Assembly: GCA_023078555.1 (NCBI GenBank)
Contig: CM041203.1
Span: 2,185,481 to 2,249,480 of the forward strand
Direction of reading: 5' to 3'
Length of the DNA stretch: 64,000 bases
Source of the DNA: Ulva prolifera
Taxonomy: Eukaryota; Chlorophyta; Ulvophyceae; Ulvales; Ulvaceae
Below are positions 1-64,000 of the stretch, in pieces (the stretch's first letter is position 1; every line of letters starts with the position of its first letter). The notes beneath the pieces were generated by a model. The model had not been told where the DNA came from, searched no databases, and saw only the letters and a list, made by a program, of their open reading frames with translations. The position numbers were made by a program, and so were the translations under genes.

Positions 1-204
1 TAGAACTGTTCCAACTCCGTCATCAGCGATGTAGCAATACCATCATCATATGTGCATATTGCGCATAATTTCATCCACCTGATGCAGTGTCTCGAGCCAC
101 ACATTTGCGCATCAACACGTAAGACTTGCGGCTGCAGCCTTCTTTGCTGCAGTGACGTTCCGTGCGGTGGACTCAACTACATTGACAGCAGAATCATCAT
201 GTAG

Positions 205-1602
205 GAAGCCTTCCATCCAGACTTAGGCATTTTCCTTCAGACAGAGGACGGGGCCATGTTCCCAAATCCGGCTGCTGACTTGTCGTCAAAAATTCAGACC
301 GACAAGGGCACAGCCGATGCATTTCGACTCTTGGGATCTATGCTTGGTATGAGGTCCTATATGTGCTGTGCTGCAGCAGCCTTGCTTTCTTCAGCATATC
401 CGTGGTAGTTTGTTGCTGGATTGAGGAGCACACCATCCTGCGGTTATGACCCAGTTCACAAGTACCTGGGCACAGGTGGGTAGCTACACAGGCGGAGTGA
501 TGCATGACTGAATCAAGCGCTGCTGTCTATAGGGAAGGCAATGTACGAAGGCATCATTGTGGAACTGCCTTTGGCTGCATTCTTCCTGAAAAAGCTTCGC
601 GATTCCAGCAGTGATCTCAATGACTTACCCTCACTTGATCGGCAGCTCTACGCCAATCTCATGAAGCTGACAGATCCAAATCTGGACCTGGACTCAGTTG
701 GTGTACACTTCACCATCATGAGTACAGTCAGTGGGGATGACGTCGAGGTCCCGCTGATGCCAGGTATGCAACAACAGCCCAAATCATCTCCGCCGGGTCC
801 TTCTAGAATAATACACAAATCTAAGGATGTTGTTGTCTACATTTGCCTGGTGTTGCTTCACCGAAACCTTCGTCATCCTCATGACGAGCAGCATGAGTAG
901 CTGTTCGATGACACGGCACGCACCGTCCAGGAGGGGAGAACACGCCAGTGACCAGAGGAAATTTGCCTCTGTATCTCACCCTGGTCGCAGATTATCGCCT
1001 CAATCGAGAGATTGCAACACACGCAGCGGCATTCATGGATGGATTCAAGAAGCTTATCGAGCCGGCATGGTTCCGTATGTTCAACGACCGTGAGCTCCAA
1101 CAGTTGATATCTGGTGACAGCCGAGGCGGCTTTGACCTGGATGACTTCAAGGAACATGTCATTCTGGGCGGGGGATACCATGCAGGGCATAACATCATCC
1201 AAATGTTCTGGAGGGTGCTTGCTCAACTTGACACGCACCAGCAGTCGGCCTTTCTGAAATTTGTGACAGCATGTTCAAGGTGTGCTCAGGGTACTTGTGC
1301 CGCCTGTGACGATTTTCGCATTTGTCGAGACATGCGGAGTTGACCTTCACTATAACAAGTGGAGCTCGTCGTAAGGTGCTGTCTTGTAATGCAGACCACC
1401 GTTACTGGGTTTCAAGTACATGCAACCTCCAATTGCCATCAACATGAGGGGCCACGTTGGGATTGTTGATGATGAGACTGCTCTTCCCACGGCATCTACT
1501 TGTTTCAACCTGCTGAAGCTACCGCCCTACCAGGATGAATTGACAATGCTGCAGAAGTTGTTGCTTGCCATTGAGGGAGCCCACACGTTCGATCTCAGCT
1601 GA
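205..1602 (+). CDS. HECT-type E3 ubiquitin ligase, C-terminal part (UBE3/UPL-like); 5' end outside window
   Basis: C-terminal HECT domain of an E3 ubiquitin ligase, which takes ubiquitin from an E2 onto a cysteine and passes it to substrate. Four exons are visible with matching phases: 205-346, 533-763, 931-1279 and 1395-1602, giving 309 residues that end in a TGA stop. Recognisable HECT landmarks in order are FPNPA, MLGKAMYEGI, LPSLD, a LISGD motif, FLKFVTACSRPPLLGF and LPTASTCFNLLKLP. The catalytic Cys codon is at 1501-1503, about 32 residues from the C-terminus, as is normal. The short UBE3B/UBE3C- or UPL6/7-like tail suggests that subfamily. The N-terminal region (often an IQ motif) lies upstream of the window. 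Family certainty is high; the exact subfamily is inferred. Confidence 0.93.
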
Positions 1603-4600
1603 CGGCAGTGCAACTGCAAAGCAATTTCTTTCAGATGTCCCACCGATTATGCAGTATACTGTGGGTTTTTTATGTGACTTTTGATTATTGAGCATGGCTT
1701 GAGAAGCTGAACTGCAAGACCTGATGGCGTCTGCAGGTCGGTTTGTAAAATGTGATTTGATGTAGTGTATATGCATACTGACAGATTGAAATCACGCACA
1801 GCATCAACTGCGGCATCAAGGCGCAATCCTGGCTGTGCCGGCGTCCTCAGCAATGCTACGCACAACGCCAACAAAGGAACCCACGTCACATCCTGTCGAC
1901 AGCACAAGCGTACACATCGCTCCAACCGCCACCGGCTCCGGTCCCGTTGGGCCCAGGACATGCGAGGGATGGGAGTGTGGGACAGTGGCCTGTGCATCCA
2001 TTTCATCGCCAGGTTGCTGTCTGGAGTCTCTGCGCGGGTGTTTGGTGGTGCTACGGAGCCGAGCCAGGTTTCGAGGGGGGGTGCCTGGGAAAACCTGCCG
2101 GCGACTTGGGGGTGCCCGCTCCGCTGACGTCTACCCCACAGGCACATCAGCAACATGTGTACGCAGCGCAATTATGCAACCGAACCAAATGGCTCCTGGC
2201 ACCGACATCAGGCCAAACACGAGAGATGGATGCTCAGTGTGTCGCCCATATGAGTTTAACACCACCCACCCAAACTCCTCACAACAAGAATACAGATCTT
2301 CACCACATAGCCCACACTGGTGCTGGTCGCTGTAAACTTACTCGAATTATGCAGAGAGTGTGGCGCTCGTAGATTCGTGGTTGCAAATACCACCGTGGAG
2401 CTTGCCACGATATGAGGGCGCTGGGCCGGCCGTTGGCAGAGGCCATCGGCAATTGGACTGCAAGCGGTTGAGGCCCTCTACAAACTCGCCGCCGCAGCGG
2501 GACGTCTATGGCCCTGAGCTGACGTCCCCCTGCTGACTCATCATGCTACCAGCGCCCTTGCTGGCACCCTGCTTTCAGTGGGAGTTGTTCACTGTTGACC
2601 TGGATGCGCCAATCCCACAGCGGTATTTGTTAATTGATGAGGATATAAGGCATATATGGTGTACCCGAGTGGAAGCCTTACACTCGGCGTGACGTTCACA
2701 TGCGCTGCCGCCACCTCCTGTAGGGACACAGCGGGCTTTTGGAGGAGATGCTCTAGCCGGATACAACTTCCCGGAACGAAAGGCCCTACTGACGTACAGC
2801 CACACAACTTAACTTTTAGGGGCTGTCATCATGACCTTGTCAATACTCATGTCACTGCGTCTGTATGTGACAAGGACAAAGTTGGAGAGGCAGTTAGGAC
2901 CGCAGGTGCCATGCACAGAACAGGAACACTGCACACGCAAGCCCCAGCCGTCACCCCACACACAACCAATCCCAAACTCCCTGTCCGCCAACACCACCTG
3001 CACACCCAGACCCTGGCACCCGGCACCCGGACGCATCCCATGGGTGCCGTGGCTTGGGCGTGCTTTGGCCTGGCGGACGACGGCGCTGCCGTGTTGCTCT
3101 GCCGCTTGGGGCTGGTCTGATCAGTCGCGGGAATGGAGGGAGGACGGCTGCAGAAGGGGGAGTGGGTTGGGGTCCGGGGGCTTGGGGGGGGGGGGGGGGG
3201 GGGGGGGCCGGCGACTTGCGCGGTGGGCCGGCGACGGCCGGGCTGCGGGCTTGGGCCACAGCGGCTGCGCGGGCGCGTCGCGGCGGGGTCGTTTTGCGCA
3301 GGGCTACGTGTGTTGGGGGCTGGAGTGGGGGCGGGTGCGTGGGTGTGGTGTGTGAGTATGAGGGTGCGTGTTCAGTGGGTTCCTGTCATGCTGTGGCTGG
3401 GCACTGTGTGCGGGTGCTTGCTGTGGCTGGGCACTGTGTTCGGGTGAGTTCGACGTGGGTGACACTCTCCTGACGTGAGTACGTTGGGCCGTTGGTATGA
3501 TTGCTCATTGCCGGTGCTACTGGCCACTCCGGCTTTGTTCTTGTAACACACCCATACCCCCGTCCGCACACACGAAAGTACCCACACGGGCTCGTATGCT
3601 CTCGACCCACTCTGTGGCTCCGTCCCAGCAGACCCCACTGCACGCGCAGCCAATCCGGACACGCACTGGCACACATCAATTCCCAGCCACCACAGGACAC
3701 AATGTCTGCATTACAAGGGCAAAGGTGGCGAGGTGGGCTGCAGGCGGCGGCGGCGGCGAGCAGCGCAAGAACACCCCCACCAATCCACTTTTGTCTGTGT
3801 ATCATGGGTCAATGCCAGGCCACATGCATCGAGCCACATGACTGTGGAGCACCAGTAATTTAAATTTACTGTACTGTACTTCACCAGCGAATCGGAGCAC
3901 GCCGGCGGCCAGAGGCTGCAGGGAACATAAACTCCGATCTGCTATCACGCAGCACTCAGATGGGCATTGGCCTCTGCACAACGAGAGATAGGCGGAACAA
4001 GAGCCAGCATGCGAGAACAGCATCCCGAGCGGGTCTTTGATGGAACCGCAAGAGCGACGCATATGCGCCGAGGGCCCGCAGAGGGGCCGCCGCAAATCGT
4101 TCGCAAGCCCCTTTGCGCGCCTCACCACACCCCCGTGTTGCCACATCGCACACGGAGGCTGAATCCAGCCGGACAAAGGCACCACCCATGTGTACTGGAT
4201 GCAGGCCAGCACACTTCAGGGCCACATGATGGGCAAGCAGGAATGGCATGCATGGCAGCACATGGGACGTCAGCAGTGACCTTCGCGAATGCGCGCCGGA
4301 CCCTGGCATGCAATATCGCGCACAGCATGCAGAAGATGAGCACAGGCTGCATCCTGCGCCTTGGAGCAGTCACACGCGGGCAGCGCAGTGGCAGGTGCTC
4401 CGCATGCAGCCATCGGCGTGCAACAGCATGGTCAACACCGAAGCCTTGATGTCCGCAGCACACATCTGCAGAGCACAGCGGGCACAATCACGGTCGGCCC
4501 AGGGCACCGTGGAGCTATCCTGGTCCCCTGGGAGCTACGACGACCGGAGCACCCGCATCTACGCCTGCGTCGCCCCCCGCCGTTCCCATCCGCAGCCGCG

Positions 4601-4774
4601 ATCCGCGTCCCCCACGTGCCATAGCGACAGTGGCGCAGTCTTCGATATATGTCATTCATAAATCATTCGCAAATGACGACGAGCATATGAAGAGCTGTAG
4701 GTGCGGTGCATCATGTGTACACCCATGAGGCACGCTAAGGTTCACCTGCTACTGCTGCGTGTGGGTGGGGCGGC
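1603..4774. other. Intergenic stretch, no gene recognised
   Basis: About 3.2 kb with many short overlapping open frames on both strands but none with a recognisable domain or a convincing exon chain. It is rich in CA/CC stretches, carries a 24-base G run, and has short segments resembling sequence near 52.6 and 54.1 kb, so it looks like degenerate repeat-derived DNA. Confidence 0.5.
3184..3207 (+). repeat. poly(G) run of 24 bases
   Basis: An uninterrupted run of 24 G on the given strand within a G-rich stretch (about 3140-3420). Three other G/C homopolymer tracts occur in the window. The exact length may be affected by sequencing error. Confidence 0.95.
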
Positions 4775-4936
4775 ATGAGAGGGAGATCGCTGTCGCGAAT
4801 TGTGTCCCAGGCACGTGCACACAGCGATTGCGGTGCAGGCGCAGCAGATGATAATGCGACTTTCTCGGATACGACGATAGTTGTATTTAGAAATCTTTCA
4901 GTGTCAAGATCGCTGTGGCGCCGAGATTGCTGTTCT

Positions 4937-6149
4937 ATGGCTCGCCGCATTCAGAGGCATACTACCAGGACAGGACCTATCAACCGCAGAATGCGGTTTA
5001 CAGTGACAAGATATCAGCGTATCAATGGCAGCTGGAGCTGCAGGCATGCTGTTTGCGCAGCGGTAGATTCCAAGCAGTCTGTGAAGTTGTCGCAAGTAGA
5101 GGTATGCCCAAATCCGGCTTGGTCATGAGCGCCACTTCACGTCGCAATCGGATCTGTCAACCTAAGATATCACACTGTAGAATGTTCAAGACAAAGCGGG
5201 TGTATCTATGGGTCCCATCAGTCTGTCTTTCGCTGAAAGCCAACAGGCGGGCGAGCTCTCGGACGAAGAGTTAGTGGCGATGGTGAAAAAGGAGAAAGAG
5301 TCCATGCAGTCGATACACAGCATGTCTACTGAAGATTGGAGGAGTGAGTATGAGAAAGATGGCATGGTAGATCTCTGGGTCGAGGAGGAATTCAATGCTG
5401 GCTCGCGTCTCAAGGTTGGCACGCACTTGTCAAAGCCAGTGTCACCCTCAGTCCATCTGCAGTCCCAAATATGTTCATACCTGATAGTGGATGGTGCTGC
5501 AGGGCGGACGTGTGGTTCACAAAGGTGGTACATACGGCCAAAGAACTGGTGAAGGCCCATCGCTGGGGGCTGCAGCTACTCACAGTGTAGTGATTGACGA
5601 CCGCCGTGGAGGGAAGACTGTCGAAGTTGAAGTGCCAGAGGACAGGTTTTCTCCTGTTTATTCCTGGCCCGAATCTTTAAGTTCCAATCTGTTTTGTAGC
5701 AACAATCCCTTCCATTCTGCTGATAGGCGCCCAGCACAAATCTTTGTTACGTGGGTTCGCCAAAAACGAAACTGATTTCAATTTAGCAATTTCAATTTGC
5801 ATCAACGTTAACCATCTTCAGGTACATTTTGTGGGAGGCTGAGGACGCAGGGTTGGAGCTTCCGTCCGCTTGCCGTATGGGCTGTTGCACTGCATGTGCA
5901 GTCCGGGTGAAATCTGGAGCTGTATGGCAGCCAGAGGCCCTTGGAATCAGCAAGGAATTAAAAGACAAGAACTATGCGCTAATGTGTGTTGGGTTTCCGC
6001 AGTCTGATGTTGAACTGGAGACTGTAGAGGAAGATGAAATGTACATGGAGCAGTTTGGCAAACCATTCGCCGAACTTGCTGTAGACAAAAACAGCATCTT
6101 CATTGACCGGGACGATTTCGCTCTGGAGCTTGCAGAAATGGATGAGTGA
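4937..6149 (+). CDS. FDC2: [2Fe-2S] ferredoxin C2 (FdC2), plastid-type
   Basis: Plant-type ferredoxin of the FdC2 class, a plastid electron carrier. Exons 4937-5101, 5181-5414, 5503-5645 and 5822-6149 join in phase to 289 residues. The cluster motif CRMGCCTAC puts Cys at about 198, 202, 203 and 206, and the fourth conserved Cys is in LMCVGFP (about 236). The extra Cys beside the cluster, the RVKSG stretch and the C-terminal extension ending in ALELAEMDE are typical of FdC2 rather than of photosynthetic ferredoxin. A segment rich in Glu/Asp (encoded by 5208-5414) precedes the ferredoxin fold. The start is uncertain: in-frame ATGs lie at 4775, 4937 and 4991. The Arg/Ser-rich N-terminus after 4937 fits a transit peptide and was chosen for that reason. 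Identity is firm; the N-terminus is not. Confidence 0.9.
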
Positions 6150-6847
6150 TCAGTCACGTCATTGTACCACACAGTTGACCTGTTTCCTGGACCAGAGCCA
6201 CGATGCAGGCATGTATAACAGTAGATACATTTCAGTCCAGTAACTAGTTGGCAGAGAGCCTTTCTAATTTTGTAAAGAAGCAGAGAGATGTTGCGGAAAA
6301 GACTGCTTTGCAGTGGCTACAACAAAAAATGTGCGTTGCATTGGTTGGCAACGGAAAAAATTCTGAAACTGTCCTCTCTCCAATATTGACCTCTGCAGAC
6401 CGGCTTGGTGCTAAACTGGAACATATTGATTGCAGATGTTCATACTGTTGTCTCCGTCAATCTCTGATCCTGACATTTCCAAGCGATCCTGATGACGAGT
6501 GGCCCTGCTGTAGCACACGTCAGCATGCTGACCTGTTGTTGGAGCACTGTTTCCAGAGCTGCGCATGTGGCTCACATGCCCGCGGACCACCCCAGGCAGA
6601 GGTTGCACTTTACTTCCATATCCACCTGCACGCAAACTCGGCAACCATGCCGGCAAGTGAAAGCTTTTATTGTCTCGCGATGTAGTTGGAACTCCTGCAT
6701 TCCTTGAATTCACCCGGACCTCCGGAAGTTGCAGCTGTTCTGCTGCTTGCCACTGCAAACGCTGCGAGCCAATAACATTCCAAGCCCATTTTTGCATTTT
6801 GTTGATATGGTCTTGCTTGGGCCCACTGAATTCGGTAAGAGATGTAC
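6150..6847. other. Downstream stretch with one unassigned open frame
   Basis: Follows the ferredoxin stop. An open plus-strand stretch from 6248 to about 6430 (starting LAESLSNFVKKQRD without ATG) has protein-like composition, but I recognise no domain and no splice partner. It may be 3' UTR or an isolated exon. The rest shows nothing convincing. Confidence 0.35.
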
Positions 6848-9800
6848 CTATCCCATTCCTTTTGTTGCGTGCAACCTGCAGCAGGTATCAGGTGGCGGGG
6901 GCAGAAATGTAGGCCGCAGCACCGGCGATAGAGCTGAACCACATGCGCCGTGTGTGAGAAGCATGCAGCTTACCTCTAACAGGGACAGTATGGCTGTCGC
7001 CACGTGGTGAGCCACCACTCTATTGCTTGATTTTCGTTGTACTAGCGAGCCTTTCCCCATCGCATCTTTTCCAGCGTTAACTCGCATTGAGTGAAGCAAC
7101 CTCACCGCTGTGCCCATTGGGATCTTATAATTAGACACCAAATCGGCTGCTGAGCATTGGCAGATTGTCCATGGATCCTGGTCATCATCAAGCATTGCCT
7201 GCACGTGGGAAGCTCCAGAACATCGTTTCTATACATCTGTATCCAATTGTCTTCTTGACTACACACAATGAATCGACAGGGGCGCAGCCGATGTATCGTG
7301 AACAAGGCAAGTGTGATCAGCCGAGGCTGGAATGTATGTGTGTTATTCCAGCCTCAGCACGTCCCCGGCATAGATGCACCTGCAACAGATGTCCAAGTCC
7401 AAACTTCTGTAGCTCATGCTCCATGGCCAGAACTGCTGGGTGGTAGTGAGACTGCTTTTCCAGGTCTGCAATGATACGCTTGACAAGGAATGCGCGTTTG
7501 CATGACTTTTCCAGCAAATTGGCTGTGGCTCTCAGCCTTGCTTTCTTTGCAGGGTCAGACAGGTCTATAAACAGCTTCACATCATACAGCGCCTGCAGCT
7601 GCAGCGGTGTGGCATTGCGGTCGATGTCACGTCGAGTGACAGTCCTGTTTGGATTCATCAGTTGTGCTGCCCCTGTTCGTATGCCTTTCGCACAGTCCAA
7701 CATCTGCACACTCAACGGATGACAAGTATCTCTACAGCACCCTGAACAAAGACTTGCTAGGGCCTGACAGTACTTAAGCACTTGCATGACCCGAGCCATC
7801 ACTTGGTAGCATACCGCCTGACGGACAGCATCTCGTACAACATTTCTGCGAATGATTGGAGCCATTGCAGGGAATTCCCGCAGCACTGCAACATAGTTTG
7901 CATGACTCATCGAGAGCGTCATTACGTGTGTAAGGCAGATTACGCCTGAATTCACGGGACGAGATGTTATCAACATTTCTTCCCCAAGGACGGTGTAGGG
8001 TTTCAAAACTCTGGCCAACCGCATGGCAATCCCTCGCTCCAGGATATGCAAGTTTTCCACAGGTTTGCTGGCCCTGCACAGACCAGTCACCTCACTATTC
8101 CGCACCGTGAAGATGACATCGGAATAAAATCGCCAGTGCCCTGGCAGCCAGCCTAACCATGTGAAGACTGCCGAGACTTGGCAAAAAATGTCCGATCATA
8201 TCTACTCAGCTCTCTAGAAGTGCATCACGCCAGTCACTTGTTCAGGATTTGTGAATAAACATCGCACTTGATGATCATGTCTTCTGGGCTAAACAAATGG
8301 ACTTCGAATTTGCTGCACAGAGCAGCCAGAAATTCCACACTTGTTGAGGTGAAGCAGTGCAGCTGCTGCAGTATTGGCACATGCGTGACGGTGTAGACTT
8401 GAGCAGCCAAATCAGATGACATGCTTTGCAGAACGTCTGCAACTTCTGCTCCTCTGGCCCGTTTCTCGTTCCATCGAAAGTGCACATAATCCCGTAACTT
8501 GACTCGCAATGGCTGAGGTATGTCTCTGGCCCGCAAAAATCTGTTCAAAAGGTCTATCTCTCGAGTGAACGCTTGAGAGTCCTCATCCATTCGAGCAATT
8601 ACACCTGCACGGTCACATGATTGATCCAAAGCAGTGGCATTGGTGATGAAAACAATCGCCACAAGAAACACAATCGCCCACGATGAACATCCTCAGTCAT
8701 TGGGGATCCTCAATGTCTGGCTGCTGAACCCTTTGCTTTGGGTGGAGTCATGCCATACATCAAGAGATGAATGGGATGCCACAGTGGACACACCACATAC
8801 TGCCCCAACGAGGTACGCATAGAGCCCGCCACCAGCGACTGCAGCAAGCATGACAAAGAGCCGCTCCATGTGGGTGGACGGCACAATGTCACCTGCATCA
8901 TGTACATCATGAGAGTCCTGGGGTCACAGACAGAGAGTAATACGCCAAACCCACAGGTTCCACGCAGTGGTTGTGCTGGTGATCATACGATCTAGCCATG
9001 TAATGATGTGTTCACACACACCCACACACACACACACACACACTGATTGATGAATGCCGCACTTCTGATGTCAGATGCGTGAATCCAAAATCGGAACGAG
9101 CACAGCAGTACTCCATGAACCACCACGCGCACGCATGTTGACAGCAACAGGCCAAGCAGCCACACACCATATCCGATGGTCGCAACAGTGATGACTGCAA
9201 AGTATAGTGATGCTGTGTACTTCTGTGAGGTGTTCTTAAGCTTTGAACCATGATACTCTTCATACAGTGTAATCCAATTGCGTTCCTGCGCAGGGTCGCT
9301 GACCTGTTGCAGTACAATAACCTGCACAAAGTCACTTATGAAGTATGATGTTCATTGTGTACTTCATCACACGACGCACGCACGCCATTCAGGCATGTCC
9401 ACTGATCCTGTAGCACACCATATGCCACATACATGCCATCCAATGAGCTGCCAAAAGGAACACAGCGACAAACTTCGACAGGCTGAGCCAGCGATAGTCA
9501 ATTTCAAGAGCGGACTCCCATTTCGAAAATAGCTTTGATATGCGAAACATGCGCATTAGCTTGATCAGGCGCAAAATCTTGACAATTTTGATGATGCGCA
9601 ATGTGGCTAGGTCCCTGTGTTCAGCATGCCCTCAATCTCAAACGGAGCGGCCAACACGCTTGCATTTACAGTAGTAATCAATGAGCCATTGGCAACAAGC
9701 TATCTAGCGCCTCATGACATGCATCATGCCATGCCGCACCTGTTCCCAATTGCAATTATCTCAAACGGGAATATTGACAGGATATCGACGGTGAACCATG

Positions 9801-10157
9801 TTTTGAGATATGTGGTGGCGATTTTTTTAGGATTTGTCACCCACACTCTTGCGACATCCTGGTATGGTGTGATGAAGCTGAGAAGCATGTCCACAAAAAA
9901 CACCTGCTCTCACAGGCAGCTCACATTATCACGTAGATGACCGAGAAGTGCTGTTGGACGCAATACACATCGCTGCCAGGACAACTCACAAGTGCCACAG
10001 ACCGCACCAAGTCAATCACCCGCCCCAGTACCCAGTTTGCGGATAATAGTTCATCATCCAGGAAGGCTACTTCAAATGGAACCGCCAAGGCTACATAAAC
10101 CAGGGTCAGAGCTGTAAAGCCGTCCCAAAGCTGTGCCCACCTGTGGTGGGGATTGAT
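6848..10157 (-). CDS. Voltage-gated K+ channel with cyclic-nucleotide-binding-like domain and C-terminal SAM-like domain
   Basis: Six-transmembrane K+ channel of the CNBD family (EAG/KAT/CNG-like) in the plasma or an internal membrane. Phase-consistent exons, 5' to 3': 10157-10008 (S1), 9903-9740 (S2-S3, with DMLLSF and FTVDILSIFPFE), 9614-9419 (basic S4 RIIKIVKILRLIKLMR plus S5), 9321-9168 (pore helix ending TIGYG), 8892-8794 (DIVPSTHMER and S6) and 8604-8261 (C-linker, LRDYVHFRW). The selectivity filter TIGYGD is split by an intron. A further exon of roughly 8120-7380 carries a diverged nucleotide-binding fold (VLGEEMLI in place of the usual FGE stretch). Its junction with the preceding exon could not be phased. 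The last exon starts at 7198 and completes a SAM-like domain. The N-terminus before 10157 and the exact stop (first in-frame stop near 6848) are unresolved. Confidence 0.85.
9011..9043. repeat. (CA)n microsatellite in a K+ channel intron
   Basis: An almost pure CA dinucleotide tract lying in the intron between the pore exon and the S6 exon of the channel gene. No coding role is evident. Confidence 0.9.
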
Positions 10158-11071
10158 CTGTGGAACAGAGAAAGCGTGCTTGACATCGCCGCTAGCACGT
10201 CCTCTGCCCGCCAACGCGGAGCAAGGCCACCACTGCACCCCATGACGAGACTGCCAATCGTGTGACCGGACTGACCGGCCAGTGCGCGCAAGGTACATCT
10301 CAGCAGATAGGTTGATGGAAATGTCAGGTAAACAAATTGAACCAGCACATTGACGATGCCAAAGTTGCAGCAAAAATATATCTTTAGCATGGTGAACGCA
10401 CTAGCTTTGCCGCTTGTGCGTTTGCATCACGGCTCCTGCTACGCGGAGGTGAAGACATACAAATACCTCACGTCATGACGTGTAAGCAATATACATCGTA
10501 ACAGGTCAATATTTATGCTATGTTATACGATTTGCGAGGCGGCACATGTTCAGTACAGGACCACCGCACATGTCCCAGACCAGCTCAACAACAACCACAA
10601 CTATGACAGGAACATCAGCCGCAAACGACGCACACCCACGAACACGCACATGACTTGCACCTCAATGTCACAGCTACGACTGGTTGCGCACTAGACAGTA
10701 TCAGGGTCCGCTGTACGCGCAGTCGATGGCCAACACAGCTGCAGTGCGCTGCGTGGCTACCGAAGGCACCGTCTGATCGCGGCAGATAAAAGGTCCATAT
10801 GGTACCTCAACCATGGATTTTTCAACAGGTCACCTGGGAAGGCATTCAGTATGTGTCATACTGCTCCTCAATACATTTTGGCTCGACAATATCAGCCCGC
10901 GGATGTAGGGCGGTTGCAATGCCCCATCGCATGTTGTTCGTCGCCGGTCCCTGGTGAATGCCAACTATAAACAATATCAATTGTTTGTTTTCTGGATATT
11001 CACCGGGTACGGGTGGCTTCAGTCAATTCTTAGCTTTGCTGTTGTGAAGATAGCTTCAGTGATCTCCAGCC
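10158..11071. other. Intergenic / promoter region between channel and unknown gene
   Basis: Divergent spacing between the minus-strand channel and the plus-strand gene at 11072. A short N-terminal exon of the channel should lie here or just upstream, but I could not identify it. No other gene is visible. Confidence 0.4.
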
Positions 11072-11779
11072 ATGGACGATGAAGAGATGCAACAAATACG
11101 TCGAGCTGTTGACGAGTCAAAGCAGCAATTCGTGGTCAACCATGGAGACGAGCAAAGGCGGATGAGGGAATCCGCCATTGCTGCGAGGAGCGGTGCAATA
11201 GCACGAGATGGCAAACAGTACCAAAACTCTGCAGTTCCTGGAGGGCCGGAGCCCAAAAAGCCTATGGCCGGCGTACCGAAAGGAATCCCTATGACAATGA
11301 TCGTCAGTCAGCCCGCGGATCAAGATGGTGCGGGCCCTAGCTTTTATGGATGGCCAATCTTGTGAAGTCATGCCACACCACCCTTACCCTGACTCTGTGT
11401 AGGCGGTCCTGTCCAATTCGTCCCAGGTGAACTACAAGAAACCGAAGCGAAACAGAAGGTGGCTGAGACTAGGCTTCCAACATTACCTGCACTGCCGCGG
11501 ACAGAGGGTTTTCGGGACCACGTGGAAGAGGAAAGCGGCGGAGCATCAATCCTTGTTGAGACTGCAGCTGGTCAGGCAGCAATCGAATTGCCCGGAACAG
11601 ATCAACCCGATCTCTCTGATACATCTGTTCTAGAACAGTATCCAGGATTCTACGTGCATTGTAAGCCATTCCTGCCTAAAGCTTCACCCGAGCAGCACTT
11701 CCAAGTGTTTGGGGTGCGCCACCAATTAAGCAGAGAAGAATGGGAAGTTTTTGTTAGGAGTGGAACTGAAAATTTATGA
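11072..11779 (+). CDS. Uncharacterised 210-residue protein
   Basis: Two exons, 11072-11327 and 11403-11779, join in phase (GAT G | GC GGT) to a 210-residue protein. It starts MDDEEMQQIRRAV and ends VRSGTENL. The N-terminal third is charged and helical, with many Glu, Gln and Arg. A Pro/Gly stretch (GGPEPKKPMAGVPKG) precedes the splice site. A second charged stretch leads into LPTLPALPRTEGF, and the C-terminus is richer in aromatics (YPGFYVHCKPFLP). There is no signal peptide or membrane segment. I do not recognise the family. The good splice signals, clean phase and compact length support a real gene. It is convergent with NUP62. Confidence 0.65.
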
Positions 11780-12199
11780 TGAGCTTATTCTCCAGTGTAC
11801 ACCATTTTACTAATGCTTCCCGCACATCTTGCACATGTTGGACACCAGCTCATTGCCCAGCTTGTCCTGCCTTACGGTACACCGTGTATCGCATCATTGC
11901 TTGAATTCTGTGCACCCAGGGTAAGAAGCACAGGCGCTGGATATAATGTAGAAGCCGCTAGGCACACTATGATGCTGCAACCCAACTGGTGATATGAGGT
12001 AATTGAGCGTACAGCAGTCAGTGACTCGGATATGCACAGTGTGAATTATATAGATACACATGCACAGCACCTTCATGGTGAGGGCATCTTCGGACCGCTG
12101 TCTGCTCTGTGACGGAACGGGTAATGAATGAGGTAGCAGCTGTTCATACGCCATCAGAAACACAGAAAACCAATTCAGGCGTATCTCTTGAAACAAGGT

Positions 12200-14191
12200 C
12201 TATATTCGAATGCCAAGAGCCTCGATTTGCTGTTCCATGCTCTGGCATTTGTGATTGATGTCACTCAGCGCACTCAACTGATTGTCTAATGTGCGCTCCA
12301 TCTGGGCAGCAGGATCGCCCCGACTCACTTGGGAGTCTCTAGCTGCATTGAGTCTTGCAATAGATTGAGCAAGCTCCTGTGCCACCCTGCGCAAAAGTTC
12401 TTGTTTCTGGTGCAACGCTACCCTGGCATCGGGGACAAGTCACGGCACACCAAAGGATTCTTTAAAGACGAGTGGATATATCTACCAACATGTCATGGCA
12501 GTTTGTGAGGGCCTTGAAACGCACTGGCTCAATTGCTCTGACAAAGCCACAGCTCGATCATAAAGAGATATGCGCTTTGAATCGACTGGGTCTCTAAATG
12601 GCTGCTCCTCCTCAAACAGCTTGCTTGATTCATTTTCCATATCATCGACTGTGCTGCGGATCTCTCCCTGATGTGCTTCTAGCATATCTAGTTTCTTGAG
12701 CAGGTTTTCTTGCAACTCAGAAACTCTTACTGCTTCTTGCCCCAGCTGCGTCATATCTCGCCTGCAATTACGCAACAAAAATGCGAAACACATAGGCAAC
12801 TCCACAACACTGCACACGAGGGATGTCACAGCTATGCAGTTCGACTTGTGGCACCTGTTCTGCAGAATGTGGCGGTCCCAAGCCTCCAGCTTCTCGGCCT
12901 CATGATCAAATTGCTTCACATACAACTCTAGTTCATCCCGCCAATGTCGCAGGATTGTTCCAACACTCCTGCCGGAAAGATCTGCCAACGCAGCCGCGGA
13001 CGCAACATCACGAGATCCAGGAGCAGAACTGCTACCTGGGAATGTTGCGCCACTTGTCCCTGCATTGCTCGACGTTGACACGGTGATCGCCCCAGTCGCT
13101 GCGCCGGAAGAACCTGGCAGCCCAAGCAGCGGACTTCCAGCTGCCGATGATGAGCTAGGGACGAGCCCCGAAGATGCGCCGAAAAGCAGAGAGCTAGAAC
13201 TAGGTGTCGATGCTGGTGTTGAGCTGGGGACTGCAAGGCTTGCTGATGAGGCACCAAACAAGCTTGCAGCTGCCGGCTGACTACTGCTGGAGAAGAGGCC
13301 CCCCGCGGCTTGAGACGCAGATGCATTGGGCGTAGACGCAGGGATGGCACTCGTAGTGCTGGGGAGTGACGCCTGACTACCTGATGCTAGGTTACCAAAC
13401 AGAGATGCAGAAGATGCTGGGGCAGATCCGAAGAGGCCTGAGCTAGAAGCTGCACTTGCTGGTGCTGCAGTGGTCTGCACGGAAGTCGTCAAGGAAAAGG
13501 GCTGTGACGTTGGCGCCACCACTGCTGATGCACTTGATGTGGAGCCTGGCATGGAAACTGCGTTTCCAAACAAACCTGACGCACCAAACATCTGTTGACT
13601 GGAACTTGCTGGCAGTCCAGCCCCGAATAGGGACTGCGCTGGCGCTGACTGAGCTCCGAATAACCCGGACGGAGCGGCTGTCGGCCCAGCACTAGATGCG
13701 CCAAACATGATGCCTGAGGATACACCAAAGAGCGAGCTCGATGAAGCACCGAACAAAGATGATGCAGATGAAGCACCAAACATTGGGGCTGCAGAAGTCA
13801 GCTGGGCACTGCCCGAGAGGGTGGGCATTGCACCACCCCCAAACAGGGATGCACTTGTGCTGGCTGCAGCTGACACAGTAGATCCGCCAAATAGGGAAGA
13901 AGGGGCTGGAGCTGCTGATGACTGAGCAAGCATCGAGTTTATAGCACCAGAGCCTCCAGGTGTCGAAGCGCCAAACAGCCCAGCGTTTGGTGCGGCACCA
14001 AACAATGAAGTTCCAGTAGATGCTACACAGCTGCCACCGAAAAGGCCTCCTCCGGAACTGGGGTTTCCGAAAAGGTTGTTCCCGCTGGCGGGAAAAGTCG
14101 CATTGCCGACACCGAAACTCGTTGACTGGGGTTGGGATGAGGCAGGTGCCCCAAAGAGGCTGGGCTGACCAGATGAAGATGCGCCAAACAT
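12200..14191 (-). CDS. NUP62: FG nucleoporin NUP62/Nsp1
   Basis: Central-channel nucleoporin. Exons 14191-12855, 12761-12525 and 12422-12200 join in phase to 598 residues. Roughly the first 385 residues are low-complexity Ser/Ala/Gly/Thr with many LFG, MFG and FGA repeats, which bind transport receptors and form the permeability barrier. The remainder is the Nsp1-type coiled coil: SVGTILRHWRDELE, then AEKLEAWDRHI, then DMENESSKLFEEEQP. It matches the Nup62 segment that trimerises with Nup54 and Nup58 and begins with a similar ILNKW-like motif. An in-frame TGA directly upstream of the ATG at 14191 fixes the start. The length is normal for the family. Confidence 0.93.
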
Positions 14192-16264
14192 TCAAACGCA
14201 ATGAGGTATGATAAATTGTAACGCAGCCACCGCTTTCAGTGCTTCAATGCATACTGCCAATGCTAGGCAGTCTGTGACTGCATGTAATACCGACACAACC
14301 AACAAACCTATTTTGCGGAGAACGATCTTATTCAAGCTACGAAAGCGAGTCAAAATGCAGCTAAGCACCAGCTCTTCGACGTCAGAGCGCAGGCTGCGGC
14401 GTGATCGCTGTCCGACCAACATATACTTGGGCAGCAGTAGAGCGTCTGCCAGCACCACTGATGCAGCTGAACGAGTCAAGCAGCATTTTACATACATGGG
14501 CATCTCGACGCTTGACACGCCTAGAAACGATATTGGATACACCCAAATGCGATGTTCACGCATTGCCTCATCTGTTGGCAGCAAAAGCGCCCTGTAGACA
14601 CAGTCTGCAGTTGTGTCTAGACCAGGCACACAGCTGGGATTCTACACACAAATTCTACACACCGCTGGGATCGTCGGGCAGATTTCAGAAATTAGACAAC
14701 AGCCCGGGCATTGTTGAGGCTGTGCGGCTCACACCGCTCATTGAAGGCAGTTGCAGCAGCACAGCCTAGCGCCGGACAGACATGGATGTGTGGCCATGAT
14801 CGGAAATAGGACCTGGCGCCGCGCGCAACGCTAATCATGTGGGTGATGAAGCCTGGTGCGGTATGCAGTTGCCCCCTTTGCAGCTGTCTAATACGGTCAG
14901 TGCCGCATTATGCATGCCTGATGCAAGCACGCTGAAGGCTTCGAGTTACTACCGCTGTTGTACAGTGGGGAAGGGGGAATTGAGCAGATATCGGCTTCGA
15001 ACACATTATGTTTTTTCAGGAAGCGCTGTAGCATGGCTCCATGCTGAAGAAGGCTTTGGCTGGCTGTTCGACGGCACACATGCCACACGGCGCACTGCCG
15101 CTCTCGACGTCCACACGACAATGTATCACATATGAAGAAGCGACTGTATCCCGTGCAAACAGGAAAGCTGCAAGCGCATGCATGTACAAGCCTCGCCGTT
15201 GCTGCAAGACAATTACAAACTGCGACCACATGAGAGTGTGCACAGCTACAATGCAGTGAAGGTGAAACCATGCTGATACAGCCATACATCATCTAAAGCG
15301 CATTGAGAAGTTGGGAAAGTTGCATAGCCCACCGGTCACTGCGTCCTGAACAGGTCCTAGTGCTAGAGGACAGCACTGCCACAGGGAGACTGCAGATGCC
15401 TGTCTTGTCACAAGCAGCTCACAATGACCTACCAGAAAGCTCAAACCACAATTGGACAGGTGCACGACTGCGTCAGCCTGTACCCCACTGGCTGCGTAGG
15501 CTATGATTTCACTCACTGATGTGCTCCATTCGCTATTGCTCCACCTTGCCTCCTTCTGTGAGTGTTCTTGCTGGCGGCGCCTGTGGCTTGACGACACAAG
15601 GGCCTCGAGTGAGCAGTGCCGTGAGGGCCCTGTACGTGTTCGCTTAGAGCTTCACCAGCTCCCAAATGCATTCTATCTGTTTTCAACTGGTCTGAAGCAG
15701 CCGAGACCTCAGCCTGACGACGACACACCCAGGCGCACAAACTCCACAACAGCTTTCAAGCTCAAACACCGCACCAGCACACAAGCACTCAGTCCACTTC
15801 CCCGCTGCGCCACACAGACGCATCCAAAGCCCGGCCCGCCACCTCAGCCCCTCAAACCCCTCCTACACCCCGTATACATGCATGAAGCTCCGGCCCCATC
15901 CCTGCTCATCTGTACACTGTGGGGTGCGTCAGTACCCTTGTGAGTGTGGATGCCGCTTCATGAGATATCCTGGTTGTGTATTGCGTATCGCCCGTTCACT
16001 CTGAACAGACACAGCGGAATGGGAGATCTAGCATGCCACGTGCGCAATTATTGACACCCAGTGAGTACGACGCATGTTGGTACATGGTCTCATGAACCGC
16101 CGTAGGCGCCGGTAAACATTGCAGACTCAAGACTCGATTTTCTGTTTCGGGTTGGTCATCACCGCATTCCATGCGCACCTCAACATGTAACCTTTGACTG
16201 ACTCTCAATCAGAGGCGTGGAGCGACTGTTCATCCAAAAATGAAAGATTGTGGCCCGTGCCTCC
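14192..16264. other. Intergenic stretch, no gene recognised
   Basis: Two kilobases between NUP62 and the retrotransposon array. A minus-strand open frame of 145 codons lies directly upstream of NUP62 (14192-14629), but it shows no domain. Other frames look like chance. Confidence 0.45.
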
Positions 16265-16378
16265 AAAAATGCACATGTACGGGTCTAGTTACAAACGACA
16301 GCGGCCGGGCATCGAGCCGTTTCTCGGAAACCACTCGCAAATCCACTCACTCATTCATGGCACTAGTCCGGGCACTGG
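16265..16378 (-). mobile_element. Non-LTR retrotransposon, extreme 3' fragment (copy D)
   Basis: About 110 bases matching only the 3' non-coding end of the neighbouring copies (GGGCATCGAGCCG, TTCTCGGAAACC and CCACTCGCAAATCCACTCAC on the plus strand). The tail remnant lies at its left (CATGTACGGGTCTAGTTACA). Its right end abuts the tail of copy A. It is the most diverged and shortest of the four. Confidence 0.75.
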
Positions 16379-17996
16379 TATGTACGGTGACAAAGGACCG
16401 AGGCCAGGCATCGAGCCCTTTCTCGGAATCCACTCGCAAATCCACTTACTCATCCATGGCACTAGGCCGGGCACAAGCGTGTGCCACAGCCCTGCCGGTG
16501 ATTCCAGCCAACGATTGAAGCCCCGCACGGAGCACACTCGCATTCCCTTTGCACAACGCCACACTCACCCGGCGCAAAGCATTCGTCACAAACAAAGCAC
16601 GGTTCACCTTACCACACCGAGACGCAACCTCCGCCAGCCGATTCGAGTGATTCATGGCAGGCTGTCCCAAGCGAATATGCGTCTCATGCGATAACAGCAC
16701 AAAACTATACGCATCAGGGTCGTACAAACGATAACCAGTGCGTTTCTGCAGGTCCCGCGTCTCCGCAGCACCCCCGTCCTCCCGCGCCGCTCAGCCGCAA
16801 TAGGTATCAGCACAGGGGTTCACAACCGACACATCCCCTATGCACAAAGCGTCACCCGGCGGCATAAACATGATGTCCCCCAGTTTCTCCTGGGCCACCG
16901 CCCTGAACACCCGCTCCAGCGCCGTCGCCTGCACGGCAGCGGCCTGCTCCCCATGCCCCGCCGGATCCTGACCACCCGGCGCCGCTGCCGCCGCGGGCGC
17001 CGCTGCCGCCGCCAGGGCCGCAGCCTGCGCTGCATCTGGCGAGTGGCGCCCCATCCGGGCGCTGTTTCCAGCATCAGCGTCGGCGGCCGGAGCAGTCGCA
17101 GGTACCGGTGCCGCGTCCGCACGCGCGACCGGCGGCGGCGGCGGGGCTGCAGGCATCGGCTCCGCGGGCAAGGTCGCCCCACGAGAAGGGCCCGTGATCT
17201 GGGAGGCGGCTGGGGAGGAGCAGGGGGCGGACACGGCGGGCCAGCATGGATCTGCCTCAGAGCGGCCGCGAGCCGTGCGCGGACGAACGGCGCTGTGCGC
17301 GGGATGCGCGTGGATGCCACACATGCGTGGGACCCGATCTCGCGCCATTGGTTTTCAACGATATTGTGGCGCGAAGTCCACGTCCCCGCATTGTGTGTGC
17401 AATTCATCGCGTGGTCGAGATCATGCGGCTGTACGAATGTGCCACATCCGCAGCGCGAGCCGACTGCATTGGGAGGGGCTGGGAACAAGCGTAGGAGACA
17501 CCTGATGCACAGCATGAACTCAATGTCAGTCATGCGCAGCGCGGCAGTGTGCTCAACCAAAGGGTGGCTGCACGGCAAGCACAGCTGCGAAGCCGTGCCA
17601 AGTTGCATGCACCCTCGAGCGTGGTGACATCATGGCTGGCAAGCAGTGCCGCCTGGCGGCGCAGGGCAACCACCTTGGTGACACGCTGCTGCATACCAGG
17701 TAACACCTTGGCGATGGTGTCGCCGCTCGCCGGGCAGCTCCGGATGGAGCTGCTGAGCGACGTTGAGGGCCTGCCAGGTTTCCTGCAAGTGTTGCCCGTG
17801 CGGCCCCCAGAACGGCTGCATGCGCTCGGGGCCTCCTGCGAATGCCTTGTGGCTCACCGCAGATGCAGCGAGGTACGCTCCGTCTGCGACCTCCGGCGGC
17901 GTGGACATGACGCCCAGGCCACCGAGGCGCGCTGGAAGGACGGCTTGTGCGGCCGCACGAGGATCGTCCTGCGGGACTTGCATGATGACATTCACC
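16379..17996 (-). mobile_element. 5'-truncated non-LTR retrotransposon (copy A), broken open frame
   Basis: Reading on the minus strand from 17996: the post-RT region (LPARLGGLGVMSTPPE), then QRVTKVVALRRQAALLASHD, then a Cys/His knuckle (CGCGTF..HDLDHAMNC..RHNIVENQWREIG). An Ala/Pro-rich spacer and GDIMFMPPGDALCIGDVSVVNP follow, then the terminal block (SFVLLSHETHIRLGQPAMNH to VSVALCKGN). This order is that of the C-terminal part of LINE-type polymerase ORFs. At least two frameshifts and a stop break the frame, so it is dead. The reverse transcriptase core is absent (5' truncation). The 3' tail, a degenerate TATGTAC, lies at the left. Confidence 0.85.
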
Positions 17997-18575
17997 TGTA
18001 TGTATGTATGTAGTTACAAAGGATAGAGGCCGGCATCGAGCCATTGCTAGGAATTCACACGCAAATCCACTCACGCAGTCATGGCACTAGGCCGGGCACG
18101 AGCACGTACCACAGCTCGGCCGGTGATGCCAGCCAAAGATTGAAGCCCCGCACGGAGCACAAGAGCATTCCCCTTGCACAACGCCACACTCAACCGGCGC
18201 AGAGCATTCGTCACAAACAAAGCACGGTTCACCTTACCACACCGAGACGCAACCTCCGCCAGCCGATTCAAGTGATTCATGGCAGGCCGCCCCAAGCGAC
18301 CATGCGTCTCATGCGATAACGGCACGAAACTATACGCATCAGGGTCGTACAAACGATAAGCAGTGCGTTTCTGCACGTCCCGCAGCACAGGGGTTCACAA
18401 CTGACACATCTCCTATGCACAAAGGGTCACCCGGCGGCATAAACATGATGTCCCCCAGTTTCTCCTGGGCCACTGCCCTGAACACCTGATCCAGCGCCAT
18501 TGCCTGCGCGGCAGCGGCCTGCTCCCCAGGCCCCGCCGGATCCTGACCACCCGGCGCCGCCGGCGCCGCCGCCGG
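17997..18575 (-). mobile_element. 5'-truncated non-LTR retrotransposon (copy B)
   Basis: Near-identical to copy C over the terminal coding block and 3' UTR. It begins within the Ala/Pro-rich spacer (GGQDPAGPGEQ), contains GDIMFMPPGDPLCIGDVSVVNP, and ends in a tail of TGTA repeats as read on the plus strand (17999-18013). Relative to copy A it lacks roughly 55 bases between the VVNP block and the terminal block. Its tail abuts the 5' end of copy A directly. Confidence 0.85.
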
Positions 18576-18995
18576 GTGTATGTATGTAGTTACAAAGGAC
18601 AGAGGCAGGGCATCGAGCCGTTGCCAGGAATACACACGCAAATCCACTCACGCAGTCATGGCACTAGGCCGGGCACGAGCACGTACCACAGCTCGGCCAG
18701 TGATGCCAGCCAAAGATTGAAGCCCCGCACGGAGCACAAGAGCATTCCCCTTGCACAACGCCACACTCAACCGGCGCAGAGCATTCGTCACAAACAAAGC
18801 ATGGTTCACATTACCACACCGAGACGCAACCTCCGCCAGCCGATTCAAGTGACTCATGGCAGGCCGCCCCAAGCGACCATGCGTCTCATGCGACAACGGC
18901 ACGAAACTATACGCATCAGGGTCGTACAAACGATAAGCAGTGCGTTTCTGCACGTCCCGCGTCTCCGCAGCACCCCCGTCCTCCGCAGCACCCCC
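18576..18995 (-). mobile_element. 5'-truncated non-LTR retrotransposon (copy C)
   Basis: Carries the terminal coding block (YRLYDPDAYSFVPLSHETHG through LSVALCKGN) and 3' UTR, ending in a TGTA-repeat tail at 18578-18590 that abuts copy B. The right boundary, near 18995, is where similarity to the Pro/Ala-coding stretch stops. It differs from copy B at only a handful of positions, so both are recent. Confidence 0.8.
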
Positions 18996-20177
18996 CCATT
19001 CCAATATCAACTGCCGAACGAATCGCACACCACCCGTGATGTCAAAGTCTGAGCACGTTCGTGGCCTTAGATAGTTTGAGCCCACCTTTTGGCACAAAGT
19101 GCTAGGGAGACGCATGTTGCACATTTGACCTTGGCGTACAAAACTGTGTGCTTCGCAATACCATTGGCAGCGCTGCCCCCAGCAAGCTGTTTGATCTTCG
19201 TGGACGAGGCTACTCTTTATGAACTGGTCGCACGGCGAAAACAGCCGCAAGTGGCCACAAAATCATATCTGCCGTACCGGCGTTCAGCCTCTTGTGACAG
19301 AAAGAACTCAGCCTGTGCTGGGAGGATGTGCCTGGTCGTAGGATCATCCCTTTCTCGCGGCGCCGCGGTGCAGCCGGCTCAGCGAACTGCGGCTGATGGC
19401 GCACTCGAAGCCACGCGACGCAGCTGTCACGCGAAGGGACTGCGTTCATCATTCGCGCGTGGGGATTGCTGAAGGACAGCCTCCGCATGAATCAAAGCTG
19501 CACAAAGCTCACGTCATCGGCGTACCAGGATGCCAAGCAACGCAACATTAGCTGCCTTCGCGGGCACTGCAGGCAGCGGTGTCATCTCGGAACTCCCATC
19601 GTGAAAACATTAAAGCCTTGAGAGGCGTACGCGTAGTTCCAGAGCATGAATTTGACCCCTCACTGTGCATCTGCTGCGATCAGGGACGTCGGATACAACA
19701 GAAAAATCCTGCCTTTCGGCAACATCGTCATGCAGATGCCGGTACGATTACATCCTGCGTTGCCCCCAACGTGCAGCGGGCGCGAACAGCTGCAGCCACT
19801 CGCGTTACGTCGTCACTCCCCATCACACCAAGCTCCACCGAACACCGGACGCAACAGCCTTTTGTCCACAGTCAGCGTCAATCGCATCAAACGTGACGCG
19901 CCTGCAAGGCGTAAAGTAGGATCCTCAATGATCGGCGCGCGTGCAGCCAGCTCATCTGGGTTGCGTTGTCATGCTGGTTTACCAGAAGGGCAATGTGGAG
20001 AACAAGGAGTTGTCGCGAGTAGTAGCAGCTCTACGTGGAATTAAGTGTTTGTGCTCATAAACATATCGCCTGGGTGGCCCCAGGTCGTTTCAGATTTTTC
20101 TTAAAAGATCAGCGCATATAAGTAGTAAGCTGCGATTGCAAGTCCGCAAGTCTCGCAGCTCGAAGCTGTGTAGATAG
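18996..20177. other. Intergenic stretch upstream of the cellulose-synthase-like gene
   Basis: No gene recognised. It contains the presumed promoter of the gene starting at 20178. Open frames here are short and unsupported. Confidence 0.4.
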
Positions 20178-23100
20178 ATGGTGTCTGCCGATATCTCATC
20201 CCGGCAAAAGCTGGGCAGTAGCGCCCGCGCAGCACCAGGAGCCACGACGGGGCTACTTCACGCAGACCCTGAGCGCCTACAGGTGCGTGAGCATCGGAAC
20301 TGCATCTGTTTGGGATACTTGAAGGTGTTTGATCTGTGTAGTGGGCGCAATGGTGCTGTCAGGTTGCGCGTGGTCGCTACTCTGTGACATCATCTGCTGT
20401 AGGAACGTAACTGCCCGTCCGCTGGCTCCTTGTCGCGGTCAGTAGAACCATTAGCCAGTTGTGTATGTCCAGGAGTCACTTCAGCAGAAGATCACTGGAG
20501 CCCTGGGGCAGCTGTCCCGCGCTTCAGAATTGTTGTCAACACAGACCGACCTAGCCAGTACTACGCAGCTTGATGATATTCTCGAAGAAGTTATACGTCA
20601 ACAAAATGAAATCGCTGATAAGCATGAATCGTGGGCTGAAGCGGTGGGAGGCGATGCGACACGTACTACGCGACTGGCGGGGATTACGGAGGGATTCGCC
20701 AAAGCCGCCACACATAGATGTGAGTTTCGCATGCTGCACTCTAGGCTATGGTGTGTGTCAAATTTTGCGGGGATGCCTTGTGGTTTTACTTACGCGGAGG
20801 CATTTGCAGTCGATGGGCAGGAGCACAACAAGGAGCTTTACTACGAACGGACCATACAGACGCTCGAGCAGCAGCTTATAGCGTTTCAGAGCGGCCTTGC
20901 CAATGGATCACCAGTTTTCGATATGCGCCTTGCCGAGGCCAGTGAAAACACCCCGTCGCAGCTAGAGGACAACGACGATCAAGAGGTGGCCGAGTACATG
21001 AAACGATGTCGGTATGTGTCAGACCAGGATCTTGTCTCCTGCGTTTTGTGCGGTCATGGGGCTGCTCACAGTTATTCATGTGCAGGATTCCTTCACATGC
21101 AGACCTCATAGATGAAGACAAAACGTTTCAGCCTTTCTTCCGCAAGGTTCATTACGATATCCTTGGCTGCTTCTTCTTCTTTTTCTTCGTCGTCGTCACC
21201 GGTGCCTATGCATACATACGCGTGAAGTACTCCATCTGGCCTCTTGATTACCTGGCTTGGTATGGTGCTGTCGTTTTCGGCATTGAGATGATGGGTGCCA
21301 TCTCGATCATTTTCTACGGCATATGGCTCATTGCACTTCCAGACAACTCAGACATCATCGCTAGGGAGTCTGATCCTAACCTGCGTCGGCACTACCATAT
21401 CCGCGTTCTGGTGCCATGCTACTCTGAGCCATTGCCAATTGTCCAACGGACGGTGCTCGCGGCGCGCCGTGCGATTATCCCGCCAGGTTGCACAGTGTCG
21501 ATTTATCTATGTGACGATGGCAAGAAGGCTGACAAGCGCAAGTTTTGTGACAGCCTGGCCAACACTGCCGGCCCACAGGTGATATATGTCACTGGCCGCA
21601 AGCGCTCTGCTGGCAAAACGCTTAATGGCAAGTCTGAGAACTTGAATCACTGCCTGAAGCTCATTTACGCTGAGGATCGGGGAGATGACGAGGTCCCCAA
21701 CATTCCCTTGACGGAGGTCATGTGCCTCTTTGATGCTGACCAGTCATGCTCCCGCACGTTTTTCACAGCTCTCATGCCGTACATTGACAGTGGCGACAAT
21801 GTGGCAGTGGCCCTTTCGCCCCAGCTCATGTTCAATGTGGACCCAGACATGGACATATTCAACCATCAGAACGTCCATTTCTGGGAAAAGATGCAGCCAG
21901 GCATGGATGCCCTCGGTTTCATCTCACTCACAGGAACGAATATGATTTTGCGGTGCCGCGCTCTACAAGACTGCGGCTGGTTCCCAGTGGACTCGGTCAC
22001 TGAGGATTGGGAGCTGGGTATGCGTATGGTGCGCTCCTATCTGGGATGTCCCGACAACGTGCAAAGGACACAGCAGGTGCCAATGCTGCACTCACTTGTT
22101 TGTGTGTGCGCAAGTTGTAAGTGCATGAGTGCCGCGGTGACAGACGGCAATGAATGTTGATGTGCAGAAGAAGTGGGGTTGGCAGTGCCGCTATGTGCAG
22201 CAGTACAATGCGATTGGTGAGGCGCCGGAAGAAGTGCGACAGATCTTTCAGCAGCGCTCCCGTTGGTGCAAAGGCCATTTCCAGACGTTCTGGTCCAGCC
22301 AGTGCCCGCTTGTTGATCGCCGCCTGGGGATTGTCTTCCAGCTCTGCTACTCATCCACCTGCCTCTCGTACATCTCTGCAGGTATGATCCCTGTTGCACA
22401 TTTGACTAGGCTGGCCGAGGTACATGGCCACCACCCTCTGCGCTGGGCCGGGGGCAGGTTCCGATGGAGCCGGCTGAGACTGACGCCAGGTCGTGTGTGC
22501 AGCGATTGCCATCCCGGTCATGACGCTCGTGCCGATCATCACGCTGCTCTTTGGCTACTTCCCGATCGCGCTGAACCTCCTGACCGTCATCGCCATCACG
22601 GTGTACTACGTGGCGCTGCACTCTGTGACGTACTACTGCCGCTCCATGCGCGAGTTCCGCGCTCTGTGGCTCGCCAACGTCGGCACTTCGATCATGTTCT
22701 GGCCGTTCGGCAAGGCCGCGCTGCTCACGCCGTTCAAGCAGATCGCCGGCAAGGGCCTCACGTTCAAGTCCACCAGCAAGGGCGCCCAGCGGAGCTCCGT
22801 CAGCCTGAAGGAGATCGGGCCGTCCCTCCTGCTCGTGCTCCTCTCCATCCTCGCCTTCCTCTGCGGCATCGTCGACTTTGACATCAACGTCAACGCGCCG
22901 AAGGCGATCGCGCTGTGCTGGGTGCTGTACAACATCGTGCCCCACCTGCTGCTCCTCACCTATGCCCGCTTCGGCTCGAGCGCTGTGCTGCGCTTCATGT
23001 GCACGTTCATGCTCTACACGCAGAGTCTCATCTCCGTCCTGGCCCTCATCCTGCTCTGGGTGCTTTACCCCCGCGAGGAGAACTACGTCCGCGCGACTGA

Positions 23101-25094
23101 CCTCTCGCTTGATTTCTTGTACGCGCAGCGCGGTGGCCTGATCATGGCGCCGTACCCCGTCGACTGGCGCAAAACCACGGAGGATACCTTCGGTGAGTTC
23201 ACCCAGACGCAATACGGCGCCCTGGGCGAGCCCGTCTCGATCAACCGCACGACCGTGAACTTGTCTGGCGGCTTCTTCACTGACGGCGAGATCGGGCCTG
23301 TGAAACTGACGACGCATGTCGCGATGACGACGTCGATGCTGGCGTGGTCGCTGCTGGACTTTCAGCAATGGTGGGCGAAGGACGAGGAGCGGCTGAATAG
23401 CGCACTGGACCTCGTGCAGCACGGCATGGAGTACGTGAAGGCGTGCTACGTGCCCAACCTCTCCAACCCCAATGGCACAGCGGCTGACCAGCTCGTGTTC
23501 CAGGTATGCAGGCGGCCCCCATGACAGCTGCTGTGAACATTCGCTTGCTCCAGGCTATGCCATGACAGGGATGGATACATCACGGCTGTTTAGTCGTGAC
23601 GGCTGCCATGGTCGCTGCCTGACTGCATCTTGAACGCAGGTGGGTGACATCCGGCTGCAGCGGCAGCAGTGGAACCGGCCGGAGGACGTCAAGGAAGATC
23701 AGCCGGTGCTGACTGTGCCGATGGGCAGCAGTGTCACAGGCGCCTCTTCCCCCGCCGACCTCGCGTCTCAGATCGTCGCAGGTGTCGTGTCTGGCACTCT
23801 TGCGCTGTACAAGTTTGACCGCATTGAGGACCCGCTTGCCGAGCAGAACATCGCGCTCTCCCACCGCCTGTTCCAGTCAGCCCTCTACAGCCCGACTCTG
23901 TACACCAATGCGGAAAACATCACCAGCCTGCCGGTAGCAGACCACTACCCGTCCAACTCCTACCTCGACGACCTCTTCTGGGCGTCAACCTGGCTGCTCC
24001 GGGCGTCACTTGACGATTACGGGGGATTCCCGAACAAGAATTCGACCCACCTCGCATTCTACTACGCAGCATGTCGCACGACGTTTGAGCTCGCGTACGC
24101 TGAGCGCGACAGCATGGCGGTGTCCTTGGACTACCTCAACAACGTTGCCCTCGTACACGCTGCCGTCATCACGAAAGACTGGTCCTTCCACTCAGCGGCG
24201 CAGTCGTGGATCTGGGACTGGATCTGCTCCGGTGCCGTACGCTATACCACGTTCGGCCGTGCGCACCACCCTGAGAGCATGATGCTCGGGGATACCGTCA
24301 TGGCTGCCTCAATCGCTGCCACTTACGTGCACGCAGCCCGGCAGTGGGGCCCAGCAGAGCTCAACGGTTATTTCCTCACAGGCACGGCTTCCCCATTCTA
24401 TTCTTTTTACCGCTGTTCCAGACAGCGCCATATTCATCCCCCAGTGGTTCACATGTGTCCCTGTGCATCATCTGGGCTCACTGGGCATGTCTCTGCAGGC
24501 TTCCATTGCTTCGCAGAGGCTCAGGGGCGCCTGCTGCTCGGCGTCAACTTCCGCAAGCCGCTGCTCACAGGCTTCAACTCGCGCGACTACAGGCGGTTAT
24601 GGCACCGAGGCGCGTCGTGCCCCAGCTACCCCTCCCCGTGCGATCTATCCGCAGCGACGACAGACGTCGACAACGTGCACCGCCTCAATGGCGCCCTGCT
24701 GTGGCTCCCAGGCTTCCGGGACTCCACCTCGGACCACCGCGTACAGGGGGCAAATGGTACTGTCGTGTCCTTGGACAACAACGTCGCTGTGCCCCTCCTC
24801 TTCGCCGCTCTTGCACACCGTGCCGAGACAAATGCGTACATGGACTGCCTGCAAGGGCAGGGAGCGCTGATCCCGCACCCGGTGTGCCGGTTTGACCGGC
24901 CCCTAAGCACACGCCTCGGGCCCGACTCTGTGCCAGTTGCAGAACGGCCCGAGCGCTTCCGCGGCCTCTGGTCGGAGTCCGACTCTGAGGTCTTCCCGCC
25001 ACCTCCACCTCCTCCGCCCGAGGCTGAGGTTCTTGCCGCACCCGTCCTGCAGGAGACTGCCATTGTGCCGGATGGTGCGCCGCTACCCGCATGA
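20178..25094 (+). CDS. Cellulose-synthase-like GT2 glycosyltransferase fused to a GH9 endoglucanase-like domain
   Basis: Eight exons (20178-20282, 20473-20719, 20810-21011, 21086-22028, 22168-22381, 22503-23503, 23640-24366, 24499-25094) join in phase to 1344 residues. Residues 35-180 are a coiled-coil-prone cytosolic region, followed by two membrane helices (about 205-270). The processive GT2 domain has all landmarks: DDG at 328-330, DAD at 401-403, TED with Asp492, and QRSRW at 528-532. A multi-helix membrane region follows. Exon 6 runs without interruption from those helices into a GH9-like fold: LSGGFF at about 824, SYLDDLFWASTWLLRAS, then WHRGAS at 1181-1186. The usual GH9 acids appear lost (TDGE instead of DAGD; VSLDNN instead of the Glu-containing NEVAxDYN). 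The C-terminus is acidic and Pro-rich. It probably makes a beta-glucan at a membrane. The fused domain may guide or bind the product rather than cut it. Confidence 0.9.
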
Positions 25095-25895
25095 CGTACC
25101 ATAAGCATGTGCCTGCCTGTAGCCTGCACGTGCATTGCTTTGGCTAAAGTGTGGTTAGGTTGCCATGGAAGAGCTGCAGCTGTGCTGATATGTGCAGGAG
25201 TTGTGGCGACTGGAGCTGTTGTTGCTCCTGCTGTGGCTTCACCACAGATCCCCCCGCAGGTGCCGCAGCAATAAGCCTGTCTGGCACACGCAGAGATAAT
25301 TGACGCTGGTATTCGCCCCGTGGCTGCTGCGAATGTAGTTTTCAGTAGCTGCAGTAATTGTGTGATATACTGGTGATTCCAGTGATGCAACAGGGGGGGG
25401 GGGGGGGGGGGGGTTGGTATTTATTTGTCTGGCACAGGTTTAGAGAGGGGTACAAAAAGCCAGGCTGGTGATGCCAGTGAGTCACAATTTAATTTGGCCG
25501 TTCGCCCGCAGCCCCGTTCCGCTGTCGAGTTTTGTGAACATCCTTGCGTATGTCAACTGCCCTAGGTTCACAAAGCAGTGCTCCAGCTGTTCGTTTCTGG
25601 CACAGGCTAGAAACCCGGGCACAAATATGTAGTCCATCAAATGCCGTGCACAGAGCGAGGGCTGTGTCATACAGTGGTCAGGATTTAAATTTCTATGGGC
25701 ATATCCGTCATGCTGCAGCACTTTTCCAGGCACAGGTGGCATGAAAGGCCCCAGTGTGCTTCGGTTCACCACGTCCTTTACACGCCACGGCAAAATGGTG
25801 TGAGGTGTCTGCGAATACGGCATTGTAACATTTTCTGGGTGAATGGTGGTATGACATTGGGATCCCTCAAAAGGCGACAATGCTTACAGTTGCAT
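25095..25895. other. 3' regions of convergent genes, with poly(G) run
   Basis: Lies between the convergent stops of the GT2-GH9 gene and the GST. A 21-base G run occupies 25393-25413. A 132-codon minus frame (25482-25880) sits in the presumed GST 3' UTR and has no recognisable domain. Confidence 0.5.
25393..25413 (+). repeat. poly(G) run of 21 bases
   Basis: Uninterrupted G homopolymer in the convergent intergenic region. Confidence 0.95.
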
Positions 25896-28142
25896 TCAGT
25901 CTCTCAAACAGTCGATGAACCAGTTCAGGTGTGCCCGCAGCTGTCGTGCAGCAGGCAGTGGTAGGTCCCGAGGCACCCCAACCCGATCTCTCAAGTACTC
26001 CAGAGACACTGCTACGCCTTCGATATGGCCTTGCTTCCGGGAGACATCGTCCTGCATGGGCATGCCGATCAATTCTGGCTGATGAGTCATCACCTGCCTC
26101 ATTCACCCCTATGCCTCATCATGCAGAATCACCCATGATGCCTCCATCTCACCGCAAGCCAGGCGGACATGAATATCTCAACATGCTGGGTCTCGCAGCT
26201 CGATATACATGCCTCTCTGACAGCAAAGGTAGGAGCAGCACCTTGAATGCTTTCACAACATCTGCACAGGTGTCTGGCCCGTCCAGCAGTGCAGCTGCTA
26301 CGCATTGCAGCGCAGCATCCACATGCTCCACGACAGCTTCGTTTGGCACTGCTGATGGGTCCGATAGCGGGGCCCACACAGGCCTCGCGCCAGGCTGGCC
26401 GGCTCCACGTGCTGCGAAGCGTGCGACTGCGGCATGGTTCTTCACGAGCCTGTAGGCGGCACGTGCGCGATCGGACTCTGGCGCCTCGCCTGGGCTAAAA
26501 ACCTCTGGGAGGCTTGTGCCCGTCAGGGGCGGCAGTGGCAGGTGCCAGGTCTTCCCGTCCTGGCCATTGATCGCGCTTGCAACTGCCTCGCCGTCCTTGT
26601 GCATCTCACAGCCTGCAAAGCCGCTGAGCGCCCTTTTGAGACACATACGGCCACGGATGGGGGGGTACTTGAAGCGATTCACTACCCCCAGTCGGATCGC
26701 TGATAATCGAGTCGGTGCAGCGGCGCAGGGAAGCCGCGTCAATGTGATGTGTCGTGCTGCTGAAACGCACCGCCAAGCTGGGGGGGCAGATCGTGGCAGT
26801 GCGTGTAGTGGTCCGAACGGGTCGCAAGATACGCCGGTCGCTGCTCCATCGCATCGAACCACGACTCGATGCCTGGAAACTCCCCCGTGCCCCTCATGTG
26901 GAATCCTTTGTAGTATGCGAGACTGGCCACCATGCGCTCAAGGAATGGCGCAAATACTGCGTCCACGTAGGAGAAGTCCTTGCCCATGAACAGGGGCCCC
27001 TGCAGCACACAAGCACCGTCAGGGCGGCCAGATGCACATTGACACTCATCCCCTGCATGTGACAGCCACGACCTGGTCTTTCTCTGTCTGCACTGCAACG
27101 TCTAGTGTGTGCTGTGAGACTACAGGAGCTACAATGCGCACATCAAATGCGCTGTTCAAGTCTGCACTGTGGGGGGCGAAGTGTACACCTCAGAGCTCTG
27201 GAGCTCCTGATCAACCGTCTTCAGCGTCTTCACAAAGCCTGCCTTGTTCATGTCGTGCATCCAGCTGGAAGTGAGCCAGCCCATCCAAGAGGAGAAGAGT
27301 TTGCGTTCCAAGCCAAGGAGATCCTCTGCTTTCCTGTATAGGAGGATATCTGTAGCCCTGGCATAGATATCATAGGTTGCTAACGTGGTTCACATATTGA
27401 ATCAACGCCTGATTCAATGTAGCGCAGTTGATTACACACCTGATGCGGTCGGTTTCTGGTGGGAGCAAAGGAACATCTCGGAACTCGTACTCGAGAACCT
27501 TCATGATCTCAGCAGATTCTGTCATGACCTGGCCATCTAGCTCAATCACTGGAAGCAAGCCGCGGGGCACCTTCGCCAGGAATGAGTCCGGCTTGTCTCC
27601 ATAGCATCGCATATTGATCTTCTCGACTGCACAGTCGCACAAGAACATGCTGAGGTAAGACATCCATCAGAATTGGTCGGGGCTGACCGTGGCGTTGTGC
27701 AGTGCTAGCACACCTGTGTAAGGAATTCGCTTCTCTTCTAGCAGCAACCACACGCGCTGGCAGTATGGACACCATGCAGCGTGATCTCGATAAAACTTCA
27801 CGCGTGGCGTCCCATCTGTGCCAAATAGCCTCAGTAATGAAAGCGGGCTGGCGTCCCCCTGTATTCGATTGATGGCTGGGTTAGTGGGCTTGTGGTGATC
27901 AGAACACTCACACATCACACAAGCCAGCGCAGGTTCACCCGCACGTCCACACCGATTCAAGGAGTGACACCCTCTAGAATGATGCCAGATGTGTGCATTT
28001 CGATTGCAGACCGGATTAGACTGCGCACGTTCGCTGGATCAGCATATGCTTCAATGACACTCGGGTAGCCTTGCAATTGCTCCTCCAACAGACCCCAACT
28101 CGCGACCGCCTGGCTGAATGAGGTGGATATTGCAGCCTTCAT
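25896..28142 (-). CDS. Glutathione S-transferase family protein with CPYC active site, plastid-type
   Basis: Thioredoxin-fold GST like the large plant plastid GSTs. Exons 28142-27969, 27858-27714, 27626-27440, 27333-27189, 26999-26771, 26612-26242 and 26051-25896 join in phase to 468 residues from the ATG at 28142. The N-terminal domain has VKFYRDHAAWCPYCQRVWLL with the redox/GSH-binding CPYC, then the cis-Pro region GLLPVIELDG and the GSH-binding TESAEIMKVLE. The helical domain follows (FMGKDFSYVDAVFAPFLERM, IESWFDAMEQRP). A family-specific tail ends LRDRVGVPRDLPLPAARQLR. A preceding SWGLLEEQL segment matches the region before the fold in plant homologues. More 5' exons (transit peptide) may lie at 28.2-28.6 kb but could not be phased. 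Confidence 0.87.
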
Positions 28143-30214
28143 CAGTGTGCTTCGTTGGATGCCTCGTGCCCCAGAGGAACGCCCTTTCCTGACCCACGAA
28201 GCCTAAGCGTGCACCATGATCACAATTACGAAGATGCGCATGATGTCTTTGTGCACGCTGCCACATTTACGGTGCCTTCAGCGTAATATTCAGGCATAAG
28301 TAGTGAAAAGAGCACACCAAACTGATAGAGCTCATCCCTTCCGTCGATTCGCGCGTTGATGAATGCACCTGCCCGCGAGGTGAAGGTGGACTACCGAGAC
28401 AATGCACGCCACAGCAGCAGCCGCTTCTCCACTGACATTGCATGAGGCTGCCCACTTTGAAAATCTTTCAGCGGCGTCGATCGACGCGGGATCGCTGCGG
28501 CTGCAGGTCTCGTACCTGGAGGTCCTGGATCCAGCTGGACCGGCCCAGCAGGATCCTGAGCATGCGCGCGATCTGTCCACGACTCTACGGTGGATTGCCG
28601 GACACGGACAGCCTCATTCTCGAGGGCCACACATTAGGAACATGCTTTCTGGTATCGATGTTGTTTGCTTGACTCACCTAGACATCTGATGAGGCCCTTT
28701 GGCAAGGCCGAATCATTTCGTGTCTGTCCGTGACTGTCATGTAACCAGCAACAACCAGTGCACTTTTCTACCTCAGATAGTACCCGACTCTCTACCACGC
28801 AGTCGCCCGCCAATGCCGCGCTGCTGCCCCGCTACCGCCACGCCACGCGGGCAAGGCCATTTCGATCAGACTCACGCTCCCGTGCGACAACCTCCTGCCA
28901 AGTTGCCGCTCGCTGGCCAGCAGGCCTGAGCGGTAGGAGGCCCTTCCCTGCCCGACTATCGCCAAGATCCCCGCCAACGTCCACCATGGGCACTCAGACT
29001 CATCCCCGCCCGCAGCGCAGGTATTGGCTGCATTGCACGGGACGGGTGTGTCATGCTCGGGGTAGCCTCAGTGCGCAGCATGGAGCGCAGGGGGCAGTGT
29101 GCACAGGGGCAGGGATGGGGTCTAGACTATCCACGCGTGGGTGGTGAAGGGGAGGGGTCGCAGGGGCTGGGGACGCATGCACCGTGTTTGCGCCCGGCGG
29201 GAGCCGGGGGGTGCTGTGCACTCTAGCAGCGCCACCCGGATGCACCGCAGTCCCTGGCCGCCACCTTCATGGAAACAACATTTTGCCCTCTGTGGTGTGA
29301 ACACAGTATCTATAATAAATGATCATCAAAGTCTCTGATGATCATAACATGTGCGCCAATTGTATGGATGATTATAATCAAGCACTGTAGTATATACCGT
29401 ACTAAATTAAGTCCATCGACAAAAAGGGCAGCGTTACATGGGGTCTAGGTCTAATAAATCTGATTTTTGTTTCGCAAGTCACCCCAAAAATTCCTGATTA
29501 TATATACCTAGCTTGTTACCTAGAAAACCCAGCGTTATGCGTTACGTGGGTTTTCTGCGGCGGCCAGGGTTCCCCATCTGTACGTGGGGGGCGGCGAGTT
29601 CACCCTGAGGCCCCGCGAGCTGCCAGGAGTGCCTGGGGCGGCTGGGGTACATGCATGTTGGATACAGCCTTGGGAGCCGCTCAGGCAGGTCGAGCGGACT
29701 GCACGCCCGACGGTCGGCGCTTTGGCTCGCGTTGATCAGGCCTGCAGCGTGTGGCCCCCCGCCGAGCGCGAGCATTACACCTGTCTCTCTGGAACCGGGA
29801 GATATTGCGGTGTGTATTCAATGGATCCTTCGCTGGTGCAAAGCTAGATTGCGATACCTGTGCTGCTGTTTGGATTGGCAGTGCACAAGCTTCCAAAGGC
29901 TCGGGGGCTGTCATTCGGCCTCCAGTGCATGCTGGCCTACCTAATTGCATGCATACAACAGGTTGGTGCACAGAGATTCCAAGGTTATCACTGTAGTTTA
30001 GCAAAGCAAGGCAGGCCCAGTGCTAAGGCATCATTTAAAATCTTCGGAAAGCACGCTCACATCTCACGGCCATCAGACAATGCATCGAATTATTCATGAC
30101 CAATGTATCAATCCCAACGACACTGAAATATCTCTCCTTACGGCTACACTGAAAACGGCTATGCGACTGACGAAACATGACCTGACACACACATGCACAC
30201 GGCTACATCTTTGA
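28143..30214. other. Upstream of GST; no further gene recognised
   Basis: The minus strand at 28.25-28.64 kb has protein-like stretches (for example INARIDGRDELYQFGVLFSL) that may be extra 5' exons of the GST or a separate small gene. Phases could not be matched. From 28.7 to 30.2 kb nothing is supported. The 29.3-29.5 kb part is AT-rich. Confidence 0.35.
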
Positions 30215-32580
30215 CTAATCAGATTCGAACGCATAGGCCCCATCATATTCGTTGCCCTTCCCAAAGGTGCCGCCAGACCCAGACGACTCAGCAGTGCCGG
30301 CCATGCGACCCCCAGCTGGCGCACGCTCTTGCTCACTGCCCCCGACCTCTGCCACCCGCTCATCACAGCCGTCTACCTGCCCGGAGCCTCCTGGGCCCCC
30401 GTTTGCAGCTCCACTGCTGCCAGCTGACCTGCTTTCCACAAGCATGCCACCCTCCGCAGCAACCCGAGCCGTACCTTCACTACTGCCCCGAACCCCATGC
30501 ATGCCACATGCCGCCTCAGCTGAATCGTCATCCGAAATCGTCAGCACCGCACTGGGGACTCGATGCATTCTAATTCTCGTGAACTCCGCTTGGTGCACCT
30601 CGCCACGAGGCCTCACCGCGGGCACAGCCGCTGGCGCAGAGGCACTGGGGGTGCCAGCCCTGGAAGGAGGCGAGGGTCCGCTGGAGCCCAGCCGCGCCAC
30701 AGGCTCCGGCGCGGGGCATTGAGCAGCGTCAGCCCGAGCACGCGAGCGCTTACGCTTACGCTTCCTCAGCCGGATCCGCTTGAACGGTGTGGTAGCTTCG
30801 TGTGGAAGCGGTTCACCCCCGCTGTGGGGTCTGGCCGCCGGGGTGTGCAGCTGCGGGCTTGCAGGGAACTCTGGCATGCTCTCATCGCTGCTGGTGTCGG
30901 CTGTCAAGTCAACAAAGCCCGGCTGGTCATCTTGCCGCTCCGCTAATCCCCTGCGCCCGCCACCGCAATCCTCCTGAGGGCTGTTTGGCAGATCTAATGT
31001 ATACGCTCCGGCCGCGCAACCTGCAGCAGCGTCGGCTACTATCGAACGACCCAACCGGCATCAAAGTACAGCAATTGCTACGATCCTGCATGCGATTGGG
31101 GGCCTGCATGTACGCCCTGTCAGCAGTTGTTGCAGGGGTGCCACATGGGCAACAGTGGCCGCTTCATGCGATGGAGCATTTTGACAGCACTGCAAGAATG
31201 TGGTGATCACGGCGTGTGTGCAGATATGCGATCGTCAGACGCATGATCGGGCGGGGAAACGCCAATGGCCACAGCACATCCGCGCACCTCCTGTGCTCGC
31301 ACCCATTCGAGGCAGAGGCAGGGCCTTCACCCTGCTTGGTGTCTGCATCCCTGGAGCCTGGGCATGCACACGCCGACCCCCCGGTGATGGTGATTTTGGC
31401 GCGGCATGAGCGGTGGGCGATCGATGTGGTGCTGGCTCCTCCCCTGATGACTCGGCTTCGCTGCTCTCGCTGCTCTCAGAAGACGAGTCACTTGTTTTGT
31501 CTGTAGCGCCTGCTGACGTGGTCATGTTCGGTTCATCACTGTCTGAGCTGCTCTCGCTGTCTGCCTCGCTCTCGCTGCTGTCCGGCACCCGCCGCCTCCC
31601 AGCCTTGGCCCGCCCCCGTCCCGGAGCACGCGGCCGCCGGCCCTGTGGCCGCTGGCCCCTGCCTGCTGGGCGTGCCTGCACGCCAGGGTGCCGTGCCCCA
31701 GGGGGCTGCGCCTCCTGCAACCCGGCCCAGAGCGCCGCCAGGCGTGCCACCTCTGGCCCCTCCCACGCCAGCCCATACGGCAGCCGATACCCCTGTCCCT
31801 TGCCATCCACCGCACAGTCCCCACTAGCCTCGGCCTGGGCTGCTGCCGGAGAGTGCGGTGCACTGCCGCGTAGAGCCGCGCTCAGGAACTCCGGCAGCTG
31901 ATTTCCAAAGGCATTTCCGATGAAGCTTGCGTGGGTGTCTGGATGTGCTCGCATGGGTCCAGCACGCTGCGCTGCTCTACCCCGCGCTACCTGATGCTGT
32001 TCCACGGCCTGCTGCCACTCTGAGTGGGCATCATGGAAGCTCCCTGGGGGCCGCGGGGGGTCGGTGGGGGGAGGAGAGCTGAGCGGGAACGTCAGCCGGT
32101 GGGAGGGCCCCCCAGCGGCGGCAGTGTGCGCCGTGGGAGCTCTGTCTGGGCTGCCCCTGGTGCCCTGCATGGCGACCTGCAGACGGGTGCCTGCAGCAAG
32201 GGAATATGTATGTGTATGGTGAGACTTGCAGACAAAACAGAGAATACGAGCACATACGTAAACATCCTGTAACGTTGAGGGCGATCGGAGGGGCTGCCAG
32301 GGGAAAACGGGTGGCCTGGGGTTGGGGGGTGGGGGGGTTCTGTGGGAGTGGGGCGCGGTCGATGATCCGATACGAACGCTCAGAGCACGCGCGCAAGAAG
32401 CAGATTGCCCGTCTGAACTGTGTGGGACAGGCAGCCATTGTTGCAGCCTCCATGCCCACCACAGAAAATGAGGCGGCCATTGCAGCTTGCAACATGACCG
32501 CAGCACCGGCTTGTGTAGGCCAACGCGGAGCTTTGCAGTCCTGGCATAGGCACCTCCATGGCGCATTCATACTCATCTAG
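30215..32580 (-). CDS. Disordered Ser/Asp-rich nuclear-type protein with SUMO-interaction-like motifs
   Basis: Two long minus-strand coding blocks, about 32180-31335 and 31025-30215, can be joined in phase (ATG G | AT CTG). The predicted protein is low complexity: Pro/Ala-rich at the start, then a basic Arg/Lys/Gly stretch (PRAPGRGRAKAGRRR), a long Ser/Glu/Asp tract, and a second basic cluster (RIRLRKRKRKRSRARA) resembling a nuclear localisation signal. FVDLTADTSSDES and AVLTISDDDS have the hydrophobic-core-plus-acid pattern of SUMO-interaction motifs. I see no RING or other fold. The first exon (towards 32580) and start codon are unresolved. A chromatin-associated role is only inferred. The strand-specific composition supports real coding. 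Confidence 0.45.
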
Positions 32581-32634
32581 AGCACTGCGACGAGTAATAC
32601 ATGCATGGCACACAAGATGCGGACGCTGGTCAGG

Positions 32635-35600
32635 CTACAAAGCAAAGGGCTGGGAGTCTGGAGACGCGAGCAAGCGTGTGGGAGCCCGAAATGCACCTAT
32701 TTGTCTTGCCACTGGCACCGAGACGGAGTTACCAACTAGCCGCCACTTGTTCTGCGCCATAGACTTCTGGATGCTCCAGATTGAGGTTCCGCGAATGCAG
32801 AGGCTGAACAGGAGACTGATGGAATGCTTCAGGCTTGTTCGCGGCCCCACTTTATCGAGGCCGCTATCTGGGGGGCCTGGACCGCGTATGTTGCTGTTGG
32901 AGGGCGCAGTCTTCAAGGCACCACTGTGATGGTCTTCCACGCTGTCCGGAAACGCCAGCAAGGTATAATGATCTGGGAAGCCCTGCACGCCTCCCACGCC
33001 ACTTCACAAAGCGGCAGTGTAGTGCAGAGGACTTTATCAGTCTGATGTTGGAGCTGTCGTCCTCACAGGAGCCCTAGAAAGAGGTAATGTTCGGTGTGAT
33101 TGGTCCAAGACAGTGGTGAATACCCAGCTGGCGACAGCACATCAGATGAACTTGAACTCAGAGCCTGGTCATCACAGGGCACAAAACCTGTCCTGATTGC
33201 AGAGTCCAATTCGCGCATGTCACAAGGTATGCGGCTGTGGTAATGCGATCATGCAAGCACAGATACATGTGCGGCATTCATTGAATGCTCCTGCTACCTG
33301 CGTCTGTGCTCAGCCTCTGTCGGGGCAAGCACATACATGCGGACAGCACCCATTCCCGGGAGGCTTGCATACCTGACAGCGCTTCAGCTCGAGCAGCGTC
33401 AACGTCCGGTCGAGCACAGGGTGGCTGTCGGTGCTGTTCACTTGCAGGCGAACTTGTCCAGTCACGGTCGATGGCACTGCATGCAGCTCAGGCCGGCGGT
33501 ATGCATGCGGCTTCTTTGCAAACGCGTGTGTGCGAGCTGGACGTCCGGACACCAGCAGCTGGACGCCCTCCTGCGCCTGTGTTGCTGCTTTTCGGCCCGC
33601 TGCCTGGGCTGCTTGCTTGGACTTGGTGAGCGCCTGCAATGTGGTGAAGTTCCTATCGCACACCGGGCTCATGGAGGCGATCAGCGCCTCGTCATGCAGC
33701 GACAGCTCCACTGGCACGTGGTTGAATATCCACTGCTGCCTTTCAAAGCCTGCGCAAAGACAGCCTTCGTGAGACCTCACTTGTAGAGCCATGCCTTGCG
33801 CTAGTCTCAAATTGGACACGTGCCTGGGTGAGCGGACTCTACCAGAGTGCAGCAATGTTCAGCGCAGGCTGTTTTGTGCAGGTAGGCTGGTAATGCTGAG
33901 GCGGAGTGGGCGCATCTGCGATGCGTCCTGGCACCTGCGCGGGCTGTACACAGCAGGTACAGGTCATAGCGGAGGTGCTTCCTAACACATGCGCACCAGT
34001 GAATGGACTCGCTGTCCCCGTCTTCTCATCGATTTTCTTCAACTCGCTGTGCAGCGTCGATTGGATCTCTTTCAGAGCTGGTGTGAGGGTGACCCGCTGC
34101 AGCCGGTCTGCGCAAGACCATCTGCGTGTGCCGCCATCTGGGTCTTTGCGATCATGGTCCCTCCAGTCGGCTATGTCCTCTGCCGTACCTACGCCATCAG
34201 ACAGGCCTGAATTGAGAGCAGTGAATGGGCAACGAGCCAGGCACCCTTCTTCTGGATGATGCTCAGGCGCGTTCAACAATGATCAGCGCATGCCGGTCGC
34301 TTCACCCAGATCAACCCATCACATGAGTGCCGGCAAAACGTGCCCCGGCCTCTCAGTCAGCATTTAAATCGGCGATGTTTTGCGTCATTCAGTTCAGATA
34401 CATGCTGAATGTGATGTCTGACAGATCACTGGCCTGGGGGCTCCACCTTCACAGCCAAGCGCCTGCACCTCGCTCACCACTTCATCCAAGACTTGCTTGG
34501 CATAGTAAAGCTGCTGCTGCAGCATCTGCATGACGCTTGGGTCCGGCGTCGAGCTAGACGATGCTACTGGCGGACAGCAGCTGAAGATACTCTTCAGCAG
34601 TTCGCAGAACTTTCGTTCCGCCTCTGCCTGGTGGCCAAGGGCAACCATACTGTTCATGGCATCCTGGCACACTGCAGAGGACACATGCTGTATGTGTGCC
34701 TGAATCCCTGCCAGACTGGTTCGGCTAGACAGGTCCAGCACGGAAGGCACAGTACCTACAGCATATGCATTCTTGTCGCAAAGTTTGCAAGCTATAGCTT
34801 ATGACGCACAATACATGGCTTCCTTATTTCCCACATGCAACAATGCACAGGCAGACCGGTGACCGCACAAACCTGCTAGCTCTCATTATGAGAAGCCAGT
34901 TTTACATGCACAAATGTGGCGTGTTGTGAAGCAGTTGAACAACAACGCACCAATCTGTGCATGTACCTTTCGCTGCAGACTGGACAGCCCGGAGTTGAGG
35001 AGCTCTTCTCCCAGCACTGTCTCAAAGCGTGCGGGCAACTTGCCCCCATGGCTCAGCGCCTTGAGTAGCCTTGAGGCAGCACTTGCCTCAGCTTCACTGA
35101 GGTCCAGACGCAGCAGTACGACTGCAGCCATCACCATGTACGGCACGACCCCCAATGCCATGCAGAGGCGCGAAGGCATGTCTCCGCTGTGCCCACGTGG
35201 CAGTGTGCTGTACTGCTGCAACAGCAAGAACACAGTGCTGAGAGTAGCATGACGTGATACGGACAGCTCCAGCATGTCAGTGAAGCCTCCACTAGTCCAG
35301 CAGCGGATGCTTGTTGAGGCAAAGACAACATATGTGGTCCCGGCATATGTGGTCCCGTTAACTCGGAGTTGTCAATAGGATACGGCTCAGTAGATTCAGA
35401 TTTACCTTTCTTTACCTTACATATCAGGCGATCGGCAAGGCAGAGACACTTGACCAGCAACATGATGCCATCACCTGCTACATGAGATCATATCATCAGT
35501 GGCCACCGAAACTTTAAAGTATCTAAAAATCTGAGGAGGACCTGCACCTGGAACACACTGCGTGGCGGTGCGATGTCACTTGTGTTGATCATGCCTAAGT

Positions 35601-38600
35601 AAGCACTATTGCTTGCGTGGGGAAGATCTGAGATCACATCCCACAGGCATGCCTTATGATCGCCAACCTCCTTGTTCTCATGATGCCCGCCCCTGAGACC
35701 TGTGTCAGCCAAACGACAGTGATGCCCCATGGCAGACTGCCGATGAGAAAATACACATGCGTGCACACAGAGCAGGGCATGTTTGTGCCTCTTCTGGGGC
35801 CAGGAGCAAGCATGCAATCCTAGCTAAGCTACTGCAATGCATTGCAGTGGGCCATAGCTTACCAGATTAGTGCCTTCGCACCTGATGATGACTGTGGAGA
35901 CACAGTCGCACTGTCGTGACTCAACCGATGCTTACCGCTGCATCTTGCCGGGGTGACTTCTGTTGGCTGCTGATGTTCCAGTTGTTTCCTCGTTGGCACT
36001 AGGGCATCTGGGAACTCTGGTAGGAGCTCTCCCCGAGCTGCAGCCAGGACAAACATCCGGCGGCGGCTCTGAGGAGCTCCAAACTCCTCTGAATAAATTA
36101 CACGTACGTGTGTCTGCATGATTGATGTCACCACTCACGTTCGGTGGCATAGGCCTCAGATCTATTCAATGTGTGTGTTTTTCAGACAGCTGTTACAACC
36201 TCCAGTTGCAGCACGAGGTTCACAGGCTGATCAATCGATCCATAAAATCGCCAGCTCACAGAGTTAGATTGTTGCCGGATAGGATGCCTGGCATATGTAG
36301 CAGTGTGATTGGGTGATGGGGCCCACCTGGTAGCCAAGAGTGAGCAGATGACATTGCACCGTGGTAGCGTAGGCACCCTTGTCTGTTGACAATGCTGCTG
36401 GTACTTGCTCGATCACGGCAAAGCGTGGCCTAAAGTACTCCACTGCTTTCAACAGAGGAAATACCATGTTGTTACGAACCTGCATGCGATCTAGCAATCA
36501 CAGAGCTATCACATACGGCAGTCTTTTGCAATGGGCAGGTTGCTCGTCCAGGTTGGCGGAGATTCGTACCTGGTCCGTTTCCATCACATTCGTCTTGGAG
36601 CTATGGGGATTCGCGTTGGATATGTCTTGGCAGGGGGGTCCAGCCAAAATGACCGACACTGCTCCGGGCCAGGGCAGCCTCCTGTCTCGCTTCAGCCTCT
36701 TGATAAAGTGTTTCAGAACCCGCTTGCCGCCGCTGGCAAGAATAGCTTCTGTCGGAAGCCACAACGTGAGAGACTCTGTCTTGCAGCAGAAGAAGAGCTT
36801 CGTGTCCACCCTACACTGCGTCTGACCTGGTGGAAAAAAGGACCTGAGGAGCAAAGCAGCTGACCGTGCAGAAGCCAGTCAATCCAACAGCAATTTGGCA
36901 CATTCATGGCTCATGTGCGGAGACGTATTGTGTAAGAGTACTCACCGCATGAGTTCGTGCTTCAAGAAGCCCTTCAGCCTAGTGGTGATTGGGAAGCGCT
37001 CTGCAGCATCGGCCAGCCGGACGTCGGTGATGCGCAGAATCTTGCCATACCTGTATACATGGCCCTTGACTGACCTTGACATGCAAAGGTCGTGCTGATG
37101 CGACATCACGGGAGGCTCTCTTCCAGTAATTGCTGGGGCTCACGATGCACACCTGTCACCAAGTCGGATGTTTGGACCCACTTTCCCCACACTCGATGCA
37201 GCCTGGCATACCGCCGAGTGTAGCCGAGGAACGAGGGTGGCATGCAAAAATCTCATGCACGCCAGTGTGACCTCCCAGGACTCTGCCCCATTGTGAGCCG
37301 AGGCATCAGTTGGTGTCCCCGAGTTGAATGCCTGAGCAAATGATTGTGCATACACCTGCACAAAGCACTGGTGCCAGAGGAAACATACGCCACGTCTCGT
37401 CTGCAGCATGTTGCAAGTAGCTCTTGTAGGTCCACTCATTGACACCCAAAGCGTGGAAACGTTATTGATGAACCAGGCAAATGCAGTTCAAAGGCTATGT
37501 GAATTCTGCACCATCAGGCACAGCACCCAATCCTCTGCCATGGCCAAAGCAACACAAGCAACCGCGGCAGCAGGACAGCGAAAGTTGTGACTGGCAAGAA
37601 TGGCATGAATGGCTCATACCTGCATGAAATGGGGCAGATACACATCAACAAATAGCTCATCTAGATGCAGGGCCTCAATCTCAGCCTTACTTGCTGCTGC
37701 TTCCTTCCTGGGCACCTTCCTATAGATGGTATTGATCGCCTTCATCACATCTGGCTTCTTGGCGTCATCAAACTCTGCTCTTGTCTGCACACGATAGGCA
37801 TGCCTCTCGGCAAAGGTACCCATCGTTTTTGCCACTTCAAGTACGGCTTTAACAGCCTGCTTGTTGTTCAGATCGAACTCCGTCCCTGTCGTACAGTTTT
37901 TGGACGGAACATCTCTCAAGAACGCCTTCAGGCCGGATCCTTGGCTAGTGAAGCGATGGGCAGCTCCCTCCACAACGTCGCGTAGTTCCACACTGGCTAT
38001 GTTGCTATCCAGTTGCATCTGATCTTGGAGCTGGTCAATGGCCTGACACATCACCACAAACTCTTCCACGCCCATGTGGAACACCTCCTCAGTAGGCTTG
38101 TTTGCCTTATTGGTCAGACATGATGACGCACAGCTGTCGACTGTCCAGCCTGGCTCTGGCGCTGCATGGTCCAGGCCACCAGCTCCAGCAAACAGCTTCA
38201 GCGGCTTGTGGACAGGATTTGGACCTTCGATCACCTGCAGATCATGACCGCGTGGAAGCCTGCCATGCCATTCCTGCACTGCATAGCTGCGAATGCCACC
38301 GCAGCATACACCATCGCAGCACTGTACGCCAGTGCAACGTCAAGTGCAGAGAGCCAGCTCCAAGCTGTAAAAGCTCAACTACACGCGCATGCACTGACTG
38401 GCTGTGCAGCATGCATACCTGTGGAGGCATCAGGTCGGTGAACCGGCGGTCGTGTGCATGTTGCACAAATTTGCAGTGCGGACGGTCTGCAGGTGGAGCC
38501 TCATTCGCCTTCAGGAAGGCCACATCCTTCACCACAGCCCAGACGTTCTCCAAGCCAATCAGTGAGCACATGCGCCCTTGAGCGACGTCCGAAAGCAAGA

Positions 38601-41600
38601 ACATCTCATGGGAGTTTGCTGTGCGGCCGTGGCGGGCGAGCGCGAGACTCTCCGGGCATGAGAGATCTGCACAGCTTCCAGGCGTCATTGTGCCTCCTCC
38701 TGACAGAGCTTTCCAGCTGCCCGTACGCGAAGGAAGCCTCAGCGGGACCCTGCGTTGATGACGTGGTGCGCTCGATTGACATGGGAGCAGCTGACAGTGT
38801 AACTACAAGCTGTAATTAAGCGCTAATTTGGGATCTGTGCACTGCAATCAGCAGCCTTGTGACATTGCAGCATGCCAGAGTTTGGCAACCTTTTGCAGCC
38901 AAAAAATGGGTACTTTTTCATGCCAGGTAATCAGAATGCTGCGTACAACATAACGAGTCACGGCGGCGCACATCTTAGCTCTCAGATTACGCACGGCAGA
39001 ACTGCCGGGCAGCCACTAGACAGAGGTCAAATGGTCAGAATCAGTCGCACCCGTGACGTGCTCACGCGCGGGTGCTGCTGGGACGTCTGAACAGGCAAGC
39101 AGGTTTTCTGAGGTGCAACACTGGCCCGGGGAGTGAGCCTGGTGCCGGGTGGCCATGACGGCCGCGTTGGCCGCCGCGGCTGCGTGTGCATGCTGACTCG
39201 CCATCTCCTTTGCGATGTTCACCGTGCGCTCCCGGAAACACTTGAGCTCCCAGGTGGCACATGAATCCCGACTAAATTTTGACAGCCCGTGGCCCTTGAG
39301 GTGGCCGGCGTGGTCACCGGGGTGCACCAGCAGCTGGCAGTCGAGGCGCAGCTGATCCTGCAAGAGCTGTGCTTTAGTGCATGCAGGCGGTCAGCTATTT
39401 CACCTTGAGGGGTCTGCATGCATCCCAACTGAATCGCCGACGCATCAGCAGGCATGCAGCACCCGTGCTGTTCACGCTATTCAGAAGATTGGAAAGCCAC
39501 AAAGTGTGTCCAGGTGTGCAGAGGCGTGGCTTGTCCATTGGTTCGCACCTGCGTGCGGGAAATGTGCAATCGGTGGGGCTGAGGCACAGGACAGGGCTGA
39601 ATCCACTCAGGATGCATTGTGATGTGCACTCAACTTTGTGATTCTCTGTTTGGGACTCTCAGTTTCAATTACTTTTTTTGCAAAAGGGTGTCGTTTTGTA
39701 TTTTGCGACACGTCCACAAATTTGCTGGTGCTTACTTGATACTGATGCCCATGTGCCGCAGAATTTGAATGTCTGTTTGAAGGTCGGCTTGCTTAGATAT
39801 AGGCTTACTTGTCTATCTACTGCCCAGAGCATCAGGGTCACATGTCACTGGGGTGGAGCTGCCTTGGCAGGCTTGTGTGCCGGTGGGGGCAATGGGCAGG
39901 CGTTTTGAAACAGGTGCTATTACTTCAAGATAGTCACCCTCTAGCAGCAAAGTCACGCACAACAAAAGCAGCGTGGTTGTCACAATGCAAATGCGCAAGC
40001 CAGATTTTGCGGTACATGCGTGAGCAATAATTCCCGGTACATTGGAATATATTCCATATGTTCCATATATGCCGGATTAGCACACGTTTCGGACACAAGC
40101 AAAACACAAAGATGGAGCTAGCTGCCAACATAGAATGAATTCACACATTATGTCTTTTGCACATGTTTTGCAGCACCTTAAGGATTCTTGTGACGAAGTT
40201 CCAGCTGTGTTGGACTAAAGGAGGTTGCTGTGGTGCGCTTTCGATCATTTGCAATTCCTCAAAATAGAGCTCAATGACATGTTCACTCAATCCCATTAAT
40301 ATAACGCGATGAGTCATCGGATCGGTACAAGAGTTGTATCACTGGAAAGCACAGAGCAAGCGCTTTCATGATTATATTACCTTGTTATTCAGCGAGCAAT
40401 GTACACGCAGCTAGGTGCTTGTGTGTAGTCCTCAAATTCTGCAGCCCACTGGCCATGCATGTGCACAGCTACCCCTGCGCCACCATGGCTGCAGCACGGA
40501 GCACTTCACAAAATACCCTAGTATACAGCTACTAGCAGCATCAGAAGCAGTACGCCATGAATCAAGCATCAACAAATTCCCCTCCAAGCGCTATTTCATC
40601 ATCATCATCCTATTGAGCTGCCAGTACCATGTGGCTGATCTGCAGCACCCCTAGCCACATCAACGCTGCCTGTTGCTTCACAGCAGCAACACCACCCGCA
40701 ACCGCTGCATCATATACCATGTGCAACATTATCAATATGTTATAATCAATGATATCTATACACCTGCTTTACATACCAATTCTATACGTAATTATACATA
40801 TGTTATACAAACTGCAATATGTATCTACCAGCTTTATACACCAATATCTATACACCTGCATTACATTCCAATATGTATCATGTATGCATGTCATATGCCA
40901 ATGTGTACCATGTACATGTACCAATATTCCGGAGTATTCCAGAGGCTCAGTGCATTGAACGTCCGCGATGTACCCAATGTTCCCAAACATGTATGTACCA
41001 AATGTTCCCAAATACACCGCACTTTGCCAAGGTCTAAGCCAGCCTTACAAATGCGCAACAGATGCAGGCATTCGTCATGCTCACTTTGTGTGTAATGAGC
41101 ACTTGTGTTTGAAACCTTCATCGGTGTAGTATGCCACTCAGCATTACCTGATGCACAGTGCCCCAGATGAAACAAGATATTTAAATCGAGGCGTGCATTG
41201 TACCGCACAGCACTACATTGAGTCCTGCTTCATATTGCCTCACGGTGCATCATGGAGCACGGGCGTTCACTACAACTTACACAGCAACAAAGACCCGCGA
41301 ATGCTAGCTGCACACTCAGCTGAACGCTGCATGAGTCTGTTTCAGAATGGCGGAGGGCTGTACGATTGTGTGGCGAATCCAGTCATGTGCTCGCACCGCA
41401 TGCAAGCACCAGGTAGGCTCGAGCAGCGCACATGTATGTCCAGGAAGATCTCATTGACCACCCAGAGGTCATGCTGATAGCCACTGAAGGAGTACGTGGA
41501 CCGAGAGTCCAGTCGCACCGACACCACGTCTCCCACACGAATCTGCATACAGAGGAGCAGCTCACACAGGACTTGACTGATCTTGTCAGCCCCCCGGAAG

Positions 41601-41926
41601 GTGCTGCCCACGCTTTGCTCATATGCTCCATGCATGCTTCAATTCCTGAAGCTAGCCCGTCGAAAGCAGCAAGGCTTGGGCCTTCAGGACGAAAGTGGCT
41701 GCAGGACCCCTGTCTTGATACCGCGTACAGCAACACACAGGGGTCGAGCTGTCATGGGAGAATGGCACACTTTCATATTGGATTCTTGGCCGAAAACACT
41801 CACGCCGGCATACTCCAGTGCATCATAGTGGCTCTTGGCTGCATCAGTTACAAAGGCCCGTGAGGGTGGAGAGCCCGGAGAGCCTTCATCACCTTCTTCT
41901 CCCGGCCTGACCCTCAGGGAATTCAC
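32635..41926 (-). CDS. Chromomethylase-like C5 cytosine DNA methyltransferase with BAH domain
   Basis: Methylates cytosine C5 in DNA, most like plant chromomethylases. On the minus strand a BAH-like domain is spread over exons near 41.55-41.43 kb (IRVGDVVSVRLDS), 39.4-39.2 kb and 38.68-38.45 kb (SHEMFLLSDVAQG). Motif I follows at about 38.19 kb (LKLFAGAGGLDHA). After a long insert comes motif IV with the catalytic PCQ near 36.63 kb (VILAGPPCQDISNAN). Motif VI near 36.42 kb reads RFAVIEQV, so Gln replaces the usual Asn but Glu is kept. Motif VIII is near 36.07 kb (GAPQSRRRMFVL), followed by WDVISDLPHAS. The recognition-domain end (NHVPVELSLHDEAL), motif IX (DRTLTLLELKRCQGFPDHY) and motif X near 32.73 kb (WRLVGNSVSVPVAR) complete it. 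Minus-strand coding stretches at 42.0-44.9 kb may be N-terminal exons. Not all introns could be phased. Confidence 0.82.
33860..35275 (-). other. Coding-like insert between methyltransferase motif VIII and the recognition-domain end
   Basis: Three minus-strand open stretches (35275-34886, 34750-34394, 34279-33860) lie where chromomethylases have only about 40-50 residues. They encode helical, non-repetitive sequence (for example LLELSVSRHATLSTVFLLL and QAEAERKFCELLKSIF). They could be an insertion in the target-recognition domain or a gene nested in an intron on the same strand. I recognise no domain. Confidence 0.4.
40740..41015. repeat. Degenerate AT-rich tandem repeats in a methyltransferase intron
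   Basis: The block TCTATACACCTGC followed by a TTACAT-CCAAT-like stretch occurs near 40756 and again near 40850. Shorter repeats of CCAATATGTATC type and TGTACC-AATGTTCCCAAA type lie between and after. This low-GC stretch sits in the roughly 2-kb gap between BAH exons. Confidence 0.65.
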
Positions 41927-42038
41927 TAGCTTCAGCCTTGCCTACACACGCAAACGCTGCTGTCACGTAAGGTCAGCTCGCATGTGCCAGCTGGGCAGAC
42001 GCGTGCATTTCCAAGCCATACAGGCACCTTGATCATGC

Positions 42039-43907
42039 CTATACATTGCAGCAGGGTAGAAAGGGACAGTATTCAGAGCACAAGCACACCACGGCTGTCA
42101 TGTCCTTCTCAAAAGCAGAGAAGAAGTCGCCTGGGACGTCCCAGAAGCTGCTGTCCTTCTCTGCTGCGCCGACTGCACAGCAATCGGCAATGCCGTCTCT
42201 GATAGAATGGAATGCATCCCTCACGCTTTCCGGAAGCTCTCCAATGCCAAGATGAGGATTCCTCCCTAACTTGGTGTTCTTGTACCGCTCAAAGGCTGCG
42301 GCAACGCTGGCACTGGCTTGCCGTGCACTGCCCGGCACGCTCTCATCGTCCGTGTCAGTCTGTAACACCAAGCGGTGTGGATATTTTGTCTTTACTTGCA
42401 CCTGCACTCAAGCCAATATCTCCCATGTGCTGGTTGCTGCCCCTCCATGTCATGGCCACTAATCTGCAGCAAGGCAAGGCCACAGCATGCATGTGTCACA
42501 CCGATCGCGATGGGAGTCCTCCAAACAGCCGGATGTGGCCCTCTCCTGATCTCTGCTTGGGGGCTTCGTCAACGGGATGGGTCACCTACATGGGCAAACA
42601 GCTCGCTTGCCACGGCCTAGGCTCTTGGTTGTCAGGCTTGAGGGAATCTTGCATGGCAATTGCATGAGCGTTGCTGACGTGCGAGCCACGAAAGCTAGCA
42701 CGGGACACAGGAGCATATATAAAAAAAACACTGAATCATACCCACTGGGCATCTACTATTAGATGAGATTGCACGCAATGCGCCATGCGTCGCTCTCCCG
42801 TGCTGCTCGTCAGACGCTAGCCGGCGCGACCTGGCGCAGCTTGTCCATGCCGCTTAGCAAAATCTACACTTCGTGCAGCTGGAGGGTCCCAGTTGCCGCG
42901 ACCATGACCAACAGGTCGCGGAAACGTCTCTGTTGCTGTGACACGACGACCAGATCGACTGCAGCGCTAGCTCGATGACAGCCTGTTGCAATACATCGAC
43001 ATACTCTATCCGCCAGTGTACTCATGAATTTGCTGATATTCATCGCTGTTCCATTTTGCCGTAATGCTGTCCATATGTGCACACCCGGAGCAGACTCGCC
43101 CAGCCAGGTCACCTGCTCGAACACCGAGCATGCATTGTCCAAATGCTGCGAACCCACATTGCAGCGTCAATTCCTTTAGAGTCTGATGAGAGAACAGCAA
43201 AGGCAACATCTTCGCCAGCTTGATGTGTTTTTAAGGCCAGCTTCACTTTTCCCTCAGCAGCCTCTTGTGTCATCTCAACACCTTCTACTAGAGAAGACGG
43301 CACATAGCATTGGACAGCAAAGGGAGACGTGCAAGCATGTTTGACCGTTCAGAATCACTTGTTGCTCCAGATGACACATATCAGGGCGGATTCTGCAGCA
43401 TTGGACTGAGCGCCGTAACTCGCTTTTCAAGACATGCCCAGCGAATGAGGCATGACGCCAAATCCAAGTTCACATCGGGCTCAGAGCCACGTGGGGTTGA
43501 CAGATCATATATACACTCATCCACCAACACTGCAGCATCATAGGCAGGGCCGCGCAATGCGCGGCCCACACAGCGCCAAGCCTGGAACGCACTCCACGCT
43601 GAGGTGGTAGCGACAGCATAAGTACGGGAGCAAGCGCCACAGGCTCCAGATCACCCCCATACACCCGCTCCTGGCACATGCCACGCAACCCACCACTGCG
43701 CAATTGTACACACCATGAACTTGCTCCCGGGCGTGCCCCTGCGTGCACAAGCCCAAAAAATGGTCCTGGCACGAAGGACCCATTGCCCGCTCACCGTCGC
43801 ACACTGGTGATGAGCCGACAGATCAGGAAATCATGGGCAGACTGCTTTCACTGCAATTGTCTTCGGAGTCGCATAGACCTGTGCGTTGTCCCTTGCCTGC
43901 TCCCCCG

Positions 43908-43942
<35 letters not shown>

Positions 43943-45769
43943 CCACTGCGTGCCCGCTCAAGCAGCTGATGGCATGCTGCGTGTGTGTACAACTGCACGC
44001 CGCAGTGGACTTCCTCTACGCGCAGGCATGTACATAGATACCAGAGCGACGTTCTGTGTGGAATAGGTGCCTCGCACAACACGCCGCTCGTGAGCCTGTG
44101 CCTGGCTGGAGTCAGGCAGAGGTGCGCTGCGACCTCTTGCACCATCTCTGGGGCAGCTTGGTCTGTGCGTTGCGGCATTGTGATCGCAATGGGAGCCTAG
44201 CTGGGGTGTCCAAAAGGGTGTGCACCCGGACAGACAGCCCGACTAATGTCACACCGGGGTGCGCTTGAGCTGTTCGCTGTGTCTGTGGTGCCACCTACCT
44301 CTCTGAACTGGACCTGGTAACGCGATATTTGGGATGCATTGGGGTGCATGTGGAGCTGAAAATCTCCAAGAGACGGGATGCTCGAGTCACTGAGTCAAGT
44401 GGGTGACAGGCTGCAAGTCACAGCCAGGGTTGCGAAATACAGTGAGCTGGCTGTCCAACAGCGACGTACACAGTTGTCGCTGCTGGTTTGATCTGGTCTG
44501 CCGCTGTGTGGCGTTGATGGTCTGTTGGCCGTCACATTATGTGAGAGTGAATGTTACCTGGATGCGGTCGCATATGGCGGCTGGTGTGTCACCTGCCCCC
44601 CTGCCTCTACCACCTTGTGACACCAGCCCGTGTCGTCGAGGAATGTGCAGTAAAAGACATCAGCCCAAGCTATTGCATGGCCGAGCCCCAAAATAGACTG
44701 TGCCACTCCAGCTCGTGCCGGAGTGCTGTGTATAACGGACCGACCATCAGGGTAGAAAATCGTGGGAGGCACCTGCGGCAGAAATGCCGCTTGTGGCTCA
44801 AGTGACACGTCTAGGGGCTTCTTCAATGCTTGAGAAATGCCAAGTCGGCAAGCGTCTGACCTTTTGGACCTGTCATAACTGCTGCACGTATGCACCCTGC
44901 GGCCTGCTCCGAATGGGCCAGTTCAGGGACCGATATGGCCTGAAAGGAGGCAGGCTCATGACTGCACGCGCGGCCGGCGGTGCTGAACTATCGGAGCGAA
45001 CTTCGCTTCTGTTCCCCTCAGCTGATGAGGGGCTGATGTGTCACTCATTGCTTAGCTGGAGACACTGTAGAGGCTGGCATCGCCCTGGTAAATCGCACCT
45101 GCCGGTGTGCCGTGTCTGTGCTGAAGGGTGGCGTTGCTGCAACCCTTTTCTGATGTCCGCAGTCGTCCTCTTCCTTTTCAAACACATGTTGGACATGCCT
45201 GTGCACAGCTGCAGCAGCAACTGCGAGTGCAGCCGCGTGATGCATGTCAACGTGGGGGCCGCGACATGCATGTCCACGTTGGGGCCACTTTTCTACCTCA
45301 GATAGAACACGTTGGGGCCACTCAGTTGCCGTTGCACATCAAGCGGTGAGTGTTCATGCAATATGACCTGACGGCAGCGGAATTTCCGAAGTTCAGTGCT
45401 TGCTACACGCGCACACGTGTAGAAACAAGGCCGCGCACGGCCGGTGACAGCATGTGCAGGCCGAGAACCTGTGCGACAGATGTCGTTAAGCATGACACAA
45501 GCAACCAGCGCGTAGGAAGCATCCGGTTTTTTGACTGCCTGTACGTCCCAGCTGACAGGAACGATGATCACATATAGCATAGATCATTACATCAGTACGC
45601 GATCATGTCATGCATGACAACGGGCTCATGAAGCAGCCATCGCGTCACGCAAGCAATCCATGTCAACGTCGTTTCTTCGTCCGCAAAACATGTGAGAGAT
45701 AACTTCTCAATATATACCAATGCTTGCGGCGTGATTGGCATATACCATATTTACTTGACAATCTATTCC
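42039..45769. other. Possible N-terminal exons of the methyltransferase and intergenic DNA
   Basis: Minus-strand coding-like stretches occur at 42.04-42.33 kb (containing SSFWDVPGDFFSAFEKDM), 43.15-43.30, 43.38-43.57 (AYDAAVLVDECIYDLSTPRG) and 44.60-44.86 kb. They have protein-like composition but no domain I can name, and I could not establish a phased chain into the BAH exon at 41.9 kb. From about 44.9 kb to the glutaredoxin start nothing is recognised. Confidence 0.35.
43908..43941 (+). repeat. poly(C) run of 34 bases
   Basis: Uninterrupted C homopolymer, the longest of the four G/C tracts in the window. It is a G run relative to the minus-strand gene that may extend across it. Confidence 0.95.
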
Positions 45770-46258
45770 ATGGGAAAGACTCTGTCGAAGCAAAGTAGAA
45801 GCAGCAATATGGAGGTTCAAAGTAGAGTTGAGTCGCTGATTCGCGATAATAAGGTGATGGTGTTTTCAAAGTCCTACTGCCCTTTCTGCCACAAAGGCAA
45901 AGCAGCGTTGCAGCAGTTCACTCAAGACTTCACCGTTTTGGAGGTGCGTGCACTACAACTAAATGATGCTGTCCATTCACGTTGGTAGTGCTTGGTTCGA
46001 GCCGTTCATACCTCTGTGTCAGCGCTCGGAAGCGTTCAATTGGTGCCCGTTGCCACACGTAACACAGTCGCCGGAATGCAGCTTGACCGCGAAGACGATG
46101 GAGCGGCGATTCAAGAAGTGCTCTTGAAGCTCACAGGGGGGCGAAGCGTGCCTAGGGTGTTCATCAATGGCAAGTTCCTGGGAGGGGGAGATGAAACTGC
46201 CGCGGCCGCTGCTAATGGACAGTTGGAGACCCTTCTGAAAGAGGCCGGAGTGATCTGA
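45770..46258 (+). CDS. Glutaredoxin, CPFC-type (class I dithiol)
   Basis: Small glutathione-dependent thiol oxidoreductase. Exons 45770-45943 and 46082-46258 join in phase 0 to 116 residues. The active site is SKSYCPFCHKGK. Other family hallmarks are the GSH-site SVPRVFINGKFLGGGDE, with the TVP-like cis-Pro stretch and GG, and the C-terminal LLKEAGVI. The length matches cytosolic class-I glutaredoxins with a short N-terminal extension. That extension begins MGKTLSKQ, with Gly2 and Ser6 fitting an N-myristoylation pattern, which would put the protein on membranes. No transit peptide is apparent. Confidence 0.92.
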
Positions 46259-46424
46259 GTGACACCATTGACCAGGATTGCACTAGGTCGCAACGTTGAG
46301 TCTATTTATAATAAGTTTATGTCACTTTCAGTCTGCTTGTAATGAGCCGACCTTGCTCCACCAACAGCAAAATTTTATGTTACAGAAGACATTCCCGAAT
46401 GGACCACAAACTATGCCGTCTCGC

Positions 46425-49400
46425 TTAATTACTCACCAGCTCGAGAGTGCCTGTATCTCCGGAAGCTATCGAACTCAAAACCATATAGCTAGAGGATCGC
46501 TGAGGAACCAGTCTGACACTGCTTTCCTGCTCCAAACTCATTAAGCACTGATGCGAACTACCACGTGCTACCAATGGTGCTATTGATGGAGATTCTTCCA
46601 CTTGTGGATCTGCCGCCGTGAACGTCGACAGCGCGACGAAATGGGTCACTTCAAGATCTGCCTTACTCCGAATTGGCACTATAGAGAGCTGATTCCAGAA
46701 AGGAATCCCGCTCTTGCCAAAATTCAGAATCCTCCCTGTATAGTTACGCCCGCGGCTGAGTGCCCGGTCTAGTGCAATTGATGCCAGGCTCGGATGCCTT
46801 CGTGCGCCTGGTGCAGCTTGGAGAAACCTGCACAGAGCTCTGCATGTCAAGTCACTATGTAGCCAGATGATGCAAGTCTCCACTGAGGTACAGACGCACC
46901 GGCAAGGCTGGCCAACTGCATCATCGAAAGCATATCCAGTTTCATCACTGAACTTCGAGTTTACGTAGACTACTGGCTGTCCTTCGGCCTTGGCATCAAG
47001 GATGCACAGGGCACACGGACTGCTGTACAGAAGGCTTGCCAGAGCTGCCTTCTCATGAGTATCTCCATCATCACCGCCTGTCAGCCTGCATGTCTCCACG
47101 AATCAGGACGTGTGCTAAGCCAGCATGGCAGTCACTCACAGCAGGGCTGCACAAGTCACCGGTACACGCCACTGCATTGCCAGCACATTGGTTGGTGGTT
47201 GCAAGGGGGCGCACGACGCAAGCAGGGCCGCCGGAAGAGGATGGAGGTCTTTAGGGACAGAGCTGCAGCTGGGCACTGCCGCCTTCAGTGCTGGCCCGGT
47301 CTTCCCCGAGCCACGGTCGTCCTCCGCGCCGCTGTCCGGAGCTTCATCCACGCGCGATGACTTTTCTGGCCTGACAGAGGCTGCATCAAGCATGTCCATG
47401 TTCTCAGATGAAGGATCGGGCATGATTGCTCCGGTTGGTACCACGTGCATGAGACCAGACCGTGGCCGGGGGAAGGCTGGCTTCACTTTCGCAGGCGGAG
47501 TGCTGGCAGGCCGTGACTGCAGCAGGAGCTGAAGGGCATCAGAGAATGAGCCTGACGCTTTCATGCCCCCATTCATCTGGGGGTGCGCTGGTGCCGATGC
47601 CTTCGAAGTGCTGGCATCCAATGGGGTGTCCACTGTGCCTGATGAGCTCGACTCACCGGGCTCCTCCTCAACAGACGGCTCGAGGTTGACCAACGGCTTT
47701 CCCAAGGAAAGGTTGGCCATTGTAGGCGTGTTGGAATGGACCTCTTGCCTGTGCAGGCGTGGGAAGGACAGCTCACCAATGTCAGGGAAGTCACTGAGGT
47801 CAGCATCCACCTCCGTGATCGGCACCGTGACCATGACGGGATTGATGCTCTGCGCAACTTTGTCCAGCAGTTGCTTTGCCTCTGTGGCTTTCTTGCATGT
47901 GCGAGCCGAACGGAAGGTCTCCTGTCGCAAAGACGGGCTGCTGGAGTCCTTTCGTGCAAAGCAACCATTGACCTCATTAGCGGTTGCAGAGAGCTGCCCT
48001 TGCAGACCTGCAACACTGCCTGGAGCAGACGATCCAGTCTCTACAAGCACACCCCTTGCTCAGCTACAGGACCAAAGCACGCACTGGCAGCACACTGACA
48101 CCTTTGAGGAGCAAATATGGGATGCGCCCTCTCAGATATCAAGTCATATGTCAAGCAGAAACCGACACACCTGACCAGGGAAACATGAGCGATGACGGCC
48201 GCTCCATGTTTTGCACACCCTCAGCTGCAGTATCAGACTCATCGGTGCCACTGGACACCAGCGACTCCACAGACGAGTTCACATTGTTCTTTTCCACCAG
48301 GGGCTGCACTTCCGGATTTGCTGGAGCCATGGCCCCTACGTTTGCAGTCGCATCAAGGCTAGGCCGGGAGTCGCGCGACACACGGATGGGGATGGGGTGC
48401 GACCTCTGAGACGGCCAGACAAACTCGTCATCAGACAGCGAACATGTGACATCTTCAGTCACCTCAGCGTCTGGCTTCTCGCGCTCCACTGGTGCCGGCT
48501 GGAACAGCTTGCTTGCAGTCGCCATCTGGTAGTAAGGCGCAGCCCGCAGGGCTTCCTCTTCGTCGTCTCCCTGGCTCTGCTCCGGGCTGTTCATTGATAA
48601 CAGGGCATGCGCCAGATGGGCAGAAGTGTAATCACCCTGCACTTCCTCGGCTGCAGGGGCGAGCATCGGCACACATGCGTCCGCCTGAGGAGTGAAGCGT
48701 GGCAGGTCCTCTGACTCTGCGCGCCGCCACGAGCGCGCACGGTCCGACAACGACGTCCGGCGGTCCACCGAGCGTGCCACCGGCATGTTGCGCGGCATGG
48801 ACGGAGGGGGCCGAGCCACCCCGACCGCCGCTGGCACGCTGCAGGGCTGCGCTGACGACATGCTGCGGCGATGCGGGGGGACGTACGATCCAGGCCGTGT
48901 TGGCGGCGAGGCTGCCACCGGGCTCCCCACCGGGTGCCAGGCCCCGTCAGAAGTAGACGCGATGTGACTGTACACTCCCGACAGCGAGGGGCGGCTGCGT
49001 GGAACGGTAAAGGTGTGGCGGCGTGTCGTCACCCGAGGCACACTCCGGCTGGCCGACGGTGCTGCAAGCTTCTCCACCGGCACGCTGGCAGACTGCACAA
49101 GGGCATCAGGTGATCACATGGATGCATCACGTCCTGCGAGACTACATCTGGCCTCATATCAGAGACCTTGTGGGGCCTCCTGTGGGCAACAGTTGATGGG
49201 CATGCAGCTGCCGTTCGTTCATGCACTGCCGGCTTCCCTTTTCATGTGAAATACGCTGCATTGGTGTAGTGTACACTCATGTGCCTGGCACTACCGGAAC
49301 AAGCGGTGGTGGGCCCTTGTGTCAGACAGCGCATGGTCCTGCTAGTCAAATCAGGCGAGAGCATTGCATACCGCGAGGGCTTCCAAGGCAGCCTGGCGAG

Positions 49401-50393
49401 CCTCAGAACACTTGGACATAACCGTTTCTGACGAAGCCATGTATGGGATAGGCATTGATCGCCAGCCAAACTTGTATTCTCCGGCGGCAATGGGGGTGCG
49501 TTCGATGTGTGCGATGGCGACCTCACAGTTGCAGGCGATCAAGAGGCTGTTGTCAGATGCTATATGTGCCTGCCACAGCTTGTGCGTACCATTGCAATCA
49601 TTTGTTGCAAGCACATATCCAACTTGAGAATCGTAGACGACAAAGCTGAAACTACCCCGGAGCTTCGACATGAATGTTGGGCCCAATTTCTTGAATAGTA
49701 AGGCGACCACCTGCACAGCTGGTGAGGCGTTGGTGCCTGCTCTGGAGTCAAGCACACCTTCTGAAAGTAACCAATTTGAGACTACTGCGCCCCTATACGG
49801 AGATGAGTTATTATTCTATGGCGCTTGCGGCTCTGAAGCAGCTAACGTGACTTGTCATACACAAAACGTGTACCCTCGAAAGTTGCCGAATATCTTGTCC
49901 ATGCGGCTATCACCCAACAAATCCCTGTGGCATACCTCTGCATTGTTCAATGGAGACAGTGCTCGAACAGTCTCCAGCAGGTATGTGCTGCCGACATCGA
50001 GCCCGGCCTCAGTGAGGCAATACTTCTTCACACAGTATGCATAGTTTTCAATCTGCCTACATCACACGCGCACGTTGCCTCATCAGTACCGAAGAGACCA
50101 TGAGAACCTGATTAGCTTATTGGATGGGCGATGTGGGGTCCGCACCCGACGAAGATTGCCATCCACCTGTTCTCCACCATGGCATACTCACAGGCATTCA
50201 TGTACACCGCCCCGGCGCCAGGGAGAAACGCAGTCTGCGAGCCTTCCACTGCTGCATGCACTGTCTCCACATGGTGCTTGAGGCTGAGGGATTGGAATGC
50301 ACGCTCCAATGATTTGTCGCCCGATCCACGTGTGTTGCCTTGGCAGCACAGCAACGCGAACGCCTTATCTTGGACGCCACTTGTCGGGTTCAT
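46425..50393 (-). CDS. Class-II amidotransferase-like (DUF3700/TSJT1-like) protein fused to a C-terminal LOV domain
   Basis: Seven exons (50393-50146, 50056-49936, 49710-49372, 49092-48171, 48040-47173, 47085-46900, 46827-46425) have matching phases throughout and give 1028 residues. Residues 1-236 resemble the plant stress-induced DUF3700 family of the class-II glutamine amidotransferase fold (FLPGAGA, RWMAIFVGQIEN, KLRGSFSFVVYDSQVGYVLA). Residues of about 237-835 are disordered, rich in Ser, Pro and acidic residues. Residues of about 840-960 form a PAS/LOV domain: VVYVNSKFSDETGY, then GQPCRFLQ with the photoactive-type Cys at 894, then ILNFGKSGIPFWNQLSIVPI with both flavin-contacting Asn. 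LOV domains bind FMN and form a Cys adduct in blue light. The fusion rests on splice prediction. The alternative is two or three genes with hidden starts. Confidence 0.7.
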
Positions 50394-53300
50394 GACGAAA
50401 CTCACACGCGCCAGCGCCTATGAAATTGAGCAATACTTTCTTCTGGAGCGCAGAATTCTGCATGTTGGAGTTGGTGAAATCGGAACGGACAAATTTGCCT
50501 TCTTGCGATGGAGCAAAGCGATGACATTTTACCTAAATCCCAGCAACATAGCTGTGAATCATGGCTGATATGCAGATTGAGCAGTAAGTGACGCGCACGA
50601 TGAAAAAGCCGTGCGCAGTCGAGCTGATCTAATGAGCACTAGTATCCCCGTCAGCATTGGTATCCGAGTGACAAGGGTGAGCTGCACCGCAACAACGCGG
50701 ACATCCAGACGTGACGCTAACAGATGTTGTAACAAAGAGTTAGTAGGGGGCGTTGTGGCTCCAGTGGCGGGAGGGAAAGGGGGACGCAAAACGTGGTGCA
50801 GCTTTGTGCCGCAGAGATGCCTTTTCTCCTATCTACGAGAGTTTACCTTTTGAGGAATCCTTGGAGTCAGTGTGTTCCGGTTTAAGGACTGTCAAAAGTG
50901 ACAACGTTTAGGCGTTTGCCATAACCGCAGGCAGCCATTCCAAATCTACTCATGTCGATTCTGTTGCACCCAAAACTGGCGCTCCTGCAACAATCGGCCG
51001 CAATCTCAGAACGACAGGCATCGCGACATTTGCACAATAACACTCAATTCCAACTGAAAACTTCCCATGGGATGTCCTGATGCAGGTCCTCTTGCTCGGC
51101 CAGTAGCTGTGATCGCGAGCGGACCAGTACCAGCTTGGCATGTGGCGTGATGAGCGGGTTTGAATTCGTATGATGATACCAGTCATCGAGTCAGTCATTT
51201 CCATTGATCGAAAGCAGAGTTGTAGAAACTTGTCGTGGATTCACCTCCGACATATCTGGAGCCTCGACACACGTTGTGGCGGGCCTTGGGCGTGGTTTAC
51301 CGCCGCATTTAGCTTTCGCGCGCGTATATCTGGCGAGTGCCAAGGCAAACGCACGATTGGAACTTTCTACACTATCAAACTCTGTCAGAGCTTCACCACA
51401 TTCTCAACGGGTCCCGGGCGCGTGGAACTCCAGTTTCGGTGTGTATTCGCCACAGCGATCAGTGGTGGTGCAGCTCTGCCCAGCAGCTCCAAAACAATCA
51501 GGGCCACGACGGTTGATCAGCAAATCAGTAAGTGCTATCCGCGAAAATAGCTGTGAGTCAGCGTAAGCTTGCCGCTCAAGCAGAGGCCACCGTCGCCGTT
51601 TCCGCTTGTAATGGCCCATGCAAGCTCGAGTACATGCACGAAGCAGTTCTCTGGACATCCCTGCATCTCACGGCGCGCAAGACCACTGTACATTATTGTG
51701 TGAAACATGGCTTTGCGAACAAAGTTTCTGCCAAGCCTCGACACACCAGACTTCTGCCCATGCTGACGGTCCATGTGCACATGAGCTTGATCCCGGAAGC
51801 TGGCCAGTTTCGCATTCTGCGGGGAAAACCTCAAGCAGGACACGTCCACAGGGGACATGCGGCGCCATCCGCAACAGATGCACCTCCTGTCAGCTGCATG
51901 AGCACCATGATGGCTGGGGTGGCCTTGAACGGACTCTTCTGACTTCCATTTTGCAAACAATGTCAGATCTGTGTGCATACTGTGGTCACATGGTGTGGTT
52001 ATTGGCTGCCGCTCCCTTGCTGGGGAGCAGCGTGATCAATGGCAGCACTGTGCCCGTGCTGCGGCACCAGCATCCGATCACTTCCCATCGAGGGCGCACC
52101 AGCATTCGCAGCAAACTTGCGAATCAGCAGCTGAGATGTAGTGCTGGTGCCTCCCTATCATTTGAATACCTTTATGCCGTTTGTACTGTGTGTGCGGGGG
52201 TTGTGTAAAACGGCTGCAGTCCATTGCTGCCACGCAAAGTTACTAGTGTGGCAATACAATCTGTGGAGCACGATATTGATATAAAGCAGCTTTGGCCTGC
52301 CCTGTATGTATTTGTGTACACTACAGTTGGTGTGTTGCCGGCGCGAACGCATCGGGCCGGCAGGCCCTGTTGAGTGATGCCTCCACCGCAGCCGATTCGA
52401 TGGCTTGACTAATGGACCTCAATCACTCATCAAGCCATACTCATGAGGGTATCGGCCTCAGCAGGGGGGGGGAAGGGGGGGGGGGGAAGAGAAACATGAT
52501 GCACTCAACATCCACCAGAGCACACCCGTCCATCATGGCATCCTGCGCAGAACGACATATAACACCATGAGTGACCCACACGCCGCATCCTGTCGGCAGC
52601 ACAAGCCAATACGTCGCATCAACGTTGGGGTTGGTGTCTTGTTGCCAGTCAAGTATATTTGCACCTGGGTGCTTGCGTGGTGCAGTGCACCCTGCTGTAT
52701 TGCTGATACACTGCATCACAGTGGCTCAAGTGACATGGGGTTGTCCCACATTTGCGGGCAGCGTTGCTGTGTCGGGGTTGCACAGTGTTGCACCGGCTTT
52801 GCGGTGCCTCTTACGCTGATGCAACCCGCCTCTCCGTCTGTGTACGTGTAACACACCGCGTCATCCGCCAAGGCTCCTCAGCACCCCACAGGCCCACATG
52901 GAGGAAGCAAACAGTCACCGGCAACCCAACGAATACGGAGGTCACTCGCTGCTCTCAAACACCCCCCTCTGCACGCAAAGAGAAGATCGGGGCCAACACG
53001 AACGGGACAAAGGTCACTGCAGCACAGCCAGCGCCGGACAGGGTGCCCAGGAACGCCCTCCCCGTGACCGGCCACCACGCAATCGCGGAAATGATGGGCT
53101 TACCGCAGCATAACTTCGCACCGCAACAATGTGCCTTGCGGCACCGTCACCAGCACACATACACACAAGACTCAGGTGCTGCACGTGCTGCAAGCGGCGT
53201 GCCACCACACCGTCTATCCCAGATGCCTCACCACGGATTTGCTCCTCATCAACACAGACCCTGTACCGTTGCCGGTCGCTGTCCATCTCGGTAGCGTATT

Positions 53301-55059
53301 CGTAGTCACCGGAAGTTGCGGCGCTTGTGCAACATGAAAGCATGGACCGGTGTGGGCCAACACACAGGCCAACAGCATTCTCTTGCTTGGTGAGACAGTC
53401 TGTCGTCAGTGAAGAGGTTGATGCAGACACCCTCGGTGTGGATGTATGCAATGTTTTTGGACAAGGCACAGATAGTACGTTCAAACACTGGGGTGCATTG
53501 AATGCCGTTGAGGCATGGGGATTCTGCACCCAGCTTCCGTCCACACCGCAACATGGTCGATCTTCTTGTAGCTATGGTGTGGTTCCAACTCGGGGGCATC
53601 GGTGGTGATGGCCGTCTTGAGGGAATGTCAAGTCATGGCTGTGTGAATGCGAAGCTTGGCACAGCATGCTATCTCAGGAGATCTATCTCAGGAGATATTG
53701 ACATGTCGATGCGACCTGTACCTGTAGTGCCAGGGCGGTAGCGCATGCCTTCAGCGTATGCTAAACCCGCTACGATGCCAACTCTACATTTAAAAAGAAT
53801 GATGGGTATAGTGGACATCGTGACGCCCGGCCGTTGCACAAGTGGTGCTGTTGACTGCTAGCTGTGTGACTATGCCTCATGATCCGATAGTGTGGCGGGT
53901 GGGGTGCAGGTGTGGGCTCTGCCGCTTCGAGTGGTGTGTCACAATGACAGAGTCAAAGAGGGAGGCAGCACCACATGCACCGCTGCATTGTGCGTCGCAG
54001 TGGGCTGACAGTGGCATTGGCGCTTCGACTGCGCGAGCTCCGCGGAGCTCCGACACTGCTGCGCGGTGTGCCGCGCGCACTCGAGAGCCATTGCTTCAAA
54101 GCCACGCCCCTCCTACGTGTTTACAAGGACCAAGTCGGAGAGGCAGGTGGTACCGCAAGAACCGCACAGCGACAGAGTACAGCCAAGCGAAAACGCAGCC
54201 AGCAACACGGAACAATTTCATAGCACCGCAGCCACTTCAGACCACCCCCAAGCAGACAACCCCGTGTCTTGAACGCAGTCCCAAGTGTGCAGGTGTCCGC
54301 TCTGGATGTTGTGGCCAAATTTGCAGCGTCTACGCTGACCACATGTCGAAGACAAGACCTGTAGCGCATGCGAACCAGTCGAGCTGCACAATCATAACAG
54401 CAGGCTCGCACGTATGAAACAGGATTCAGAGGGGCTCAAATTCCGGGCCAGTGGTCCATGAGCATCTTCGGAAGGTGCGATCGCTGCCAAGGCCGCTCGA
54501 AGGCATGCATGTAGAGCGACTCTCGGAGTCTGCGCGCTGCCTCTACGGGCAAACGAGTCTACGCATTTGCATCCCAGTTCGGAATTCCGACGGGAGAAAA
54601 TAAATGTCAAACACGTAACGGAGCGATCATGTTGCCATGCACCGATTGTACGGCTGTGCTGTTACACATAAACGTGTGGCGTGAGCACATTCATCATCAC
54701 ATTCTCGATTTTGACCTTCCGGCACGTGCCGTAAGCCGCATTGTCCTGGTCGATTGATCGCACCTGCCGCACAGAAACTCCCTAATATATTCCAAGCATT
54801 GTGCTAGCTGTTCGGCTATTGCTAATCAGACCAGCTGATGTTTCCCGCCCTTACCTCCAGAGCATCATCGCCGGCATTGGTATCTAAGCCTGCTCTAACA
54901 GCACGAGCAAGAAGTAGGCCAATTCAGACACCTTCTCGACTTTCTGTAAGGTGCTGATATCATCCATGCCCAGCAGGACTCTGGCTGCTTTGTCGGAATG
55001 GTGGATCTGCCGTTGTCCGGGCTGTCGCCGTTGACTTCAGGGCTGTGATGTGATGTAGG
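50394..55059. other. Long stretch without a recognised gene
   Basis: About 4.7 kb. Open frames at 51.2-52.0 kb and 52.6-53.3 kb lack domains and phased partners. Parts near 52.6 and 54.1 kb resemble 1.9 and 2.9 kb, and two G-rich homopolymer tracts lie at 52464-52486. It looks like decayed repeat DNA plus the 6PGDH promoter. Confidence 0.45.
52464..52486 (+). repeat. Interrupted poly(G) tract (9 G, AA, 12 G)
   Basis: G homopolymer broken by two A, in the gene-poor 50.4-55 kb stretch. Confidence 0.95.
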
Positions 55060-57724
55060 ATGTCTGCTAAATCAGAGATCGGCCTCGTTGGACTGGCTGT
55101 GATGGGCCAGGTGTGGAGGCTTGGGCAAGTTTGTCGCGCGTTTGCGACGTCTAGTGACTGGGATGATTTGTCCTGACTGTCTCCATGCCGTGCAGAACCT
55201 GGCTCTGAACATCGCTGACAAAGGCTTTGCTATCTCTGTTCACAACCGATCTAATGACAAGGTGGATGCTGCAGAGCAACGCGCTAAGAAGTCAGGTGCG
55301 AATGGCGCTTTTTCTACACCGCAGTGCATTATCGTCGCACATTGGTCTTGCTGCCGATCATCGCACAAGCTTGAAGGAGCATAATCTATGCCATGAGTTC
55401 ATACTGCCTGTATGCTGCTTCTGCAGCGCATGTGTCCGTGCGAAGTGGTCGTCCACCTGTGCACTACCGTTCCCACTCGCGGCCCTTCCGTTCCCGTATG
55501 CTCTTAGCGTGTCATCTGCGCAACGCGTTGCAGGCCTGGACAACCTCACCGGATACAAGGAGATGAAGGACTTCGTAATGTCGTTGCAGAAGCCAAGGTA
55601 TGTTGGTCGCGTTTCGAACGACCCATCTTACCGGCTTCAACGTGCAAATTGAGAATCGCCAGTGCGCGACAGAGCCCATGAGCCCGTGCGAGGATCGTGC
55701 AGGCGCATCATTCTCCTGGTCAAGGCTGGTAAGCCTGTTGATGCCACCATCGATGGATTGATGGAGTATCTCGAGGAGGGTGACATCATCATTGACGGAG
55801 GCAACGAGTGGTACGAGAACTCCGAACGGCGCATGGAGAAAGTCGGGGAGAAGGGCATCCGGTACATGGCTATGGGAGTCTCCGGTGGTGAAGAGGGAGC
55901 TCGCAACGGTGTGTGACTGTGGCTACCACTCCCCCCTGCATTTAGCTTGACTACCAGGGGCCGGCGGACACATCTGCAATACATAGAGGCTGCACGAATA
56001 AATCAAGTAACTGAAGACAGTCCATTGCCCTGCGCACATGCTGTATACTAGCGCAGTCTCTGCATTCAGTAGCCCTAGGCTGTGTCCGAACGGGGCCGGG
56101 GCACTGCTACTCAGGCGTTGGTTGGGTATCGCGCCACAAGCTTGAGCTGGCACAGCTCCGTCTGTCTGTTATGGTGCAGGTTTACACATTTCAACCTGCA
56201 TCCCCTGCCATGTCCGCAATGCACCTGTGCCTTTCTTTCCATCCGTGTCAATACATGGTAGCTCCCCCCACCGTGTGAGCAGCTCTGTCCGCCACAGAAA
56301 CTTTCATGCAGGCCCATCTATGATGCCGGGCGGCTCTGAGGAGGCGTACAAGTACATCGAGAAGATCGTGACTAAGGTGGCCGCGCAGGTGGACGACGGG
56401 CCGTGTGTGACGTACATCGGCTCCGGGGGGTCTGGCAACTTTGTGAAGATGGTGCACAACGGCATCGAGTACGGCGACATGCAGCTCATCGCGGAGGCAT
56501 ACGACCTCCTCAAGAACGTGGGTGGCATGTCGAACAAGGAGATCGCAGAAGTGTTTGCAGAGTGGAACAAGGGCGAGCTCGAGAGCTTCCTGGCAGAGAT
56601 CACGTCCATCATCTTCACTGTCAAGGATGACAAGGGCAAGGACGGAGAGCTGGTGGACTATATTCTCGACAAGACTGGCTCAAAGGGGACAGGGAAGTGG
56701 ACTGTGCAGCAGGCTGCGGAGATGCTCACCCCAGCACCAACCATCGCTGCTGCCCTTGATGGCCGGTGCGCTCTCATGCACCTATGCTGATGCGAGCACG
56801 GCACCGACGTTGTTGTCATGTACATGGCAGAGTTTGCGCAGTGTGGGCTGCTGATGTACGCGGTGTGAACTGCGCACAGGCACTGAGGGCTGCTAGTGTA
56901 CAGGTACCTGTCCAGCATCAAGGGCCAGCGCGAGACTGCTGAGAAGTTCTACACGGAACTCGGCATGAGCGGGCCGAAGACCATGGACGTAGACAAGACA
57001 CAACTGATCAGCGACGTCCGAAACGCACTCTATGCCTCCAAGATCTGCTCATATGCACAGGTGAGACGTGGCCGTGGCGATCCAAAGGGGCCTCTCTGTT
57101 GGTGCATGCAAAGGTACCGCATGTCGTGGATTGCAAATGTCTGTAATGAGTGATGCTGCTTGCAGGGAATGAATGTGATCAAGGCCAAGAGTGACGCAGA
57201 GGGGTGGAATGTGGACCTTGCCGGCCTTGCCCGGATATGGAAGGGTGGATGCATCATCCGTGCTGGATTCCTGGACCGCATCAAGAGTGCGTACCAGAAG
57301 GACCCTAAATTAGATAGCCTGCTCCTGGACGAGGGTTTCGCAAAGGACTTGGTGAGCTTCTGTCTACCTACCTGCGCATTCTTTGTGTGGCAGTTGTGCG
57401 GTCGCAGCTGCCTCTGTGCAGTCGGAGTGCGCTCCGTAGTGACACGTGGTCTGTGCGTTGCAGGTAGAGCGGTACGGCGCATGGACATCCGTTGTCAAAT
57501 TGTCTGTTGATGCTGGAGTTGCTATTCCAGGCATCGCATCTTCCCTGGCATACTTCGACACATACCGCCGAGGACGAACCACCGCCAACCTGGTTCAGGC
57601 CCAGCGTGATTTCTTTGGATCACACACGTATGAGCGTACGGACATGGATGGATCGTTCCACACCGTCTGGGATGAAACATTCGGGTCCAAGGACTCGATT
57701 ACCACAACTGGCTACAACAGCTAA
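55060..57724 (+). CDS. PGD: 6-phosphogluconate dehydrogenase, decarboxylating
   Basis: Oxidative pentose-phosphate enzyme: 6-phosphogluconate + NADP+ to ribulose 5-phosphate + CO2 + NADPH. Eight exons (55060-55110, 55196-55295, 55534-55597, 55703-55908, 56312-56765, 56904-57060, 57166-57351, 57464-57724) join in phase to 492 residues, the usual size. The N-terminal Rossmann motif is [20 protein letters not shown], followed by VHNRSNDKV with the Arg that reads the NADP 2'-phosphate. Substrate/catalytic motifs are [28 protein letters not shown] and [17 protein letters not shown], which carries the catalytic Lys and His. The C-terminal tail [23 protein letters not shown] closes the partner subunit's active site. 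No clear transit peptide precedes MSAKSEIG, so it is probably cytosolic. Confidence 0.96.
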
Positions 57725-58293
57725 TGCACACATGTGCCTCCCCTTTCCCAGGTAATCTGGTTCATTTGAACCAGCAATTGTGTGTATGAGATTTCATGAA
57801 TGTAACGTTGTGATCCAGCTGCATGGATTGTCATGGCCCCAAAGTCTGCAATGAAGTACATGTGTTGGGACATGGGAGGAGGAGTTTCGCCATGACATCT
57901 CGGCATGCTATGGGAATGCGACACCTCACTAGGGAACATTGCAATAAAATCGATATAGACATAGTTCTGTGCGATGGAAGCACGAGCCTTATGTGATTAA
58001 TGTGCACTCTCCTGTACCCTGGGAATTTTTTTTATGTGTGGTGTGAGCAGGCAGCAGCACGATTGTAGCAGCTGACCAATGGTTCAAAAGGCTCATTGCA
58101 ATGCAATTGGGACTCTGCTGCCACAACTACACCTGTCACAAATCAGCTCACACAATATTACATCTTCTACTTGTAAAGTGATGCAGGTATCAGTGCCAAA
58201 CGATCGTTGCCTCGATGTGTCCCCCGGCTCAAGTGTCAGGAAACAGCATGATTCAGCCTTCATGCCAGCAGAAAGATCGGGAAGCAACATGGT
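57725..58293. other. Convergent 3' regions
   Basis: Holds the 3' ends of 6PGDH (+) and the Lys-rich small protein gene (-). An AATAAA-like element (GCAATAAAATCG near 57941) could serve polyadenylation. Nothing else is seen. Confidence 0.4.
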
Positions 58294-58677
58294 TCACTTG
58301 CACATCCTGTCAGCCTTCCTCGCGCATCTGACGTCCAACCTTTGTTCAAACGTGGCACCTGTCACCGGGGCGGTATACCCGTGCAGCACTGCGGGCGGAG
58401 CTTTGTAGGTGACACCCCAAGCTGTACTCCGTGACTTCCCTTCTTCTGCTCTCGCCATCTCCAGCTTAAACTCAGCTTCGTATTGTGATGGTGGTTTTGT
58501 CCCTGCCGGCAGCTTTGTCACTTCATCTTCTTGCGCACCATCCGGATCTTTGTGAACGTCTGGCCCGTCAGACTGCTCGTCAGCGCCTTTCTTACTCTTC
58601 TTTTTCTTCTTCTTCTTTTTATTAATGTCCTTGGACACCAGAGTCTGCCCCCCTTTGAGGATCAACTTACCTTGCAT
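58294..58677 (-). CDS. Small Lys-rich conserved protein of unknown function (FAM32A-like N-terminus)
   Basis: Single-exon gene of 127 residues. It begins MQGKLILKGGQTLVSKDI and is followed by an uninterrupted Lys tract of eight and a further basic patch, resembling a nuclear or nucleolar signal. An acidic, Gln-poor linker comes next. The C-terminal part (VTYKAPPAVLHGY, then a stretch ending FEQRLDVRCARKADRMCK) resembles the tail of small eukaryotic Lys-rich proteins I cannot name with certainty. The GKLxLKGG start recalls FAM32A, but the FAM32A C-terminal signature is absent. It reads head-to-head with a small plus-strand frame about 105 bases away. Confidence 0.7.
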   Translation of the reverse strand: MQGKLILKGGQTLVSKDINKKKKKKKKSKKGADEQSDGPDVHKDPDGAQEDEVTKLPAGTKPPSQYEAEFKLEMARAEEGKSRSTAWGVTYKAPPAVLHGYTAPVTGATFEQRLDVRCARKADRMCK

Positions 58678-58782
58678 GATAGAGATCCGCCACGCAAGCC
58701 ATCGCAGCCGGGAGAGATGTATGTGCTTCCCACACCATGATTTTGAATCATGCTGTCCTCGCCTTCAGGACGCGACTTTGCG

Positions 58783-58950
58783 ATGCATCGTCATCACGCG
58801 ATGCTCGTGGTGTCTACAGGAGTAGGCGCATACGTTGTCGCGGTCACCGCACATTGGCACCTATACCTAGCGAAGGTGCAGCGCTATGCGCTGGATACGG
58901 CCACATATGCAGAGAGCGTTTTCGAGGCTTCACCTAACATGTCGACATGA
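58783..58950 (+). CDS. Possible 55-residue single-pass membrane protein
   Basis: A plus-strand frame starting MHRHHAMLVVSTGVGAYVV with one hydrophobic helix (about residues 7-25), then a polar tail ending ASPNMST. An in-frame ATG also exists at 58750. It is divergent from the Lys-rich gene with about 105 bases between. No family is recognised. It may be a small organellar membrane protein or chance. Confidence 0.3.
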   Translation: MHRHHAMLVVSTGVGAYVVAVTAHWHLYLAKVQRYALDTATYAESVFEASPNMST

Positions 58951-59183
58951 TCGGAGAGCATGGTGTTGTCCTTAGCTCTTGATCGGAGTCTAGGAAATCT
59001 TCAGGAGCCTTGGTTGTCCTCAAAGTAGTGCAAGAGGAAGTATAACGGTCTCACGGAAATATTTCTTCATGAGACGTCCGTTTTCTTCCACGTTATTTTT
59101 GAATCGCACTTTAATGCCAAACCGATCTGGACGGGGCGGTGCTGACTCCTGACGCCACACATCGCCGCTGAGTCCTTACAAAC

Positions 59184-60086
59184 ATGATTTTTGCGTCCAT
59201 AATCGTATTTCTGATATGGCTGCTTGCGCGTGCACTTCTCAAGCCAACTGCTTCTTCGAAGCTGAAGTTGCTTTGCGTCTTGGGCTCAGGTGTGCGTCGA
59301 TGGGTCTCATGTGGTAGCAGTTCTAGCTCTGCTGTCAGCTGAAAGTCGTCCTATCTTCATTGCCTGGGCTTGTAGATGATGCAATTGTACATCAGATTCT
59401 GTGAAATATGTCGATGTTGATTGGAATGGCATGATCATGCGTCAATAAACACGCTGTTTTCTGTGGGAGCGCCCTGGCATGGCCAGCGCAGGTCATTGTG
59501 TTCCGGACACCAGTGTCCAGGCAAGGCATTTGCTGAAGATCCTATTTTCTGCTGCGCTGCAGGCGGACACACAGCTGAAATTTTCAAGGTCCTGTCTGCG
59601 CTGAACATGTCGCGCTTCAGCCCCAGGGTTTATGTCGTGGCTGATACTGACCGTCTTGGGATGGTCAAGGCCAACCACTATGAGCAAACGTTGGATCCAG
59701 ATGCCCAGGAAACAAACAAACCCTCTTACTGTGTCCGACACATCCCCAGGAGCAGGGAAGTGGGGCAGTCATGGGCTTCAAGTATCTTCACAACTGCGTG
59801 GGCTTTAATGTTCTCCGTTTGGGTGGTTCTCATTGAACGGCCTCGCTTGATACTGGTCAATGGGCCAGGAACTTGCCTGCCGATTTGTATGGCAGCATAT
59901 GCACTACGGCTGCTGTGGCTACTGGATGTGAAAATTGTCTTTGTTGAGAGCATTGCCCGGACTCAGAACTTGAGCCTCACAGGGAAGCTGCTACATTTGT
60001 TCAACGTTTGCGATCTTTTCTTTGTGCAGTGGCCAGAATTGCAATCGCAATTCCCAAAGACCAAGTTTGTAGGTAGAGTTTACTGA
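59184..60086 (+). CDS. ALG14: ALG14, membrane subunit of UDP-GlcNAc transferase for N-glycan precursor
   Basis: ER membrane anchor that recruits ALG13 to add the second GlcNAc to dolichol-PP-GlcNAc. Exons 59184-59289 and 59563-60086 join in phase to 209 residues. An N-terminal membrane helix (IFASIIVFLIWLLARALL) precedes the nucleotide-fold start LCVLGSGGHTAEIFKVLSAL, the ALG14 hallmark. Further family blocks are RHIPRSREVGQSW, LILVNGPGTCLPICMAAY, VFVESIARTQNLSLTGKLL and FFVQWPELQSQFPKTKFVGR at the C-terminus. Size and order match the single-domain ALG14 of other eukaryotes. ALG13 is not in this window. Confidence 0.95.
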
Positions 60087-60819
60087 CCTTAATTCGATTG
60101 TAACCCAATGTGGCTCACAGGGTCATGCCTCAGTTGCATTTAGAGGCTTCTCAAACAGAAGCGGATGCATGTGCTGTTGACATTCGCCGTTGTGTCTATA
60201 TATTGACACCGTCATGGAACGATTTTTGGATCTGTTGCACATGTCGTGGGGTGTGTGATTTTGTGCAACATGTATGAGACGCTCGACATCAAATCATTAC
60301 ACAATGCAATGGTGGGTGGGCGAGATGTCAACCAAAGTGGAACCCATGCTTTCAGCACGAACGTCCCTACCTCTGTGAGGCTTGCACCACAACAGAGAGT
60401 GACTGATAGAATTGAATTGCGAAGCCACCCTGTGGCCATACGTTTGTTACAGGATCAAATGGAGATCGCATTAAGGATGTCCTACTGGCCCACAGACTTT
60501 CCGTCAATGACATATTCTGAACATCATGTTTTAATCGAGTGCATCCCGTGTTGCTGGGGGGTGTGCATGTATTTATAGAAGCCTCACACACATGCAATCT
60601 CGAATGTACACTCCACGAACTACATGTCTTCAGGATGTTTGATAATAATGAAGCAAGAACATTTTTGCTACTACTGCATGAGCTAAACACAGATATGCAA
60701 TATCTCCCAGATGCAGCTTCAGGCCTTCCCTCATACTGGAACACGGGCCAAGCAAGCGCCAACTTCTGAATGCATACCCATCTGGCCAAAGCCAAACAAT
60801 CACGGATCGGGACACGTTT
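60087..60819. other. Convergent intergenic region
   Basis: Between the stop of ALG14 (+) and the stop of the coiled-coil gene (-). Contains only unsupported short frames. Confidence 0.45.
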
Positions 60820-62565
60820 TTACTTGCGCACGATCTGCACACTGGAAAAAGTTGCCTCATCTGCCCCTGTGTCCCCGCCCGTAATGCTGCCTCCCATCAT
60901 GCTGCCTGGGTTCTTCTTTTGATCAGGCAGCCCCTTGAAGCGTAAGCTGAACAGGCCTTTTGGCTTCTTTGCCTGACCCTGCATGATGTTAGCATGTCAG
61001 CAGCAGTACAGGACCAAACGTGACACACTCTTGGATGCCGATCAGATCAACAGGCGAAGCCAATGTGATGTTTAAGGCATGCCTTGTCCACGGGTTCTGC
61101 CTTTGTGACAGACACCTCCTCTTTTTGCCCTGTGGAGTGGGCACTAACTTGCATCTCGTGTAGCTGTCCTGCCACAGAGTCGACAGAATCCTGTGGCAAA
61201 GCGGTCAAAGCAGCACTGCACCACAACAGCCTTGATCAAGGACACGCAATGAGATCAGATCGTCAACTTGAGATGGCAAGAGCTGACAGCTGATCGTCAG
61301 GGCAATAGAAACAATGCAAACCTCGGTATGCTGCTTGTCGCAGGCTTGAGGTTTTCCTCTTGCAAGTCCTTTTCCCCAGAGGCAGACTCACTGTTAAAAG
61401 CTAGGGCTCTTAAAATGCCACCTCCCAACGGCAATGCCCCTCCGTTTATGCTGCTGTGCTTAGAAGCGGCATTCGACGCCAGGCGTGATGCTTCATATGG
61501 CCCAGCTGTGTGAGAATAGCTGCTGGCATCGCTACGCGACGATGGCAAACGCAGATTCTGAGCGATGCTCATGAGGTGCGTCAGCCTGCTTTTGTCTTCC
61601 AAGACAAGTCCCATCTGCAATGTGTCGATGATCATTAAACATCAGCATCAGAACGATATCAAAGTACAGGCCGACGTCCTCACGGAGAAAATACCTGGCT
61701 CTCAAACTGGCTGCTGACTGCATCTTGCAGCAGTCCTCTGGCAGGCTCATTGCGTTGTGCTGCTTCAAGCTGTTCGACGTTACAATCCAGCTTGATACCC
61801 ATGTCATTCATTTTACTACTGAATTCCAAAGCTGGTAAGTCACCCTTCGTGAAAGCTGTGAGCGTCTCTGCAACTTCTGCTTTCAGGTCCTCAAGAAGAC
61901 CTGTGATGCGGGATGCCTCCTCTTCAGAGCTTTCTGTCAGCAATTGCACCTATAACAACTGAATTTTTGCAAAGCGGAATCGAAGACGATTTGAGAACAA
62001 TGTACATGACTCACTACGGTCTGCATGCCTTGGCATATGCATTGCATAGCGGATGACCAACCTTTTCTTTCAAATCACTGTTACTCTGCGTCAGCACCTC
62101 TGCCTGGCTGCGCAATTCATCGTTCTCTGCCCGGTACCTTTGAGCTTCGTCTTGCAGTAACGCATTGTCGACTTTCAGTTGTGCATTTTCCGTGACGAGT
62201 TGATCGGTTAGCTCGTTTAGCCTGGACATGCGAGATTCTATCTCTCTTTTGATGCGCTCCATGTCTTCGAGCCTGCCCTTGTTTTCTGCGTGAGCCTTCT
62301 GCTCCTCTCCTAGTACGTTTGCTGCCTCCTACGCAAAGTGTCGATATGTTAACCAGGACCGTAACTGCCGGCAGCTTTATCTGGCTAGTAGCAACACATT
62401 TACGCTCACCTGCAATTGCCCTGTAAGCTCTTTCTGCTTCTTGCGGAGTTCTTTCTCTACCTCCTGGAGTCGGTGCACCTTGGCGCTCGTCTCAGTGGTC
62501 GGTGCACCTCGCCGATGTCCCTCCAACGCAGCGGCCGCGCCGACCAGTAGCCATGGAAGAACCAT
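60820..62565 (-). CDS. Coiled-coil protein, function unknown
   Basis: Phased exons 62565-62410, 62328-62062, 61949-61695 and 61614 to about 61322, then two further predicted exons (about 61240-61070 and 60985-60820) ending VQIVRK. It starts MVLPWLLVGAAAALEGHRRG, a short hydrophobic stretch that could be a signal anchor. Long heptad-bearing helices follow (EVEKELRKKQKELTGQLQ; ERIKREIESRMSRLNELTDQ; a stretch containing ASRITGLLEDLKAEV). The C-terminal third is Ser/Ala-rich and probably disordered. No catalytic domain is visible. It could be a scaffold or tether. The two last exon joins are less certain than the first three. Confidence 0.62.
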
Positions 62566-63094
62566 GGCTGGCTATCCTCAAAGTTCCGTCTAAGCGACGA
62601 CGCTGATGAGGTTTTGAAGGCGAGAGTGTCGCGAAGCTGTAAGGAGGAACTGCGCAGATTGACTCAGATCCAGGTATACCGGCACGGCTGCGACATGTCC
62701 AGCCTGTCCGCCTGTGTGTTTATCGTCGGATGATGGTGTACTTCAGGGTCGCATCGGTACCGTCTGCACTCCTGTCGGATGCACCAACGCCACGTGAAGA
62801 TCGCATATGATGCGCTGCTGGTGCACCATGGTGGCGAAGCAGGCTCGGGATCAAACGTCACCATCGACGATCACACAAATGCGCCCCATCAGGTTGACTT
62901 GCTGACCGAAGCGTAATATCGGCAAAGGTACACATGTGGCGCCTGGTGTGCAGGGCTCCATTGTTGCAGTTTGATGGATGGCGTCCACGTCAGCTTACAC
63001 GCGACCATATCCCCCTCTGACATGATGCCACTGGCCAAGGTGAGTCGTTTGTCCACATGGGGCCTCCAATCCCGGGCGTTTCCACGTGAGGATG
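62566..63094. other. Between coiled-coil and Hsp70-like genes
   Basis: Should contain the 3' end of the Hsp70-like gene and the promoter of the coiled-coil gene. No substrate-binding-domain sequence of Hsp70 was recognised here in any frame. Confidence 0.4.
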
Positions 63095-64000
63095 TTACAT
63101 CTGGAAACCTGAAGTCCGAGACTGCAAATGCTCGACATAAATACTGTCGGCCATCTCGACGCCATCCGTCACATCTCCCACCATGATGCCAGCATGCACA
63201 CCAGCTCCTATCGCGACGCAGTGCTCAGGGTCAACATCTAGGGCATGCCGTTTGCACCCTGTCACACGCTCTAAAAACTCTTGTATGAAAGGGGCTTTGG
63301 TGGCCCCACCAACAAGCAGCAGCTGAGTGATGACTCGAGGTGGAGGCGAAAAGCGGTCTGCTGGGCTGGTCTGTGCTGGTTGTGCGCTATCGAAAGGATA
63401 GTGTGCAAATTCTAGATGATGCGCCTGCCCGAGTCGCTCAAGTGGGGACCACAAACGCTTCAAAAATGGCTCTGCCGCTCGCTTCAACTCTGACTGTGAC
63501 ATCTCGACCGTTATCGAAGCATCATCGTCGGTTGGGATCTCTACGCAGCATGTTTCTTGAGAGGAGAGGGTTATTTTGCAATGTTCAGCCAGCTGTCGCA
63601 AGCTCCTCCGCCGTGCAGCATCCACAAGCATGCTGCCTGCGGTGTCTGCACACACCGCACACACTCGAAGTACACACTTCGAGGTTGAGCAGCAGGCATC
63701 GAGGCCGGTTGAGCGTTGCCCTCTGTGACAACTGTGCCGGTCGCCATGCAGACACATCAATCATCCAACTCATGCCACAATGTGTGGCCTGGAGCATCGA
63801 GTGTTCATGTGCTGCATGCACAGGCACCGGCAGCATTATCTGAGCGTGCCACACCACAACGCACAGTGCACTGCAGTCTATGACAAGCCAGGTCAGCACG
63901 TTTGACAGTCAAGCACACCTGCTGGCAGCCTCCCATTTGCAGTCCACCACCTGACAATGTCAAAGTCCAGATCGATACCTCCCAGGCAATTGTCACCGTC
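63095..64000 (-). CDS. Hsp70-family protein, nucleotide-binding domain part; 5' end outside window
   Basis: ATPase domain of an Hsp70-like chaperone, read from the right edge. The first visible exon (about 64000-63920) contains GDNCLGGIDLDFDIV, equivalent to the Hsp70 block LGGEDFD. The next (about 63650-63095) has RQLAEHCKITLSSQ, the subdomain IIB helix. It then has LLLVGGATKAPFIQEFLERVTG, the adenosine/phosphate-2 region, and DVDPEHCVAIGAGVHAGIM, the end of the ATPase fold. The frame stops 31 residues after the GIMVGD motif. The canonical substrate-binding domain is therefore missing or lies in exons I could not detect. Divergence from cytosolic Hsp70 is marked. It may be an atypical plant/algal Hsp70 (Hsp70-8-like). 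Confidence 0.75.

Follow-up and report, generated by a model that had tools for sequence, protein, structure and literature searches.

Results

Structure of the window gene

The window, the whole 64,000-nucleotide stretch of Ulva prolifera DNA that was analysed, carries a gene at positions 20178-25094 of the + strand. The splice model of this gene has eight exons, GT-AG introns and a single open product of 1360 residues. The first-pass annotation had given a product of 1344 residues, a length that the spliced model replaces. The features are as follows, C1a and C1b being two of the paralogs described below.

20178..21085, + strand: exons 1-3 (20178-20282, 20473-20719, 20810-21011) with introns, from the splice model; residues 1-185 form an N-terminal cytosolic-type region with a predicted start codon and weak alignment to C1b
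21086..22076, + strand: exon 4, TM1-TM2 and GT2 domain, from the splice model, profile match and motifs
21159-21215 and 21282-21338 (approximate), + strand: TM1 and TM2 in exon 4, hydropathy peaks of 2.09 and 1.97
21513-21521, 21732-21740 and 21999-22007, + strand: DDG, DAD and TED in exon 4, from motif alignment
22168..22381, + strand: exon 5, end of GT2 with QQRSRW at 22249-22266
22503..23503, + strand: exon 6, a single open exon with TM3-TM7 (TM3 starts in exon 5) and then the start of GH9
22763-22780, + strand: FKSTSK, gating-loop-like motif in exon 6
23264..23308, + strand: position of the GH9 base motif, where SGGFFTDGEIGPVKL replaces GGWYDAGDHVKF, from alignment to same-genome GH9 genes and solved GH9s
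23640..24366, + strand: exon 7, middle part of GH9, from the splice model and profile match
24367..24498, + strand: last intron, 132 nt, in frame, weak donor GTTATT, matched in position and phase in C1a and C1b
24499..25094, + strand: exon 8, end of GH9, proline-rich tail and stop
24600-24623 and 24753-24761, + strand: WHRGASCP and a conserved sequon in exon 8
24765-24782, + strand: VSLDNN in exon 8, with Asp (24774-24776) at the acid position, from alignment

The last intron could easily be overlooked, since it is in frame and its donor is weak; in both C1 paralogs it recurs at column 1264 in phase 1.

A GT2 synthase is fused to a GH9 domain in five paralogs

A Pfam scan, which the first-pass annotation had proposed as a check on its in-frame GT2-GH9 fusion, placed both profiles in the one spliced protein. 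GH9 (PF00759) was matched significantly at residues 781-1230 over profile positions 1-411 of 444 (E 2.4e-34), its 119.8 bits clearing the 27.7-bit cut-off, and GT2 (PF13641) was matched at residues 290-550 (E 1.9e-10). Exon 6 stays open across the join between the final membrane helices and the GH9 region, as that annotation had read it. Four further paralogs (C1a, C1b, C3 and C4) in the same 88.9-Mb genome are co-linear with the window protein over both halves, and exon mis-joining is therefore very unlikely. These five genes of one genome were found via Pfam GH9/GT2 matches and tblastn at the loci, and more may exist. The N-terminal exons of C1a before ~3040257 and the first exon of C1b are unreliable and were excluded from all claims.

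A splice model or an assembly error could in principle join two adjacent genes. The arrangement is, however, found in all five paralogs, and in three of them a single exon crosses the junction between helices and GH9 (the window gene, C1:4900752-4899719 and C1:3038488-3037458), flanked by introns in the same alignment columns and phases (653, phase 1; 1010, phase 0). The paralog models were aligned to the window protein or to one another, which may favour alike splice choices, and every splice site chosen in them was required to be GT (or GC)/AG. The paralogs and shared introns led us to reject an artefact of assembly or gene modelling, which we regard as extremely improbable. At the level of genomic sequence, the GT2-GH9 fusion in the window gene is confirmed as real.

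Bacterial contamination was ruled out by the introns, the 6.1-Mb contig and the occurrence in this assembly of genes for the chlorophyll a/b antenna. No match to the RuBisCO large subunit turned up when the assembly was searched; the plastid genome is seemingly absent from it.

The synthase half resembles BcsA

The GT2 motifs D, DxD, TED and Q(Q/R)xRW are present in the window protein as DDG (residues 328-330), DAD (401-403), TED (490-492) and QQRSRW (543-548), in agreement with the first-pass annotation. The best NCBIfam match of the synthase was CelA, the UDP-forming cellulose synthase (TIGR03030; 2.1e-36), over profile positions 90-554 of 714. Because its score of 125 bits falls far below the full-length equivalog cut-off of 699, the protein is named BcsA-like and not a member of this equivalog. 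The closest solved synthases by sequence are BcsA chains (1e-21). The BcsA gating loop is defined by FxVTxK; FKSTSK of the window protein aligns with FAVTAK of BcsA, so that FxxTxK is kept with Ser instead of Val at the third position.

The motifs and the FxxTxK loop are intact in three of the five paralogs (window, C3 and C4). C1a and C1b have lost the GT2 motifs; by alignment the DxD position of C1a is STG, and a pattern match, TVSAGD, sits elsewhere in that protein. The GT2 tree left out C1a. For the plant CESA profile PF03552, the window gene gave no match at E 0.01, and C4 matched over a 216-residue part (1.5e-10). Elsewhere in the genome, the only PF03552 matches found were to two exons, which belong to the C3 and C4 fusions and barely exceed the cut-off.

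Collectively, these sequence comparisons suggest that the window protein is probably a BcsA-like beta-glucan synthase with cellulose as its product. The synthase might instead make another beta-glucan, mixed-linkage or glucomannan-like, that is bound by the pseudo-GH9 domain. This would fit a GT2 domain that is only 26-31% identical to its bacterial relatives (best 80 of 556 confirmed), as well as the grouping of BcsA-like eukaryotic Csl clades with several products that is described in part of a 2023 preprint (PMC9915684). Such a product is rather unlikely, given that the top profile match is a cellulose synthase and that the FxxTxK loop lines up with that of BcsA.

The GH9 half has lost its catalytic residues

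In GH9 endoglucanases the general base Asp is carried by a DAGD motif, and the general acid is a Glu near the C-terminus. The window protein has TDGE plus a two-residue insertion where DAGD is expected. DAGD is missing from all five fused paralogs, which have the insertion in common. At the acid position the window gene has Asp, C3 and C4 have Gly, and Glu survives only in C1a and C1b, the two paralogs with lost GT2 motifs; thus neither the base nor the acid expected of an active endoglucanase is present in the window gene, and the full catalytic set is kept by none of the five. In contrast, other GH9 domains of the same genome (gC4, gC1c and gC3b) retain both DAGD and the acid Glu.

A bifunctional enzyme, whose GH9 endoglucanase is active and, in the manner of KORRIGAN or BcsZ, trims the glucan or sets it free, would be in keeping with the retained GH9 fold and HRGASC motif of the window gene. 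Its acid position holds an Asp, and TDGE supplies acidic residues close to the base position; an Asp or the displaced Glu might conceivably serve as the catalyst. Blanc et al. 2012 (PMC3446292) also ascribe cellulase activity to the hydrolase part of the tunicate protein, contrary to PMC7464555. Nevertheless, the missing DAGD in 5/5 paralogs, the missing acid Glu in 3/5 and the intact residues of the same-genome GH9s make this decidedly unlikely. Since the cutting residues are lost, a role in handling the nascent glucan is more likely for this added domain than a role in cleaving it. The product handling coupled to synthesis that the first-pass annotation had envisaged is thus possible as binding or guiding, but unlikely as a built-in cutting hydrolase.

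The GH9 domain is predicted to lie outside the cytosol

A simple hydropathy scan gave two helices before and five after GT2 in the window gene; with a fixed cut-off, three of the five paralogs showed seven peaks, C3 five and C1a six. Lys/Arg counts beside the helices were 3, 2/2, 3/4 and 1 on the predicted inner sides versus 1, 0, 0 and 2 on the outer sides, which fits the orientation. Summed over the five paralogs, 25 sequons were found after the helices (13.3 expected) and three in the GT2 segment (4.4 expected). The excess is uneven (3 versus 2.7 expected in C4), and one sequon is conserved in all five. As the number of helices after GT2 is odd, the GH9 domain would be outside; together, the five helices and the sequon excess suggest a location outside the cytosol.

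Evolution of the fused family

In the GH9 tree (13 rows, with the C7 model and the C10 hit left out), the fused domains formed one clade (100/100) separate from seven other GH9 rows of the genome, and a common origin is thereby shown by sequence. Two paralogs, C3 and C4, probably have a second GH9 domain and so a GT2-GH9-GH9 form, with the predicted joins at C3 5368567/5368276 and C4 880647/881200. By NG86, which is crude at dS 0.6-1.15, dN was below dS in the GH9 half in all five pairs computed and was lowest in C1a-C1b (0.22/0.70). In the synthase-motif-intact genes this half evolves fast (dN/dS of 0.39/0.67 for C3-C4, 0.63/0.77 for window-C3 and 0.66/0.97 for window-C4), a pattern compatible with either weak constraint or a new role.

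Among 556 confirmed bacterial relatives, the flanks at the loci of the best 80 gave no GH9 match at 1e-3, and no ready-made bacterial fusion was found among these 80; the HMM control hits in this search are circular, those genes having helped to build the HMM. Scans of viral contigs gave no confirmed relative, and a viral origin was rejected. A first scan of genome contigs returned 72 stretches that fit a pattern and no confirmed relative.

Discussion

On balance we favour a BcsA-like beta-glucan synthase whose product is most likely cellulose and whose C-terminal, external GH9-fold domain probably handles the emerging glucan without hydrolysing it. Judging from its motifs, the GT2 domain would polymerise glucose from UDP-glucose in the cytosol, and the chain, as in BcsA, would exit through the synthase's own helices. 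The GH9-like domain, placed outside at the channel mouth, may serve, with no cleavage, to bind the glucan as it emerges, to orient or space it, or to keep synthases joined to one another. The family would have begun as one fused gene that was later duplicated; the window gene, C3 and C4 would have kept the synthase, and the C1a/C1b branch, having lost the synthase motifs, may serve as accessory subunits.

More tentatively, it is possible that the hydrolase half was inactivated ahead of the family's duplication and subsequently took on a structural role in guiding the glucan. Working and dead synthases, with GH9 under stronger constraint in the dead ones, may assemble into one glucan-spinning complex, and two synthases may have added a second GH9 domain, which in one of the two looks intact.

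Cellulose making in green algae outside the plant line is poorly resolved, and GT2-GH9 fusions are candidate cellulose synthases there. A 2013 survey (PMC3797821) was unable to identify linear-complex cellulose synthases in the Chlorophyceae genomes that it covered. The lost active site recasts the puzzle of a cellulase domain on a cellulose synthase as a testable one: binding without cutting.

Comparison with known systems

Plant CESA and KORRIGAN (GH9A) are separate proteins, and the GH9 is active. The likeness lies in a synthase that works with a GH9 protein; the window gene differs in that the two are fused and that PF03552 is not matched. The C-terminus of BcsA is a cytosolic PilZ domain. 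Bacterial BcsA/CelA (PDB 4hg6, 5ej1; TIGR03030) shares the GT2 motifs and the FxxTxK loop but is without a GH9 domain, and a GH9 match in the flanks was seen in 0/80 relatives (best 80 of 556).

The GT2-GH9 architecture is not new, a green-alga fusion having been reported in 2012. The relevant passage of Blanc et al. (PMC3446292) describes GH9/cellulose-synthase-like fusion proteins with four paralogs in Coccomyxa subellipsoidea C-169. Like the present family of five, these green-algal proteins join GH9 to a cellulose synthase-like domain of tunicate-like type; unlike it, they are presented in that passage with no mention of GH9 catalytic-residue loss, dead-synthase paralogs or a second GH9.

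The comparison with tunicate CesA-GH6 drawn in the first-pass annotation holds. There too, according to an excerpt of a 2020 study (PMC7464555), a BcsA-like synthase carries a glycoside hydrolase domain in which the catalytic Asp is not conserved, and many separate tunicate GH6-1 proteins keep that Asp. The tunicate protein differs in its hydrolase (GH6, not GH9), its animal host and its separate fusion. This parallel points to a need that both systems share where the chain leaves the channel. Under the tentative scenario of an early switched-off hydrolase, it would also mark a repeated evolutionary route in which a cellulase is fused to a cellulose synthase and its cutting is then removed.

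Structure and copy number of the GT2-GH9 fusion gene

The source assembly comprises 88.9 Mb in 44 contigs, with the window on contig C8 at 2185481-2249480. Chlorophyll a/b-binding genes were detected in the assembly (38 exon-level matches, the best showing strong similarity to many solved chlorophyll a-b binding proteins). These genes show that the host is a photosynthetic organism that uses a chlorophyll a/b antenna, in all likelihood a green alga. The window gene was modelled as eight exons encoding 1360 residues, with every intron GT-AG and the stop codon ending at 25094; of all parts of this model, its start codon is the least secure. The first-pass annotation had placed a GT2 synthase and a GH9 endoglucanase-like domain in one protein, and a Pfam scan of the spliced product indeed matched both. 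Among solved structures, the first half was closest in sequence to BcsA chains and the second half to endoglucanases, the best GH9 matches being the annelid chains 4zg8 and 3wc3. The claim of an unbroken junction exon also held, since 22503-23503 contains the last helices and approximately the first 140 GH9 residues with no break. A tblastn search with the window gene model against loci chosen by GH9 and GT2 matches identified four relatives that align with it co-linearly:

C3, about 5.378-5.368 Mb: fusion paralog C3
C4, about 872-880 kb: fusion paralog C4
C1, about 4.90 Mb (C1:4903750-4897613): fusion paralog C1b
C1, about 3.04 Mb (C1:3040257-3034395): fusion paralog C1a

The GT2-GH9 fusion is real and is present in five copies in this genome.

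Surroundings of the window gene

Upstream of the gene, window 16387-18888 holds a 300-nt direct repeat in three copies, the later ones 86-88% identical to the first, and a 192-nt repeat in two copies. A run of 21 G lies just downstream, at 25393-25413. A Pfam scan of 20 open frames identified the following other window genes:

12485-14191, minus strand: FG-nucleoporin/Nsp1-like
26739-27101 and 27370-27666, minus strand: GST exons
46428-47102, minus strand: PAS
56146-56787, plus strand: 6-phosphogluconate dehydrogenase exon
59421-60083, plus strand: Alg14
63098-63760, minus strand: HSP70 exon

History of the fusion family

The paralogs share 33-57% identity with the window gene over GT2 plus helices and 40-48% over GH9. 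Five of the seven window-gene introns match C1a and/or C1b in exact column and phase (columns 207, 576, 653, 1010 and 1264), and eight introns are common to C3 and C4; no exact intron position common to these two sets was found. The five fusion GH9 domains grouped in a single clade (100/100), separate from seven further GH9 rows taken from this genome and from an earthworm fragment. In a GT2 tree of the best 80 of 556 bacterial relatives and four fusions (C1a left out), the fusion rows formed one clade (99/96) nested in no bacterial group, with the window gene paired with C1b (100/78). The simplest history is a single fusion event followed by duplication. PF13632 was matched at seven places in the genome, three of them fusions; the other four (C8:2688008, C1:5407552, C9:1596164 and C8:5185283) had no nearby match in the genome GH9 list. 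The GT2 matches at C1:5407552-5408301 and C9:1596164-1596913 lie on different contigs and have identical score, length and frame statistics; they represent either a recent duplicate or an assembly duplication.

Synthase motifs are retained in three fusions

The GT2 motifs and a BcsA-like FxxTxK loop were retained in the window gene, C3 and C4. DAD is replaced by TAD in C1b and STG in C1a, TED by AEN and DEN, respectively, and QxxRW and FxxTxK are absent from both. C1b had no match to GT2 profiles at 0.001 and matched the GH9 profile at 6.2e-46. C1a and C1b are thus candidate pseudo-synthases, with the synthase motifs gone and the GH9 half better conserved. Identity between C3 and C4 was higher over the GT2 part (74%) than over GH9 (57%), and between C1a and C1b it was lower (51% and 70%). 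NG86 dN values for GT2 and GH9 were 0.20 and 0.39 for C3-C4, and 0.41 and 0.22 for C1a-C1b. These comparisons indicate that constraint tracks the two classes of fusion, those with and those without the synthase motifs.

The fused GH9 domain has altered catalytic residues

An active GH9 enzyme carries its catalytic base, an Asp, within a DAGD motif and its catalytic acid, a Glu, close to the C-terminus. Both stretches are visible in the compared GH9 sequences. Aligned with DAGD are TDGE (window gene), EDGP (C3, C4), NEGE (C1b) and TEGE (C1a). At the acid position the window gene has Asp, C3 and C4 have Gly, and C1a and C1b have Glu. A two-residue insertion follows the base-motif residues at the same place in all five fusions, which suggests that base-motif loss predates the duplications of the family. 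Judged by these residues, the fused GH9 domain appears to be enzymatically inactive.

Among five other GH9 domains of the genome in the same alignment, three (gC4, gC1c, gC3b) retain both sites, gC3 retains neither, and in gC1d the base motif is altered; altered GH9s are therefore common in this genome. GH9 exon-match clusters at C5:9568015-9644324 and C7:3348284-3357857, apparently arrays of diverged GH9 genes, also have an altered base motif (EAGN in both C5 genes modelled).

The reading frame of the fused domain is open in all five genes, and GH9 dN was below dS in all five pairs computed. The ratio was high among synthase-active genes (0.58 for C3-C4, 0.82 for window-C3, 0.68 for window-C4), so constraint on GH9 there may be weak.

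C3 and C4 probably encode a second GH9 domain

A further GH9 lies directly downstream of two fusions (C3:5368097-5366203 and C4:881385-884384; with the proposed join, C3:5368276-5366203 and C4:881200-884384). In both, a phase-1 GT-AG intron, identical in residue position (290 nt in C3, 552 nt in C4), links it in frame to the fusion, and the joined C4 product gave two GH9 stretches by Pfam. The first exon of the second C4 GH9 has no in-frame ATG ahead of the domain; C3 has an in-frame ATG, which would also allow a separate gene. Because the C4 join was proposed by us and then used as the query for C3, the joins are probable rather than proved, and C3 and C4 probably encode GT2-GH9-GH9 proteins. 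Both catalytic sites are retained in the second GH9 of C4 and neither in that of C3.

Membrane topology

By hydropathy scan, the window gene and paralogs C4 and C1b each have two helices before GT2 and five after; at the fixed threshold the total was five peaks for C3 and six for C1a. If GT2 is cytosolic, the odd number after it would place GH9 outside, and Lys/Arg counts beside the window-gene helices, with boundaries set by us, agree with this orientation. Summed over five genes, N-glycosylation sequons numbered 25 after the helices (13.3 expected from shuffles) and 3 in the GT2 segment (4.4 expected). One sequon is common to all five fusions, and C4 by itself had no excess. This distribution agrees with GH9 lying outside the cytosol. 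BcsA has four helices after GT2 and a cytosolic C-terminus, compared with five helices here; the extra helix would therefore position the GH9 domain at the exit. Any function of the fusion proteins is one that we infer.

Comparison with known fusions

The algal GT2-GH9 architecture has already been published by Blanc et al. (2012, PMC3446292) for Coccomyxa subellipsoidea C-169, and by architecture the window fusion belongs to this known kind. No statement on catalytic loss in algal GH9 fusions was found in open-licence literature. Within the same scope, we found no printed account of an inactivated hydrolase domain in such fusions, of a pseudo-synthase branch or of the probable dual-GH9 forms, nor, with them, of the tunicate parallel. 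For tunicate CesA, one source reports a GH6 domain whose catalytic Asp is not conserved and suggests a new function (PMC7464555); Blanc et al. credit the GH6 domain with cellulase activity (PMC3446292). The parallel lies in a hydrolase domain with a changed catalytic residue in tunicate CesA-GH6 and an apparently inactivated GH9 domain here.
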